Of a stretch of DNA of 64,000 nucleotides, positions 1-64,000 are shown one piece after another (the stretch's first letter is position 1; each line of letters begins with the position of its first letter). The position numbers and the translations under genes are program-made. Source of the stretch: Bryobacterales bacterium (GTDB lineage Bacteria; Acidobacteriota; Terriglobia; Bryobacterales; UBA6623). The notes under the pieces were generated by a model. The model made no database searches. It was not told the origin of the DNA and saw nothing but the letters and a program-made list of their open reading frames with translations. The stretch is from assembly GCA_022823865.1 (NCBI GenBank), contig JAJEHF010000026.1, positions 40,359 to 104,358 on the forward strand, in the 5' to 3' direction.

Positions 1-270
1 GCGCCGGAGCCACAGATCGCCAGCACCAAGATGGCGGCCGGAGCGAGGGGTGGCCAAGGAAGAATCGTCTGGCGGGAGTGCATGAATATTCGCTTCTGGC
101 CCTCAGTGGCCTCGGCGCGAACGCCTACGCAATGATAGCCGGACGCTGGTGGGCGACGTAGCTGGGGGACCAGCGCCGAGTCTGTCGGCGGGCGCGGTCG
201 AGGGCCTGGGGAACCAAGTTAGCGGGGTGCGTGCCGGTCTGTTCCCAGCAAGCACACATGCGGGGATCCG

Positions 271-837
271 CTATGGCCTTGGCGGGCTGACCATGATGTG
301 GGCGCCCGGCGTTCCGGGATACATCAACCATGGACCGCTATCCGGAGTCCCTGGGACCCCAAGCGACTCAGGAGTCGCGTATGGCGTGTAGATCACCCAC
401 CGCAGGTATGGCTCGAGGATCTCGTCCTTGGAGGCATCGTAGCCTTTGCCTGTCATTACGTAGAGCATGCGCGGTTCGCGGGGCATATTGACGCGTCCCT
501 CGTCAACGTCCTTCCAGCGCACTTCGTGGCGTTCCTTCCCCTTGTAGCCCTGCGCTGTGAGCTCACGCCCGCGCGCCATGAACGGCTCGAGATCCTTGTG
601 GTAACAGGCAACGGAGAACTGGTCGTCGCCCGGTGTGTCGGCCAGGCAGTGCAACTCGTTCGATCCTTCGCGGAGGACGCCGAGTTCGCCAGCGGAGTTG
701 TAGCCCAGCACCGTTGCGCCTGCCCGCAGGTCCTCGGGGGCTGCTTGGATGGCGGCCGCAATTTGATGAGCGTCTGGTGCGGCCTCCGCAAGAAGGGCAG
801 GTGTTCCTAGCGCGAGAAGCGCAAGCGTCAGTCTCAT
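271..837 (-). CDS. hypothetical secreted protein
   Basis: ORF with N-terminal signal-like MRLTLALLALGTPALLAEAA; start chosen at internal ATG 837. Confidence 0.5.
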   Translation of the reverse strand: MRLTLALLALGTPALLAEAAPDAHQIAAAIQAAPEDLRAGATVLGYNSAGELGVLREGSNELHCLADTPGDDQFSVACYHKDLEPFMARGRELTAQGYKGKERHEVRWKDVDEGRVNMPREPRMLYVMTGKGYDASKDEILEPYLRWVIYTPYATPESLGVPGTPDSGPWLMYPGTPGAHIMVSPPRP

Positions 838-1041
838 GGTTTCTCCGGGCGGATAGAAATCCGGTTGGGTCCGCGAAGTGCCATTGGAAGGCAAGTCGCG
901 TCCCCTCCAGTCTATGGCAACCGGCCGGACCTTCCTGCCAAGTCGGCGCCAGCGCAGCCGGGAGTTGACCTGAAAGCCGTGCGGAAGGACCCAATTTCAC
1001 CCGAGACGCTGGGCTTCGCGAGCTCGGCGCGACATGTTGAC

Positions 1042-1327
1042 ATGCGCGTCGAGCGCGAGGTGCTCCGTATCGCGATCAACCGTCCAGCAGTTCGCGACGC
1101 CCTGCATCCTGAGGCGCACAGCGAGCTGGCCCTGACGATCGACGCCCTTACAGCGGACAGGATCCTCTGCACTGCGTGATCCGCGGGGCGGGCAACGGGC
1201 CTTCTGTCCAGAATCGGGTCTTAAGCGATGCTACCCGACGGTTCGTGCGATGCTGGAGAGCCGCGATGCTCTTGCTGGACCGCGTGCATTCGTCGAGCAG
1301 CGCCCCCCTGTGCGGGAAGACCTCTGA
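1042..1327 (+). pseudogene. enoyl-CoA hydratase/isomerase remnant (N- and C-terminal ends retained, middle missing)
   Basis: 1042-1179 reads MRVEREVLRIAINRPAVRDALHPEAHSELALTIDALTAD (crotonase N-terminus); 1176 in another frame reads VIRGAG; 1250-1327 reads MLESRDALAGPRAFVEQRPPVREDL* (crotonase-like C-terminus). Confidence 0.65.
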
Positions 1328-1366
1328 AACCAGGTTCGGCCCCCACTTCGTTTCGAGTCGTACAAC

Positions 1367-2572
1367 ATGAACTTTGCGGTGTCGGAAGAGTCCGCCCTCC
1401 TGGTCGCGTCGGTCCGGAGGTTCGTCGAGGAGGAGCTTTGCCCGTTGGAGGAGGAAGTCGAATCCAGGGGCGTGCTCGAACCAGCCAAGGCGCGCGAGAT
1501 ATTTCTGAAATCCCGGGATCTGGGCTTCTACGCCATGAACATGCCGGAGGAGGTAGGCGGTGGTGGACTCAGCGCTGTCGACATGTGCCTGGCAGATCAG
1601 GAGATGGGCCGAACCAGCGACATCCTGGTGCGCAGGGCTTTCGGAACTGTCTACGAGCTCCTCTTGGAGTGCGAAGGCCCGCAGCGCGACGAATGGCTGC
1701 TACCTGCCGTCCGCGGGGATCGCACATGCGCCATCGCGATGACAGAGCCCGGAGCGGGATCGGACGCCGCCGGCATCCAGACAACTGCAAAGCCGGACGG
1801 AGACGGCTGGATCCTGAACGGGGGCAAGCACTTCGTGAGTGACGGAGCGTTCTCGGACTTTTTCGCCGTGACAGCGCGCACCGATCCAGACGCCGGGGCG
1901 AAGGGCATCTCGGTCTTGCTCGTGGACAAGGCGATGCCGGGCGTCTCGGTCGGGCGAAACCAGTCGATGATGGGGCTGCGGGGAGGCAGCCATATCGAGC
2001 TGGCATTCGACGACGTCAAGCTCGGCAGGAAGCATCTCCTCGGAGAGCCGGGACGAGGCCTGCGTCTGATTCTCGGCACGATTGGACGCGTGAGGCTCTT
2101 CGACATCGGAGCCCGGGCTGTCGGCACGGCGACGCTGCTGCTCGAGATGATGACGCGGCATGCCAGGGACCGACGGCAGTTTGGCGCTCCCATTGGAAAG
2201 TTCCAGATGATCCAGTCCCAGCTGGCCGACAGCGCGGTCGAGATCGCGTCGGCGAGACTTCTGTGCCTGGAGGCCGCGTGGGAGACCGACCAGGGCTTGG
2301 ATCCCCGAGAAAAGGTGTCCGCGGTCAAGGTGTGCTCGTCCGAAACTCTAGGGCGGGTCGCCGACCGGGCGGTCCAGGTCTTCGGAGGTCTGGGCTACTG
2401 CAAGGACCTTCCCATCGAGCGCATCTACCGCGATTGCCGGGTCATGCGCATCTACGACGGGACATCGGAAATCCATCGCGGGGTGGTCGCACGAGGCCTG
2501 CTGCGAGGCGGAGCGGCTGTGGTGCTGCCGAACGGCAAGGCGCTCGACCGGTCAAGCGGCCCGAGGGCGTGA
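1367..2572 (+). CDS. acyl-CoA dehydrogenase family protein
   Basis: 401 aa; AMTEPGAGSDAAG, QVFGGLGY and IYRDCRVMRIYDGTSEIHRGVVAR motifs. Confidence 0.93.
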   Translation: MNFAVSEESALLVASVRRFVEEELCPLEEEVESRGVLEPAKAREIFLKSRDLGFYAMNMPEEVGGGGLSAVDMCLADQEMGRTSDILVRRAFGTVYELLLECEGPQRDEWLLPAVRGDRTCAIAMTEPGAGSDAAGIQTTAKPDGDGWILNGGKHFVSDGAFSDFFAVTARTDPDAGAKGISVLLVDKAMPGVSVGRNQSMMGLRGGSHIELAFDDVKLGRKHLLGEPGRGLRLILGTIGRVRLFDIGARAVGTATLLLEMMTRHARDRRQFGAPIGKFQMIQSQLADSAVEIASARLLCLEAAWETDQGLDPREKVSAVKVCSSETLGRVADRAVQVFGGLGYCKDLPIERIYRDCRVMRIYDGTSEIHRGVVARGLLRGGAAVVLPNGKALDRSSGPRA

Positions 2573-2630
2573 ACTCGCCCCGCAAGCCTGGCACGATGCT
2601 CGGCTGGTTTGTCCATGGTCGTCCGATCCG

Positions 2631-2971
2631 TCAGGGAGCTTCGGGCGGCACTAGCCGTTCGAGGTGGTCAATTAGCGCGGGGATGTCGTCATTGACGATT
2701 TGCCAGACAAGGCCGACATCGATTGCGAAATAGGCGTGAGCAATGCGATTGCGCAAGCCAATGATCTCGGACCAAGGAATCTCCGCCTGCTCACGCTTGA
2801 AGTCCGAGCTCATTCGGGAGGCCGCTTCGCCAATGATCTCCAAGACTCGGAGTGTTGCACTTTGATGCAGGTCACTTCGCCTGAACTCGTCGAACGTTAG
2901 GGCAAGCGCGAAGCGGTTGCCCTGCGGGCGGAAACCAGCATATCGAGCAGATACGAGTCATCTCGCCGCAT
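2631..2971 (-). pseudogene. HepT-like HEPN (DUF86) toxin, frameshifted
   Basis: ATG at 2971 gives MRRDDSYLLDMLVSARRAT then stop at 2897; the homologous continuation FALALTFDEFRRSDLHQSATLRVLEIIGEAASR...RNRIAHAYF lies in another frame down to 2631. Confidence 0.75.
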
Positions 2972-3323
2972 AGATGACCTCGGCTGACTCAAGGATCTCC
3001 CTCCTGCGGATATAGTTCGGACTGTGCTCCACGGACGAACGCGTCAAGACATCGACCCGCCTTCCCAACATGCTCGACAATTCGTCAGCCATGCTGACGA
3101 AGCGAAGTCCCGGAATATTGCCCTTCTCAAATTCAACTAGGACGTCAATGTCGCTGCGAGGATTGAAGTCGTCGCGCAGCACGGAGCCAAACAATGCCAA
3201 CTCCGCGACATGCCAGCGCTCGCAAAACGCCTTGATGACTTCAGATGACGTATCGAGACGAGTTTGGAGCCGGTCGGCTCCCCCGGCTTCCTCAATGGCG
3301 GATTTCGAGAGTTTAGCTGTCAC
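2958..3323 (-). CDS. MntA-like minimal nucleotidyltransferase antitoxin
   Basis: GSVLRDDFNPRSDIDVLVEF (GSx10DxD) motif; overlaps start of hepT. Confidence 0.85.
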   Translation of the reverse strand: MTAKLSKSAIEEAGGADRLQTRLDTSSEVIKAFCERWHVAELALFGSVLRDDFNPRSDIDVLVEFEKGNIPGLRFVSMADELSSMLGRRVDVLTRSSVEHSPNYIRRREILESAEVIYAAR

Positions 3324-3790
3324 AATGACTCCACGACGTTGCGGCTCTCAATGCCCCTAGCCTCCACAATCTCGATCACTGCCCGTCAGTGAACGCCCGC
3401 TTCAAAGGGCAGGGACTCGATCCCAAGATAGGCTTCAATCAAGTTCATATCCATTTCCTTCTACGGGTTGCGGGCCAGTATCGACCATCCATAGTCTGCT
3501 TCGCACAAGGCAAGTAACGCGTGCCGTGCGAACACGGTGCGACCATCCCGGATCAAGCATCCGCGTGGCGATCCGGCCGAAGCCGCCGGACTCAATGGTG
3601 CCGGTCTCTGGGTCGCGGTAGTTGAAGCTGTGTGGCCCGAGCGGACGATGAGCCCGTCCTGCCACTCCGAACATGGCCCAGTCGAGAAGCAGCACGGTTG
3701 GTCCTGCCACGACAGCCCTGAAGATAGCAGCGACACCTCTCGCGTATAAGTCGACTCGCCCAGTGCGACGCCTGGCCGACCAATCTCGAG

Positions 3791-4636
3791 CTAGAGTACC
3801 TCGCCGCAAACGCGACAGAACTTCGCATCGCGGGCATGCCTAGTAACTCCGCAGGCGCCACAGACTCGCCCGCGCTGGGGAGGGGGGTCGGCACGAGCCA
3901 TCTCGGCAGACACGATCCCCGTAGGCACCACGATCATCGAGTACCCAAGGATCATGAGAACGCCAGACAGCATGCGCCCCAAGGCGGTGCTCGGTGCCAC
4001 GTCTCCGTAGCCGACCGTAGTCAGGGTCACGATGGCCCAATAGATGCTGGTCGGAATGCTCGTAAAGCCCGACTCGTCGCCTTCGATCAGGTACATCACA
4101 GTGCCGAAGACGACGGCGATGCAAACCACACCCGAAACGAAGACCGTGATCTTCTGTCGGCTGGCGTACAGCGCGGACGCAAGCTGTGATCCCTCTTGGA
4201 CAAAGCGCGCCAGCTTGAGCACGCGGAACACCCGCAAGAGCCGGATTCCGCGCACGACCGCCAAGGACTGGGTGCCGGAAAAGAACGCACTCAAGTAGGT
4301 CGGCAGGATCGCGAGCAGGTCGACGATGCCGAGAAAGCTCAGTGCATACGAGCGCGCATGGGCAACCGTCCATAGCCTGAGCACGTACTCGATCGTGAAA
4401 AGTATAGTGAAGCACCACTCGGCGATCCGCAGCGGCATGCCGTACTCTGCATTGATCTCCGGGACGCTCTCCAGCACCACGCAGGTGACGCTCAGGAGAA
4501 TCGCCACCAAGAGCGCCTCGTCAAAGGCCTTGCCTGCGGGCGTGCCGACACCGAAGATGATGCGGTGCAGCCTAGAGCGAAGGCTTCCTCTCCGAGGTCT
4601 GTCAGCAAAGGGGTCCACTTCGCCTAGTGTATGCAA
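3791..4636 (-). CDS. voltage-gated potassium channel family ion transporter with C-terminal zinc-ribbon-like tail
   Basis: Selectivity filter TTVGYGD; Arg-rich S4 RGIRLLRVFRVLKLARF; tail CGACGVTRHARDAKFCRVCG. Confidence 0.9.
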   Translation of the reverse strand: MHTLGEVDPFADRPRRGSLRSRLHRIIFGVGTPAGKAFDEALLVAILLSVTCVVLESVPEINAEYGMPLRIAEWCFTILFTIEYVLRLWTVAHARSYALSFLGIVDLLAILPTYLSAFFSGTQSLAVVRGIRLLRVFRVLKLARFVQEGSQLASALYASRQKITVFVSGVVCIAVVFGTVMYLIEGDESGFTSIPTSIYWAIVTLTTVGYGDVAPSTALGRMLSGVLMILGYSMIVVPTGIVSAEMARADPPPQRGRVCGACGVTRHARDAKFCRVCGEVL

Positions 4637-4926
4637 CCGCCGCCACTTGCCCGCCTATCTGCCGGAGAGAAAGGTGCGACCAGCGGACTTGCGAGAGCAA
4701 GAGCTAGGGGAAGGCAACCAAAGGTGTTGGGCAAGCGGTTGCCCGACCCGGAGATCGGATCGCGAGTCGGTACGGACAACGGCTCCGTTCAACCGCCGGA
4801 AATGCCCAAGACTTCGCTGGCGCACCATTGGCTCGCAGCTGTCGCTGGCTTCCGGGCGCTTGACGGTATCCTATGCTGTTCAGAAGCCGACCTGACGGCG
4901 GCGAAGATCCCTGTTACAGCTTCTCA

Positions 4927-6333
4927 ATGCCGATTCGAATTGCTCTCTTGTTGGCGCTTCCAGTCTTGGCCAGCGCCAGTCCCAACGTCGTCTTCCTCGT
5001 AGCCGATGACCTCGGCTGGAACGATGTCGGCTACCACGGCAGCGAAATCCAGACCCCGAACATTGACGCCATTGCAGAGTCTGGAGTGCGCTTGGAGCGC
5101 CACTACTCCTATCCGTGGTGTTCTCCTACACGCGCGGCGCTCATGACCGGCCGCTCGCCGCTGGAGATCGGTGTTCACGGTCCATTAAATCCCAACCACC
5201 GCCGCGGACTGCCCACAGACGAGCATCTCCTGCCTCAATCGTTCGCCGGCGGCGGCTACCAAACATTCGCTACAGGCAAGTGGCACCTCGGCAATGCGCA
5301 CGTAAAGTACTTCGCGCACAATCGTGGCTTCGACTCGTTCTACGGCCACACAGGTCCCGGGATCGACTATTTCCGCCACACCATCGCCGGCTCTTACGAC
5401 TGGCAGCGGAGCGGAAGATCTGCGAGGGACGAGGGCTACTCGACTTCGCTCATTGGCAACGAAGCAATCCGGGCAATCCTCGACCGCGATCCTGAGCGAC
5501 CGTTCTTGCTCTACGTGGCGTTCAACGCCCCGCACACGCCGTTGCAAGCTCCGCCCCATTATGTCGAAAAGTACGCGCACATCGAGAAGGAAAGCCGCAG
5601 GGTGTTCGCGGCGATGGTCGACTGCATGGATTCCGCAATCGGCCGAATCCTCGGCACCATCGAATCGGAAGGTCTCGCGCAGGACACGCTCGTAGTTTTC
5701 ATCAGTGACAACGGCGGCCTGCTCGCAACGGATGGCGGTGCCGACAACAGTCCGCTCAAAGGCGAAAAGACCCAGACTTGGGAGGGCGGGATTCGGACTC
5801 CGGCGGCGGTTCACTGGCCCGGCGTGGTGGAAGGCGGGGAAGTGCTCAACGACTTGGTCACGGTGCATGACTGGTTTCCAACACTTCTGGAAGCCACCGG
5901 CGTGCGGGGGCGGAACGAGAAGCCGTTTTACGGGCGCAGCGTGTGGCCAACGATCCGAGATCGCAAGCCGCTCGGCGAACGTCGGGTCGTGATCGGCGCC
6001 ACTGGATGGTTTGCGGTCTTCGACGGCCCTTGGAAACTTGTCCACCGCCCGCTGCCGGGGGGTCGTAGCGAGCGGACACTGTATCGGATCTTCGATGATC
6101 CAAGCGAGAGCCGCGACCTTGCGGCGAACGAGCCAGCGGCGTTCGAGCGCCTCGCGGGGATCCTGGACAGCTTCTCGGTTGGCGAGAACATCAGCGGTCC
6201 GGCTCCAGGCGACGAGCGGTTGCCCAATGGCAGGCGCAGGCCGCCTCCCGGAAACGGCTTGCCCGGAAACCCTCACCCATCACAGGCGCCCGAGAGGCGG
6301 CCGCCGTTCGCGGAGCGAGCGGCACGAGACTGA
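4927..6333 (+). CDS. sulfatase (arylsulfatase family)
   Basis: Signal peptide then PNVVFLVADDLGWNDVGYHGS; Cys-type active site CSPTRAALMTGR; GKWHLG. Confidence 0.93.
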   Translation: MPIRIALLLALPVLASASPNVVFLVADDLGWNDVGYHGSEIQTPNIDAIAESGVRLERHYSYPWCSPTRAALMTGRSPLEIGVHGPLNPNHRRGLPTDEHLLPQSFAGGGYQTFATGKWHLGNAHVKYFAHNRGFDSFYGHTGPGIDYFRHTIAGSYDWQRSGRSARDEGYSTSLIGNEAIRAILDRDPERPFLLYVAFNAPHTPLQAPPHYVEKYAHIEKESRRVFAAMVDCMDSAIGRILGTIESEGLAQDTLVVFISDNGGLLATDGGADNSPLKGEKTQTWEGGIRTPAAVHWPGVVEGGEVLNDLVTVHDWFPTLLEATGVRGRNEKPFYGRSVWPTIRDRKPLGERRVVIGATGWFAVFDGPWKLVHRPLPGGRSERTLYRIFDDPSESRDLAANEPAAFERLAGILDSFSVGENISGPAPGDERLPNGRRRPPPGNGLPGNPHPSQAPERRPPFAERAARD

Positions 6334-6475
6334 TGTGTTGGATGGTCGGGAACGTGCAAGCCCCTGGGACGCAGCGTCATTCCCGGTTTGGCAGCTTAGC
6401 GGTCTGTGCCCGCCAAGCGATTGAGAACTCTATATGCTAGTCAAGCGTTCCGCGCCACGGCGGCCTCGTCTTTCA

Positions 6476-7909
6476 ATGCAGATCAGCAACATTTCCGTGC
6501 TTCTTCGAATCCTTCTCTGTCTCACGCTCCCGATTCTCGCAAGTGCGGCGCCCAACATCGTCTTCATGATGGCGGACGACCTCGGCTGGAACGATGTCGG
6601 CTATCACGGCAGCGTGATCAAGACGCCGAACATCGATGCGTTGGTCGAGCAAGGCGTCGAATTGGATCGCTACTATGCGTTCCCTCTTTGCAGCCCGACC
6701 AGGGTGGCGCTGATGACCGGGCGCTCCCCAATCCGACAGGGCATCGACACTCCCATCGGGCCCAACGGCGGCTTGCCTCTCGACGAGCATCTCTTGCCTC
6801 AAACGTTACAGGCCGCCGGATACCAGACGTTCATGGCAGGCAAGTGGCACTTGGGGATTGAAAGGATTGCCTCCCATCCGTATCGTCGGGGATTCGACCG
6901 GTCATACGGGCACCTCGGGGCTGCGGTGGACTACTTCGCTCACAACTGGCTTGGCGGCTTGGACTGGCACCGCAACGGTGAAGTCCTGCGAGAAGAGGGG
7001 TATGCGACGGAACTGATCACGTCTGAAGCGCTCGATCAGATCAGGGCCCGGGACAAGTCCAAGCCGATGTTCCTCTACGTGGCCTTCAACGCCCCTCACA
7101 CGCCGCTGCACGCCACAGAGACCTACTTGGAGCGCTATCCCGACCTCGAGGACTCCAATCGGAAGGTATTCGCGGCGATGGTGAGCGCCATGGACGACGG
7201 AGTCGGGAGAGTATTAGCAGCGCTGGAGGCAGAGGGCATTGCCGATGACACGCTGGTGGTCTGGGTCAGCGACAACGGTGGCAGTATCCGCGCCGGCGCG
7301 AGCAACGAACCGCTACGAGGCGGCAAGAGCAGCGCATTCGAGGGCGGCATCCGGGTGCCGGGAGTGGTTCGGTGGAATGGCGTCCTGACCGCCGGAAGCA
7401 AGCTCGAGCAGCAGTTCAGCGCGCATGACTGGTTCCAGACGCTCACGTCGGCTGTCGGCGTCGACCCCCAAAACGCCAAGCCGTTCGATGGATTCGACAT
7501 GTGGCCGGCGCTCAAGGACGGAACGGCGGTCGCTCGTGATGAGACCGTGATCGGCGTGGACGGCAACTATGCGATCTTTCGTGACGGCTGGAAGCTCGTC
7601 GAATTCACTCCCCGCAATTCCGGTCAAACCACGCTGCATCTCTACCGGATCGAAGACGATCCCGGCGAAGAGCACGACCTGATCGAGGTCAAACCAGATC
7701 TGGCTGCTGAACTGCTGACGCGAATTCGCTCGATACCGAGACCGCCCTCTGTGAGCAGGGATCTCCAGCCGCGCGGACCGCGGCCCGGAGCGCCAGCGAA
7801 GGCGGGGCCTAAGGCAAAGGGGCGGGGCGGGCGCGGAGCGCGAGACCCGCGTGCCGGATGGCCGAACGAGACGCGAGAGCCGTGGATCGACACGGCGCTG
7901 CGGGATTGA
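6476..7909 (+). CDS. sulfatase (tandem paralogue of preceding gene)
   Basis: PNIVFMMADDLGWNDVGYHGS; CSPTRVALMTGR; GKWHLG. Confidence 0.93.
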   Translation: MQISNISVLLRILLCLTLPILASAAPNIVFMMADDLGWNDVGYHGSVIKTPNIDALVEQGVELDRYYAFPLCSPTRVALMTGRSPIRQGIDTPIGPNGGLPLDEHLLPQTLQAAGYQTFMAGKWHLGIERIASHPYRRGFDRSYGHLGAAVDYFAHNWLGGLDWHRNGEVLREEGYATELITSEALDQIRARDKSKPMFLYVAFNAPHTPLHATETYLERYPDLEDSNRKVFAAMVSAMDDGVGRVLAALEAEGIADDTLVVWVSDNGGSIRAGASNEPLRGGKSSAFEGGIRVPGVVRWNGVLTAGSKLEQQFSAHDWFQTLTSAVGVDPQNAKPFDGFDMWPALKDGTAVARDETVIGVDGNYAIFRDGWKLVEFTPRNSGQTTLHLYRIEDDPGEEHDLIEVKPDLAAELLTRIRSIPRPPSVSRDLQPRGPRPGAPAKAGPKAKGRGGRGARDPRAGWPNETREPWIDTALRD

Positions 7910-7937
7910 GGCAAGCCATGGCTCTGGAGTGGCGCTG

Positions 7938-8783
7938 GTGACCACCAAGCTGGTCTTCGGTCTGGCTCTGGCGCTAGCTCTGGCTTGGACGGCACCGATC
8001 CGGGAAGAATCGGCGCTCCCTGCAGACGCGGAAGCGGCAGCGGATCGGCTGGCGGCCAGCCCTCGCCACGGTGAGTGGATCGAGATCAGCGAGGGCCAGG
8101 GTGCCAGCGGCGGGTGGCATGACACGGTGCGGGCGTGGATCACCTATCCAGAACGGGCAACGCGAGCCCCTGTCGTGATCGTGATCCACGAGATTTTCGG
8201 ACTGACTGACTGGGTGCGCGGAGTCGCCGACCAGCTTGCAGGCGCGGGCTACATCGCTATCTCCCCAGATCTGCTCACCGGGATCGGCCCCGAGGGCAAG
8301 ACCCCGGGAGATCGGCAGGAAGCGGTGCGACTGATTCGGGGATTGCGAATCGAAGATGTTTCCCGTCGGCTGACAGCCGTGGGGCGTTTCGCCGCAGCGC
8401 TGCCGGCATCGAACGGCAAGTTTGGAGTGATCGGGTTCTGCTGGGGCGGCGGCACGGCCTTCGCCTACGCCGGCTACGAGCCGAGCCTTGCAGCCGCAGC
8501 AGTCTACTACGGAACATCTCCGGACAAGCGCGCAATCTCGCGCATCACGGCACCGGTAGCAGGATTCTACGGCTCGGAAGACCTGCGCGTGAACGCCACG
8601 ATTGCCGCGGCCGAAGCGGAGATGCAGCGGCTGGGCTTGCAGTACGAGAAGCACATCTACGAAGGCGCTGGACACGGCTTTCTGCGCCAGCAGTCGGGCA
8701 GGGAAGGCGCCAATCTGAAGGCTGCTGAATCTGCATGGTCGGCGACTCTGGCGTTCTTTGGGGAACACTTGGAGTCGAGGTGA
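7938..8783 (+). CDS. dienelactone hydrolase family protein, secreted
   Basis: PVVIVIHEIFGLTDWVRGVADQLAGAGY; GFCWGGG nucleophile motif; GAGHGF; GTG start proposed at 7938. Confidence 0.88.
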   Translation: MTTKLVFGLALALALAWTAPIREESALPADAEAAADRLAASPRHGEWIEISEGQGASGGWHDTVRAWITYPERATRAPVVIVIHEIFGLTDWVRGVADQLAGAGYIAISPDLLTGIGPEGKTPGDRQEAVRLIRGLRIEDVSRRLTAVGRFAAALPASNGKFGVIGFCWGGGTAFAYAGYEPSLAAAAVYYGTSPDKRAISRITAPVAGFYGSEDLRVNATIAAAEAEMQRLGLQYEKHIYEGAGHGFLRQQSGREGANLKAAESAWSATLAFFGEHLESR

Positions 8784-8832
8784 TGCCGTCCGTCGAAACC
8801 CGCGCATGGGGCACAGCGCAGGAGCACGAGCA

Positions 8833-10029
8833 ATGAAGCCAGCCTGGATATTCCTTCTTGCAGCTGTAGCGACCCCGCTTGCCGCTCAGGAACCCCCGTG
8901 CCCGACGGATGTCTTCTTGGACGTAGGGCGGTTCCCCGGGGCCGGGGGCGATTACCCCAAGCCCCGCATCGAAGTGGAATGCGAGGAAGATACGCTGGTG
9001 GTCCGGAGCAACGGAATCCCGCACTACGAGTTCATCCAAATCACACCGAACCCGCTTCTAGAGACGAATCGCGAATACCGCTTCCCGCGCAGGCCGGAAC
9101 TGGCAGAGACGCCGACTCCTATCCCGCTGCTCGGCACGGTTGGCGTCGCGATTAACGGCATCCCATTCTTCGGGCCGAACGAAGGCGGCGTGCCCTATCC
9201 GGGCTTCGGGGATCCGATCTACAACTCCATCATGGATGCCTGCATGGGCCACACGGCGCGGGAGTACCACTACCACGCGCTCGTCCAGGCCTGCCTTGCG
9301 GCCGACATCAAGCCCGGCGAGCCCTCGCCGATCCTAGCCTACGCCGCCGACGGTTTCGCCGTGTATGGCCCGTACGGCTGCGCCGATCAGGATTGCTCAA
9401 GCATCGTCAAGTTCAAGAGCAGCTGGAAGAAACTGCGGGATCCCGAAATCGATGCTTGGGATGCGTTTCGCTACGAACCCCGGGAGGGGCCGGAGTTCTT
9501 GGATCGTTGCAATGGGCACGGCGGGGACGACCACGGCGGGGCATATCACTATCACGTCACCGAGAGTTGGCCATACATTCTGGGATGCTTCTCGGGCACC
9601 CCTTCGCCCGACGCCGGTCGTGAAGCGGCACCGCCTGTCTCTCAAGGTGGACCACGCAGGGGCCCTCCGCCGCCCGACCAGCCGCCCAGCGCCGCACAGG
9701 TCGCGGCGGCAGCGGAGCGCCTCGGCATAGATAGCCAGTCTCTGGCAAAGGCGCTGCGCCTGACCGACGGACGTATCGATCCGATGAACTTTGCCGCGTC
9801 GGCGCGGGCGCTAGGCATCGAACTTGGCGCATTGCGAGAGGCCCTGGACCTGCCAGCTCGCCGACGCGGCCCGGGCGGACCACCGCCCGCCCCGCCATCG
9901 GCTGGCGGCGAAGAACCGCCGTGCCGGTTCCGCTGCGGAACAAGCGATCCCAATGCGGTCGGTTGCGGGCTGACACCCGATTACAAGGTCGTTTGCACGC
10001 GGCCATGCGACAACAACAAGTGCGGCTGA
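8833..10029 (+). CDS. YHYH domain-containing secreted protein
   Basis: Signal peptide MKPAWIFLLAAVATPLAAQ; two YHYH motifs (REYHYHALVQ, GAYHYHVTES); Cys-rich C-terminus. Confidence 0.8.
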   Translation: MKPAWIFLLAAVATPLAAQEPPCPTDVFLDVGRFPGAGGDYPKPRIEVECEEDTLVVRSNGIPHYEFIQITPNPLLETNREYRFPRRPELAETPTPIPLLGTVGVAINGIPFFGPNEGGVPYPGFGDPIYNSIMDACMGHTAREYHYHALVQACLAADIKPGEPSPILAYAADGFAVYGPYGCADQDCSSIVKFKSSWKKLRDPEIDAWDAFRYEPREGPEFLDRCNGHGGDDHGGAYHYHVTESWPYILGCFSGTPSPDAGREAAPPVSQGGPRRGPPPPDQPPSAAQVAAAAERLGIDSQSLAKALRLTDGRIDPMNFAASARALGIELGALREALDLPARRRGPGGPPPAPPSAGGEEPPCRFRCGTSDPNAVGCGLTPDYKVVCTRPCDNNKCG

Positions 10030-10178
10030 CAGCTTGCACCGTCCCGCTGTAACGGTTCCCTAGCGACCGTCGAAGCAAGTCCGGCCAGTGCCGGATGCGC
10101 CCGCAAGCGCTGGGACCGTCGGCGCCTGTTCAGACGGACGGCAGGAGTTTCAGAAGGACTTTGAGACAATCGTAGGCT

Positions 10179-11789
10179 ATGGCAAACGAGATTCTGTTGG
10201 TTGCCAATGGCGACCTCCGCCTGTCCGCCAACCGCATGTGCTGGCCCGCACAGCAGGAGATGGAAGCCAAGTTGACGGCGGCGATCGATAGTGCCGGCGG
10301 GAGCGTCCGCCGGGCACACGAGTACGACGCCACCAAGCAGCATGGATTCATCGACAGCCAGAAGCGCGGCCTGGAAGTGTTCCGCTCGATCAACCGCAAG
10401 GCGCCACTGGTTGTCGCCGAGGCGGTCTGGCAGTATTCGCAGCACATTCTTGCCGGCCTGATGAACCACCAGGGGCCGATCTTGACGGTGGCGAACTGGA
10501 GCGGCCAGTGGCCTGGCTTGGTTGGAATGCTCAACCTTAATGGCAGCTTGACGAAGGCTGGCGTGGACTATTCGACGCTGTGGAGCGAGGACTTCAGCGA
10601 CGACTTCTTCACGAGCGCGCTGGGGAGTTGGATTCAAGGCGATCCGGTGGTGCATCGGTCACCGCACGTGCATGCCGCACAGGATCTGATCTTGCCCCAC
10701 AAAGCCATGCTGGCTGGGGCCGAAGTTGCCGACGAGCTGAAGTCCAGGCGCGCGATCTTGGGTGTGTTCGACGAGGGTTGCATGGGAATGTACAACGCCA
10801 TCATTCCCGACCACCTGCTTAACCCCACCGGCGTCTTCAAGGAGCGGCTCAGCCAGTCCGCGCTGTGGGCAGGCATGCGGCAGGTCAGCGACGAAGAGGC
10901 ACAGCAGGTGCGCGACTGGCTCGATGCCAAGGGCATGAGGTTCGACACCGGCCCCGATGAGGCGACGGACCTGACGGACGCCCAGATCTTGTTGCAGTGC
11001 AAGATGTACATCGCAGCGCTGCGCATCGCCGACGAGTTCGGCTGTGACACCATCGGCATCCAATACCAGCAGGGGCTGAAGGACATCTGCCCCGCCTCCG
11101 ACTTGGTTGAGGGGCTGCTAAACAACGTAGACCGTCCGCCCGCAATGAGCGTCGACGGACGGGTGCTGTTCGAAGGCCAAGCGATGCCGCACTTCAACGA
11201 AGTCGACGAGTGCGCCGGCCTGGATGCCTTGGTCACGAATCGCGTCTGGAACAGGCTCGGCTACGATCCCGAGACCACGCTGCACGATCTCCGCTATGGC
11301 GAGCCCTACACGGTGCGCGGCCAAGAAGAGTTCGTTTGGGTGTTCGAGATTTCGGGCTCGGTCCCGCCCAACCACCTGATCGGCGGGTACGCGGGCACCG
11401 TCAGCGAACGCCAGCCACCGATGTACTTCCCGCTGGGCGGCGGCACGATCAAGGGCATCAGCAAACCAGGCGAGGTGGTCTGGAGCCGCATTTTTGTCGA
11501 AGACAACCGCTTGAAGGCGGATGTGGGACTGGCCGAGGTGGTCGAGTTGCCGCAAGAGGAGACCGAGAGACGCTGGAGGATCACCACGCCCCAGTGGCCG
11601 ATCATGCACGCCGTCACGAGGGGCATCAGCCGCGACAGGATGATGGGCAGGCACAAGTCGAATCACATCCAAGTGGCCTACGCTCCGGACCTGCCGGCGG
11701 CACGCTCGGCGCTAAGCGCCAAGATTGCTGCGTTCCGCAACTTGGACATCGAAGTATATGTTTGCGGCACTGGCCACGAGCTGGTGTGA
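10179..11789 (+). CDS. L-fucose/L-arabinose isomerase-like protein
   Basis: 536 aa; overall similarity of N-terminal [21 protein letters not shown] and [17 protein letters not shown] to fucose-isomerase-like family. Confidence 0.7.
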
Positions 11790-11897
11790 CCGGTCCATCG
11801 GGTCTACACCTTCAGCCCCGCGGCATGCGCCGACAGGTCACCGGTCCGAATTTGAACCGTAGGCGTCGGCTGCGCCCCCTGGCATAGAGTGGATGGC

Positions 11898-12125
11898 ATG
11901 CAGAAGACTACGGTGTACCTGCCTGCCGAACTCAGGGCTTCGCTCCGACGCATGGCCTCTGACACCGGGATCTCGGAGGCGGAGTTGATCCGTCAGGCAA
12001 TCAGCGAGAAGGTGCTTGGGCATCCTCGCCCCCGACCGCGCATTCCACTCACTGACCGCGGGCTTGGCGATCCCGACGCGGCCAATCAGATCGACGGGCT
12101 GCTTGGCGGGTTCGGCCGACGATGA
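11898..12125 (+). CDS. CopG/ribbon-helix-helix antitoxin (VapB-like)
   Basis: MQKTTVYLPAELRASLRRMASDTGISEAELIRQAI. Confidence 0.8.
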   Translation: MQKTTVYLPAELRASLRRMASDTGISEAELIRQAISEKVLGHPRPRPRIPLTDRGLGDPDAANQIDGLLGGFGRR

Positions 12126-12128
12126 TCG

Positions 12129-12245
12129 ATGATCGTGGTTGACACGATCGGCTTGCTGGCGGACCTGTCTCAGGGGTCGCATCGCACGACCATTGAAGGA
12201 AGGGACGAGTGCCGGCCCTCGCGTCGAGAAATGCCGGCGACCTGA
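12129..12245 (+). pseudogene. truncated PIN-domain toxin (VapC-like) N-terminus
   Basis: ATG 12129: MIVVDTIGLLADLSQGSHRTTIEGRDECRPSRREMPAT*; starts like a PIN domain (VDTxxLLA) directly after the antitoxin but ends after 38 aa. Confidence 0.6.
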
Positions 12246-12384
12246 AGTCCGGCGCTCCGGCGAAAACGTGTTGAGGCACGAAGCCTTCGCCCGATAGAGC
12301 CTTGAGCCTGTTTACAATGGCACTGGACAGGGCTGTGGTCGCTCCTACACTTGGATCCTCCACTTACAGCGCTGCCGACACGCG

Positions 12385-14397
12385 ATGACGGGCCGGTTCG
12401 CCATTGTCTTGGCAGGAATGCTCCTGTTCGGCCCGTCGTCTCCTGCACAGCAGCAGTCGGATGACACCGAGGCCGCAGTCTGGATCCTAGCCCAGGGTGG
12501 CACGATCAGAATCGAGGGCAGCGGGGAGCAGATGCGCTCCACAGCTGATCTTCCGACGGGACCGATCCTTGTGCGCGAGGCCGTCCTAACGGGTGCTCTC
12601 GTGCATCCGCGGGACTTGGAACGCCTCAGTGCGCTACGCGGGCTCCGTCGCCTGACGTTGCCCGGTACGATGTGGAATCCCGTCTGTTGCGGCACGCTGG
12701 GCAATGTCGACGACAGCGACCTGATAGCCGCGCTGACCGGGATTGAGTCTCTGGAGTCGCTGCACCTCAGCCGTCACTTCGTGAGTGTCTTCAAGGGAAT
12801 CCGGGTGTTCGACCATGCCATCGAGAAAATGGTGCCCCTGAAGAATCTCCGATCCTTGCAACTGATGTCCACGCGGGTGACTGGGGCGCACCTAGATGCA
12901 TTCGAAAAGCTTGAGCAGTTGGATCTGACACAAACCGATGTAAACGACGAGGGCTTGGCCAGCATTGCCCGGCTGCCTCACCTCACGACCCTTCGCTTGC
13001 GGAGCACTCGCGTGACCGACAGTGGCCTGCCGGCTCTTGCTCGTCTTACCGGTCTGGTGGAGTTGGACCTCGCCGATCTGGAACTGTCCGACGAAGGGGT
13101 TGCTCACCTTGCTGGTTTGGACGGCCTTAGAATCCTGAACTTGCGCGGCTCTAGCATCTCCGATGCCGGGCTCGGCCATTTGAGCGGCATGCATGAACTG
13201 GCCGACCTGAACTTGTATCGCACGCGCATCACGAACGCGGGCATGCCCCAGTTGGCAGCCCTGCCTAGGTTGCGAAGCGTCGATCTGCGTTACACCCGTG
13301 CGACTTCGGCGGGAATCGCGGCCTTGCGCTCCGCGAAACCGAATATGGAGATCCAGTTTGTCGACACGGCACCGTCCGTCGCACCTGTTATGTCGCGCAT
13401 GCCGTCCGCTGACGACCTCGAAGGCTTGCTGGAGTGGGTGCGGTCGATTGGCGGCATTGCCGAGGCCGGCGCCGGCGGGCAGATTTCGCTCTCTCTCAAA
13501 GCGACACCTGTCAGCGACAGGGGAGTGGCGGCCATCGCCCAATTCTCATCAGTGGCGCATCTCGACCTGAGCGCTACTGACGTGAGCGACCTCGGCTTGC
13601 AAGCATTGAACTCACTTCCGAACCTGCAGGTGCTAAATCTCGCAAACACAGGCGTTACAGATTCCGGACTAGTCCATGTCGCGAAGCTGCGAGCATTGCG
13701 TGAACTCGTTTTGGACCAATCGCTGGTCGAAGGCCCTGGACTCTCGAACTTGGCTCGCTCGAACAGCCTGCGCAAGCTGTCACTCGCTGGAACAGCGGTC
13801 GGCGATTCCAACCTAGGGTCGGTCGCGGGCCTGACCCAGCTCGAAGTGCTAGAGCTGGACTATACGCAGGTCAGCGACCCCGGAGTTGCAAGTCTTGCGC
13901 CGCTGGTGAACCTGACCGAGCTCGGGCTGACAGGAACGCGCGTCGGGGACGAGGGCCTTAGCTCAATCGCTTCTCTTCCGCGGCTGCGGCGGCTGTCCCT
14001 GGCGTTCACGGATGTAACCAGTGAAGGAATCGGGAAATTGGCCGGACTGGATGGTCTGGAGGAACTCGATCTGGCGAACACCCGTGTCGATGATGCCGGT
14101 GCCAAGGCACTGGCGCCGCTGCGAAACCTCAGGAAACTCAACCTTGACTACACCAAGGCCTCTTCGGATGGCATCGCATCGTTGGCGGCGAACGCTGGCC
14201 TCCAAGCACTGAGCCTCGACAATACGGACGTGGACGACGCGGCAATCGAGACACTACGTGGTCTCGGGAGCCTTACAGCGCTCAATCTCTACCACACGCT
14301 GGTGAGCGAGACCGGCGTGGAGTCGCTACGAAGAGCCTTGCCCGACTGCGATATCGCTTGGGAACGCGATTCTGCCCAGCCGACCCGTCGCAGGTGA
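12385..14397 (+). CDS. secreted leucine-rich repeat protein
   Basis: Signal peptide; more than 15 copies of LxxLxxLxLxxTxVxDxGLxxLAxL. Confidence 0.9.
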   Translation: MTGRFAIVLAGMLLFGPSSPAQQQSDDTEAAVWILAQGGTIRIEGSGEQMRSTADLPTGPILVREAVLTGALVHPRDLERLSALRGLRRLTLPGTMWNPVCCGTLGNVDDSDLIAALTGIESLESLHLSRHFVSVFKGIRVFDHAIEKMVPLKNLRSLQLMSTRVTGAHLDAFEKLEQLDLTQTDVNDEGLASIARLPHLTTLRLRSTRVTDSGLPALARLTGLVELDLADLELSDEGVAHLAGLDGLRILNLRGSSISDAGLGHLSGMHELADLNLYRTRITNAGMPQLAALPRLRSVDLRYTRATSAGIAALRSAKPNMEIQFVDTAPSVAPVMSRMPSADDLEGLLEWVRSIGGIAEAGAGGQISLSLKATPVSDRGVAAIAQFSSVAHLDLSATDVSDLGLQALNSLPNLQVLNLANTGVTDSGLVHVAKLRALRELVLDQSLVEGPGLSNLARSNSLRKLSLAGTAVGDSNLGSVAGLTQLEVLELDYTQVSDPGVASLAPLVNLTELGLTGTRVGDEGLSSIASLPRLRRLSLAFTDVTSEGIGKLAGLDGLEELDLANTRVDDAGAKALAPLRNLRKLNLDYTKASSDGIASLAANAGLQALSLDNTDVDDAAIETLRGLGSLTALNLYHTLVSETGVESLRRALPDCDIAWERDSAQPTRRR

Positions 14398-14413
14398 GTC
14401 CATAAGTTTCGGC

Positions 14414-15514
14414 ATGCGCACCCTTGCCACGCTCTCCTTGGTCTGCCTGTTGCCTGTGGCAGCCCAACCGCAGCGAGACATCGAGACATGGGTGCTCGGC
14501 ATGGGCGGTGCCGTGGAGCGCGACTCCTCCGGCGATCTTCGGGGAGTCGACTTAAGCCGGAGTTGGATAACCGATTTCGACTTGCGACGGCTGGCAGGGT
14601 TGACGAATCTGGTCAGCCTCAAACTGGCCCAAACACATATCAGCGACAGGGCCTTAGAGATTGTCGCGTCTCTGCCCGCCCTTCGCGAGTTGGACCTGTT
14701 CTTCTGCGAGAACATCACCGATGCGGGCGCTTCGCTGTTGCGCGGGGCGTCGCGCCTGGAGCGGCTGAACGTTCGCGGCACGAAGATCAGCGATTCGGGC
14801 GTGAAGTTCCTGACAGAACTTCGCAACTTGGAAGTCTTAGACGTCGGGATTACGGAAATCAGCGATGCGTCCGTTGGCCTGCTGGAAGCTTTGCCCAACC
14901 TTCGGTCGCTTGCCCTTGGCGGCAACAAGATCGGCGAGCCCGGAATCGCCAGTTTGAGATCACTGAGAGAGTTGCGCCACCTTGATCTCAGCGGAGCCCA
15001 AGTCACCGACAGCGGCATTTGGGCGGTCACGGTTACGGACTTGAACTTGGACGAGATCGCAGCGCTGCGCGGGCTCGAATCGCTCAACCTGGCCGCGCCC
15101 AGCCAGGAGTACGTGATGTCCATCAGCACGGGCGTCCCGCGACTGCGCGGGGCGATCCGGGTCACCGACCTCGGTGCCAAGCAATTGGCCAGCCTGACCA
15201 AGCTGCGGAAGTTGAACCTCTCTCGGTCTTCACTCACGTCCGAGGGCATCCGGAACCTACACGGCCTCGACGATCTGGAAGAGCTGGTGCTGGCTCACGT
15301 GAGCTCGCTGGACGACATGTCCGGTGCGGCCCTAGCGCACCTGCCGTCGCTGAGGATTCTGGACGTCTCCTTTTCCTCATTCGGGGACGCGGGCGTTGCG
15401 GCCTTGCGAGAGCATCCGCGGTTGCAGAGGCTCGTCGCCGTCGGCATAGCCTTGAGTGAATCGACCGCAGCCCAGTTCGCGGCCGCAAATCCGTCTCGGG
15501 ACGTGATTCGCTAG
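14414..15514 (+). CDS. secreted leucine-rich repeat protein (tandem paralogue)
   Basis: Signal peptide MRTLATLSLVCLLPVAAQPQ; LRRs with T(K/H)ISDxG pattern. Confidence 0.88.
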   Translation: MRTLATLSLVCLLPVAAQPQRDIETWVLGMGGAVERDSSGDLRGVDLSRSWITDFDLRRLAGLTNLVSLKLAQTHISDRALEIVASLPALRELDLFFCENITDAGASLLRGASRLERLNVRGTKISDSGVKFLTELRNLEVLDVGITEISDASVGLLEALPNLRSLALGGNKIGEPGIASLRSLRELRHLDLSGAQVTDSGIWAVTVTDLNLDEIAALRGLESLNLAAPSQEYVMSISTGVPRLRGAIRVTDLGAKQLASLTKLRKLNLSRSSLTSEGIRNLHGLDDLEELVLAHVSSLDDMSGAALAHLPSLRILDVSFSSFGDAGVAALREHPRLQRLVAVGIALSESTAAQFAAANPSRDVIR

Positions 15515-15529
15515 ACCGGTTCGGCAGAG

Positions 15530-16849
15530 TTACGCCGTCGCGGCCGGGATAGTGCCGTAGGAAGTCGGGAAGTGATCTATAGGTGCTCCGACTTCTTTGG
15601 CGACGGTGCGGTAGAGATCGCCGAACGTTCCAGTGACCCGGCTGTGGTGGCCGGGATTGAGCCGGCCAGCACGTCCAGCCAGGATCACTGCGCCGCCGCT
15701 GTTCTTGTGAGAGTTCGCCTCGGCGTGCTCGTGGACGAACAACAAGGCGCTGTTGTCTAGGAGCGTGCCTGAACCCTCCGGCACGCTCTTGAGGCGCGCT
15801 ACAAGGTAGGCGAATTCTTCGACGTGCCAGCGGCAGATGTCACGCATCACTTCCTGCTGGCGCTGGCGGTGCGAGCCGCCCAAGTGGGAATATTCGTGGT
15901 GGCGCGCGAACGACAGGCCGAGCCACGGGAAGCGGGCCAGGCTCTGGCACTTGGTCAGCATGTACGACGCAACGCGCGTCTGGCCTGAGGCGAAGGCATG
16001 CACTAGCAGGTCGCTCTGCAACTTCGCGATGCGTGGGTAATCGCGAGGATCGCCGCCGGCTTCGGGCTCGTCTACCTGCTCGGCGTATTCCTCTGGAAAG
16101 TCTGCGATGGCACGCTCGAGGTCGAAAATCGAGCTGAGGTACTCATCGATACGGCGCGAGTCCTCTTGCCCGAGACCGCTGCTGAGGCGCTGCGCTTGCC
16201 CGCGCACGACATCCAGAACGCTTCGCTTGCGGCTGACCCAGCCCTCGTCGAGCTTTCCGAAGAGACGGTCGAACATCTTCTGGGGCACGAGTTCAGGTGC
16301 CAAGGCCCGGTTCTTGGCGCTCCAGCTCATGTTTCGCTGCATGCTGGAGCCGAATGACTCTTGGCAGACGCCGATCTGAAGGGATGGGAAGCGGGAGTCT
16401 GTGCCAATCTTGCCAGCGACGACTTGGTCGATCGAAGCCGAACCGGCACCCATGCCGGTATACTTCGAGCCCGAAACCAAGGCGCTCATCGACCTTTGGT
16501 GGCCGTTGCCGACTCCGCTCGTCTGGCCGTTGGGGTTGTCGAGGCCGGACAGGATCTGGACGTCATCCTGCAAGCGCGCAAGAGGTGCGAGGCAGGGCGT
16601 GAGGGAATAGTCGGTCCCTTCGTCGCGGGGAATCCAATAGCGCTCCGGGATCCCATTCCCGTTGAACCAAAAGACGAAGCGCGTCTCGGGCTTGCCATCG
16701 CCGCCTGGCTCGGTCCGGGCCGCGTAGGCTGTGCCCGAAGAATTGAACATGCAGGCAAGCGGCGGCAGGCCGACCTGCACGACGGTTCCGCCCGCGGCCA
16801 GTCCTCGCAGGAAAGCGCGGCGCGGCAAGGTACGGCTCGGCATGCTCAA
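15530..16849 (-). CDS. DUF1552 domain-containing protein (Tat-exported)
   Basis: Twin-arginine [50 protein letters not shown]. Confidence 0.88.
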
Positions 16850-18840
16850 TCGCTCCAGTCGGTTGCGAGAAATTCCTCCGAGACCACCAGTCCTAAGACC
16901 AATTCCCGGAAGACGAAACCTGATTGCTCAAACCGATTATAGGCGCGTTCGATCACCTCTGTGTCACGGGATGTCTCAGATCGCCCGAACAAATAGCGGA
17001 AAAGTTGTCTGACAATGCACTTCTGGCAGATTGGCGACTGGGCCAGGATACGGCCCACATCCTGCGGCGACCCGAACGCAGAGTCCGGAATACCAGCCAC
17101 GAATCCCGTTGAATCGATAGGCAGAGAGTGCTCGGTGGCTTTGGCCCCCTCGCGCTCCTGCTGGGGTGTCGGCTCGACCCGCACCAGCTCGGTTTCGCGG
17201 TGGGCCCCGACAGTGTCAAAGTGCTCGAAGCCGTAGCCGATCGGGTCCACAAGCTTATGGCAGGACGCGCAAACCGGCTGGGACGCGTGCAACTCTTCCA
17301 TCGTCTCGCGAATCGTCATGGGGCGCCCTCCCAGGGTCAGCGGGGGAAGGGATGTGTCGACACCGGGCGGGGGAGGCGGAATGGCTTGGCAGAGGAAGTG
17401 CTCGCGGACGAAGAGTCCGCGCTCGGTCGGGGACGTGTGGATCGGCTTGCCGGTCTGTGCCAGGAACGTGCCGTGGCCGAGAATGCCGCTACGCGTCGAG
17501 TCGGCCGGGTACTCCGTCTTGCCGAAGGGAACGCTGGGATCGGACATGCCGTAGACCTTGGTCAGGAAGTCGTCGGCGAAGGTGTAGTCAGCAGTAAAGA
17601 ACTCCCGGAAGTCGAGATCGTTCCACGCTAGATGCCGGAAGAGCCGCCGGGATTCCTCGGTCATGCTCTCGGCGACTTCCGGGCCGTAGTCCCGGAAGCG
17701 ATTGCGGTCCTTGACCGAGTTACGCAGGCGGTCAAAGCGCATCCATTGCGCGAGGAAATTATCGAATGTCTCTGTTGCAAGGTCGCTTGCCAGCATGCGC
17801 CTAGAGTGCGCATCGACCGACGAACGAGTCTCCAATTTGCCAGTGGCCGCCGCCGCGAGCAACTCTTCATCGGGCGGAGCATTCCACAAGGCATAGGCGA
17901 GCCGTGAGGCGACCTCGAACGGCTTGGCCGGGCTGTCGTTCGCGTGAGGCACCAAGAACAGGAAATGCGGCGATTGCAGCACGGCCTCGATGACAGCGGC
18001 CGCGCCGGAATGAAAACTCTTGCCCTGGGCAGCCCACTGGAGGAGCAATTCCACATGGGCCTCACGCTCAGAATCGGTCAGAGGACGGCGAAAGGCCTTG
18101 GCCCCGAAATCGTCCACGAACGCTCGGGCACAGGCGCGATCGGCAGGGCTAGCAGGTTCGCAGGGAAGCAGTCCATGCTCGTCACCGTATCGAAATGCGT
18201 TGTTAGCCAGACGTTCCGCGACTTGCCCATATAACTCGGCCAAGGCGGGCGTGATGACCTGTGCGGAGGCTTGGTTGGTGTAGCCGTGCACATAGTCTTC
18301 CGAAGGGAACTTACGAGAGGGTCGGGTGCTGTCGCCCAACAAGTGCCGCACGGTGTTGTCGTATTGCACGTGCGTAAGCCTGCGGATCGGTTCGAGCCGG
18401 CGCTCGGTCTGGGCATCCTGGGTGGACTCGGCGTCGAAGTCTTCTGAAGCGAGATACTCGACCCAGCGGCGCAGCAAGCGTTCTTCCTCGCTGTCTGCGG
18501 CAATTAGGGGGCCGCCCGTGTGCGGGATCTTGTTGGTTGGCTTGAGCAAGAGCGCGGACTGGCTGATGTCCGCTTGGTTCACGAGGCGTCTCAGACCCAA
18601 GCCAAACCGTCGGATAACTCCTTGCGGTGCTCCGAGTTCCGGAAACTGGAGCCTCGTACCCGATGCCACTCCAGAAGTGCTGTGGCACGCGCGGCAGTTC
18701 TTCGTCTCGAGGCGGGGGTATAGATCGACCGCGAAGTCTAGCGGGGCCTCGGCACAGGGCGCAGGCAGTGCCAGCAGCGATGCGAACGCCAGCACGCCGG
18801 CGATGCCCGGCACGGGTCCAACTAGGCGGGCAGCGCTTAG
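16846..18840 (-). CDS. DUF1592-type planctomycete cytochrome-like protein
   Basis: Heme motifs CRACH and [23 protein letters not shown]; stop overlaps start of DUF1552 gene by 4 nt. Confidence 0.88.
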
Positions 18841-19107
18841 CATTGGAGTGGCGAGGTGCCCGGCATCGGATGACGGTCCTGCCGCGACGCGAGGCAAGTC
18901 TCGCTCCAATATAGGCCAATGTTAGTCTGGGCACAGGTCGGCCACAGCAGCTAGGGCGTCTGACACAGTGTGTGCCGATCGCCCGCGCGACTTCGCTGAC
19001 CGCTCTACGCGACCCAACCCACAGCCGATTTCTCTGAGCGAGGAGCAGACTTCTTCTTCGGGGATGGGCTCGGCACTCTCGGTGCGTGCAAAGGCTGCCC
19101 AAGTTCC

Positions 19108-21639
19108 ATGAATCGACTGCGGCTGCTTTATCGGTTGATTTGCAGGCCCTTGATTCGGGAGCCGTTCCGCACGGCGCTAACCGCCGCGTGCGTGGCGCTA
19201 GGCGTAGCGGTAGTGGTAGCGATCGATTTGGCCGGCGAGGCATCTGTAGGTTCCTTCGAGTCCTCGCTGGAATCGCTCCAAGGCACCGCAGACTACGAGA
19301 TCTCCCAAGTGGGGGGCATCCCCGAATCCGTCTTCGGCGAGTTGGTTCGGCTTCCGGGGCCGCAGCAGTTCTCGCCCCGCATCGAAGGCTACGCCGCGGT
19401 GGAGTCAACAGGAGAGCGCCTGCCTCTTTTCGGAGTGGACCTAGTAGGCGATCAGCCCATGTTGGGCAGTATCGACCTGTCCAATCCTAGCGTCAGCGCC
19501 TTCGATGACGAGCGGGTCGTCTGGATCTCGGAGTCGGTCGGGGCGCAAGTGGGGGATCGAATTGATCTGGCCATCAACGACCGCGTCCAATCCTTCACCG
19601 TGCTGGGCCTGCTTGGAGCCCGGGATCAGAGCGGACAGGCTGTGGCCAGCATGGTCGTGATGGACATCTCCCTCGCGCAGCGGCTGCTAGACCGGATCGG
19701 ATTCCTTGACCGGATTTATGTCCATGTTCCGCGCGAAGACGCAACGGACTGGGAGGCACTGCTCAAAGACCACGTCCCGGCCGCGGCAGCAGTAAGTGCA
19801 TCGGGCACTCGGACGCAACAGAACCGTAAGCTTCTCAATTCGTTCCGGTGGAATCTTCGAGTATTGAGCTATATAGCGCTGATCGTCGGTGCATTCCTGA
19901 TCTACAACACGATCTCGGTGTCGGTCGTGCGGCGGAGAAGCCAGATCGGGACGGCGCGGGCACTTGGCATGCCGGCTCGAACGATTCAGTGGGGATTTCT
20001 TGTGGAGGCCGGACTCTTCGGCCTGCTGGGAACTCTGGCTGGGCTGGTCCTGGGGCGTGCGCTGGCGGTGGGCGCGGTGGAGTTGATGGGGCGTACAGTG
20101 ACGACACTTTATGTCGGCAGCCAGCCGGGGGAGATTGTGTTCCGCCCGTGGGCTTTCGTGGTTGCCGGCCTTGCAGGCATCGGAGTGTCAATGCTCGCGG
20201 CTTGGCGGCCTGCACGGGAAGCCTCGTCAGTGGCACCGGTCGAAGCGATGGCAAAGGGCAGGGAAGAGTATGCGATCGCGGCCACGCGAACCGTGTGGGC
20301 GAAACGAGCGGCAGTGCTTGGCGGCCTAGCTGCAGCACTGTGCTTCGTGCCAGCTTGGGACAGGCTCCCCTACGGGGGATTCGCAGCAGCTGTGTGCCTG
20401 ATTGGAGCGGCTGCGATGCTCGTGCCGTTCGTCGCTCGACACTGCCTTCGGCGTGTAACGGGGCTGGCGCTGCGCTTGCTCGGGGCGACGCCGATGCTGG
20501 GAGTGCAGATCCTGTCGCAGTCTCTCAAGCGCACGTCGGTCATCGTCGCGGCGATGGCAATTGCAACAGCCATGATGGCCAGCGTCGGGATCATGGTTGG
20601 CAGCTTGCGTGACACTTTGTCCGTGTGGATGGGCAACCAGCTGCAAGCCGACTTGTACATTCGGTCTGGAGAATCTCTCGGCACCGAGGATTCTGCCACC
20701 TTCTCGGAGGAGGTTGCGCGGTTGGTCGAAGCGTTGCCGGAAGTCGACGCAGTGGACCGGTTCCGTCGGTACTCGATCAGCTACGGCGGCCTGCCTGCGA
20801 ACCTTGCGCTCGCAGACTTCCGCGTCCATCCCGGCCGATCCCAGATGCAGATCTTGCACGGACCGGACATTCCAACCATGTGCCGGCAGTTGGTCTCTGG
20901 CAAGAACGTGATTATCAGCGAGCCATTTAGCAACAAACATGGCCTCGGTGTTGGCAGCACATTGGCTCTGCCGATCGGCGATGGCGCGGAAGAATTCGAA
21001 GTCGTGGCTGTCTACTACGACTATTCTGCCGAGCAAGGCTATGTAATCGGGCACCGTGGGGTGCTGATGGAGTACTTGCCTGACCGACAGCTAACTAGCG
21101 CGGCTGTGTATCTCGCCGATGGCTCGGATCTCGAAGCAGCTAGGCCCAAGATTATTCAGGCCGTGGCCGGCCATCGTGTACGGGTCGCACCCAACCGCGA
21201 ACTCCGCGAGCGGGCGAACGAGGTGTTTGACCGAACTTTCGCCATCACCTATGCACTGGAGGCGGTGGCGATACTAGTGGCAATTCTGGGAATGGCGGGC
21301 GCGTTGCTCACCCTAGTCATAGACCGCAAGACTGACCTAGGTGTGTTACGGATCCTGGGGGCCACGAAGAAGCAGGTTCGCAAGCTCGTGCTAACGCAAG
21401 CGGCTCTGCTTGGACTGCTCTCGAATCTGATTGGCTTGGTGCTGGGCGGCGCTCTCTCTGTGATTCTGATCAAGGTCATCAACAAGCAATCGTTTGGCTG
21501 GACGATCCAGTTTCACTGGCCGGTGGGTATGTTGCTCAGTGCCTCCACGCTGATCCTTTTCGCGAGCATCGTCGCAGGGCTGTATCCGGCCCGGATCGGG
21601 GCGCGCCTCGACCCTGTTGAAGTGCTCCACGAGGGATGA
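19108..21639 (+). CDS. FtsX/MacB-type ABC transporter permease
   Basis: 843 aa with two permease halves; LGVLRILGATKKQVRKLVLTQAALLGLL and SQIGTARALGMPARTIQWGFLVEAGLFGLLG. Confidence 0.9.
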   Translation: MNRLRLLYRLICRPLIREPFRTALTAACVALGVAVVVAIDLAGEASVGSFESSLESLQGTADYEISQVGGIPESVFGELVRLPGPQQFSPRIEGYAAVESTGERLPLFGVDLVGDQPMLGSIDLSNPSVSAFDDERVVWISESVGAQVGDRIDLAINDRVQSFTVLGLLGARDQSGQAVASMVVMDISLAQRLLDRIGFLDRIYVHVPREDATDWEALLKDHVPAAAAVSASGTRTQQNRKLLNSFRWNLRVLSYIALIVGAFLIYNTISVSVVRRRSQIGTARALGMPARTIQWGFLVEAGLFGLLGTLAGLVLGRALAVGAVELMGRTVTTLYVGSQPGEIVFRPWAFVVAGLAGIGVSMLAAWRPAREASSVAPVEAMAKGREEYAIAATRTVWAKRAAVLGGLAAALCFVPAWDRLPYGGFAAAVCLIGAAAMLVPFVARHCLRRVTGLALRLLGATPMLGVQILSQSLKRTSVIVAAMAIATAMMASVGIMVGSLRDTLSVWMGNQLQADLYIRSGESLGTEDSATFSEEVARLVEALPEVDAVDRFRRYSISYGGLPANLALADFRVHPGRSQMQILHGPDIPTMCRQLVSGKNVIISEPFSNKHGLGVGSTLALPIGDGAEEFEVVAVYYDYSAEQGYVIGHRGVLMEYLPDRQLTSAAVYLADGSDLEAARPKIIQAVAGHRVRVAPNRELRERANEVFDRTFAITYALEAVAILVAILGMAGALLTLVIDRKTDLGVLRILGATKKQVRKLVLTQAALLGLLSNLIGLVLGGALSVILIKVINKQSFGWTIQFHWPVGMLLSASTLILFASIVAGLYPARIGARLDPVEVLHEG

Positions 21640-21752
21640 GGCCCAGCGGCGTCGCCATTTGATGACTACTCAGGTCGCGCAACATATGCTCAACGCGGCG
21701 TAGTGCAGCACGAACTCTTGGAGCCGCTCAACAGGATCGGGAAACCCGTATA

Positions 21753-21950
21753 ATGTGGGTACAGCAAATGACACTTGACACCCAGACGGTGATGCTCTTT
21801 ACGATCTTGCTCTCAGTGCTCGGGTCGGCGTGGAAACTGTTTAATGGCCTGTCTGACTTGCGTGAGCGCATGGCGCGATTGGAGGGGCGGATGGACACGC
21901 TGGAGAGCGTCATCGTGCAGGTCTTTACTCAGAGGGAGCCCGCGCAATAG
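21753..21950 (+). CDS. small membrane/coiled-coil protein
   Basis: One TM segment followed by heptad-like LRERMARLEGRMDTLESVI. Confidence 0.5.
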   Translation: MWVQQMTLDTQTVMLFTILLSVLGSAWKLFNGLSDLRERMARLEGRMDTLESVIVQVFTQREPAQ

Positions 21951-22042
21951 GCAAGCAAGCACTGGCCCCGAAGCTGTGCGAGGTCGATCTGTCAGCGCGT
22001 AACTGCCAGCAGAGCAGGGCAGAGTTGCGAAAAAAGTTAGAC

Positions 22043-22375
22043 ATGTCGGAACGAGCGCCGAGACGATACGACCCTTCGGCAATGGACCATAGGATTGAGC
22101 CGGAGGAATCTTGGTGGCTGGCTCCATGGCGCCGTAAGAAACCGCACGAAAAGGTCTTGTTCCTCCTAGGGTTTGTTGTCAACGTAGGGCTAACCATTGA
22201 ATGGTACGAGACAGGCTATCTAGTCCATTGGTTCACGACGCCGATGCTCTGGTTCTCGCTGGTCTGGGCCTATTTCTCCGAGTCAGGGCCGCGTAAGATC
22301 ATCGTCATTACCGAGTTGGGCTTGAACGGCTCGCGCTCGGCTCAAGCCGAGCATCGCTCGCTGGAACCCACGTGA
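22043..22375 (+). CDS. small hypothetical membrane protein
   Basis: Hydrophobic segments VLFLLGFVVNVGLTIEWYETG and MLWFSLVWAYF. Confidence 0.45.
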   Translation: MSERAPRRYDPSAMDHRIEPEESWWLAPWRRKKPHEKVLFLLGFVVNVGLTIEWYETGYLVHWFTTPMLWFSLVWAYFSESGPRKIIVITELGLNGSRSAQAEHRSLEPT

Positions 22376-22431
22376 ACAAAGCCGGCAGCAGTTCGCCTGC
22401 ACTCAAGATCCGTCGGAGCCGATGGCCGATT

Positions 22432-23250
22432 TCACTCGAGCCTGAAGCTAATGTCAGCAGCAGGCGCAGAGTGGGTTAGCGCCCCAACGGAAATATAGTC
22501 GGCTCCGGCTTCGGCGTATTCTCGGACTGTTTCCAACAGCACATTTCCAGACACCTCCAACTTCGCGCGGCCAGCTACGCGCTTGACAGCCTCGGCGACC
22601 TGTCGGGGGGAGAAGTTGTCCAGAAGGATATGACGGATCCCACAGTTCAGGGCCTCTTCTAACTCCCCCGAATCGCGAACCTCGACTTCGATCGTTCGGC
22701 CGGTGCGGCGACAGTTCTCGATCGCTTGTGTAATGCTGCCTGCGGCATCAACGTGATTGTTCTTGATCAGTACTGCGTCGAACAGGCCTAGCCTGTGATT
22801 CGTTCCGCCGCCAGCTTGGACAGCGAGCTTATTGAGGACGCGCATGCCGGGGCTGGTCTTGCGCGTGTCCAGAAGCGTACATCCCGTTCCCTCAATCGCC
22901 TCGACGAATTGACTCGTCAAGGTGGCAACGCCGCAAGTCCGTTGAAGGAAATTCAAGGCCGTCCGCTCCATCGTCAACAGTCTCCGGGTTGCTCCGCCGA
23001 CCTTGGCGAAGACTTGGCCCGCGAGCACATGTGTACCATCACCTTCCAGGATCTCGACCTTCTCTTGGTGAAAGATGATTGGCAAGAGTTCAGTGCCAGC
23101 CAACGTTAAGTCTTGCTTAGGCAAGAAATAGCCTACGCTCTGCGACTCTCGGGGCACACAGGCCTCGGTAGTCACGTCTCCGGAGCCAACATCCTCGGCC
23201 ACCGCGAGCCGGATGAGTTCACGAACCTGTGGATGGTCCCAATGCAGCAT
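22432..23250 (-). CDS. nadC: nicotinate-nucleotide diphosphorylase (carboxylating)
   Basis: VAEDVGSGDVTTEA; RTALNFLQRTCGVATLT; LDTRKTSPGMRVLNKLAVQAGGGTNHRLGL. Confidence 0.95.
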   Translation of the reverse strand: MLHWDHPQVRELIRLAVAEDVGSGDVTTEACVPRESQSVGYFLPKQDLTLAGTELLPIIFHQEKVEILEGDGTHVLAGQVFAKVGGATRRLLTMERTALNFLQRTCGVATLTSQFVEAIEGTGCTLLDTRKTSPGMRVLNKLAVQAGGGTNHRLGLFDAVLIKNNHVDAAGSITQAIENCRRTGRTIEVEVRDSGELEEALNCGIRHILLDNFSPRQVAEAVKRVAGRAKLEVSGNVLLETVREYAEAGADYISVGALTHSAPAADISFRLE

Positions 23251-23298
23251 GGTCTCTGGCTCTGATCAGCTTTAGCGTTTCCGAGACGTCCTTGGTGT

Positions 23299-24276
23299 TC
23301 AGGTCACCCGCTCAGACGCCGGCTGGAAGAGCAGTCTGGAGGCAGTATCGATCACTCTGAGTGTCGGCGTGGAAACGTGGTACCTGTCGGCGAGTTCCAG
23401 AACGGCGCCGAGGAGCGCGTCCAATTCGGCAACCCGCCCCTGCTCCAAGTCTTGGAGCATCGATGGTTTATGATCTCCCGCCGCGCGTGCCCCGGCGATG
23501 CGGCGTTCGTTGGATAGGGCGATCTGCACGCCGACTGCAGAAGCGACCTGCCGCACTTCGTCCATGATTGCCTCCGTCAGGCGCAAGCCTTGAGGCGAAT
23601 CGGTCAGCTCAGCCAGAGTCTTGCGGGTCAGGGCGCTAAGGGGGTTGAACGCAGCGTTGCCCATGAGCTTGACCCACAGTTCATGGCGGATGTTGTTGCG
23701 CGCCGGTGCCTTGATCCCGGCATCCCGCAGCGCCAATGACAGCAGGCGTATGCGTTCAGTGCGCTCCCCGGATGGCTCTCCCAGCGGCAGGCGCACACCG
23801 GAGGTGTGGGTAACGATGCCGGGACCGGCCAACGAGCACGACATGTAGACGATCGCTCCCAAAACGAGCGGCGCTGGGATATGCTTTGCGATCACTCCTC
23901 CGGGATCGACACACGCGATTGGCCTGTCGTCCCCGGGCACGCCGTAGAAGTACCACCACGGCAGACCGTTCTGCGTTGATACGAAGGTCGTGTCGGCGCC
24001 CTTCAGGTGCTCGACGAACGGTGCGATTTCTGTCAGCGCGCTGGCCTTGACAGCCAAGACGACAAAGTCCGATGGGCCGACCTCGGCCGCAGACGCGATT
24101 GCATGCACTTTGTAGCGCTTCTCGCCGAAGACATCGCTACGAATCAACAAGCCTCGTTCGCGCTGGGCGTCTAGGTTCGCTCCGCGTGCGATGAAGTGGA
24201 CGTCGTGCCCAGCTTCGAGCAACCGGGAGCCCAAGAAGGCGCCGACCGCACCGGCACCGTAGATCGCGAATTTCAC
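23299..24276 (-). CDS. panE: 2-dehydropantoate 2-reductase (ketopantoate reductase family)
   Basis: KFAIYGAGAVGAFLGSRLLEAGHDVHFIARG; VKLMGNAAFNPLSALTRKT; GTG start proposed. Confidence 0.85.
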   Translation of the reverse strand: MKFAIYGAGAVGAFLGSRLLEAGHDVHFIARGANLDAQRERGLLIRSDVFGEKRYKVHAIASAAEVGPSDFVVLAVKASALTEIAPFVEHLKGADTTFVSTQNGLPWWYFYGVPGDDRPIACVDPGGVIAKHIPAPLVLGAIVYMSCSLAGPGIVTHTSGVRLPLGEPSGERTERIRLLSLALRDAGIKAPARNNIRHELWVKLMGNAAFNPLSALTRKTLAELTDSPQGLRLTEAIMDEVRQVASAVGVQIALSNERRIAGARAAGDHKPSMLQDLEQGRVAELDALLGAVLELADRYHVSTPTLRVIDTASRLLFQPASERVT

Positions 24277-24286
24277 TGTGCGCAGC

Positions 24287-24916
24287 CTAGCCGAGCGCCT
24301 TGCGCACGGCATCCTCCAGTGCATCCAGAGAGTCGGAGAAGAAGTGATCACTGGCTTCAATCCAGGTCAGATCCTTGGGCTGGCCCGCCGTGGCGAAGAC
24401 CCGTTCTAGGTTGCTGCGCGAGCCGAACTCGTCCTGCGTGCTATGCACGAAGTGCTTCGGGCACCCGCATGCCTCCAGATAGCTCAAGTCGCCCCGATTG
24501 ACTGGAGTTCCGACGGCGATGATTCGCTCCACGGTCGGGTGACCGCAACAGACGCGCAAGCTGATTCTCGACCCGAACGAGAACCCGCCCACAACCAAGG
24601 GGATGCCCGCATAGCGTTCCTGCATATACTGCATCGCTGCCCTGAGATCGTCCTGCTCTCCTTCGCCGGCATCATAAGTGCCCGAACTCGCTCCGACGCC
24701 GCGGAAGTTGAATCGCAGCACGGCGGCCCCCGTGCTGCGGCCGGCTTTGGCAATGCGGAAGACGACCTTGTTGTGCATCGTCCCGCCGTGCTGTGGGTGG
24801 GGGTGGCAGACAACAAAGGCACGCTCGATTCGATTGGGGGGCTCGGGTTCTTCGAGAAGTGCCTCGAGCCGTCCTGCGGGGCCGATAAGAAAGATGGATT
24901 GCAGCTTGCGGGCCAT
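24287..24916 (-). CDS. alpha/beta hydrolase
   Basis: VVCHPHPQHGGTMHNKVVFRIAKA; FNFRGVGASSG; GGFSFGS. Confidence 0.9.
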   Translation of the reverse strand: MARKLQSIFLIGPAGRLEALLEEPEPPNRIERAFVVCHPHPQHGGTMHNKVVFRIAKAGRSTGAAVLRFNFRGVGASSGTYDAGEGEQDDLRAAMQYMQERYAGIPLVVGGFSFGSRISLRVCCGHPTVERIIAVGTPVNRGDLSYLEACGCPKHFVHSTQDEFGSRSNLERVFATAGQPKDLTWIEASDHFFSDSLDALEDAVRKALG

Positions 24917-25044
24917 GACTTATGGATTGAGGGCCGCGAAATCCACTGAAACGGAATTCAGGGAGTTCGCGGATAGCAGGCGCATCTATCATAGGTTCGG
25001 GCTGTGCTCCGGATCGGACAGCACTGGGTAGCCCTCGAACAACC

Positions 25045-26595
25045 ATGTATCAACGCCGAATCTCCCACCTATTTTCTCAATCGCAGGTGATGGTGCTGGC
25101 CGCGGCCTGCCTGTGCCTGCTGTTGGGGGCATGCGCTACGTCTGAGACTTCCGCACTGCCGGAACGGCCCAATGTGCTTTTCATCGTCGTCGACGATCTA
25201 AACGTTGCGCTGGGCTCGTATGACGGCTATCCGACAGCCAAGACTCCGAATCTCGACCGCCTCGCATCCGAGGGAGTGCAATTCGACAGAGCCTACGCTC
25301 AGGATCCCGTTTGCAACCCGTCTCGGACATCCTTTCTCAGCGGTCGCCGCCCACCGACCACGAATGTCTACGGAAACTTCGTAGAGCCGCGCACTTACCT
25401 CGGCGACGTCGTGATGCTGCCCGAGTACTTCGGTGCGCACGGATACTTCACCGCCAGGGTGGGGAAGGTAGCCCACGGCAGGTACGAAGCTGCCGTGAAA
25501 TGGGACATCTCCGAGAATGCCGCCCGGAGGGAGCACTACCTTCCGGGAGTGGACCATTCCGAGGTCCGTGACAACACATGGATCGAGGGTTCGGAGGAAG
25601 GCCTCTCAAGGGCGGAGATCCTAGGCCACCTCGACCGGCCGACTGGGATGCCGCTGAGCTGGCGGGCCACCGACGAGACCGAAGCCGAGACTCCTGATGG
25701 TCAGACCACACGGCGCGTCATTGAACTCATGCGGGAGAACCAAGACAATCCGTTCTTTATCGCTGCGGGCTTCCACAAACCGCACCAGCCGTGGGTAGCG
25801 CCCAAGGAATTCTTCCAGCAGCACCCAATCTCGGAAGTCGCCCCTCCGGACGAACCAGCCGACGACACTGCCGACATCCCAGCCCCGGCGCTAGGCAACT
25901 ACCCGGAAGATAAGGACCACAGCGAGGAGCAGGTGCGTCAGGCGATCGCCGCATATCACTCGACGGTCACTCTCATGGATGTCCAAGTCGGCCTGCTAAT
26001 GGAGGCGCTGACTGAACTTGAATTAGAAAGGTCCACCATTGTGGTCTTCTTCAGCGACCACGGCTTTCATCTTGGAGAGCACGGCGGGCTCTGGCGCAAG
26101 CACACGCAGTTCGAGGAATCGACGAGAGTTCCGCTGATCGTGCGGATGCCTGGCGGAGTGTCCGACAGAAACACCAGCGCGTTGGTCGAACTCGTTGACC
26201 TCTACCCGACACTGGCCGACCTCTGCGGATTGCCGTCTCCTGAAGGCATGGAGGGCATCAGCTTCCGGCCAGTGCTTGAAGACCCGGACGTTCCTTGGAA
26301 GAGCGCGATTTTCTCGGAAGCAAAGCGCCAGGGCGCACATGGGCGGTCGGTACGCACCCACCGGTATCGTTTTACCGAGTGGACGCCGCTTGAGGGTGAT
26401 GGCGAGCCGCAATTCGAGCTATACGATCTGGTCGTTGATCCCAAGGAATACGACAACCTAGCCGGCGACCCAGAGCACCAGCCCACGATGGACCGTCTTG
26501 CCGCAGTCTTGGAGAGCGGGTGGAAAGCCGCGCTCCCCGGTGCCAGCGTCGGGGGCGGGGATCTGTACTCTGAGGCCGGAAATCAGGCCGAGTGA
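25045..26595 (+). CDS. sulfatase (iduronate-2-sulfatase-like), lipoprotein
   Basis: Lipobox LLGAC; RPNVLFIVVDDLNVALGSYDG; CNPSRTSFLSGRRP. Confidence 0.92.
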   Translation: MYQRRISHLFSQSQVMVLAAACLCLLLGACATSETSALPERPNVLFIVVDDLNVALGSYDGYPTAKTPNLDRLASEGVQFDRAYAQDPVCNPSRTSFLSGRRPPTTNVYGNFVEPRTYLGDVVMLPEYFGAHGYFTARVGKVAHGRYEAAVKWDISENAARREHYLPGVDHSEVRDNTWIEGSEEGLSRAEILGHLDRPTGMPLSWRATDETEAETPDGQTTRRVIELMRENQDNPFFIAAGFHKPHQPWVAPKEFFQQHPISEVAPPDEPADDTADIPAPALGNYPEDKDHSEEQVRQAIAAYHSTVTLMDVQVGLLMEALTELELERSTIVVFFSDHGFHLGEHGGLWRKHTQFEESTRVPLIVRMPGGVSDRNTSALVELVDLYPTLADLCGLPSPEGMEGISFRPVLEDPDVPWKSAIFSEAKRQGAHGRSVRTHRYRFTEWTPLEGDGEPQFELYDLVVDPKEYDNLAGDPEHQPTMDRLAAVLESGWKAALPGASVGGGDLYSEAGNQAE

Positions 26596-26611
26596 AACGG
26601 TGACAAAAGAA

Positions 26612-27349
26612 ATGAGAATCTTCTTCCAAGCTGTTGGTTGCCAGCCGTTTGTGCTGAGAGCAGGATCGGGTGCGTGCTGTATCGCACTAGCGGCCGCTCT
26701 GTTTGCCACAGCCGCTTTCGGCCAACGCACTCCGAGAGCCGAATTCGCCCCCGTGGTCGACGATTCCGCACTTCCTAGGGTGCTGATCATTGGGGATTCC
26801 ATTTCGATCGGTTACACCCTGCCGCTACGTGCCGCGCTAGAGGGAGTTGCCAACGTGCATCGCCCGCCGGAGAACTGCGCACACACCTGGAAGGGTCTCG
26901 AATCCATCGACCGGTGGCTCGGGGAGGGGAAGTGGGACCTCATCCACTTCAACTGGGGCCTGCATGACCTCAAGTACGTGGATAAAGAGGGCAAGCTCGC
27001 ACTCCCGCCCAAAGGCAAGCAAGTCAGTACTGTGGTCGAGTACGCGGCGAATCTGGAGAAACTAGTCCAACGGCTGAATCAGACCGGCGCAACACTGATC
27101 TGGCGTCCTACCACGCCAGTGCCTGAAGGAGCGCAAGGGCGGGTGCCAGCAGACTTGGCCAAGTACAACTCGGCGGCGAGGGAAGTGATCGAGCGTCACG
27201 GCATTGAAGTCGACGACATGAACTCGTTCATCAGGGACCACAATATCCCGCAGGTTCGGCCCGACAACGTACATTTCTCGAAGGATTCCTCGGCACTGCT
27301 GGCCGGGAACTCCGCAAAGCTGATTCGCCGGAAGCTCAAGTCAGACTGA
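26612..27349 (+). CDS. SGNH/GDSL hydrolase family protein
   Basis: RVLIIGDSISIGYTLPLRAAL (block I GDS); DNVHFSKDSSALLAGN (block V D-H). Confidence 0.85.
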   Translation: MRIFFQAVGCQPFVLRAGSGACCIALAAALFATAAFGQRTPRAEFAPVVDDSALPRVLIIGDSISIGYTLPLRAALEGVANVHRPPENCAHTWKGLESIDRWLGEGKWDLIHFNWGLHDLKYVDKEGKLALPPKGKQVSTVVEYAANLEKLVQRLNQTGATLIWRPTTPVPEGAQGRVPADLAKYNSAAREVIERHGIEVDDMNSFIRDHNIPQVRPDNVHFSKDSSALLAGNSAKLIRRKLKSD

Positions 27350-27397
27350 AGGGCCAGGCAGCGCTGAGGGGACTTGCCGCGTATCCCGTCGCCGCGA

Positions 27398-28524
27398 TCA
27401 AGGCCCGCCTGGCGCGAATGGGTCGTCAACCCCTCTAGGCAGACGGAACCTACGACGAATATCTCCCACTATGGGACCAGCGACGTAGAAGCGGCCTCGT
27501 TTCTCGCCGTCTGGAATTAGAAATCCAGCATCAACGAGAATCTTCAGATCACGGCTCGCGAGATTCTTGGAGACATCTGCACTAACGCGGTAGGACGAGT
27601 TCCGCACTCTCCCGAATGCGGCTTGGAGCAGAGCCATTGCAGTGCGCTCGGGGAGGTCGTTGTTTCGAACTAGGTCCAGCATCTCCCCATAGATCCTTTC
27701 GGTCTCTCTCGTCCGACGAAGGATAGTCTGCACCTGTCTGTAATGGCCAACCAAGCAGAAGCGCACCCACGGCTTGGCGTTTCGCGTTGGATTCCACCCG
27801 CCGCCCCCGACCTCTGACAGCACGTCGTAATACTCCTGTTGGTTGTAGCCAACGTACTCTTCGATAGAAGAGAATTCCGGAGCGACGATTCCGTCAGTTG
27901 CCAATACTGCCGTGTGGATGCATCTGGCCGTTCTCCCGTTTCCATCCGTGAATGGATGTAGCATCGCTAGGTTTAGGTGTGTCATAGCCGCACGCAGAAA
28001 GAGCGACTCGGCATCTCCGTCGTTCACGTAGTCGAGAAGTTCTTGGATGCGGCGTTCTAGCTGGTCCCTATCTACACCTTCGTGTACTAAGTCCCCGTTT
28101 GAGCGTTTCTGACCCCAACCCATCCAGGACGGTACTGGCCAGGATTCGCAGCTAGGTCGGATTGGCAGATCATGAAATGGACGGCTAAGAGCACATCTTC
28201 CGTGATCCTGAAAGATGGGCTTTGACGGCGCTGCCGGATATAGTTCATCGCCTCGCGGTAGCCAATGACCGCTCGCCACGTGTCACGGTCAGTGTTCGCG
28301 GGATCTTCACCGTCGATTGCAGCGATCGCGTCGTCCTGGGACACGTTGATGCCTTCCACGCTGTTCGATGCGGCAAGGGCGCGAGCCCTCGTCATGCGCG
28401 CGAGCCAACCTGTCCATCGGCGCGGCTCCGCAGCTACGTGCAGACGCAGATCGGATCGGATACTGGCGATAGCCTCCTCCACTCGTTTCTCGTGGTCATC
28501 CAGAGAGTGATAGGTGAACAGCAT
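27398..28524 (-). pseudogene. Fic family protein (adenylyltransferase-like), frameshifted
   Basis: 28524-28087 encodes SNSVEGINVS...NPGQYRPGWVGVRNAQTG; continuation GDLVHEGVDRDQLERR...HPFTDGNGRTAR...in the -1 frame down to 27398; shift at C4 run (G4 on coding strand) 28093-28096. Confidence 0.88.
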
Positions 28525-28935
28525 GGGAGAGCAATTACTAATTGATTCTATATCAAATAATAACTGATTTCAGGTCAGTTACTATTTACATATGTTGCAT
28601 TCTCATCTGGAAGGCTCGAACCCCTGACTGGCCGGTTTCACCGGGCATTAGGGCCAGTATCACTAGAAGGGTGGCAAAAACCACAACGTTAGTCCCCATA
28701 GAGATCGAGCCCCGCCCGCATATTGCGGAAGAAGTGCGTGGCCCCACCGGGGGTCTGCGGCACCGACTGCAAGTGGTCGCACAAGGCATTGCCCGGCCTT
28801 CTACGACCCGGGACTCCCGGCAACGTGTCCCGTCCGGTTCGTTGCCCCGAGCCGGGAGCGGTTCCGCTCAGGCGAGGGAGTGCGTTGGAGGTTGCTAGGC
28901 TATGATGCACGCCAGCAGCGAGTTTGGAGGACCCG

Positions 28936-29277
28936 ATGGCACGGTACCGAATAGCGCAGCTGGACGAGACTCCGGCAGTCGACTGCCCTTGCGGCCAAGC
29001 GAGGCGGGCTTTCGCGGGTCCGGGCGACGGCATCGCGACCGTCCATCTCACGGACATCAGCGCGGATTCGCGATCCCACTACCACAAGCGCATGACAGAG
29101 ATATACGTCGTGCTTGAAGGTGAGGGGACGATTGAACTTGATGGACGCTCCTACCCGTTGCGGCCGCTCACCTCGGTGATGATCCATCCCGGATGTCGGC
29201 ATCGGGCCAAGGGCCGCCTTCGAATCCTGAACATCCCGATACCGGCATTCGATCCGTCGGACGAGCACTTCGACTGA
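28936..29277 (+). CDS. cupin domain-containing protein
   Basis: SHYHKRMTEIYVVLEGEGTIELDG...MIHPGCRHRAKG. Confidence 0.88.
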   Translation: MARYRIAQLDETPAVDCPCGQARRAFAGPGDGIATVHLTDISADSRSHYHKRMTEIYVVLEGEGTIELDGRSYPLRPLTSVMIHPGCRHRAKGRLRILNIPIPAFDPSDEHFD

Positions 29278-29382
29278 CCAGCCCGGGCGCTCGGGCAAGC
29301 GTTCCGGCGCCGCTCGATAGGCGGCCGTACGGATCGGCTCAGCCGCCGGGTGCCGGCGGCTGAGGCGCGCATAATTCTTGCT

Positions 29383-29626
29383 GTGCCGCGGATCCCAGTT
29401 TCCGTTTTCCTCTGCGCCCTTCTGACTACCTGTGGCGGGAACCCGGAGCCAATGGAGCCGGCCGAACTGCCACTGGTGGAGATCGCCGGCGAAATCCCCT
29501 CTTGCCGGTCGCATGAGCCGGTTCTCCGAGCTGCTGGCACTTGCGTTCGACGGCAACGGAGTCCTGCGGCTCGTCTTCCAGCACTCCTGCACCGGGAAGG
29601 CGCTCGCGGCGCGAGACCGCCATTGA
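29383..29626 (+). pseudogene. small putative lipoprotein, possibly frameshifted
   Basis: VPRIPVSVFLCALLTTCGGNPEP (lipobox-like) in one frame, LAGRMSRFSELLALAFDGNGVLRLVFQHSCTGKALAARDRH* in the next; C4 run near 29500 at the junction. Confidence 0.35.
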
Positions 29627-29654
29627 CGCCTGCCCCTCGACACGCGGCGAGGCG

Positions 29655-30413
29655 TCAGTTCTCGAGGATGCTGATGGATCCGTGGACCGTCGACAGGGCG
29701 AAATCCGGTCCGTCCTCGCCGATTCTGTCGTCGATCGACGGCCGACGCCCGAACTTCCCCTTGCGAACTTCCAAGGGCAGGTCGGTCTTGATCGAACCGT
29801 TCACCGTGCTGGCCTTGAACGCTCCTTGCGTGTCGCTGGGCATCCAGATCCTCAAGGATCCGTTTACGGTCTCGAGGGAGTTCTTGGCAGAGCCTTCGAG
29901 AGAGGCCCAGTCCACCTGCAAGGACCCGTTCACGGTCTTCGCGGTGACGCTGCCCCGCACCTCCGTAATATTCACGGGACCATTCACCGTGCTGGCCGTA
30001 GTCTCATCGTGCGTCCCGACGATCCTGATCGAACCGTTCACCGAAGTCGCCTCGACCCGCGTCCCGCGCGGGACCTCCAGATCGTAGGAGACAGCCGCGT
30101 TCCTGACGCTCCTGGGAATCTTGGTCTCGATCTCGATGCGACCCGGGGACTCGTCGATTTCGATCCTGATCCTGTCAAGGTCGCCCGTCTCCTTGGCGAT
30201 CTTGGTCGCCCGGAGCAGGACTTGGCTGCCGTCCCTGACATTCACTTGGACGGAACCGTTCGTGTTGGCGACGGCAACCTCGCCGCCGTCCTCAAGGTTG
30301 AGGGAGCGCTCGAAGTCTTCGCTGACCTTCGCTCCAACAGCATGCATGCTGCAGTATGCGGCGAAGAGCATGACCGCGGAAAGCGAGATTGCGACACGCC
30401 AGGATTGATGCAT
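29655..30413 (-). CDS. DUF4097-type beta-strand repeat protein
   Basis: Repeated (T/S)VNGS(L/I/V) beta-helix motif; signal peptide. Confidence 0.82.
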   Translation of the reverse strand: MHQSWRVAISLSAVMLFAAYCSMHAVGAKVSEDFERSLNLEDGGEVAVANTNGSVQVNVRDGSQVLLRATKIAKETGDLDRIRIEIDESPGRIEIETKIPRSVRNAAVSYDLEVPRGTRVEATSVNGSIRIVGTHDETTASTVNGPVNITEVRGSVTAKTVNGSLQVDWASLEGSAKNSLETVNGSLRIWMPSDTQGAFKASTVNGSIKTDLPLEVRKGKFGRRPSIDDRIGEDGPDFALSTVHGSISILEN

Positions 30414-30936
30414 GGTGGTTTCCTTTCGCTTGGCCCCGACGCCTCGGGCGATTCGCCTGCCGAAGCCCTTGGAGCCGGGTACATCCCTGTAGACGCAGCG
30501 GGACTGGATTCGTTAGGGGATCATAAAGGGCTGCGCCCAAGAGCGTCCCGTCTAGTTCTCGCGAAGTCAGCCAGCTCTGCAGCTGGCTATTCAAGAGCGT
30601 GTCGAGCGTGCTCGTGATCGTGGCCGGGTGGATCCTGACCGACCGCGTGGTCGAACCCCGGCAGGGCTGGGGGGGCCGACGATCACGCAACTCGGATTGG
30701 CGGCCGGGACCTCGACGGCCCGCGGATAGAATCGGGGAACCCCACGGGCCGGCTGCCGCTGGCCACCGATTGCTCGCTGAGGGGCGAAATCACACTCGAG
30801 GTCACTGAATCAAGCTTCCTGATCATTGATAGGGCCAAGTGATCTAGCCAGTGTTTGCAAGGAATTACAGTACATCCAGCCCGTGGCTCGCGAAGCATGC
30901 GGTAAGGTGGCGGTGCTGCGGTCCAGCTCAAGCGTA

Positions 30937-33132
30937 ATGTTCGTTCCAGTCCTTCAAGCCATCTTCCCCTCGTGGTCTAGCCGCCCGTCGGGCGGATGCC
31001 GGCTTGTCGGCACGTTGGCGTCAGTGCTTGCCGCCTACGTCGTCGCTTCCTGCGGCGGGGGGCTGCCCGATGTCGATGAGGGAGTGGTTGAGGCTACGAT
31101 CCGAATCGACGCTTCCCAACGCCTGAATCCCGTCAGCGATCTGCTTTACGGCCAGTTCGCCGAGTTCATGTTCGAGAACGTCAAGGGCGGCCTGTGGGCG
31201 GAATTGATCGTGAACCGCGGATTCGAGGATGTCGCCCCGCCGCCAGCGGCGGCCCATTACTGGGAGCGCTATCCGGACACGCGCAACCACGCCAACGGAT
31301 TCCAGCTGGGCGGCAAGGCCATTGGAGTTTCCGAGCAAGGCTACCCGACTTCCTTCGAGAACCGTGCACAGGTCCTGGTCAACTCGCTGCCCGAACAGAT
31401 GGGTCATGGCATCTACCAGTCGGCCATTCCCGTACGCTCCGGCCTGACCTACCGAGGGTCCGTTTGGCTACGCGCCGAAGGTGTCGAGCGGACAGCGGAC
31501 GGACTCTCGGTATCTGGTGCCTTCGATGGCTCGGTGCGTGTTTCTTTGGAGGAGGACCGTTCCGGGGGGAAGATCTACGCGGCCCACGAGATGAGTGACA
31601 TTCTGGGCGAATGGACGCGCTTCGAATTCGAGCTGCCGATCTCTGAGTCCGACCCACTGGCGCGATTTGTCTTTCGGATGTACGGAGTGGGCGCGATCTG
31701 GATCGACCAGGTCTCGTTAATGCCCAGCGATGCCGTCAACAGCATTCGATCTGATGTGCTCGCGAAGGTCCGTGCGCTGCAGCCGGCGTTCGTACGGTGG
31801 CCGGGCGGGAATGTGGCGCAGGACTACCACTGGGAGTGGGGCATTGGCCCGCGGGACGAGCGTCCGATTTGGGTCAACATGTCTTGGGACAACGATCCTG
31901 AGCCGGCAGATTTCGGAACCATCGAGTACTTGGAATTCTGCGCGAGCATCGGTGCTGAGCCGAACATCGTCGTAAACGCCGAGGGGCGCGGCGTGACGGT
32001 GCCCGAGGCGGCCGTTCTTCGGGCCGAGGGCAAGGACATACGTACCGACTCCCGTCCTGCGACCGCTCAGGAAGCCGCCAACTGGGTCGAATACGTAAAC
32101 GGTGACGAATCCACGCCTTACGGGGCGATGAGAGCCAAGCACGGGCATCCAGAGCCCTTGGGCGCTGTCTACTGGGAGATCGGCAACGAGATCTGGGGAG
32201 ACTGGGTGCGGGGACACTCGGATGCCGCCACCTACGCTGCAAACGCGCGGCGCTACATCCGGGCGATGAAGGCTGTGGATCCCTCGATCAAGATCATCGC
32301 CGTCGGAGACGAAGACCCGAGCTGGAACCGCACGGTGCTGACGGAGATCGGAAGCGAGATCGATATGCTCGCGATTCACCACTACCGGCCGAAGGCTGGT
32401 GATCCGCCCGGTTTTGCCGCCCTCATGGCTAGGCCCCTTTGGTACGAGCGCCTCTACGAACAGGTCCGAGACATGGTTCAAGAGATCCTGCCGGGCAGGG
32501 ATATCGGCGTGGCGCTGAACGAATGGAACACCACATTCGGCATTCCACGCCAGCACACGATGGAATCAGCGCTGTACGGAGCCCGCTTGATGAACGTCTT
32601 CGAACGTCAGGGGGACCTGATCCGTATGAGCGCCGTCTCCGACTTAGTGAACGGCTGGCCGGGCGGCGTGATTCAGGCCAGCCGCCACGACGTGTTCACT
32701 ACGGCTACGTATTCGGTTATCGAGGCGTACAACAGCCATCGCGGTGATTGGCGCCTGAAGTCTGGTGTCGAATGCAGCATTGAATACGATCCGGGCGACG
32801 CTTCGCTGGGCACCGCGGTACCGGCGCTTGATGTTTCTGTCACCGCGACTGATGCCGGCACAGAGGTGTTTCTCAAGGTCGTGAACACGTCAGCCGAAGA
32901 TCCCATTCGCACTAGGGTCGAATTGGAGGGGATCGAGGGCCAGCTGGGAGACAAGGGGACGGCAACGACAGTGACGGCTTCGACGCTCGAGACAGCGAAT
33001 ACGTTTTCGGAACCGGATCTCGTCTCGGGCCGAAAGTCGGAGTTTTCGATTTCCGGCCCCCAATTCGAGTACGAGTTCCCGAAGCACTCGGTCACGGTGA
33101 TCCGTCTCGCTATATCCTTGCCGGGCTCGTAG
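30937..33132 (+). CDS. alpha-L-arabinofuranosidase-like glycoside hydrolase (GH51-like), lipoprotein
   Basis: DLLYGQFAEFMFENVKGGLWAELIVNRGFED; acid/base YWEIGNEIWGDW; nucleophile VALNEWNTTFG; lipobox VASC. Confidence 0.88.
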   Translation: MFVPVLQAIFPSWSSRPSGGCRLVGTLASVLAAYVVASCGGGLPDVDEGVVEATIRIDASQRLNPVSDLLYGQFAEFMFENVKGGLWAELIVNRGFEDVAPPPAAAHYWERYPDTRNHANGFQLGGKAIGVSEQGYPTSFENRAQVLVNSLPEQMGHGIYQSAIPVRSGLTYRGSVWLRAEGVERTADGLSVSGAFDGSVRVSLEEDRSGGKIYAAHEMSDILGEWTRFEFELPISESDPLARFVFRMYGVGAIWIDQVSLMPSDAVNSIRSDVLAKVRALQPAFVRWPGGNVAQDYHWEWGIGPRDERPIWVNMSWDNDPEPADFGTIEYLEFCASIGAEPNIVVNAEGRGVTVPEAAVLRAEGKDIRTDSRPATAQEAANWVEYVNGDESTPYGAMRAKHGHPEPLGAVYWEIGNEIWGDWVRGHSDAATYAANARRYIRAMKAVDPSIKIIAVGDEDPSWNRTVLTEIGSEIDMLAIHHYRPKAGDPPGFAALMARPLWYERLYEQVRDMVQEILPGRDIGVALNEWNTTFGIPRQHTMESALYGARLMNVFERQGDLIRMSAVSDLVNGWPGGVIQASRHDVFTTATYSVIEAYNSHRGDWRLKSGVECSIEYDPGDASLGTAVPALDVSVTATDAGTEVFLKVVNTSAEDPIRTRVELEGIEGQLGDKGTATTVTASTLETANTFSEPDLVSGRKSEFSISGPQFEYEFPKHSVTVIRLAISLPGS

Positions 33133-33305
33133 GTTAGAGCTTGGCTCGCCGCCGAGTACAACACCTCCGCCTTAGGCGGCCGGGTATGCGAGGCCACGGA
33201 TATGGCTCAGCACTACACTACTATTTGGAGGCAGACGCCATGCTGCCGCTGGTGTGCTGGGCTCGTGTGCAGAGTCTGGCGCGGTGATCAATACTGAGGC
33301 AGGAC

Positions 33306-33707
33306 ATGCGGATGGTTCGTGAACAGCCTGTCCCAGAAGAGGGGGCTAGCCGTACGGGCTCCAGGAGCAAGGGGCAGCCTCACCGCGGTCCAACTCTCGA
33401 CCCGCGCACATTAGACGAGATCATCCGACGAGTAGTCGAGGTTGCACAACCGGAGCGGATTGTTCTATTCGGATCGGCCGCGAAGGGAGAAATGACGCGC
33501 CACAGCGATGTGGACCTACTGGTCGTGAGCGACGTCGCGGATGCGCTTGAACTTATGGCCCAGATCTACCGCCGACTGCACGGCGTAGGCGTCCCTGTCG
33601 ATGCGATCGTTGTTTCTCCGGACGACGTGGCTCGCTATCGGGACAGCCACTCCCTGATCATCAAGCCGGCTTTGCGGGAGGGAAGGACCGTATATGAGTC
33701 CGCTTGA
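33306..33707 (+). CDS. nucleotidyltransferase domain protein (MNT)
   Basis: LFGSAAKGEMTRHSDVDLLVV. Confidence 0.87.
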   Translation: MRMVREQPVPEEGASRTGSRSKGQPHRGPTLDPRTLDEIIRRVVEVAQPERIVLFGSAAKGEMTRHSDVDLLVVSDVADALELMAQIYRRLHGVGVPVDAIVVSPDDVARYRDSHSLIIKPALREGRTVYESA

Positions 33708-34086
33708 GCGTCGTCTCCCCGATGAACCACGTGAGTGGCTGAACCGTGCGCATAGCAACCTGATTCGCGCCCGTCAGCGTGAAGCAGGGGTGTACATCGA
33801 GGACCTATGCTTCGATGCGCAGCAGGCAGCGGAAAAGGCCGTGAAAGCGTTGCTCGTTGCGCACAAGGTTGAGTTCCCGTATGTCCATGACCTAGCACAT
33901 CTGGTGTCGTTGCTCGAAGGGAGCGGCGTGGTCATTCCCGAGGCGATTCGCCGAGCCGAGGAGTTGACGCCCTACGCGGTGTTAGGCCGTTATCCAAGCA
34001 TACTCAGACCGCTGACAGAACATGATCGCGAACGGGCATTAGAAATCGCCGAAGCTGTTGTCCGCTGGGTCGAGGAAAAGCTGTAG
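33694..34086 (+). CDS. HEPN domain-containing protein
   Basis: LCFDAQQAAEKAVKALLVAHKVEFPYVHDLAHLV; overlaps MNT gene by 14 nt. Confidence 0.87.
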   Translation: MSPLERRLPDEPREWLNRAHSNLIRARQREAGVYIEDLCFDAQQAAEKAVKALLVAHKVEFPYVHDLAHLVSLLEGSGVVIPEAIRRAEELTPYAVLGRYPSILRPLTEHDRERALEIAEAVVRWVEEKL

Positions 34087-34469
34087 ACGGGCAAGATTGC
34101 AGGCGATGCGCTCTTGTCTCGAGGCGTAAGTTCGATCAGTTGACGCTGGGCCCAGGTAACAGGCACGGCGATGGGGGACAGCTGCACGGGGGACGCGTGG
34201 CGTGCATCCGGCAGCTCTTCGAAGTGCAGGTTGCATTGGACGCCCTCAGGGGGCCGTCGGAACAGATCTCCCTGCTTTGTTTTCTCAAGGACGGGAGCAC
34301 CCGCGCCTGACGCTTCTTGGCACGCGGGCATCGAGTTGCCGACAACGAGGAGGAGCCGCATCGTATACCACGTGGAAGGTCGACTCATCGTGCACCGGCC
34401 AGGCCCCTGAACGCGTGGGGCAGAGACCGTGGGACTGGGACGCTGCCACACGTCGTCCCTTAGCTTGCG

Positions 34470-35177
34470 CTATCCGGGAATGGATGCGATGCGGAGCAGG
34501 CCCCCCTGCAGGGCTGCCACGACACGAGAGCGCTTCTCGCTGTTGCTGAGAAACGGCCCGCGGGACAGCTCTAGCTGGAACCACGGCATCTCGGCACCGT
34601 GTGATCGGGTGATGTAGCCGCCGCTGAACGGCTGGTTGACCGTGACCGACGGGCCGAAGGCCTCTCGAAAACTCTCCTCAAGGCACGCCATCCAGCGGGG
34701 TGGGCAGGCCCCGCCACCATCGCCCAAGCAGACATGCGGGCGTTCGATCCCCGCGCCCGGACCGATGGGCGGGCCGACGGCGAGCATCGTGTGGCAGTCG
34801 ACCGCGAGGCGCAAGCCCTCCCCTGCAAGGGATCGCAGCTGGGAGTGGTAGGGACGATGGTACCGGTCCAGCAGCTTGTCTATAACCTTGTCGTCCAATG
34901 GTTTGCGATAGACGGGCTCGTTGAAGCAGGTGTGCGTCTTGACGACGCCGTCAGGTCGACGATCGTCCTCAGCGCGGTTCAGATCGACCACGGCGCGCGC
35001 AACGTGCGTCGTGCAGAATGCAGCAACGTCGCCAGCGATGTCATAAATCTCTGCCGCATGCTCGTCTCCGTCTGCCACGATCTGCCCTCTCGACAGGATG
35101 CACAGCGATTCGACCTCCCGGGGCACTTCCAGCCCGGCATGGGGAACGGACGCGAGGACAGGGAGTGGTTTGCTCAA
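34470..35177 (-). CDS. N-formylglutamate amidohydrolase family protein
   Basis: LASVPHAGLEVP; RAVVDLNRAEDDRR; VDCHTM; TTG start at 35177 overlapping the upstream TGA (TTGA). Confidence 0.85.
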   Translation of the reverse strand: MSKPLPVLASVPHAGLEVPREVESLCILSRGQIVADGDEHAAEIYDIAGDVAAFCTTHVARAVVDLNRAEDDRRPDGVVKTHTCFNEPVYRKPLDDKVIDKLLDRYHRPYHSQLRSLAGEGLRLAVDCHTMLAVGPPIGPGAGIERPHVCLGDGGGACPPRWMACLEESFREAFGPSVTVNQPFSGGYITRSHGAEMPWFQLELSRGPFLSNSEKRSRVVAALQGGLLRIASIPG

Positions 35178-36904
35178 TCCGGTCTCCCTTCCGCTCTTGT
35201 AGTGCAAGCCCCGCCCGCAGAGCCATCTCGACGGGGATCGGCCACACCGACGAATCCGTCGCGCTCGCGCAGGACAAGCTGCACGCATCCGAGATAGAAA
35301 GCGTAGGGTTCGCGGATGTCCACGTCGAACCCCCGGGCCGATAGTGCCTCCGGGAGGTCGTCGCGCATGCGCGACGCTTCGAGCGATACAACTCCTCGGA
35401 CCGAGCAAGACAGGCGCGGGGACGAAACCGCTGCCAGCGGGTCAGCCCCGCCGAGTAGCCGTATCAGTACCTGTAGGATCGAAGGCGTAATGCGCTCGCT
35501 CCCCGGCGACCCGATCGCAAGCCACGGCCGCCGCCCCCGGAAGACAATCGTCGGCGCCACGCTTGCCCAGGGCACACCATTCGGCCGGAGGTAGTATGGA
35601 TGCGTCCGATCGTCGTGCTCGAACGCGTTCATGTAGTTGTTGTAGAGGAAGCCCAGCTCTGGAGTCGCCGCGCACGAGCCGTATACGTTCTCGATCGATT
35701 GCGTAAGCGCGACCGCATTCCCCATACGATCCATCACTGACAGGTGGGTCGTTTCGCCATGCCCAAGGAAGCGCTTGCGGATAGCGGCTGCCACCTCCTT
35801 TGCGTAGTCCGGACTCACCATCCGACGCTCCGACACTTGAGAGTAGAGGTTGGGATCGAAGGGGCGGTCGGTGCGGTCGAGAAATGCGTGCCGGATGGAT
35901 TCGGCCAGCACGATGGCTCCGTCCCGGGTGTCGATGTCGCGAGCGGCCTTCGGGAGCCGCTCGTGGATGTTGAGCATCTCGATCAGGGTGCGCCCCGCTC
36001 CTGGAGGGGGCATCGAGAACACCCTGTGGCCAAGGAAGCGCGCGGTGACGGGACGCCGCTCGACCGGCACGGGAACTTGTGCTAGGTCGTCAATCTGGAG
36101 GAGCCCCCCGTTCCGGAGCATGTCGGCCTCGATCTCGCGGGCGATTTCGCCACGATAGAAATCGTTGATTCCGTGCTCCGCCAGTTGGCGTAACGTGGCT
36201 GCCAGCACGGGCTGGCGGAATACCGTCCCAGCGCGATAGGGCAGCTTGCCATCGCGCAGGAACAGTGGAGCGGCCGTCCCCGCGCGCAGGAACTTCAGCT
36301 CTCTCCGGGTCAGCGCGTACTGGAGCAAGCTGACCTCGTAGCCGTCGTCAGCGAGCTCGATGGCCGGCCGTAGCACTGCCTCGAGTGGGAGCGTGCCGTA
36401 GGTAGAGCGGACGTAGTCTAGGACTGCCGGGGTGCTCGGGACGGTCGTAGCCCGGTAACCGCGCCGGCACTCGGACCGTGCGTTGCCGAAAGCATCGCGC
36501 GTGGCGCGATTCGGCGCGCGCGACGAGCCGTCGATGGCAAAGGTGCGACGCGCCGCAGCGTCGTGCACCAGCATCATGGTCTGGCCGCCGAGCCCGGAAG
36601 CCGCCGGTTCGCAGACACCTAGCGCAAACCCCGCAGCGACGGCCGCGTCGAACGCGTTCCCTCCCGCGTTCAGCATGGCCACGCCCGCAGCTGTGGCTCC
36701 GTGATGGGCGGTCGCGACCATACCCCCAGGAGATACTGCGAGGCGCTGTGGCTCGTGGACGCGACGGTCTCCCAGTTGGAGGAACGCGGTGTCCGCGGCC
36801 TCGTTGAGGCCCTGCTTCGTGCGCCGGATCCTGTTTGGTTGGCTCGACGGTGCTGGTCCCCGCACTCGGATGGCCGGCTTGGCTTCGACCGGCTTCTGTG
36901 TCAT
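35174..36904 (-). CDS. gamma-glutamyltransferase family protein
   Basis: GNAFDAAVAAGFALGVCEPAASGLGG; nucleophile context GHGETTHLSVMD; ATG 36904 overlaps upstream stop (ATGA). Confidence 0.9.
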   Translation of the reverse strand: MTQKPVEAKPAIRVRGPAPSSQPNRIRRTKQGLNEAADTAFLQLGDRRVHEPQRLAVSPGGMVATAHHGATAAGVAMLNAGGNAFDAAVAAGFALGVCEPAASGLGGQTMMLVHDAAARRTFAIDGSSRAPNRATRDAFGNARSECRRGYRATTVPSTPAVLDYVRSTYGTLPLEAVLRPAIELADDGYEVSLLQYALTRRELKFLRAGTAAPLFLRDGKLPYRAGTVFRQPVLAATLRQLAEHGINDFYRGEIAREIEADMLRNGGLLQIDDLAQVPVPVERRPVTARFLGHRVFSMPPPGAGRTLIEMLNIHERLPKAARDIDTRDGAIVLAESIRHAFLDRTDRPFDPNLYSQVSERRMVSPDYAKEVAAAIRKRFLGHGETTHLSVMDRMGNAVALTQSIENVYGSCAATPELGFLYNNYMNAFEHDDRTHPYYLRPNGVPWASVAPTIVFRGRRPWLAIGSPGSERITPSILQVLIRLLGGADPLAAVSSPRLSCSVRGVVSLEASRMRDDLPEALSARGFDVDIREPYAFYLGCVQLVLRERDGFVGVADPRRDGSAGGACTTRAEGRPD

Positions 36905-39063
36905 GTAGTCCCGCTCCGCTTGAGCCGGCTCGCCAGGAACTCGGCCAGAAGCAGGCTTCGCTGGACGATTGTGATCCGTTGGACGGCTTCGTGCGGGGTG
37001 CGCAAATCGCGCGCTACGGGCCCGACGGCGCAGACGCACGCCTTGTCGGCAGGCACGAGTCCGGCGACCGAAGGCCAACTCGACGTACCCCGCTCCAGCG
37101 ACATGTCCCAGTGCACCGCGACCGAGGCCAGTTCGTCGGCTAGGGCCCGACTCGCCTTGCGGTCTGTGAACGGCGGCCGGTTCGTGCTCTCCACGAGCTC
37201 CCAGCGAATCCGACCTTTGCCTAGGACGGCTCGAATCCTGTCGCCTATTCGCTCGCCTGCCTCGACCGTGGGATAGCTCGCGACGATGTTCGCGGTCGCC
37301 CTGTGGGCCAGGTGCATCGGGTGCCGCTCCTCTCGAACGTCGGTTGTGGAGACCGCGATCCGCTCCGCCTGCGAAGACAGCTTGGCGATCTCTTCCAGCT
37401 TCTGCCAAGTCCAGCGCAATGCGTCCGGCCGCTGGAAGACACGGCCGATGCGGAAGGACTCTGATTCGACGCGTAGCTGGAAGGTCCGGTAGCCTTGCCG
37501 CTGGACCACGATCTCGTCGGGTGGGATGCCGGCACCGAGGACGAACACCCCGCGGGAGCGCGCCGCTGCCGCTCGGATCTCCTCGGCGCTAAACCGCGCG
37601 TCCTCACCCTCGTCGGCATAGCACAGGACCCCCAACGGAAGGTGCCGGAGGCGGCGCAGGCTCCGCAGGGCGCGCAATGCGAACTCCAGCGTGACTAGCG
37701 ACGCCCGCGACGAGCCGATCCCCTCGCCGTGCAACCACTCGGGGTCGCGACGAAATCCCTGCGGCGGGAATTGGGGGTCCAGGGGCACATCGAGGTTCGC
37801 AATCAGCAGGATGCCTCCGTCGAGCCCCGCTTTGGTCTGCCACGTCGTCACAACACCGGGGTCTGACAGCGCCGGGATCTCCCGCATGCCGAGGTCTTCG
37901 AACAAATCTGAGGCAACCTTGAACGCTTGCTTGGTGCCGAGCGAATCTCCCGTGCGGCTCCGGAGCCGGACCCATTCCTCCAGCCGCCCTTCCATCGCGT
38001 CCCGTCGGGACGTGATATAGGAGAAAACGTGCTCCGTGGGATCAGCCGTGGAGAGCGATACGGTGGGCGGGCTTGGAGTGCCGAAGTAGCGGGCGCTCGC
38101 GACCTCGACCAAGCGGTTCACGAACCGCGTAAAGTCGAGGCCCACCTGCTCGGCACCCACCAGATAGGACCCATGCTCACCGAGGCTGGGCAAGCTGTTG
38201 ATCTCCAAGATATAGAGCCTGCCACCGTCGTCTAGGCGCATGTCAACGCGGGCACAGTCGTAGCAGCCGAGCGCGGTGAACGCTTTGGCAGCAATGTCCC
38301 GGGCTTGCTCCTGCAACCCTTCCCCGATCTCGGCAGGGCAGCGGTGCGAGATGGATCGGCCACTCTTCCCGGTCTTGTCTTCGTAGGTGTAGATGGCCGG
38401 GCCGTCATTGCCGAAAATCAGCTCCACAGGTGGAAAGGCCTCGGGCGGATTATTCCCTAACAGGCCGACGTTGACCTCGCGCCCCTCGATGAACTGCTCT
38501 GCCAGCACGGCCTGCTGGAACTCCTGATAGATGACCCCCGCCGCCTCCCGCAGTTCGGCCTCATCTTGGACCACCTTGAGGCCGAAGGAAACCGCTTCGT
38601 TCTTGGGCTTCACAATCAGCGGATACGTGAGTTCGGGCAGGTCCGCGTCCGGCGTCTGAAGCACTGCGAAGTCCGGCGTCGGCAGATCGTGCTGGCGCAG
38701 GATCATCTTGGTGACGACCTTGTCGAGGCAGAGCGAGTGCGCCAAGGGCCCGGAAGCGACATAGGGTATTCCGACCATCTCCAAGATGCTGGGCACGTGC
38801 GTGTAGCGGGCCTGACCCTGCAGGCCGTAGGAAACGTTGAAAACAAGACCCGGACGCTCCCCCTTAACCACCCTCGGCATGAAGCTCTCGAGCCGGTCGA
38901 TCAGATCCTTGTCGCCTTCCAAGGCGATCACTTGGTGGCCCCCCGCCTTCAGTGCCGTAGTCAGCCGGCCGATGGTCTGGAGGCCGATCTTCTCTCTGTT
39001 CGCCATGCCGAACAGGTTGATCACGCTCTGGCTGTCCCGGTTGTAGACAATTGCGATCTTCAT
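36901..39063 (-). CDS. ATP-grasp (D-Ala-D-Ala ligase-like) fused to M20-peptidase-like domain
   Basis: N-term YPLIVKPKNEAVSFG...EQFIEGREVNVGLLG...DMRLDDGGRLYILEINSLPSL; C-term NLDVPLD...GEGIGSSRA...ADEGEDA...GPVARDLRTPHEAV resembles M20. Confidence 0.82.
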   Translation of the reverse strand: MKIAIVYNRDSQSVINLFGMANREKIGLQTIGRLTTALKAGGHQVIALEGDKDLIDRLESFMPRVVKGERPGLVFNVSYGLQGQARYTHVPSILEMVGIPYVASGPLAHSLCLDKVVTKMILRQHDLPTPDFAVLQTPDADLPELTYPLIVKPKNEAVSFGLKVVQDEAELREAAGVIYQEFQQAVLAEQFIEGREVNVGLLGNNPPEAFPPVELIFGNDGPAIYTYEDKTGKSGRSISHRCPAEIGEGLQEQARDIAAKAFTALGCYDCARVDMRLDDGGRLYILEINSLPSLGEHGSYLVGAEQVGLDFTRFVNRLVEVASARYFGTPSPPTVSLSTADPTEHVFSYITSRRDAMEGRLEEWVRLRSRTGDSLGTKQAFKVASDLFEDLGMREIPALSDPGVVTTWQTKAGLDGGILLIANLDVPLDPQFPPQGFRRDPEWLHGEGIGSSRASLVTLEFALRALRSLRRLRHLPLGVLCYADEGEDARFSAEEIRAAAARSRGVFVLGAGIPPDEIVVQRQGYRTFQLRVESESFRIGRVFQRPDALRWTWQKLEEIAKLSSQAERIAVSTTDVREERHPMHLAHRATANIVASYPTVEAGERIGDRIRAVLGKGRIRWELVESTNRPPFTDRKASRALADELASVAVHWDMSLERGTSSWPSVAGLVPADKACVCAVGPVARDLRTPHEAVQRITIVQRSLLLAEFLASRLKRSGTT

Positions 39064-40069
39064 GTCTCCCTCTAACGACCGTGACTCGGTCGGCGCAACT
39101 CATACGCTCTGCGAAGCGTTCGGCAGGTGTTTCGCAGTACCACGCGCGAGTGGATCGGACCGCCCCTGATCCAAGGTGGCGTCTGTCCTATCCCGGTATT
39201 GGTCGGAGCTCTCGAATGGGGTAGAAGTGGCTGGGCGTGACGCATTGGTAGGAGCCATCTTGGGAACGGATGCACGATGGAATCCCGGCCGGCTGCCGGC
39301 GAAGAGACCGAGACATCACGTGACATCCGAACCTCTACGCATCCTCGAAGCCTACCCCATCGGAATTCCACGCTTACACAACCTCGCCATTGCTCGTAAT
39401 GATCCACTCGTAAGTCGAGCGAACGCGGCCGATCTCGCCCTTGCGTTGTCTTCGCTATCGTTCGCAAGGCGGCGCTCGGTCCGGCTTTGGAAGCAGCCGC
39501 TGAGCAGGCGGGCCAGTCGGCCGGACAGAGTTTCAATGTCTTTAGCGTACATGCGAAGTACAGTCTCGTGCCGGACTTGCTCTTGTGGGTCCAATGGCTC
39601 TCCGTGATCGGAGTGCAGTCTCGGACATCGCCGCCCTCATTCGAGTGGCTACCCAAAGCAATGCAGAATTCGACCTATTTGGTGCGCCAGCTAGGATACG
39701 TGGCGGGACACTGCCCGAAACGCAATTCGCCGAAGCTGGCGGCGCCGGTGTCAATCTCAACAAATTGTTCACATTGGGCAATTCGGGAACAACGGGACAG
39801 CAACGACAGTAACGGCGCCCTCGCAGGAGGCGGTGAACAGCAGTTCGGAACCTTCTCGGGAGAATCGCCGACAAGCGGGTTCCCGCGAGAAGTAGCCTTG
39901 CTTGTAGATGCTCCGCAAGCTGTGCCGACGACTCGCTCGCGGGACAAGATATCGGCACCGTGAAGGACATTAGGAGCCGCACGCTCTCGCGCCTTGGCAC
40001 GGAGTCCGGCCGAGCCGAGACTCGGCCTGCTGAGTCTTCCTCTTCCGTGATACTATCGCTGCGACCGCT

Positions 40070-41068
40070 ATGACTTCTCGACGCAGGTTCATGCAGGCCA
40101 CCGCCGGTGCACTGGCCGCTTCCGCCCAAGCTCAAACTGGCAGTCTCGACCGTCTGCTAGCCATTCCAGGCCCAGGTCGAGTGAGGGCCGTGCTGGATAC
40201 GGACACCTACAACGAGATTGATGACCAATATGCGGTTGCCTACAGCCTGCTGTCGCCAGAGCGCTTGTCGATCGAGGCGATCTACGCTGCGCCATTCGTC
40301 AACGATCGCTCGCCATCCGCTGCTGTCGGAATGGAGAAGAGCTACGAGGAAATCCTGCGGCTGCTTGGCTTCTTCGCCGATGCCGATACCGGAAGCGTGT
40401 TCCGTGGCTCAAGCCAGTTTATGCAAGAGAAGGGTCGCCCGGTTGAGAGTGATGCTGCGGGCGACCTGATCGAGAAGGCGCTGAGACCCAGCGACGGGCC
40501 GCTTTATGTCCTTACCATCGGCTGCCCCGTGAACGTATCTTCGGCCATTCTGATGGAGCCGAGGATCAAGGAGAAGATTGTTGTCGTCTGGCTCGGAGGC
40601 ACCACGCACTACTGGCCTTCAGCAAGTGAGTTCAACTTGCGGCAAGACGTGATTGCGTCGCAAGTGTTGTTCGACAGCGGAGTTCCATTGGTCCAGATCC
40701 CGACCAAGAACGTTTCCGAGCATCTGAAGACGACTGCTTCCGAGTTGGAGCGATTCCTGCGCGGGCGCTCGCGGATAGGAGATTACCTCTATGGCCAGTT
40801 TCTCCAGTACCAAGCCATGAGAACCAAGGGACGAAACACGGGATTCCCGTATTCGAAGGTCATCTGGGATATTTCAGCGATCGCATGGCTGAACAACCCC
40901 GACTGGGTCCCCTCGGAGATCGTGTCGAGTCCCGTGTTAACCGACGACATGCGTTGGAAGACCGAATCTGGCCGGCACAATATTCGGGTCGCGAACAACT
41001 GCAACCGCGACTTGGTCTTCAACGATGTGTTTTCGCGGCTCGCAGGCCTCAAGGACGTGGGTGTGTAG
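40070..41068 (+). CDS. nucleoside hydrolase-like protein, Tat-exported
   Basis: SRRRFMQATAGALAAS; VLDTDTYNEIDDQYAVAYSLL (IUNH DxDxxxxDD). Confidence 0.85.
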   Translation: MTSRRRFMQATAGALAASAQAQTGSLDRLLAIPGPGRVRAVLDTDTYNEIDDQYAVAYSLLSPERLSIEAIYAAPFVNDRSPSAAVGMEKSYEEILRLLGFFADADTGSVFRGSSQFMQEKGRPVESDAAGDLIEKALRPSDGPLYVLTIGCPVNVSSAILMEPRIKEKIVVVWLGGTTHYWPSASEFNLRQDVIASQVLFDSGVPLVQIPTKNVSEHLKTTASELERFLRGRSRIGDYLYGQFLQYQAMRTKGRNTGFPYSKVIWDISAIAWLNNPDWVPSEIVSSPVLTDDMRWKTESGRHNIRVANNCNRDLVFNDVFSRLAGLKDVGV

Positions 41069-41124
41069 CACTTGATTGCAACGCAATCGTGGAGTAAGCT
41101 TGTTTCGAGCGGGACTGTGTGAAA

Positions 41125-41367
41125 ATGGCGAGCATTACAATCCGCCATCTCGACGACGAAGTGAAGACCCGACTTCGGGTTCGCGCGTCCGCGAACGGTC
41201 ATTCGATGGAAGAGGAGGCACGGATCATCCTCCGTGAGGCGGTAGGCCGGGAAGCCGAACCGGAGAACCTCGCCAGTTTCATCCGCGAGTGCTTCGAACC
41301 ATTCGGTGGCGTGGAACTCGAACTACCGCCACGCACACCCATGCGTGAGCCTCCTAATTTCAGTTGA
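41125..41367 (+). CDS. FitA-like RHH antitoxin
   Basis: MASITIRHLDDEVKTRLRVRASANGHSMEEEARIIL. Confidence 0.9.
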   Translation: MASITIRHLDDEVKTRLRVRASANGHSMEEEARIILREAVGREAEPENLASFIRECFEPFGGVELELPPRTPMREPPNFS

Positions 41368-41376
41368 GGCTCGGGA

Positions 41377-41799
41377 ATGTTAGTTCTCGATACCAACGTG
41401 GTGTCCGAATTAATGCGCCCTGTGCCCAATCCCGTGATCACATCATGGGTTGCAGATCGTGCGACATCGAGCCTGTTTCTGACGGCAGTGACTGAGGCGG
41501 AGTTGCGCTTCGGCCTTGCGGTAATGCCAACGGGCAAACGCCGAGCCGGCCTTGCAGCAGCCCTTGAACGGATGCTAGAACGGGGCTTTGCAAACCGCGT
41601 ACTGCCGTTCGATAGCAGCGCGGCATTTGCATACGCCGACATCGCGGCCGCACGACGCCGTCTGGGCCGGCCAATCCCGGAAGCCGATTGCCAGATCGCG
41701 GCAATCGCTCGGTCGCGCGGCATGGCAGTGGCGACGCGCAATACTCGGGATTTCGAGGATACGGGGGTAGAAGTCTCCAACCCATGGGAGGGTGTGTGA
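41377..41799 (+). CDS. PIN-domain toxin, VapC/FitB-like
   Basis: MLVLDTNVVSELMRP; PEADCQIAAIARSRGMAVATRNTRDFE. Confidence 0.93.
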   Translation: MLVLDTNVVSELMRPVPNPVITSWVADRATSSLFLTAVTEAELRFGLAVMPTGKRRAGLAAALERMLERGFANRVLPFDSSAAFAYADIAAARRRLGRPIPEADCQIAAIARSRGMAVATRNTRDFEDTGVEVSNPWEGV

Positions 41800-42205
41800 G
41801 CGGCATGGTCAAACCCGTGCTCAGTGTCGAAATTGATGCTCTGCCGAACGATGCTGTCTGGAACCTTAGTGGCCATGTGAGTCTCCCCTTGGAGCGCGTG
41901 CGGCCAGACAGCACGCACTTCGGTTACGTCTGCGGCAAGGATTCAGGCTCCACCCTATGCGATGCTGGGAGCCAAGCGTGCCGGGGTTAGTCTCATTCGG
42001 TGCGTGGCAGGGGCATAGCGGATAAGAAGAATACATGCGCTTATCGTGGAACGAGATTCGTGCGCGGGCGGCCGGATTCGCCCGCGAATGGGCTGACGAG
42101 ACGTACGAGAAGGGCGAGACCCAGAGCTTCTATAACGAGTTCTTCCAGATCTTCGGAGTCCGGCGACGCACTGTGGCGCGCTACGAGGAGCATGTCCGAC
42201 GCTTA

Positions 42206-43510
42206 GGACTCTCGCCAAAACAAGTTCATTGTTTTGTGTTTGTATTTTGGTATCCTAGGGAGGCATGGGTGATGTGGTGCAAAGCATCCGGGCCCGGTAC
42301 GAAGCCTTGCGGCCTGTGCTCGACGAGAGAAGCCGTCGAGTCTGGGCCGGGGCCGAGGCTCGGGCGATCGGGCGCGGCGGCATCGCCCGGGTGGCGGAAG
42401 CGACCGGGATCGCGCGCGAGACGGTGCGCCAAGGCCTGCGCCAAGTGCAGGCCGGCGAGGTCGGCGTCGCGGCCGCTGGCAGCGAGCGGCAGCGGCGTCC
42501 GGGCGGGGGGCGCAAGAAGCTGACCGCGCGCGACCCGCAACTGCGGGCGGCGCTGGAGCGCAAGCTGGACCCGGTCACGCGCGGCGATCCGATGGGGCCG
42601 CTGCGCTGGACGTGCCTGAGCGCGGAGCGGCTGGCGCAGGCGTTGCGGGCCGAGGGGCACGCGGTCAGCGAGCGCAGCGTGAACCGGCTGCTGCACGAGC
42701 TGGGCTACAGCTTGCAGGCGAATCGCAAGACGCTGGAGGGACGGCAACACCCCGACCGGGACGCGCAGTTCCAGTACATCGAGCGCCGGGTGCAGGAGTT
42801 CCAAGGTGCGGGACAGCCGGTAGTTTCGGTGGACTCGAAGAAGAAAGAGTTAGTGGGGCGTTACCGCAACGGGGGGCGCGAGTGGCGTCCTGAGGGGCAG
42901 CCGGAAGAGGTGCAGGTGCATGATTTCCCGGACGCGGAATTGGGCAAGGCGCTGCCGTACGGGGTGTACGACCTAGCGGCCAACAGCGGCTGGGTGAGCG
43001 TGGGCGTGGACCATGACACGTCGGAGTTCGCGGTGGAGACGCTGCGGCGCTGGTGGCGGCAGATGGGGGCCCCGGCCTATCCGCGCGCCGAGCGGCTGTT
43101 GATCACCTGCGACGGGGGCGGCTCCAACAGCAGCCGCGGGAGGTTGTGGAAGTTGGAACTGCAAGGGCTGGCGGACGAGAGCGGGCTGCGGATCTCGGTG
43201 TGTCATTTCCCGCCAGGAACGAGCAAGTGGAACAAGATCGAACATCGGATGTTCTGCCACATCACGCAGAATTGGCGTGGCAGGCCGTTGGTCTGCCGCG
43301 AAGTGATCGTGAATCTGATCGGGGCGGTGAGCACCAAGGAGGGGCTGAGAATCGAATCCGAGCTGGACGAGAACCGCTATGAGCTGGGAAGGAAAGTCAC
43401 GGACGCGGAGCTGAAGCGGCTTTCGATTGAACGCGCCGAGTTCCACGGAGAGTGGAACTACACCTTGGCACCACGGCCATCAAACGAAGAAGTTATTTAG
43501 GCGAGAGTCC
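42206..43510 (+). mobile_element. ISAzo13-family insertion sequence
   Basis: TIR GGACTCTCGCC / GGCGAGAGTCC; 3-bp TSD TTA (42203-42205 and 43511-43513); 1305 bp. Confidence 0.93.
42265..43500 (+). CDS. ISAzo13-family transposase
   Basis: VSVDSKKKELVGRYRNGGREWRPEG; DGGGSNSSR; WNKIEHRMF. Confidence 0.92.
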   Translation: MGDVVQSIRARYEALRPVLDERSRRVWAGAEARAIGRGGIARVAEATGIARETVRQGLRQVQAGEVGVAAAGSERQRRPGGGRKKLTARDPQLRAALERKLDPVTRGDPMGPLRWTCLSAERLAQALRAEGHAVSERSVNRLLHELGYSLQANRKTLEGRQHPDRDAQFQYIERRVQEFQGAGQPVVSVDSKKKELVGRYRNGGREWRPEGQPEEVQVHDFPDAELGKALPYGVYDLAANSGWVSVGVDHDTSEFAVETLRRWWRQMGAPAYPRAERLLITCDGGGSNSSRGRLWKLELQGLADESGLRISVCHFPPGTSKWNKIEHRMFCHITQNWRGRPLVCREVIVNLIGAVSTKEGLRIESELDENRYELGRKVTDAELKRLSIERAEFHGEWNYTLAPRPSNEEVI

Positions 43511-46376
43511 TTAGACGACACCTCGGGCTTCATCGACCTGTTCTGGCCGGGCGTGCTGCTGGTGGAGCAAAAGAGTGCTGGACGGGATCTAGCCGCAGCC
43601 CGCAAGCAGGCGGGTGCTTACTTCGATGCTCTGCCGGAGAAGGACCGGCCACGCTACCAACTGCTCTGTGATTTCCAAACGTTTGAGCTGCTTGATCGAA
43701 GTGAGCGGGAAGAGACACGGTTCGAACTTGCAGACCTACCGCAACATGTTGAGAAATTCGGATTCATCCTGGGCGTACAGCGACGCACGTTCCGCGACCA
43801 AGATCCCGTCAACATCAAGGCATCGGAGCTGATCGCTCGCCTCCACGACGCGCTCAAGGAATCTGGATATGAGGGCCATGACCTGCAGCGGTTCTTGGTG
43901 CGGACTGTTTTCTGTCTGTTCGCCGATGACACGGGGATCTTTGAACCGCGCGACCTCTTCCTACAGTTCATCGAGGAACGCACATCGGAGGACGGGGCGG
44001 ACCTCGGTCCTTGGTTGGCAAGGGTTTTTCAGGTCCTGAACACTCCGCTAGAACGGAGGCAGAAGGCCTTAGACGAGGATCTGTCCCGATTTCCGCATGT
44101 GAACGGCGACCTGTTCGCCGACCCACTCCTCATTCCGGACTTCGATGCGTCGATGCGCGAGGCGTTGCTGGAGGCGGGCCGCTTCGACTGGACAGCCATC
44201 TCGCCAGCCATTTTTGGAGCGCTGTTCCAGTCGGTCATGGAACCGGCGGAGCGCCGTGCCGCAGGAGCGCATTACACGACAGAGAAGAACATCCTGAAAG
44301 TGATCGAGCCGCTGTTCCTTGACTCACTCCGGGCCGAATTCAATCACTTGAAGGAGCGTCGGGACGGCCGGAGTCTAGCCGACCTCCGCAAGTTCCGAGC
44401 CCGGCTTGGCTCAATCCGTTGCTTCGATCCAGCATGTGGATGTGGCAACTTCCTGATCATCGCCTACCGAGAACTACGCTCGCTGGAAATCGAGGTGCTC
44501 AAAGAGATGGCACAGCGCACCGGCGGGGTGCAGCTCGCGGTCGACGTATGGTCAGTAATTGACGTTGATCAGTTCTACGGTATTGAGCTCGGAGAATTTC
44601 CGGCTCGCATCGCGGCGACTGCTCTATGGATGATGGACCATATCATGAACAATCGGCTAAGCCTCGAGTTTGGCCAGACATACGCACGGATTCCGATAGA
44701 GAAGTCGCCGCGCATCCATCATGCCGATGCGCTAGAGATCGACTGGACCGACATACTGCCGCCAGAGGAATGCTCGTACGTGTTCGGGAATCCGCCGTTT
44801 GTTGGTGCCAAGTTCCAGTCTCCAAAGCAGCGGTCCCAGGTTCGTCGCATTGCCGCGCTCGGGGGCAGCGGGGGGTCGCTGGATTATGTTGCCGCATGGT
44901 TCATCCGGGCTGGTGAGTACGCACGCCAGGCTCAATCGAAGACCGAGAACCTAGCACCGAAGATCGGTTTCGTCTCGACCAACTCTCTTACACAGGGGGA
45001 GCAGGTTGCGCAACTCTGGCCGATCCTGTTTGAACGTCACAGGCTAGAGATCACCTATGCCCACCGCACGTTCGGGTGGGGCTCCGACGCGCGTGGCAAG
45101 GCCAATGTGCATGTCGTCATCATCGGACTGGACTTGTCCGAGAATGCTCGGTCCGACCGGCGCTTGTTTTCTTATCGCAACGTTCAGGGCGTACCACTTG
45201 AGAGCGGCCACCGGGTGATAACTCCCTACCTACTAGATGGCAGTGGGCTAACCGATCCGCATCTAGTCGTACGCGAGGAAGGCCGACCCATCAACGGGAT
45301 GCGCCAGTTGATTACGGGATCGAAGCCGATAGACGATGGTCAATTTATTTTCCGGGCCGAAGAACGGTCCACGTTTCTGAAGGCCGAGCCAGATGCCGAG
45401 ATGTACTTCCACCCGTTCGTCGGAGCACGTGAATATTTGCAAGGCGGCAAGCGCTGGATTCTAGCCTTGCATGATGCTTCCCCCGCTGACTTAGCTCGGT
45501 TACCGTGCGTCCGGGAGCGCATCGCTGCAGTTCGTGCCTACAGGTGTGCCAGCGACAGCCGACCGACACGGCGACTGGCCGAAACGCCGACGCTCTATCA
45601 TGTAAACGTCTTGCCGAAGGCTCCGTTCCTAGTGATTCCACAGGTCAGTTCCGAACGGCGCGAATACGTTCCCACCGGCTGGTTGGGGCCGCCGGTCATT
45701 CCCAGCGACAAGCTCCGCCTCCTACCTGATGCGACCCTCGCCGAGTTCGCCCTGCTGACCTCTGCCATGCACATGGCATGGATGCGGGCTGTGACAGGGC
45801 GAATGAAGAGCGACTATATGTACTCCGTCGGCGTTGTCTACAACACGTTTCCGACGCCACCTGGATTCGCGGACGAGGGAACTGATCTAACCAAGCTGGA
45901 GCCGCTAGCAAAAGCCGTTCTCGACGCCAGATCCGCATACCCGGATGCGACGCTAGCGAACCTGTACGATCCGGATCTGATGCCATTGAACTTGCGCACG
46001 GCGCATCGCGCTCTTGACCAAGCTGTGGACCGACTCTATCACAGGGGTGGGTTCGAGTCCGAGCGCGAGCGTGTGGAGCATCTGTTCATGCTGTACGAGA
46101 AGATGCGCGTGCCGCTGGATGCGGCGAATAGAGCGAAGCCGAAGCGCCCCAGAAGAAGGACGTCTACTTGAGACTCTGGAAACTAAGGGACTCTAGTAAA
46201 ACGCCTGATATCACCAGCCCATTGAACGATCTGGCCCAAGACCGGATCGAAAGATATTCAACGCCTCGAACGCCTGCTTGCAGATTCTCGATCAATCAGT
46301 ATTGCTCATCTTCGACAGTTTGATTTTTGCGTGTCTCTAAACCAAGCTATTGCAATAGCTTAGAGTAGGCAGAAAT

Positions 46377-46399
46377 CGGGCGTGGCACTACAACGCCCG
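46377..46399 (-). terminator. hairpin downstream of IS1634-family transposase
   Basis: CGGGCG-tggcactacaa-CGCCCG perfect 6-bp stem just 3' of the transposase stop; no clear U-tract on the transposase strand. Confidence 0.4.
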
Positions 46400-46431
46400 G
46401 ATTTGGCGACGATTTGGTTGCGGAAACAGCG

Positions 46432-48162
46432 TCAGGCTGCCTTGCTCACCTCCGGCTTCGCCTCCCGGGCCGACCGACCGCACTGGCGGATCACCAGCGG
46501 CAGGCTCGCCCCCGCGCAGCGCACAATCTGGGCCACCGCGCCTTGCGCCTGCGTGCGCACCGCGAAGCGCTTGCCCTGTAACTCCACTTCCGTCTCCGAT
46601 AACCGTCCCAGGTCGCGGATCACATCCGCCCATTCGGCCTCGATGCCCGCCGCCTGCATGCGCGCTTGCAACTCCTGCTTGAGCACCAGCGCCAAGAACG
46701 AGCAGAAGATATGCCCGCGGATGGCCTCGTCCGTGCGGTGATACACCGGCCGCGTCCGCAGCAGCGACTTGGCCTCCCGGAAACAGCGCTCCACCCGCCA
46801 CAACTCCTTGTACTTGCACACCGCCTCGCTGGCGCTCAAGTCTGCCCTCACCCGCAACGCCCACAGGCCGTCATAGCGTTCCTCGCTGGCGATCTTGGCC
46901 TCGTCGAGCACGAACCCCTGCCCGCGCTGCTGCAAGTAGCGGCGGTATTCGCGGTTGCCCACCAAGGCTTTCGCGCCCCCCTCCAGCTTCGCCCGCAACT
47001 GCTCCACGATCTCTTCCCGCAGCTGCTTGTCCCGGCGCGCCTGCTCCTCGTTGCGGCACAGCACGTAGCGGCGCGGCCGGCCCGGCCCGTCGTCGTCCTT
47101 GACGATCACCTCCTGCACCTCCAATTCCAGCGCGGTCCGCTTCCAGGCCCGCTGCAGAGCGATCTGCGTGCGCTCGCCCTCCGCTGTCAGCACCTGCTCT
47201 TGGAACTCCTTCGACGAGCGCAGGCGCACCCCCAGAATGTAGCCCCAATCCTGCTCCTCCAAGCTCTGCATCGTGGCCTGCGAGATCATGCCCCGGTCCG
47301 CCACCAAACACACCCGGCTCACCCCAAAGCGCTGCCGCAGCCGCTCCGCCACCGGCAGCAGCGCCGTCACATCGGCCGTGTTGCCCGGCCAGACCTCCGA
47401 ACACAGCGGTCGTCCCGTGCTGTCCAGGGCCGCTCCCACCACCACTTGGGGACATTGCGGGCGAAAATCCTTCGACTTGCCCCGCCGACCCAGCTGCTGC
47501 CCGCCCCGGCCGTGGAAATAGTGCGAGGTTGTGTCGAAAAAGACCAAGTCCAGGCCGGTGAACAAATCGCGTCGCCGACCGAACAGATCCTCCTCTAGGA
47601 CATCCTTGACGTAACGCTGACGAGGCTCTGCCTCGTCTGGCTCGGCCGACTCCTGGGCGGCCTCCTGCGGCAGCGTCTCGCCCAGCCAGGCCATGGCGCG
47701 GTAGAAGTGTTGCAGCTCCAGGGCCGCCGCCCCGGCGACGGCTTGGTCGCTCATCCAACGGCTGGCCTGGCGGTCCGAACCGGGCTCGACCAGGCGGTGC
47801 AGCACGCTCACAAACACGGCCCGCTCGACATCGAACCCGAAGCGTCGGCCGGCCAGGGCAGCGCGCACGGCATCGCGGCAGCCGGTGGACTGCCAGAGCG
47901 GCTCGAAGACGAGTGCGGGGCCGAGTACGCGAGCGGGGAAGCCTTCTGCTTCCACGGCGCGGTCGCGGGCGGCCAGCACGGCGGCGTTTTCGCAGAAGCG
48001 GGAGACCGACAGCAGCAGGCGGTCCAGAGCGCCGGAGTCTTGCAGTTGGTCGAGACGGCCGAGGGTGGCGAGCACGCGCTGGCGGACCTTGCGGCCGGAC
48101 CGCTCGGACTCGACCAGTTGCAGGTAGGAGCGGGTGCCGTTGGATTTGGTGCGCAGGAACAT
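46432..48162 (-). CDS. IS1634-family transposase
   Basis: MFLRTKSNGTRSYLQLVESER; LVFFDTTSHYFHG; VCLVADRGMIS; IRGHIFCSFLALVL. Confidence 0.93.
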   Translation of the reverse strand: MFLRTKSNGTRSYLQLVESERSGRKVRQRVLATLGRLDQLQDSGALDRLLLSVSRFCENAAVLAARDRAVEAEGFPARVLGPALVFEPLWQSTGCRDAVRAALAGRRFGFDVERAVFVSVLHRLVEPGSDRQASRWMSDQAVAGAAALELQHFYRAMAWLGETLPQEAAQESAEPDEAEPRQRYVKDVLEEDLFGRRRDLFTGLDLVFFDTTSHYFHGRGGQQLGRRGKSKDFRPQCPQVVVGAALDSTGRPLCSEVWPGNTADVTALLPVAERLRQRFGVSRVCLVADRGMISQATMQSLEEQDWGYILGVRLRSSKEFQEQVLTAEGERTQIALQRAWKRTALELEVQEVIVKDDDGPGRPRRYVLCRNEEQARRDKQLREEIVEQLRAKLEGGAKALVGNREYRRYLQQRGQGFVLDEAKIASEERYDGLWALRVRADLSASEAVCKYKELWRVERCFREAKSLLRTRPVYHRTDEAIRGHIFCSFLALVLKQELQARMQAAGIEAEWADVIRDLGRLSETEVELQGKRFAVRTQAQGAVAQIVRCAGASLPLVIRQCGRSAREAKPEVSKAA

Positions 48163-48347
48163 GGCAATCCGTGAGTACCACTACACAATAGCAGAAAAAA
48201 CACATTGATTACAAGGATCAAAAGCGCAATATAGGAAAAGAACGTGGCACTACATAATTTGGATTTTGGAGGGTTTCGGGCCGTAAACCCTTCAAACTAC
48301 GTACCGACTCGAAAATTACTGTCGAAGATGAGTATTGGTTGTGACGT

Positions 48348-51300
48348 TCATATCGAACTCCCTTGACTCCACTGGTTTCTGATCTCGGCAAACTCATGAT
48401 CGGACTTGCAAATTGCCTGCCACCGTGCTATTACATCTGGGACCACTCGCCTCTGGTTTACGTAATTGTTGTATAGAGTGAAAGCCAAGGCGGCTGCTTC
48501 CCGCCTTACAAGCAACTTTGTTGGAGTGTCGATCTCATCTCTGCCTCTACCACGAAGAGGCGTGCTACGGGCATATTCCGTTTCAACAATCATGCATCTA
48601 AGCCCAAGAAGCAAAGGCCTCTCGATGTCTTCGACGAATGTCCAAGGGTGCATCCTGATCACGTGTGCGACGGTACCAATGGCTAGAGGCAATCCTGTTT
48701 TACTCCGCCACTGTAAAATTTGGCTAGCCGCTTGCAGCAGCCTAAAGAGAACCTCCCTGTTTGCCTCTTGTGAATCCGTTTCTGCTCTCTTGGAAATTAC
48801 CGCTACCGCACGCAGTGCGTCGCTTACTGTCTCTTTCGTAGATGATGCCAGCCCGTCCTCAATGCTCTGAACGATCCGACCTCGCCGATCCGGCAATATG
48901 TCAAGGCAGGCTGCCTCGAGGCGAAGTGCTGAGACTCCATAATCCGAAAACTCGTCGACAAGTCGACTCATGCTCTCTCTCATCGCACCTCTCCCGGGAT
49001 TAATCGCAATCAAAGTGTTAACCAACCACGAAAACCTGCGATTGAACTCGTCAGAAATCGATCCAAAAGGCCCCCTATCACCCGATCTCGTCAAATACTC
49101 CTTGTCATTGTCCCACCACTCGAGCAGTCGACAGACAATCGAATGCGCGTCCTCATCCGACCATTCGAGCAGATCGCTTGCACCGCAGATCTCGATACAA
49201 ACAGTAATAGACTGCCCAATCCTGATGCTCTCGGCGTCTTTTTGCAGGGGAAACTGGCCTTGTAGCACGTACTCCTTGAATAGGGCAACTGGATCAACGT
49301 CTATTGGATGCGGCAACGTGAGGAGCTCGTGTCGATAGAGGACCTTCGTGCCGACCGGCAGGCCATTCTCATCCAGCCGATGCCACAAGGCGTTAGCAAA
49401 CTGTTCTTCCTGACTAGTGTTGAGAAGCCTAAGATCGTACAACGTCTGGAGACTTGCTAGTGCCCATACTCTACGGTCTAAATTGCTCGACGAAAGATGC
49501 TCAATTAGGTGACCCCAAGTCTCTTGGTCAATCGCCACCCTGGCGGTAACTACGTCTGTTTTGTCAAAGAATACAAGGGGATTCACATATTCCTGTGCTT
49601 CGATTGGATTTAGGCCCGAGAGAATCGGGAACTCCAATAACTTCGGGACCATCTCTACACGTCTCGTGTGAGAAAGAGATTCAATGAGTCTTCTCAACAA
49701 CTGTTTTATTCCTCGAAACTCCCCCCTTTTGTCGGAATGATATATGCCGATAAGGAAATCAATCAGTTGTTCCTTGACACCTTCTGAGCACTTTGAACAA
49801 AACCTTGACAGGATCTCCGGAACGACAGTAGCGAGAACAATACCAAAATTAAAGTCACGAAATTGATTACCAGCATTGATATCCGACGCAGCAAGATTGA
49901 GGGCTCTCAAGTAGAGTTTGGCGAGATTGTCGACATGTGAGACGTCCATCCGAGCCAATGATGACCGGTCGAAGATATGGTCAACCGAGTTTTTGTCGTT
50001 AATGCGTACCACTATCGTGTTTGACCACGCCTGAGAGTAGTTCGCAATGCGTAAGAGTGCACCTTTGGCGCTTTTGGTCGCAATGATGCGTCCTGGCATT
50101 CGGAATGGTAAGCCGACATCTTCACTGAACCGGAGAAAACTATAGGCTATCAAAGCATCGTGGTCCCAGTTTCCGAGATGGTCTGTTCGTGCTTGATATC
50201 CGATGTCAAATGTTGGCGTTATTTTGACGGATGATTGGTCGCTTTGTGGTCGATCTAGTGCGCGTTCAAAGACGTCTAATTCATTCCAAGGATCGCACTT
50301 GAATTGCTTTAGTGAATGCCAACGCTCGGAAAATTGCTTTTGTAGTGCTTGTTCTTGTCGATCTTCATTGTCTGCATTGAAAAACCACGGTCGTTGCGTA
50401 CAGCTCAGCAAGAGCATGACGAACGACTCAGCAGAGACTAGCGAAAAATCGGTTGTAGTTGGCGTAAGATTCAAACGATCGCGAATCGAATCGAGCGCAT
50501 GTTTAAGCAGATTGCGAGCTTTGTCCATCTGACCGACCTCCGCTAGTAGGCCAGCCTTCTTCGCGCTCCAGAAGGAGAGGGACGGGTTGTCTGGCCATTC
50601 CTCGAGGCAAGTTTTTAACTTCTGTACATCCAATTCGAATAAGGCAAGCATCGCGCATTCGTAATGAAGGTGTGCGGTGTGCTCCGGTGAGAGCGAGGCC
50701 TTGACTTTCTCCAACTGCGTGCGTCGCGCTTGCCAATCATCTGATAGTCCCTGTTCGCGGTAGTACCGCATTAGTGCAAGGAGTAGGTGATGTACCATAT
50801 GCCTAACTTCTCGGCGGGTCAGGCCTCGGGCCTTCATGCTGGTTTGATTTGGAGACAGTGATTCGATCGGTCCGTCGACTCCTGCAAATGGCCAGTATCG
50901 GTCTAGAGTCGTCTCAAGGAACTGGACTTGTGTGTTGAAGACGAAGAGGGGGCATAGGCACTTTTCCATGCGCCAAGTCAATTCGAAGGCATATTCGAGG
51001 TCAATAAAGTGCGAGAGGCTTTCGGTGGCTGGGGGGTCTTGGATTAGCCGCTTCGTCTGCAGCCATAGTGCGCGGCGGCGATCTTCAGGGACGATCACCC
51101 AGCCTGGGTACAATCGGCGCTGCTGCTTCCATGTCTGTGCGAGCACGGAGGGCTCGGATTCGCGGTTCGGAGGTGCTGGTGTGTCAGGATCTATTGGCCA
51201 GCCTAGACTGTCGTCGATTCGTCTTGATTGCAAGTAGGCGAAGAATCGTTCGAACGCCTTGTAGTGATCATCAGCGATGCCTGGACATTCGGACATGTCG

Positions 51301-52062
51301 ACGGGAACGATATTGCGTCGCTCAAGAAGTGTTTTCTGCGAGCGTGACAAACGGAGCACTCCGACGAGGTACATTTTGGGGGCGTTCTCGAGTCCGAGTT
51401 TGTCGTGAATCCATCCGATCCAACGGAGAAAATTCGGGTCATCACCAGAAAACCCGATCAGGCATAGTGTGTTTTCCAAGCGCCTGACGCACCGTGTTCA
51501 CGAACGGGGCAGATTCTTCCGGATAGCACCGGTAATCTTCGTCGGTGACGATTAACCGTCGATCGGACTGAAAGCTGCCATGGAGCTTGACGATCCGCGG
51601 CTTTCCCGAGTCCCCAAGGTCATTCGAGTTGGTAACGATTTCGTATCTTCGTGAAGAAATGGAACTTCGCGCGCGTTCGAGGAGCGTGTCGTAATTCGTC
51701 GTAAGCACGTCGGCCCAAGGCAGTTCGAGCAACTTAGTGTGCAACGGCGACGGGTCTGAGGCAAGATCAGGGATGGCGTCGCGCAGAATCCGATCCAATG
51801 CGGGGCGACCGAGCGCAGCCTCGACTTCATGTGCCAAAGTCGGTACATCAAGGTAGTGGGTGTCGGGCCCGGGCCTCTTGCCATGAATCGTCTCGTAAAG
51901 AAGGTCTCCCAGTTGGTTCCAGCTGGGAAAGTCTGGAGAGGCGTTGCGACTGAAGCCAGACCCGACCATTACGGCGGCATGTCCAGATAGCAGGCGCTGG
52001 GAGATTTCATCCAAGTAAGGCTGGAGGTTGGCCGGAATTTCGCTTGTCACGGGGTCACTCAT
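48348..52062 (-). pseudogene. large SIR2-domain protein (putative anti-phage), split by frameshift
   Basis: 52062-51442: VMVGSGFSRNA, TTNYDTLLE, VKLHGS (SIR2 core) then off-frame stop; the 51479 frame starts LENTLCLIGFSGDDPNFLRWIGW (SIR2 C-terminal core) plus about 1000 aa helical region. Confidence 0.85.
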
Positions 52063-52508
52063 CGTTACGACCGTCCAAATCTTGGGAATGAATGCAACGC
52101 TCTCGAGGTGGGATCATCACCCTTCGAGGTTTGTGCGATGAACCCTTGTACATGGATGTACTTCTGTGCCGCTGCCTGATTCACTCGCGTGCGTTGGCCA
52201 GCGGGACACTGACTTGGAAGAGCCTAAACGATCCGATTTGGTGGAACCTAGAGGCGGTCAGAGAAAAATCAAGATCCCTGCTAGCATCAGGATATCCAAC
52301 CCACTTGATCCGTTGGAGCGAACTTTATCCGATCCATGATTCCATCATCGTATTCTTGGCTGTCGGCTGTCCTGCATCATTGCGCAGTTTGCGACCGAGC
52401 GATGTGGCACCCGCTGCACGGAGCTTTTGCGGTGGGATACCAAGGGGGACCTCAAGTCTCTGATTGTTTTCTAAGTGATTGATTATTAAAATATCTATAG
52501 AATAATCT

Positions 52509-52861
52509 TGGTGGAGGCGGCGGGAATCGAACCCGCGTCCGAGAAAGGCCACTACGAAGAGCCTACATGCTTAGTTCATTCCAAGATCTCAACTGCAGGC
52601 TTTGAATGAACAAGCTACCTGCGGCCCAGCCTGATTGGTCTCGGTCACAAAACTCCAGGCGGAAGCCTCGAAACCTATCTCGCAAGATGACGTCTTGTCC
52701 CGATGTGCGAGCCCAGCGGGCAAGACGGCTACCTAAGCTTAGGCAGCGTGTGCAAACTGCATGTCGTTGGCAGTTCTTTTGTTCCGATCGTTTAACGGGT
52801 GCTCGGAACCCGGCATGCCTCTAAGCAGCGACTGCGATCTCGTCGAATCCTTTACGCCCCC
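52509..52861 (-). ncRNA. ssrA: transfer-messenger RNA (tmRNA)
   Basis: 3' end GGACGCGGGTTCGATTCCCGCCGCCTCCACCA; 5' GGGGGCGTAAAGGATTCGACG pairs with acceptor strand; tag ORF ANDMQFAHAA-stop at 52771-52739. Confidence 0.95.
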
Positions 52862-52999
52862 CTCTAGCCACCTTCAGGTGGCTGTTCGCAGTATACACGC
52901 CACATGGCGAACTTGCTGGTCCTAGGGTTTCGTTTCCCTGCGTCACAGCGGCAGTACCCGTAGCTGATGGTTTCTGGCGACCGCAAGTACAATGCCGTC

Positions 53000-53575
53000 A
53001 TGTCGCGGGCTGAGCTCAATATTGGCGTCAAGGACCGGGATCTCTCCTTCATAGTCGGGGACATCACGAAAGTCCCTGCGGATGCTATCGGAAACGCGGC
53101 CAATTCCAGGCTGGCGGGCGGTGGCGGGGTCGATGGTGCGATCCATCGCGCCGGTGGGCCGGCGATCATGCAAGAGCTGGATCAGGTCCGCGCTCGCATC
53201 GGGCAGTGTCCCGCCGGGGATGCCGTCACCACTCGTGCCGGCAAGCTGCCAGCTCAATGGGTGATCCACGCAGTGGGTCCCGTCTACAGGGACGGACGGA
53301 GCGGTGAACGAATGGCCCTCCGATCGTGTTATGAGCGTTGCCTTGAACTTTCCGACGAACTCGGGGCTCGCACGCTTACGCTGCCCGCCATCAGCACGGG
53401 CGTATACGGCTACCCCATGGATCTCGCGTCCAAGGTTGCGGTGGGAGCGGTTGCGAGCAAGCTAAGTGGAGGTGAGACAAAGGTTGAGCGCGTGACCTTC
53501 GTGCTATTTGACGACACGGCTTTTCGACAATTTGCTGCCGCTGCTCTCGAAATAATCCCGGCCCTCGCGTCCTGA
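53000..53575 (+). CDS. macro domain protein (ADP-ribose-binding/deacylase-like)
   Basis: VGDITKVPADAIGNAANSRLAGGGGVDGAIHRAGG; LPAISTGVYGYP. Confidence 0.93.
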   Translation: MSRAELNIGVKDRDLSFIVGDITKVPADAIGNAANSRLAGGGGVDGAIHRAGGPAIMQELDQVRARIGQCPAGDAVTTRAGKLPAQWVIHAVGPVYRDGRSGERMALRSCYERCLELSDELGARTLTLPAISTGVYGYPMDLASKVAVGAVASKLSGGETKVERVTFVLFDDTAFRQFAAAALEIIPALAS

Positions 53576-53716
53576 CCTTCACAACCGCTGAGAAGGTCAT
53601 CACCGGCAGTCCGCGGGTCGCAAATCAGCCACTCCGTGCGTGTCGTAGATTACGACGTGGAACCGCCGCACCTGTCGCAATGTGCACCCTAGTGAAGGTC
53701 CCGGTAAGGATGCCCG

Positions 53717-54133
53717 GTGATAGACTCGGCATTGGCCGGTAAGACACGAATCCTGCTCGCGATCGTCATTGTTTCCAACTCCATCGGCAACGTCGTGCTC
53801 AGCTACGGAATGCGAGCGGTCGGTGACATCAGCTCGTACTCGCCGGCCAGCCTGCTTACCTCGGCAATTGCGGCCTTTGCCAATCCGTGCGTGCTGCTCG
53901 GCACGAGCTTGCTGGTGCTGTTCTTCGCAGCCCATACGCTGCTGCTAACCTGGGCCGACCTTAGCTACGTGCTGCTTGTCACGTCTTGTGGCTATGCGCT
54001 TGTCGCTGCGCTTGGCGCGATCATCCTCGACGAGTCGATCTCGCCGCTCCGGTGGTGCGGAATCGCGCTGGTTTCGTGCGGGGTGGCGCTGGTCTCCTCA
54101 ACCCCAGTATCGACATCAGAGGGGCGTCCATGA
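53717..54133 (+). CDS. EamA/SMR-like small transporter subunit
   Basis: About 4 TM segments; overlaps next gene by 4 nt (ATGA). Confidence 0.7.
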   Translation: MIDSALAGKTRILLAIVIVSNSIGNVVLSYGMRAVGDISSYSPASLLTSAIAAFANPCVLLGTSLLVLFFAAHTLLLTWADLSYVLLVTSCGYALVAALGAIILDESISPLRWCGIALVSCGVALVSSTPVSTSEGRP

Positions 54134-54489
54134 CGGCCTTCCTGCTGACGCTAGTCGTAGGGGGCGGGGTAGTCGGAGACCTGCTCAAGGCTCACGGAAT
54201 GCGCCTGCAAGGCGCGCCCGCGACGCTGGGTCCCACGGCGCTGGCTAGATTCGGCATCGCGACCGTCCGCAATGCGTGGTTCTTGCTGGCGCTGGCAGGG
54301 TATGCGATATCTTTCTTCGGCTTTATGGCCTTGCTCTCGATCCGGGACGTGAGCTTCGCTGTCCCGGCGACCGCATTGGGCTACGCCTTGGAGACCCTGC
54401 TCGCCCGCCTGTTCTTGCACGAGCAGGTGAGCTTGCGCCGCTGGGCCGGCGCCGCGCTGGTCGTTGCTGGGGTCGCGCTTCTTGCCTGA
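54130..54489 (+). CDS. EamA/SMR-like small transporter subunit
   Basis: About 4 TM segments; VSFAVPATALGYALETLLARLFLHEQVSLRRWAGAALVVAGVALL. Confidence 0.72.
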   Translation: MTAFLLTLVVGGGVVGDLLKAHGMRLQGAPATLGPTALARFGIATVRNAWFLLALAGYAISFFGFMALLSIRDVSFAVPATALGYALETLLARLFLHEQVSLRRWAGAALVVAGVALLA

Positions 54490-55492
54490 GTCGATTCGTC
54501 CGGGCATTGCCCCTGCGAGCTCCTCGCTCGCTTGACCGATCGCCCGGCTCGGGCCGAGGCCGCCTTCGAGCTGTGCGGCCTGGCTCTGCCCTTGCCGCAC
54601 GTCGCGACTCTGGTCCGCGAGGCGTCCTCCTATCGGTGCGACTGCCGGACCCTGACTGAGCCGGACGGCCCCTTCCAGATCGCGTTTCTCCTGGCAAACG
54701 GGTGCGCGGCCGGGCCGACGCACGCGGTTTCCTTTCTGCCTCTGGCTCGTAATCCCGAGGGGGCCTGTCGGCGCTGGGCTCATAGTTGCGCAGACGCTCG
54801 ACCTCTTTCGGGAGCAACTCGCGAATCTGGCGTGGCTCGAGACCTTTGAGCGATAGGCTTCCGATACGGACGCGCCGAATCTTTTCCACGAGGAAACCGA
54901 TCCGCTCGAACATACGGTGGATCTGCCGGTTGCGACCTTGGGTCAACGTAACCTCGTACCAGGGATTCTCAGCCGCACGGACTAGCCGGATGGATTCAGG
55001 ACGGGCCAGACGCCCGTCTAGTCGGATTCCCTGGCGCAGCTTCTGGATTGCATCCTCGGATGGAAATCCGCTGACCTTGACCGCATAAGTCTTGGGAATC
55101 CTGTTCTTTGCGGAGAGAAGTTCATTGGAAAAACCACCGTCGTCAGTCAGGATCAACAACCCCTCGGTGTTGTAGTCGAGCCGTCCGACCGGGTGCAACC
55201 CCTTTGCGGCACTCGGCCCCAGCAAATCCATGACCGTCGGCCGGCCTTCGGGGTCATCAGTCGTGGTGACGCAGCCCTTAGGCTTGTGCATTACCAAATA
55301 GCGTCTCGTGCCGCTGTCGTGCAGGACCTTGCCATCCACACGCACGGTGTCGTTGGCAACGTCTGCCCGCGAGCCGAGTTCGGTAGTGACCTCGCCGTTG
55401 ACGGTGACACGACCGGAGAGGATCAGCTCTTCGGCCTTCCGGCGCGATGCGATTCCCGCCCTTGCAATGATCTTCTGTAATCGTTCAGGCAT
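54323..55492 (-). CDS. rluB: 23S rRNA pseudouridine synthase, RluB-like, with long Arg/Pro-rich C-terminal tail
   Basis: S4 domain RLQKIIARAGIASRRKAEELILSGRVTVNG; GRLDYNTEGLLILTDDG; GRNRQIHRMFE. Confidence 0.92.
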   Translation of the reverse strand: MPERLQKIIARAGIASRRKAEELILSGRVTVNGEVTTELGSRADVANDTVRVDGKVLHDSGTRRYLVMHKPKGCVTTTDDPEGRPTVMDLLGPSAAKGLHPVGRLDYNTEGLLILTDDGGFSNELLSAKNRIPKTYAVKVSGFPSEDAIQKLRQGIRLDGRLARPESIRLVRAAENPWYEVTLTQGRNRQIHRMFERIGFLVEKIRRVRIGSLSLKGLEPRQIRELLPKEVERLRNYEPSADRPPRDYEPEAERKPRASARPRTRLPGETRSGRGRPAQSGSGSRTDRRTPRGPESRRAARAEPGRTARRRPRPEPGDRSSERGARRGNARTNRLRQEARPQQRPARRRPSGASSPARARTGGRAGSPRRSPMRSPGQRSSRPGSRARP

Positions 55493-55570
55493 AGCGCATA
55501 AATCCCCTTAACAGGGCAACTTCTGGCTTGGGGCGCCGCCGTCTACACGGTGATCAGCGTACCCGACAGC

Positions 55571-56230
55571 TCAGGCGTCTTGCTCCTCGTCGCCGCCCTC
55601 GGCAACCTGTTGGTCCTCGTCCAGCGCGGCGCGGCTCAGTGCCTCCATCTCCTTGAGGGTGGGCAGCTCGTTCAAGTCACTCAGCCCGAACTGCAAAAGG
55701 AAGTCCGGGGTGGTCTTGTAGCGCATTGGCCGACCGATGATCTTCTTGCGTCCGGCAGTAGCGATCAGCTTGTGGCTCAGCAGCGTATGGACCACACCGC
55801 TTGCATTGACCACACCTCGAATGGCTTGAATCTCCGGCAACGTCACGGGCTGGCGGTACGCCACCACCGCCAACGTCTCGAGCGCGGCCTTGGACAGGCG
55901 CAGCTTGGGCCTGACTGTCTTTACGAACGCTCTGACGGCCTCGTGGTGCTCGGCCTTGGTGGACATCCGGTAGCCGCCGCCCACCGCGCGGATCTCGATC
56001 CCCCGCAGATCTGATCGGTATGACTCGCATAGCGCACTCAAGTCGCTCTCGAGCTGCTCCTTCGGCAATCCCAAGCCCTCAGCCAGCTGATCTGCCGTCG
56101 GCGGGTCGTCGGCAGCGAAGATTACCGCTTCCAGCAGGCTGAGACGCCGCTGCCGGGAAAGCTCCTGTTCGGCTGGCTCGGCACCGCTAGGCTCCTCAGG
56201 AGCAGGAAAGGTCATGATCGCTTCAGTCAT
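55571..56230 (-). CDS. scpB: segregation and condensation protein B
   Basis: LLEAVIFAADDPPTADQLAEGLG; ALETLAVVAYRQPVTLPEIQAIRGV. Confidence 0.93.
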   Translation of the reverse strand: MTEAIMTFPAPEEPSGAEPAEQELSRQRRLSLLEAVIFAADDPPTADQLAEGLGLPKEQLESDLSALCESYRSDLRGIEIRAVGGGYRMSTKAEHHEAVRAFVKTVRPKLRLSKAALETLAVVAYRQPVTLPEIQAIRGVVNASGVVHTLLSHKLIATAGRKKIIGRPMRYKTTPDFLLQFGLSDLNELPTLKEMEALSRAALDEDQQVAEGGDEEQDA

Positions 56231-57099
56231 GCCGAATACTCCAGTTCGCTGTCGGAGGCGGGCAGCAACTCGCCGCTGCGGAAAGCTTGGTCGAAGTTGG
56301 CGTGCTTCCGGATCACGACTTCGCCGAATAGTTTGTTCTGGCGGATCTCGATCGCTTGGGCCTTGACCATCTCCAGCAGCGCCAGGAACGTAGCAATGAC
56401 TGCCCGCGGTGCCCGCTGGCGCAGCAGAACGTCCCGCAAACGGACCGGCTGGTCATCGCTCTGCAGGAGGTTCTTCAGGAATCGGATCCGGCTCGCCACT
56501 GAGACCGATTCTTCGGGCATCTCGACGACAGGTTGGTTCTCGAGCCGCTCCAAGACTTCGCCAAACGTCTGGACTAGGTCAAACAAGCTGACTTGCAGCT
56601 CCGTCTCGCCGTCATCGTCGGCGAGGGCATCCGCGGCCGCTGTCGTCCAGACGTTCTCTTCAATCACGCGCTTCTCGCCGAGCATTTGTGCGGCCTGCAT
56701 GAACTTCTCGCGCTCGAGCAGAAGCTTGACCAAGTCCTCGCGCGGATCTTCCGGAGCATCCTCATCCACCTTGGGTGGAGTTGGCAGCAGCATCTTGGAC
56801 TTGATGTGCACGAGCGTAGCTGCCATCAGCACGAATTCCGCATTGAGCTCGACGTTGAGCGATTCCGCCCGCCGCAGCGACTCCAAGTACTGCTCGGTCA
56901 GACTGGCGACGGGAATATCCAGAATGTCTATCCGCTGGGCCTTGATCAACTCGAGCAGCGCGTCGAGAGGCCCTTCGTACTGCTCGAGACTGACGACGAA
57001 CGTCTCTTGAGACGGAGCTTCCGCCACCAGCCGAGGCTGCAAGGCTTGGTCTTCCGAAACAGTGCCCTGCTCGTCCGGCGCTGGTTGGGTGGTCGGCAT
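56227..57099 (-). CDS. scpA: segregation and condensation protein A
   Basis: YEGPLDALLELIKAQRIDILDIPVASLTEQYLE; 4-nt overlap with scpB. Confidence 0.93.
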   Translation of the reverse strand: MPTTQPAPDEQGTVSEDQALQPRLVAEAPSQETFVVSLEQYEGPLDALLELIKAQRIDILDIPVASLTEQYLESLRRAESLNVELNAEFVLMAATLVHIKSKMLLPTPPKVDEDAPEDPREDLVKLLLEREKFMQAAQMLGEKRVIEENVWTTAAADALADDDGETELQVSLFDLVQTFGEVLERLENQPVVEMPEESVSVASRIRFLKNLLQSDDQPVRLRDVLLRQRAPRAVIATFLALLEMVKAQAIEIRQNKLFGEVVIRKHANFDQAFRSGELLPASDSELEYSA

Positions 57100-57435
57100 C
57101 GCCTACCGTAGAGGCTAAACGGATCCAAGCGCTCCGCTCAAACCCAGCGGTGCCAAGGGACGCCCTTGGCTGTCACCCCAGAACTCCACTGTATCACTCA
57201 CAGCACCGAGGCAGCGGTCGATTCCCACATCTCCGGTTAAGCGAGCCGCCGTGAGGAGTCTCCGTTATTTCGGCCGGTCGGCACGGGTTGTCGTGGCCCG
57301 GAAGCCCCCGCTAAACCATCTAACTGCAAAGACGTTTGGACTGATGGCTGAGCATCTTGTCCGGGGATCAAGGAACGCGGGGTGCCCCCAATGAAGTAGC
57401 GGATAATGGACAACCGCAGATCATCGGGACCGGAG

Positions 57436-57966
57436 ATGCAACTCGACCTGGGCTGTTGCGGCGTGCGGTCATTCCGCGACTCGGACGCTCCCGAACTGGC
57501 CCGGCTGGCCAACAATCGGAAAGTGTGGCTGCAATTGCGGGACAGGTTCCCGCATCCTTACACGCTCGATGACGCGCGTGCGTTCATCGCGCTTGCGCTC
57601 GGGGAAACTCCCGAGACGATGTTCGCGGTCACGGTCAACGACGCGTCGGTTGGCTCGATTGGCGTAGTCCTCCGAGACGATGTGGAGCGTTGCTCCGGGG
57701 AGGTCGGTTACTGGCTCGGCGAGCCTTACTGGGGTCGCGGTATCGCGACTCGCGCACTAGCCGGCTTCACGCGCTTTGCGTTTGCCGCCTACGGTCTGGA
57801 ACGACTGTACGCCGTGCCTTTCGCTTCGAATTCCGCGTCCTGCCGCGTGTTGCAAAAGGCTGGATACCGGCTTGAAGGCCGCATGCGCCGGAGTGCCATC
57901 AAGGCAGGCACGGTGCAGGACCAGTTCCTGTACGCCATCCTGCGGGGCGATGGAACGGCGGAATGA
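57436..57966 (+). CDS. GNAT family N-acetyltransferase (RimJ/RimL-like)
   Basis: GEVGYWLGEPYWGRGIATRALAGFTRFAF; SNSASCRVLQKAGYRLEGRMR. Confidence 0.92.
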   Translation: MQLDLGCCGVRSFRDSDAPELARLANNRKVWLQLRDRFPHPYTLDDARAFIALALGETPETMFAVTVNDASVGSIGVVLRDDVERCSGEVGYWLGEPYWGRGIATRALAGFTRFAFAAYGLERLYAVPFASNSASCRVLQKAGYRLEGRMRRSAIKAGTVQDQFLYAILRGDGTAE

Positions 57967-58050
57967 AGCCGCTTTCGTGCTGCGTCGCTCGAGGGGGCCT
58001 GCGGCTTGCCGGCTCTTGCCCGACGACACGGCAAGATACAATCGCTTGAA

Positions 58051-59172
58051 ATGAGTCAGCATCCATCGAGACGTTCCGTGATGACTGGGGGCCTCGCCGC
58101 AGCCGCCGCGGCCGGTACGGCTATGGGCCAGGTCGCCGGGGCCCCGCGCATCGGCCTGATAGGGATCGGAAACCGCAGCCGGGCGCACTTAGCCGCATTT
58201 GAGGCGCTGGGCGGCGTTGAGGTCACAGCGCTCAGCGACGTTGAAGCCGACCGCATGCGGGCGGCAAAGACGGGCCCGGCGGCAGCCGCGGAGCTATACA
58301 CCGACTACCGCGAGCTGATTGCCGACAAACGAGTGCAGGCAGTCGTGATCACTGCTCCGAACTACCTTCACGCCGAAATGGCCATCGCCGCACTGAGGGC
58401 GGGGAAGGATGTGCTGGTGGAGAAGCCGATCGGCATCACATACCAAGAAGCCGTGCGGGTCGCCGCAGCTGCGGCCGAGACCGGTCAGATCTTGGCCGTC
58501 GGCATGCAGCGCCACTTCAATCCTGTCTACCGCAAGATCATCGAGGCCGTCCGGTCCGGCGAAATCGGCAAGCCGTACTTATTCGCCCTCAACGAGTACC
58601 GCGGCGACTGGAACCCCCGCACTTGGGGCTGGACGGACTCCCAGAGCGGCGAGACCACTCCGTGGCGACACTTGCGAGAATTGGCCGGATCCAGCCTGCT
58701 GGAGTTCTCGGTGCACTCGTACGCGTTCCTATACGAGATGATCGGCCAGCCTCTCTCCTTCTGCGCCGCCACCGGCGGAGCCATGCACTGGCCGGAGCGC
58801 ACCACAGAGGACAACATCTCTGTGATCGCAGAGTTCGGCGACGTGCGCCTGCAGCACACCTACTCTGGTTCCGCGCCGGGCGCACGATGGCAACTGACCG
58901 TGACTGGGAGCAAGGGGTCGCTGCAGTACGACTTCAGAGAGGCGACGATCCGATCGTTCGGCCAAGATGCCAAGGACTTGCGACTGTCCGAGATCGATAT
59001 GCCCAGGGGGCGGCTGGAGCAGGACATGTATCGCGACTTTTTCCGCGCCATTCGCGAGCGCTCACGGCCAGCGCTGCATGCGGACTTCGCAATAGAGGCC
59101 AGCAAACTGGCCTATGGCGCATGGATCAGCATTGACGAGCGGCGGATAGTGACCGCGGCCGACTTTGCCTAG
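58051..59172 (+). CDS. Gfo/Idh/MocA family oxidoreductase, Tat-exported
   Basis: SRRSVMTGGLAAAAAAGTAMGQ; IGLIGIGNRSRAHLAAFEAL; DVLVEKPIGITYQEAV. Confidence 0.92.
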   Translation: MSQHPSRRSVMTGGLAAAAAAGTAMGQVAGAPRIGLIGIGNRSRAHLAAFEALGGVEVTALSDVEADRMRAAKTGPAAAAELYTDYRELIADKRVQAVVITAPNYLHAEMAIAALRAGKDVLVEKPIGITYQEAVRVAAAAAETGQILAVGMQRHFNPVYRKIIEAVRSGEIGKPYLFALNEYRGDWNPRTWGWTDSQSGETTPWRHLRELAGSSLLEFSVHSYAFLYEMIGQPLSFCAATGGAMHWPERTTEDNISVIAEFGDVRLQHTYSGSAPGARWQLTVTGSKGSLQYDFREATIRSFGQDAKDLRLSEIDMPRGRLEQDMYRDFFRAIRERSRPALHADFAIEASKLAYGAWISIDERRIVTAADFA

Positions 59173-59184
59173 CCGGTGCTGCAG

Positions 59185-60522
59185 TCAGCGTTCCATCCGG
59201 AAGGCTGCTGTCCAAGCGCTTAGTTCCTGCTCAAAGGCTTGCACTGTCTCAGGAACCTCATCAGAAAGATCTCGAGTCTCGCCCAGATCTTCATCTAAAT
59301 CATAGAGTTCCGATCCGTTGTTTCCGCTCTGAACTAACTTCCACTTTCCCTTGCGGACTGCCGCCTCAGAACGGATGCGCCAATACAGCGTCCTAGACGC
59401 AAGCGGCTCTTGGTCAAGCAGCAAGCGCGTCAGGCTAGTGCCGTCCAAAGGGTGAGGGCTAGCAACACCGGCGAGTTCGAGCAGCGTTGGCATGATGTCA
59501 AACGTCGCGGCGAGGTCGTGGGAAACACCCGGAGTGATCGTACCGGGCCACCAAGCGATGGCCGGCACGCGATGGCCGCCCTCGTAGACGTCGGTCTTCT
59601 GGCCCCGAAGAGGGCCGTTCTCGGAGATGTTGTGATAGCCGCCTTGGTACGTCAGGTAGCCGCCGTTGTCGGAGGTAAATATGACCAAGGTGTTATCCGC
59701 GAGACCTTGGTCCCGCAACGCCTCGAGGATGGAACCTACACTCGCATCGACAGCTTCGACCATCTTGTTGACTTGCGAAGACACGTCGAGGCTCTCCAAT
59801 TCGCCGAGTTTCGACAGATTGTGATAGTTGCCGCCTTCGACGCGGTAGCCTTTGTCGTCCGGCCCCTGCCAAGGGAAGTGGATGGCAAGATGTGCCACAT
59901 ACAGGAAGAATGGCGCGTCTCGTTGGCGCTTGATGAAGTCCACACTGTGCTGCGTGATCAGATCGACGCCATAACCCTCCTCGGGAGCGAGCTCCTGATT
60001 GTGCCACCAGTCTGGGCGACCTGACCTGTCGATGTGAGAGTGGTGATCGCCGTCGCCGCTCGCCAGCCCCCGAAAGTCGTCGAAACCCTGATCGATCGGC
60101 ATATGGGGTGGGTGGTAGCCCAAATGCCACTTTCCGTACATGCCTGAGACATAGCCTGCGCTAGCAAGTACCTCAGGTATGGTCACAGCATCTAGCGGGA
60201 GGCCGGTGTCGTAGTCCTCGACGCCAGATAGCGCGCTCTCGAAATTCCTGCCAAATCGTTGCGGGTAGAGCCCAGTTAGCAGCGATGCCCGCGTGGGCGT
60301 GCACATCGGGCCGTTGGAATGAAAGTCAGTGAACCGCAGGCCTTCTCGGGCCATGCGGTCAAGATGCGGCGTGGCATTTCGGACGCTGCCATATGCGGCG
60401 ATGTCGCCATACCCCAGGTCGTCGGCCAGTATTACGACGAAGTTGGGCCCGGCATGCTCAGGGACTGAAGAGCACGCCGACCATGCCAGAAGGGCAACGC
60501 AGGCCAGAGAGCATGACCTCAT
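59185..60522 (-). CDS. sulfatase (arylsulfatase-like)
   Basis: PNFVVILADDLGYGDIAAYGS; CTPTRASLLTGLYPQRFG; GKWHLGY. Confidence 0.93.
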   Translation of the reverse strand: MRSCSLACVALLAWSACSSVPEHAGPNFVVILADDLGYGDIAAYGSVRNATPHLDRMAREGLRFTDFHSNGPMCTPTRASLLTGLYPQRFGRNFESALSGVEDYDTGLPLDAVTIPEVLASAGYVSGMYGKWHLGYHPPHMPIDQGFDDFRGLASGDGDHHSHIDRSGRPDWWHNQELAPEEGYGVDLITQHSVDFIKRQRDAPFFLYVAHLAIHFPWQGPDDKGYRVEGGNYHNLSKLGELESLDVSSQVNKMVEAVDASVGSILEALRDQGLADNTLVIFTSDNGGYLTYQGGYHNISENGPLRGQKTDVYEGGHRVPAIAWWPGTITPGVSHDLAATFDIMPTLLELAGVASPHPLDGTSLTRLLLDQEPLASRTLYWRIRSEAAVRKGKWKLVQSGNNGSELYDLDEDLGETRDLSDEVPETVQAFEQELSAWTAAFRMER

Positions 60523-61043
60523 GGCCCACAGTCTATCGTTGAACTCGGTCAGGTCGACGGAAGGATCGCTCGGACCTTGAAAATCAGTCAGCCCGAGAGG
60601 GTGACCTGAGTATTCAGTAAGGGTGCTTCGCGCCCAGCCAACTATTTCGAACTGGAGAAGACTTCGCCGGCAGGTTGCTTGGAGCTTGCCAGCGATGTAG
60701 AGCTACTCGCTGGGACTCCCTCGGTGCCACCGGAGAGCGCGAAGGCATCGGCATGCACTGGATTCAAGCGGCCATTTTCTCGATTAGCTCAGGACCAAAG
60801 CGCCCCCACGGCAGAAAATCTCTGGAAGACATTGATCCAATGGATTGTTCCGGCGTCCGTATCCAAGAGTTATGCACTAACAAGAATCTGAACGTTGAGC
60901 TCTACTTCGACGCGACCTGCCTGACTTTGACGCAGAGCACGCGTGACGGTCCGTGCCGCATCTCCGAGCGTCGGCAATGTTCTGTCATCCCGCCTCAAGT
61001 TCGCCTCACCCCTGCTCGAAGCCGATTCGGAAACAAGTACCTC

Positions 61044-62873
61044 CTAGGCATCTCCGTAAACCATCCGAATCGCGTCACCGATGTGCTCTGGGATGTTATC
61101 GGACGTAACTGAATCGAAGTAGTCCAAGGCGGCGAGTGCTTTTCCTTTTCGTTTGGCTTGAGTGCGGGACACTCCGCTACAGCGCTCGAAATCCGGCCGC
61201 AAGACTGCGACCGAGCCGGACTCACCTACAGTCGTCCGAATCTCAGCGTTCAATTCAAAAGTGCGTCTCTTCTCTCTCGTCTTGTCTTCGCCCCAGTCTT
61301 CGGGAATGGGGTCGGGCAACGGGTCTTCATCATGCACGACGACGAATTTGAGGCGGAAGGCCTTGGCTATGGCCACGTAGAGCGGGATGTTGTGCTTCGA
61401 ACCGCAGTCGATTACGGAAACATCCTCCGAGTGGCAACCCATTTTCTTGGCGAGATACGGGAAGGCCGATTTTTCAGTTTCGCCTTCGACGAATGCTACG
61501 CGGCGAGCGAAGAGCATCTCGCCGCGGTCCGGATTCACCCATGCGGCCATATGGAAGCGGTGTTTGCGGTCGGAATCGTCTTGGCCTTCGAACAAGTCCT
61601 CGGTGCATTGCACCAAGGTGGTGCCTTCCTCCGCAGAGGCTTTTCGAATCAGAGCTACACCTCGGTAATCATCCAAATTCACGAAATGGGTGGAATGGCT
61701 GCAAATGAGCACCTGACTGTTGTCACTGCGGGCAAGTACACGAAGGGCCGTGTCCAAAGCACGTTGTGCATGCGGGTGCAAGAAGAGCTCCGGTTCTTCT
61801 ATCGCGAAGACGACCGATTCAGACGCTTTGCGGGCTGTGGTGCCTCCCACCGCTGAAGTGGCCCCGCGCATGGCCTTCGCCCATGCTTTCATAAGGCCAA
61901 AAATCACAGCACGCTGGAGACCGTGTCCTTTGCGCTCGGCCAATGTCTTGAGGCCGTCGTCGAGATGTATGTCCGTCCCCAATTCGAAAATCTTAGAGAT
62001 GTCCGGCGGCGTCACCTCCACAGACACACGCACGCCCCATTCAGACAGTTCTTGCTCGATGGAAGACTCAAGGTCGGTAAGCTGCTTCGGGCGGTCATTG
62101 CTGTCCGGTGCCGCATTGAGAACCCCGATCAGCTTGCTGAGCTCTTCCTGAATGTGGCGGAAGCGTGGATCCGCGGAGGCCATTTCTGTGACTGCGAAGG
62201 TAAGGAGCTTTCCGAAGAGTGCCGTGCTCTTGACTTTCGACTCGTCGCTCAAATCCCGGACAGCGGGAACAAGGAAGAATTCCGGCAGGACACCTGCCGC
62301 GACGTTTTTTTGGCCGAGCAACGGGCCTTCCTCTAGGGCTTCGTGGAAAACTAAGTCTGCGCGGTGATCTCCGATGTACTGTCGTTGGGCCTCTTCGATA
62401 TGGGCTTTGCTCAGTCGTCCTGAGCTCGGGACAAGGGCGCTCAGCGGCGTTTCAAAAACTGCGTCGCGCTTTGTGTAGTTTCCTGCGTTGTCGGCTCTCA
62501 GCCATTCTTCCTCAGGTTCCGACACGTAGCCGTTGTATGCCACGACAATCTTGCCTTCATCATCAAACTTGGCTGTTTTCCGAAAGCGGAACGTGCCATC
62601 AGCGCGAACATACTTTTTCCACGTCGTACTTTCCTGCTCAGTTAGCCGATCAAATGAGACTTCCACCCACATCGTCCTGTCATCATGCCCAGCGAAGGCA
62701 AAGAGCTCGTTCTTGTCCGGCTTCACCGACGAATTGAGCGCAAAATCCAAGGCATTGATGACATTCGATTTGCCGTGGTTATTCTGGCCGAGCAGAACGA
62801 GCATGTCGCGGCACAGCAATTCGCAGTGCCGGATGCTCCGAAAGTTATGTATGGTTACAGATGCAATTTTCAC
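61044..62873 (-). CDS. OLD-family ATP-dependent nuclease (AAA + TOPRIM)
   Basis: MKIASVTIHNFRSIRHCELLCRDMLVLLGQNNHGKSNVINAL; FAIEEPELFLHPHAQR; VAFVEGETEKSAFPYLAKKMG; VVVHDEDP. Confidence 0.88.
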   Translation of the reverse strand: MKIASVTIHNFRSIRHCELLCRDMLVLLGQNNHGKSNVINALDFALNSSVKPDKNELFAFAGHDDRTMWVEVSFDRLTEQESTTWKKYVRADGTFRFRKTAKFDDEGKIVVAYNGYVSEPEEEWLRADNAGNYTKRDAVFETPLSALVPSSGRLSKAHIEEAQRQYIGDHRADLVFHEALEEGPLLGQKNVAAGVLPEFFLVPAVRDLSDESKVKSTALFGKLLTFAVTEMASADPRFRHIQEELSKLIGVLNAAPDSNDRPKQLTDLESSIEQELSEWGVRVSVEVTPPDISKIFELGTDIHLDDGLKTLAERKGHGLQRAVIFGLMKAWAKAMRGATSAVGGTTARKASESVVFAIEEPELFLHPHAQRALDTALRVLARSDNSQVLICSHSTHFVNLDDYRGVALIRKASAEEGTTLVQCTEDLFEGQDDSDRKHRFHMAAWVNPDRGEMLFARRVAFVEGETEKSAFPYLAKKMGCHSEDVSVIDCGSKHNIPLYVAIAKAFRLKFVVVHDEDPLPDPIPEDWGEDKTREKRRTFELNAEIRTTVGESGSVAVLRPDFERCSGVSRTQAKRKGKALAALDYFDSVTSDNIPEHIGDAIRMVYGDA

Positions 62874-63277
62874 TACTCTCTCCTACAGCAAATGCGTATT
62901 CCGTATGCCTTCGCCCGACAGAGACCCAGAACAGCCGGGAGTGGCCGCTAGTTCCCGCAAGCCCTGCAACTGGCTCAGTTCCTCCTCCGGCAGGTACATC
63001 GCCAGAACCACTTCAAGAAACCAATTTGTGATCGCTGCCCTAAGCCTAGCGTGGTTCGGGGTACTCGCACAGTCAACATAGTGCGCACGCTTGGCTTGAA
63101 CCGATACGATCTAGCGCTCGGCGTGGCGCTCTCAGCGCTGCAACTGAGCAGATGCTAAGGAGCCAGAACCGCTTGATCACCTTTCCCATGGGCCAGCGCT
63201 TCACTGCTCGCTGCAACACTACCGATCACACTTACCCAACATGTGTATACTCTCGCCAGCAAGATTTAGGCGACAGA

Positions 63278-64000
63278 ATGCCAGACGAGACACAACCCAC
63301 GACACCGCAAGCGCCGCCGCCGGACCGGCTGCAGCGCATGGCAAACATCATCGGCGCCCTGATTCCCGATGCGATGACTATGGCAATCCTGCTGATGGTC
63401 GTCCTCGGCATCGGCGCACTCCTAAACGGCGACCCGTTCCTAACGGTCATGGATGCCTACTACCTGGGCCTGTGGATGCTGCTTCCGTTCACGATGCAGA
63501 TGACTCTGATCCTCGTGCTGGGTTCCGCTCTAGCTTCGACCCGCTTCTTTCGACGCATGATCCTGACGCTGTCCAAGCTCCCCGGGAGCGAAGGGCAGAC
63601 GATTGCGCTCTCGATGATCACCACCTGCTGCCTGGCGTACTGTTTCTGGGGGCTGAGCTTGGCATTGGCACCGCTAGTGGCGGTCAGCTATGCCCGCCAG
63701 TCCGAGCGCAAGGGCCATCCGGTCGACTTCCCGTTCCTGCTGTCCTGTAACGCTGCAGCCGGCGCGATCTGGCAGTTCGGCCTATCGGCCAGCGCACCCC
63801 TGCTGATGAACACGCCGGGGCACTTCCTTGAGGACGAAACTGGCCTGATGCCGCTGTCGACGACGATCTGGGCACCGGCCACGCTGATATACCTAGCGGT
63901 CTACCTGTCCTGCGTGTTCGTCCTAGCCCGCTTGCTGATGCCCAAGAAGGCTCGACCGATCTCCCTGTTCCCGGAATCCAGCAAGCTCGGCGACCAGACC
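63278..64000 (+). CDS. short-chain fatty acid transporter (AtoE-like), partial at window edge
   Basis: Own translation from ATG 63278: MPDETQPTTPQAPPPDRLQRMANIIGALIPDAMTMAILLMVVLGIGALLNGDPFLTVMDAYYLGLWMLLPFTMQMTLILVLG...; open to window end, so absent from the ORF track. Confidence 0.85.
   Translation, partial: MPDETQPTTPQAPPPDRLQRMANIIGALIPDAMTMAILLMVVLGIGALLNGDPFLTVMDAYYLGLWMLLPFTMQMTLILVLGSALASTRFFRRMILTLSKLPGSEGQTIALSMITTCCLAYCFWGLSLALAPLVAVSYARQSERKGHPVDFPFLLSCNAAAGAIWQFGLSASAPLLMNTPGHFLEDETGLMPLSTTIWAPATLIYLAVYLSCVFVLARLLMPKKARPISLFPESSKLGDQT

Follow-up and report, generated by a model that had tools for sequence, protein, structure and literature searches.

A conserved cassette of an ATP-grasp/M20-fold fusion protein, a GGT-family protein and an FGase-family protein in bacteria and archaea

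The review of amidoligase operons by Iyer et al. 2009 reportedly describes ATP-grasp genes with peptidase-type partners; the review is cited in PMC12239564. Among characterized systems, the nearest in logic to the cassette described here is the osmotically induced NAGGN operon asnO-ngg-peptidase (PA3459-PA3461), a short operon in which dipeptide-forming enzymes are accompanied by a peptidase gene (PMC8070244). NAGGN is made by a GNAT-containing Ngg together with an asparagine-synthase-like amidotransferase, whereas the cassette has a γ-glutamyltransferase (GGT)-family protein, an FGase-family protein and a predicted M20 pseudo-peptidase instead; neither an asnO-type amidotransferase nor a GNAT-containing Ngg was found among the cassette genes. 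The cassette is real, conserved and widely shared. An earlier note on this DNA knew of no established pathway with this composition, and none was found described in the literature searched, the review by Iyer et al. lying outside that search.

Three overlapping genes in the Bryobacterales window

The window, that is, the whole stretch of DNA analyzed, comprises 64,000 nt from a Bryobacterales bacterium (GCA_022823865.1, contig JAJEHF010000026.1, positions 40,359-104,358 of the forward strand). The three minus-strand open reading frames reported by the earlier note are all present at the positions it gave, and both junctions are 4-nt stop/start overlaps, as it had claimed (Table 1). Its TTG start for the third gene is supported because an ATG-started relative (L042) has an identical N-terminus. 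In Pfam, the ATP-grasp part of the fusion protein (residues 122-320) falls in PF07478 (Dala_Dala_lig_C, E 3.6e-37), the second protein in PF01019 (gamma-glutamyltranspeptidase, E 5.2e-117), and the third in PF05013 (FGase, E 4e-44), for which it scores 151.8 bits against a gathering score of 28.9.

Table 1. Positions of the cassette genes and their parts in the window
Feature	Positions	Strand
Fusion protein, 720 aa: D-Ala-D-Ala-ligase-like ATP-grasp, then carboxypeptidase-G2-like predicted M20 pseudo-peptidase	36901..39063	-
ATP-grasp half of the fusion, residues 1-329	38077..39063	-
M20-fold half of the fusion, residues ~340-716	36916..38046	-
ATGA overlap: fusion stop and GGT start	36901..36904	-
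GGT-family Ntn-hydrolase, 576 aa	35174..36904	-
Thr385 codon of GGT: predicted self-processing site and nucleophile	35750..35752	-
TTGA overlap: FGase TTG start and GGT TGA stop	35174..35177	-
FGase-family (PF05013) hydrolase, 235 aa	34470..35177	-

Active-site residues of the three proteins

An AlphaFold model of the fusion protein was built from 51 relatives (pLDDT 87.8, pTM 0.82). In a Foldseek search its N-terminal half matched DdlB (E 9.7e-26), and DdlA/DdlB were the closest solved structures to the ATP-grasp half. This half shares its fold and ATP-site residues with the Ddl family and has the fold and ATP/Mg residues of the ATP-grasp ligase superfamily; K115, K152, E189, E196, K230, R272, D274, E287 and N289 are invariant in the 51 relatives. 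By contrast, the fusion scores far under every listed curated Ddl cutoff (best NCBIfam D-alanine--D-alanine ligase score, 179.6 bits versus a cutoff of 243) and carries an attached M20 fold. Amide-forming ligase chemistry is likely for this protein.

The C-terminal half has no Pfam match, and a sequence comparison with solved structures gave only a marginal match, to a poly-aspartate hydrolase (E 0.03). In the model, however, this half matched carboxypeptidase G2 over approximately 387 aligned columns (Foldseek E 3.2e-25, target TM-score 0.75), and the name "M20-like" given to it previously is therefore right as a fold. Carboxypeptidase G2 and the M20 peptidases share the whole-domain fold with the fusion, whereas their metal ligands and Glu-Glu pair are not retained in it. 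With ligand positions set by sequence alignment and not by coordinate superposition, the first ligand His was found in 13, the bridging Asp in 3 and the last His in 4 of the 51 fusions; the Glu-Glu pair was kept in none, most having DEG there, and a complete catalytic metal site was likewise found in none. Some ANME-2c fusions retain three metal-site positions without the catalytic Glu. A profile alignment with an ArgE/DapE-type protein placed the motif GRGAGDMK opposite GEGIGSSR, and four M20 peptidases proved too dissimilar for a useful MAFFT alignment. D425, D484, E692 and R696 of this half are invariant in the 51 relatives. Judged from the metal-site positions, the M20 half is a predicted pseudo-peptidase, its catalytic site having been lost in all 51 relatives.

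The GGT of the cassette shares PF01019, the catalytic threonine and the GSPG loop with the Escherichia coli and Bacillus licheniformis GGTs. In solved GGTs, the threonine of the self-processing site is the first residue of the small chain, and it is present in every cassette GGT. R114, Q430 and D433 hold the γ-glutamyl group in E. coli GGT, whereas in the cassette proteins (E. coli numbering) R114 is replaced by Ser and Q430 by Tyr nearly throughout, and D433 is Ala in most, Asp occurring in the ANME-2c and SAR324 members. The GGT of the window scores 351.2 bits with TIGR00066, for which the cutoff is 357.85. On inspection by eye no signal peptide was seen on any cassette GGT, also a difference from the E. 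coli and B. licheniformis enzymes; the N-termini are short and charged and have no hydrophobic stretch, and a cytosolic location is predicted from them. CapD, a relative of GGT that acts on poly-glutamate capsule, was among the solved-structure matches. Loss of the clamp residues would be expected to change the substrate. A γ-glutamyl product, which the earlier note had offered as one possibility, is therefore not to be assumed, and, with the clamp lost and no signal peptide seen, "γ-glutamyltransferase" should be read as a family name and not as a substrate. The third protein, called N-formylglutamate-amidohydrolase-like in the earlier note, reaches 78 bits with the HutG model TIGR02017, well under its cutoff of 278.75.

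Distribution and gene order of the cassette

A scan of the sequence collection, for which a three-sequence profile and two short N-terminal peptide patterns were used, returned 69 places, 59 with the fusion and ten with distant ATP-grasps; the fusion count is a lower bound because the patterns were only two short N-terminal peptides. Carriers span approximately ten phyla of bacteria and archaea, including ANME-2c and ammonia-oxidizing archaea (Nitrosopumilaceae). GGT adjoins the fusion in 41 of 60 loci, the window included, and all three genes are together in 31. Fifteen fusions have no adjoining GGT (one, L058, has an FGase fragment), and contig ends leave the other 4 undecided. The Bacteroidota have a lone fusion.

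A cassette-type GGT placed elsewhere in the genome was considered for the lone fusions and rejected, as it was found in only 1 of 14 genomes searched (L076, 59% identity); the other 13 have no GGT or ordinary GGTs at 28-34%. The fusion by itself must therefore be useful. Since a quarter of the fusions stand alone, the ligase is the core of the cassette, and GGT and FGase are accessory. In the neighborhood check proposed by the earlier note, the trio is conserved in about half of the loci, and the absence of GGT that it regarded as refuting is partly seen. Its amide-forming ligase as the center of the set is borne out by the persistence of the fusion alone and by the invariant active-site residues.

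Within the phylum, a full-length fusion was found in 3 of 396 genomes (G000, G367 and G173); at E<=1e-40, all remaining matches covered the ATP-grasp only. The same three genomes have the cassette-type GGT (E<=1e-85) and the FGase (E<=1e-25), both on the same contigs as the fusion; we chose these thresholds for the phylum profile ourselves. None of 10 other members of the genus checked has an intact fusion, and one of the genus, G005, has a decayed, stop-containing N-terminal remnant (L044:7671-7925, 85 residues, 45% identity) directly after an MgtE-like gene; a 79% identical acidobacterial fusion (L083) likewise follows MgtE. Given the three genomes and this remnant, the fusion gene is rare, patchy and lost in places.

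The order fusion-GGT-FGase occurs in Acidobacteriota, Planctomycetota, Pseudomonadota, Myxococcota, archaea and some records named Bacillota/Mollicutes, and GGT-fusion-FGase occurs in other Bacillota. On the tree, gene order is more clustered than with shuffled labels and has changed repeatedly; the fusion of the window groups with two acidobacterial sequences (support 100/97 and 100/88). Horizontal transfer of the fusion gene is likely. Because the tight order recurs across phyla and the same three genomes of the phylum carry each protein, the trio is more than chance, and the suggestion that the three genes act together gains from both the conserved neighborhood and the matched phylogenetic profile.

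Candidate product, rival readings and related loci

We tentatively propose, somewhat short of even confidence, that the three enzymes form a short pathway of their own. Its ligase would produce a small, probably glutamate-like amide or dipeptide for GGT and FGase to tailor or recycle, the likeliest role of this product being that of a compatible solute or related protectant. Judging from its fold and invariant residues, the ATP-grasp half would activate a carboxylate with ATP and couple it to an amine. The non-hydrolytic M20-fold half is probably a binding domain for the acyl-amino-acid substrate or product and may steer or gate the ligase. The cytosolic GGT, which keeps its nucleophilic Thr without the usual clamp, and FGase might act next on amide bonds of the product, transferring or cleaving them either to complete it or to degrade it. 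Ligation would be the core step because some lineages retain the fusion only. By analogy with NAGGN, whose logic would be reached with different enzymes, the product may protect at high salt or high pH. The fuller reading, an undescribed compatible-solute or pH-protectant pathway of haloalkaline and marine bacteria and archaea in which an ATP-grasp ligase fused to a dead M20 fold would form a new small amide, to be completed or recycled by a repurposed cytosolic GGT and FGase, is one possibility to which we give clearly less than even weight, and a role as an osmolyte, although the leading physiological proposal, is plausible at a chance of about one third.

The presumed habitats of the carriers are consistent with such a role. 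Isolates with the fusion include Alkaliphilus, Evansella, Alkalihalobacterium, Anaerotalea alkaliphila, Litchfieldia alkalitelluris, Heliorestis and Carboxylicivirga, which we take to be alkaliphilic or marine, and many metagenome-assembled carriers are named after soda-lake-type sample series; this argument uses organism names and general knowledge of the species. Of 46 locus stretches, 7 contain MscS-family channel genes, where 0.55 were expected from the MscS count of each genome, a statistic picked post hoc after inspection; since L087/L088 and L090/L092 are related pairs, 5 independent cases are the fairer count, with an uncorrected P of about 2e-4. The locus of the window itself showed no MscS gene nearby. 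MgtE adjoins some cassette loci. No osmotic riboswitch was found upstream of 19 Bacillota-type loci, where the RNAs were a glmS ribozyme of another gene, rRNA, tRNA and a Bacillaceae-1 sRNA. The last (Rfam RF01690, L069:6201-6267) lies just 5' of the GGT-fusion-FGase genes of Alkalihalobacterium chitinilyticum and not before other cassettes.

On rhizobial plasmids the ATP-grasp half occurs by itself (39-45% identity); its neighbors in Bradyrhizobium are a GGT, a 7TM protein and a radical SAM protein of KamA-like type. This KamA-like, GGT, 7TM_transglut and ATP-grasp cassette has a homologous ATP-grasp (44.7%) and adjoining GGT (42-44%) but lacks the M20 half and FGase and has the KamA-like enzyme and 7TM protein in addition. 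In L105, L108, L109, L110 and L111, a KamA-type (lysine-2,3-aminomutase-like) gene is followed by two distant Ddl-like ATP-grasps, after which L105, L110 and L111 have a GNAT gene. These KamA-linked relatives suggest amino-acid or β-amino-acid substrates. Lysine 2,3-aminomutase was rejected as a required partner, as a KamA-type gene adjoins only in rhizobia and among the distant ATP-grasp relatives. KamA-type matches over 46 carrier genomes are of mixed types, and two genomes have none. A KamA-like subfamily with the motif MSHxTGKIEI and an Arg that aligns with Asp293, the lysine-binding residue of KamA, occurs in the window genome (L126:5446-6585, contig C150), in 16 other carriers and in some relatives without the trio; no trio member adjoins these genes.

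The Bradyrhizobium arrangement would suit protecting-group chemistry for a specialized metabolite or signal, in which the ligase adds an acyl-amino-acid that GGT and FGase later remove; a γ-glutamyl protecting group is used in butirosin synthesis. In the other phyla, however, the cassette has no constant set of scaffold-making neighbors, and the flanks vary by locus, which leaves this explanation unlikely. We consider it equally improbable that the cassette is catabolic, salvaging γ-glutamyl, N-acyl-glutamate or cell-wall peptides with a ligase that re-uses the freed amino acids: two of the three proteins belong to hydrolase families and the ligase resembles D-Ala-D-Ala ligase, but GGT appears cytosolic from its N-terminus and lacks the γ-glutamyl clamp, the M20 half is predicted to be non-catalytic, and it is the ligase that is retained where only one of the three genes is left.

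Modification of the envelope, in which the ligase and GGT would build a short acidic peptide for an alkaliphile cell wall, draws on the many carriers that are alkaliphilic Bacillota by name and on the CapD match. It is very unlikely, as the cassette GGTs have no visible signal peptide, ANME-2c and Nitrosopumilaceae archaea have the cassette as well, and Bacteroidota have the lone fusion.

If the product is a compatible solute, as we tentatively prefer, the cassette would partly explain salt balance in alkaliphiles, ANME-2c archaea and marine bacteria. Most carriers are uncultivated; ordinary isolates exist (Evansella, Alkalihalobacterium, Litchfieldia, Heliorestis and Alkaliphilus), and the product should therefore be directly identifiable. 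The trio is likely to be labeled D-Ala-D-Ala ligase, γ-glutamyltransferase and N-formylglutamate amidohydrolase in annotations, and the sequence evidence counters at least the first two labels as claims about substrate.

Several other features were also recorded. In L106, the gene after a distant ATP-grasp encodes a GNAT with a fused histone-deacetylase-like domain, and on a Mesorhizobium plasmid (L040:4923-7736) a KamA-like frame continues from an NRPS-condensation-domain-like stretch. A single block divergent from the G173 cassette (L043:5302-9591, minus strand) holds genes for a C39-like peptidase, an RLAN/RimK ATP-grasp, a GCS2 glutamate-cysteine-ligase-like gene and a second FGase. By eye, the window itself holds a SIR2-like ORF and then a long ORF beside a tmRNA gene (48348-52062 and 52509-52861), with the look of a defense-type insertion, and a transposase-like ORF that overlaps a large methyltransferase-type ORF (42265-46171), with an MmeI-like restriction-modification look. 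Four sulfatase-like ORFs were also seen by eye (4873-6333, 6434-7909, 25045-26595 and 59185-60522); sulfatases are typical of degraders of sulfated, often marine, polysaccharides.
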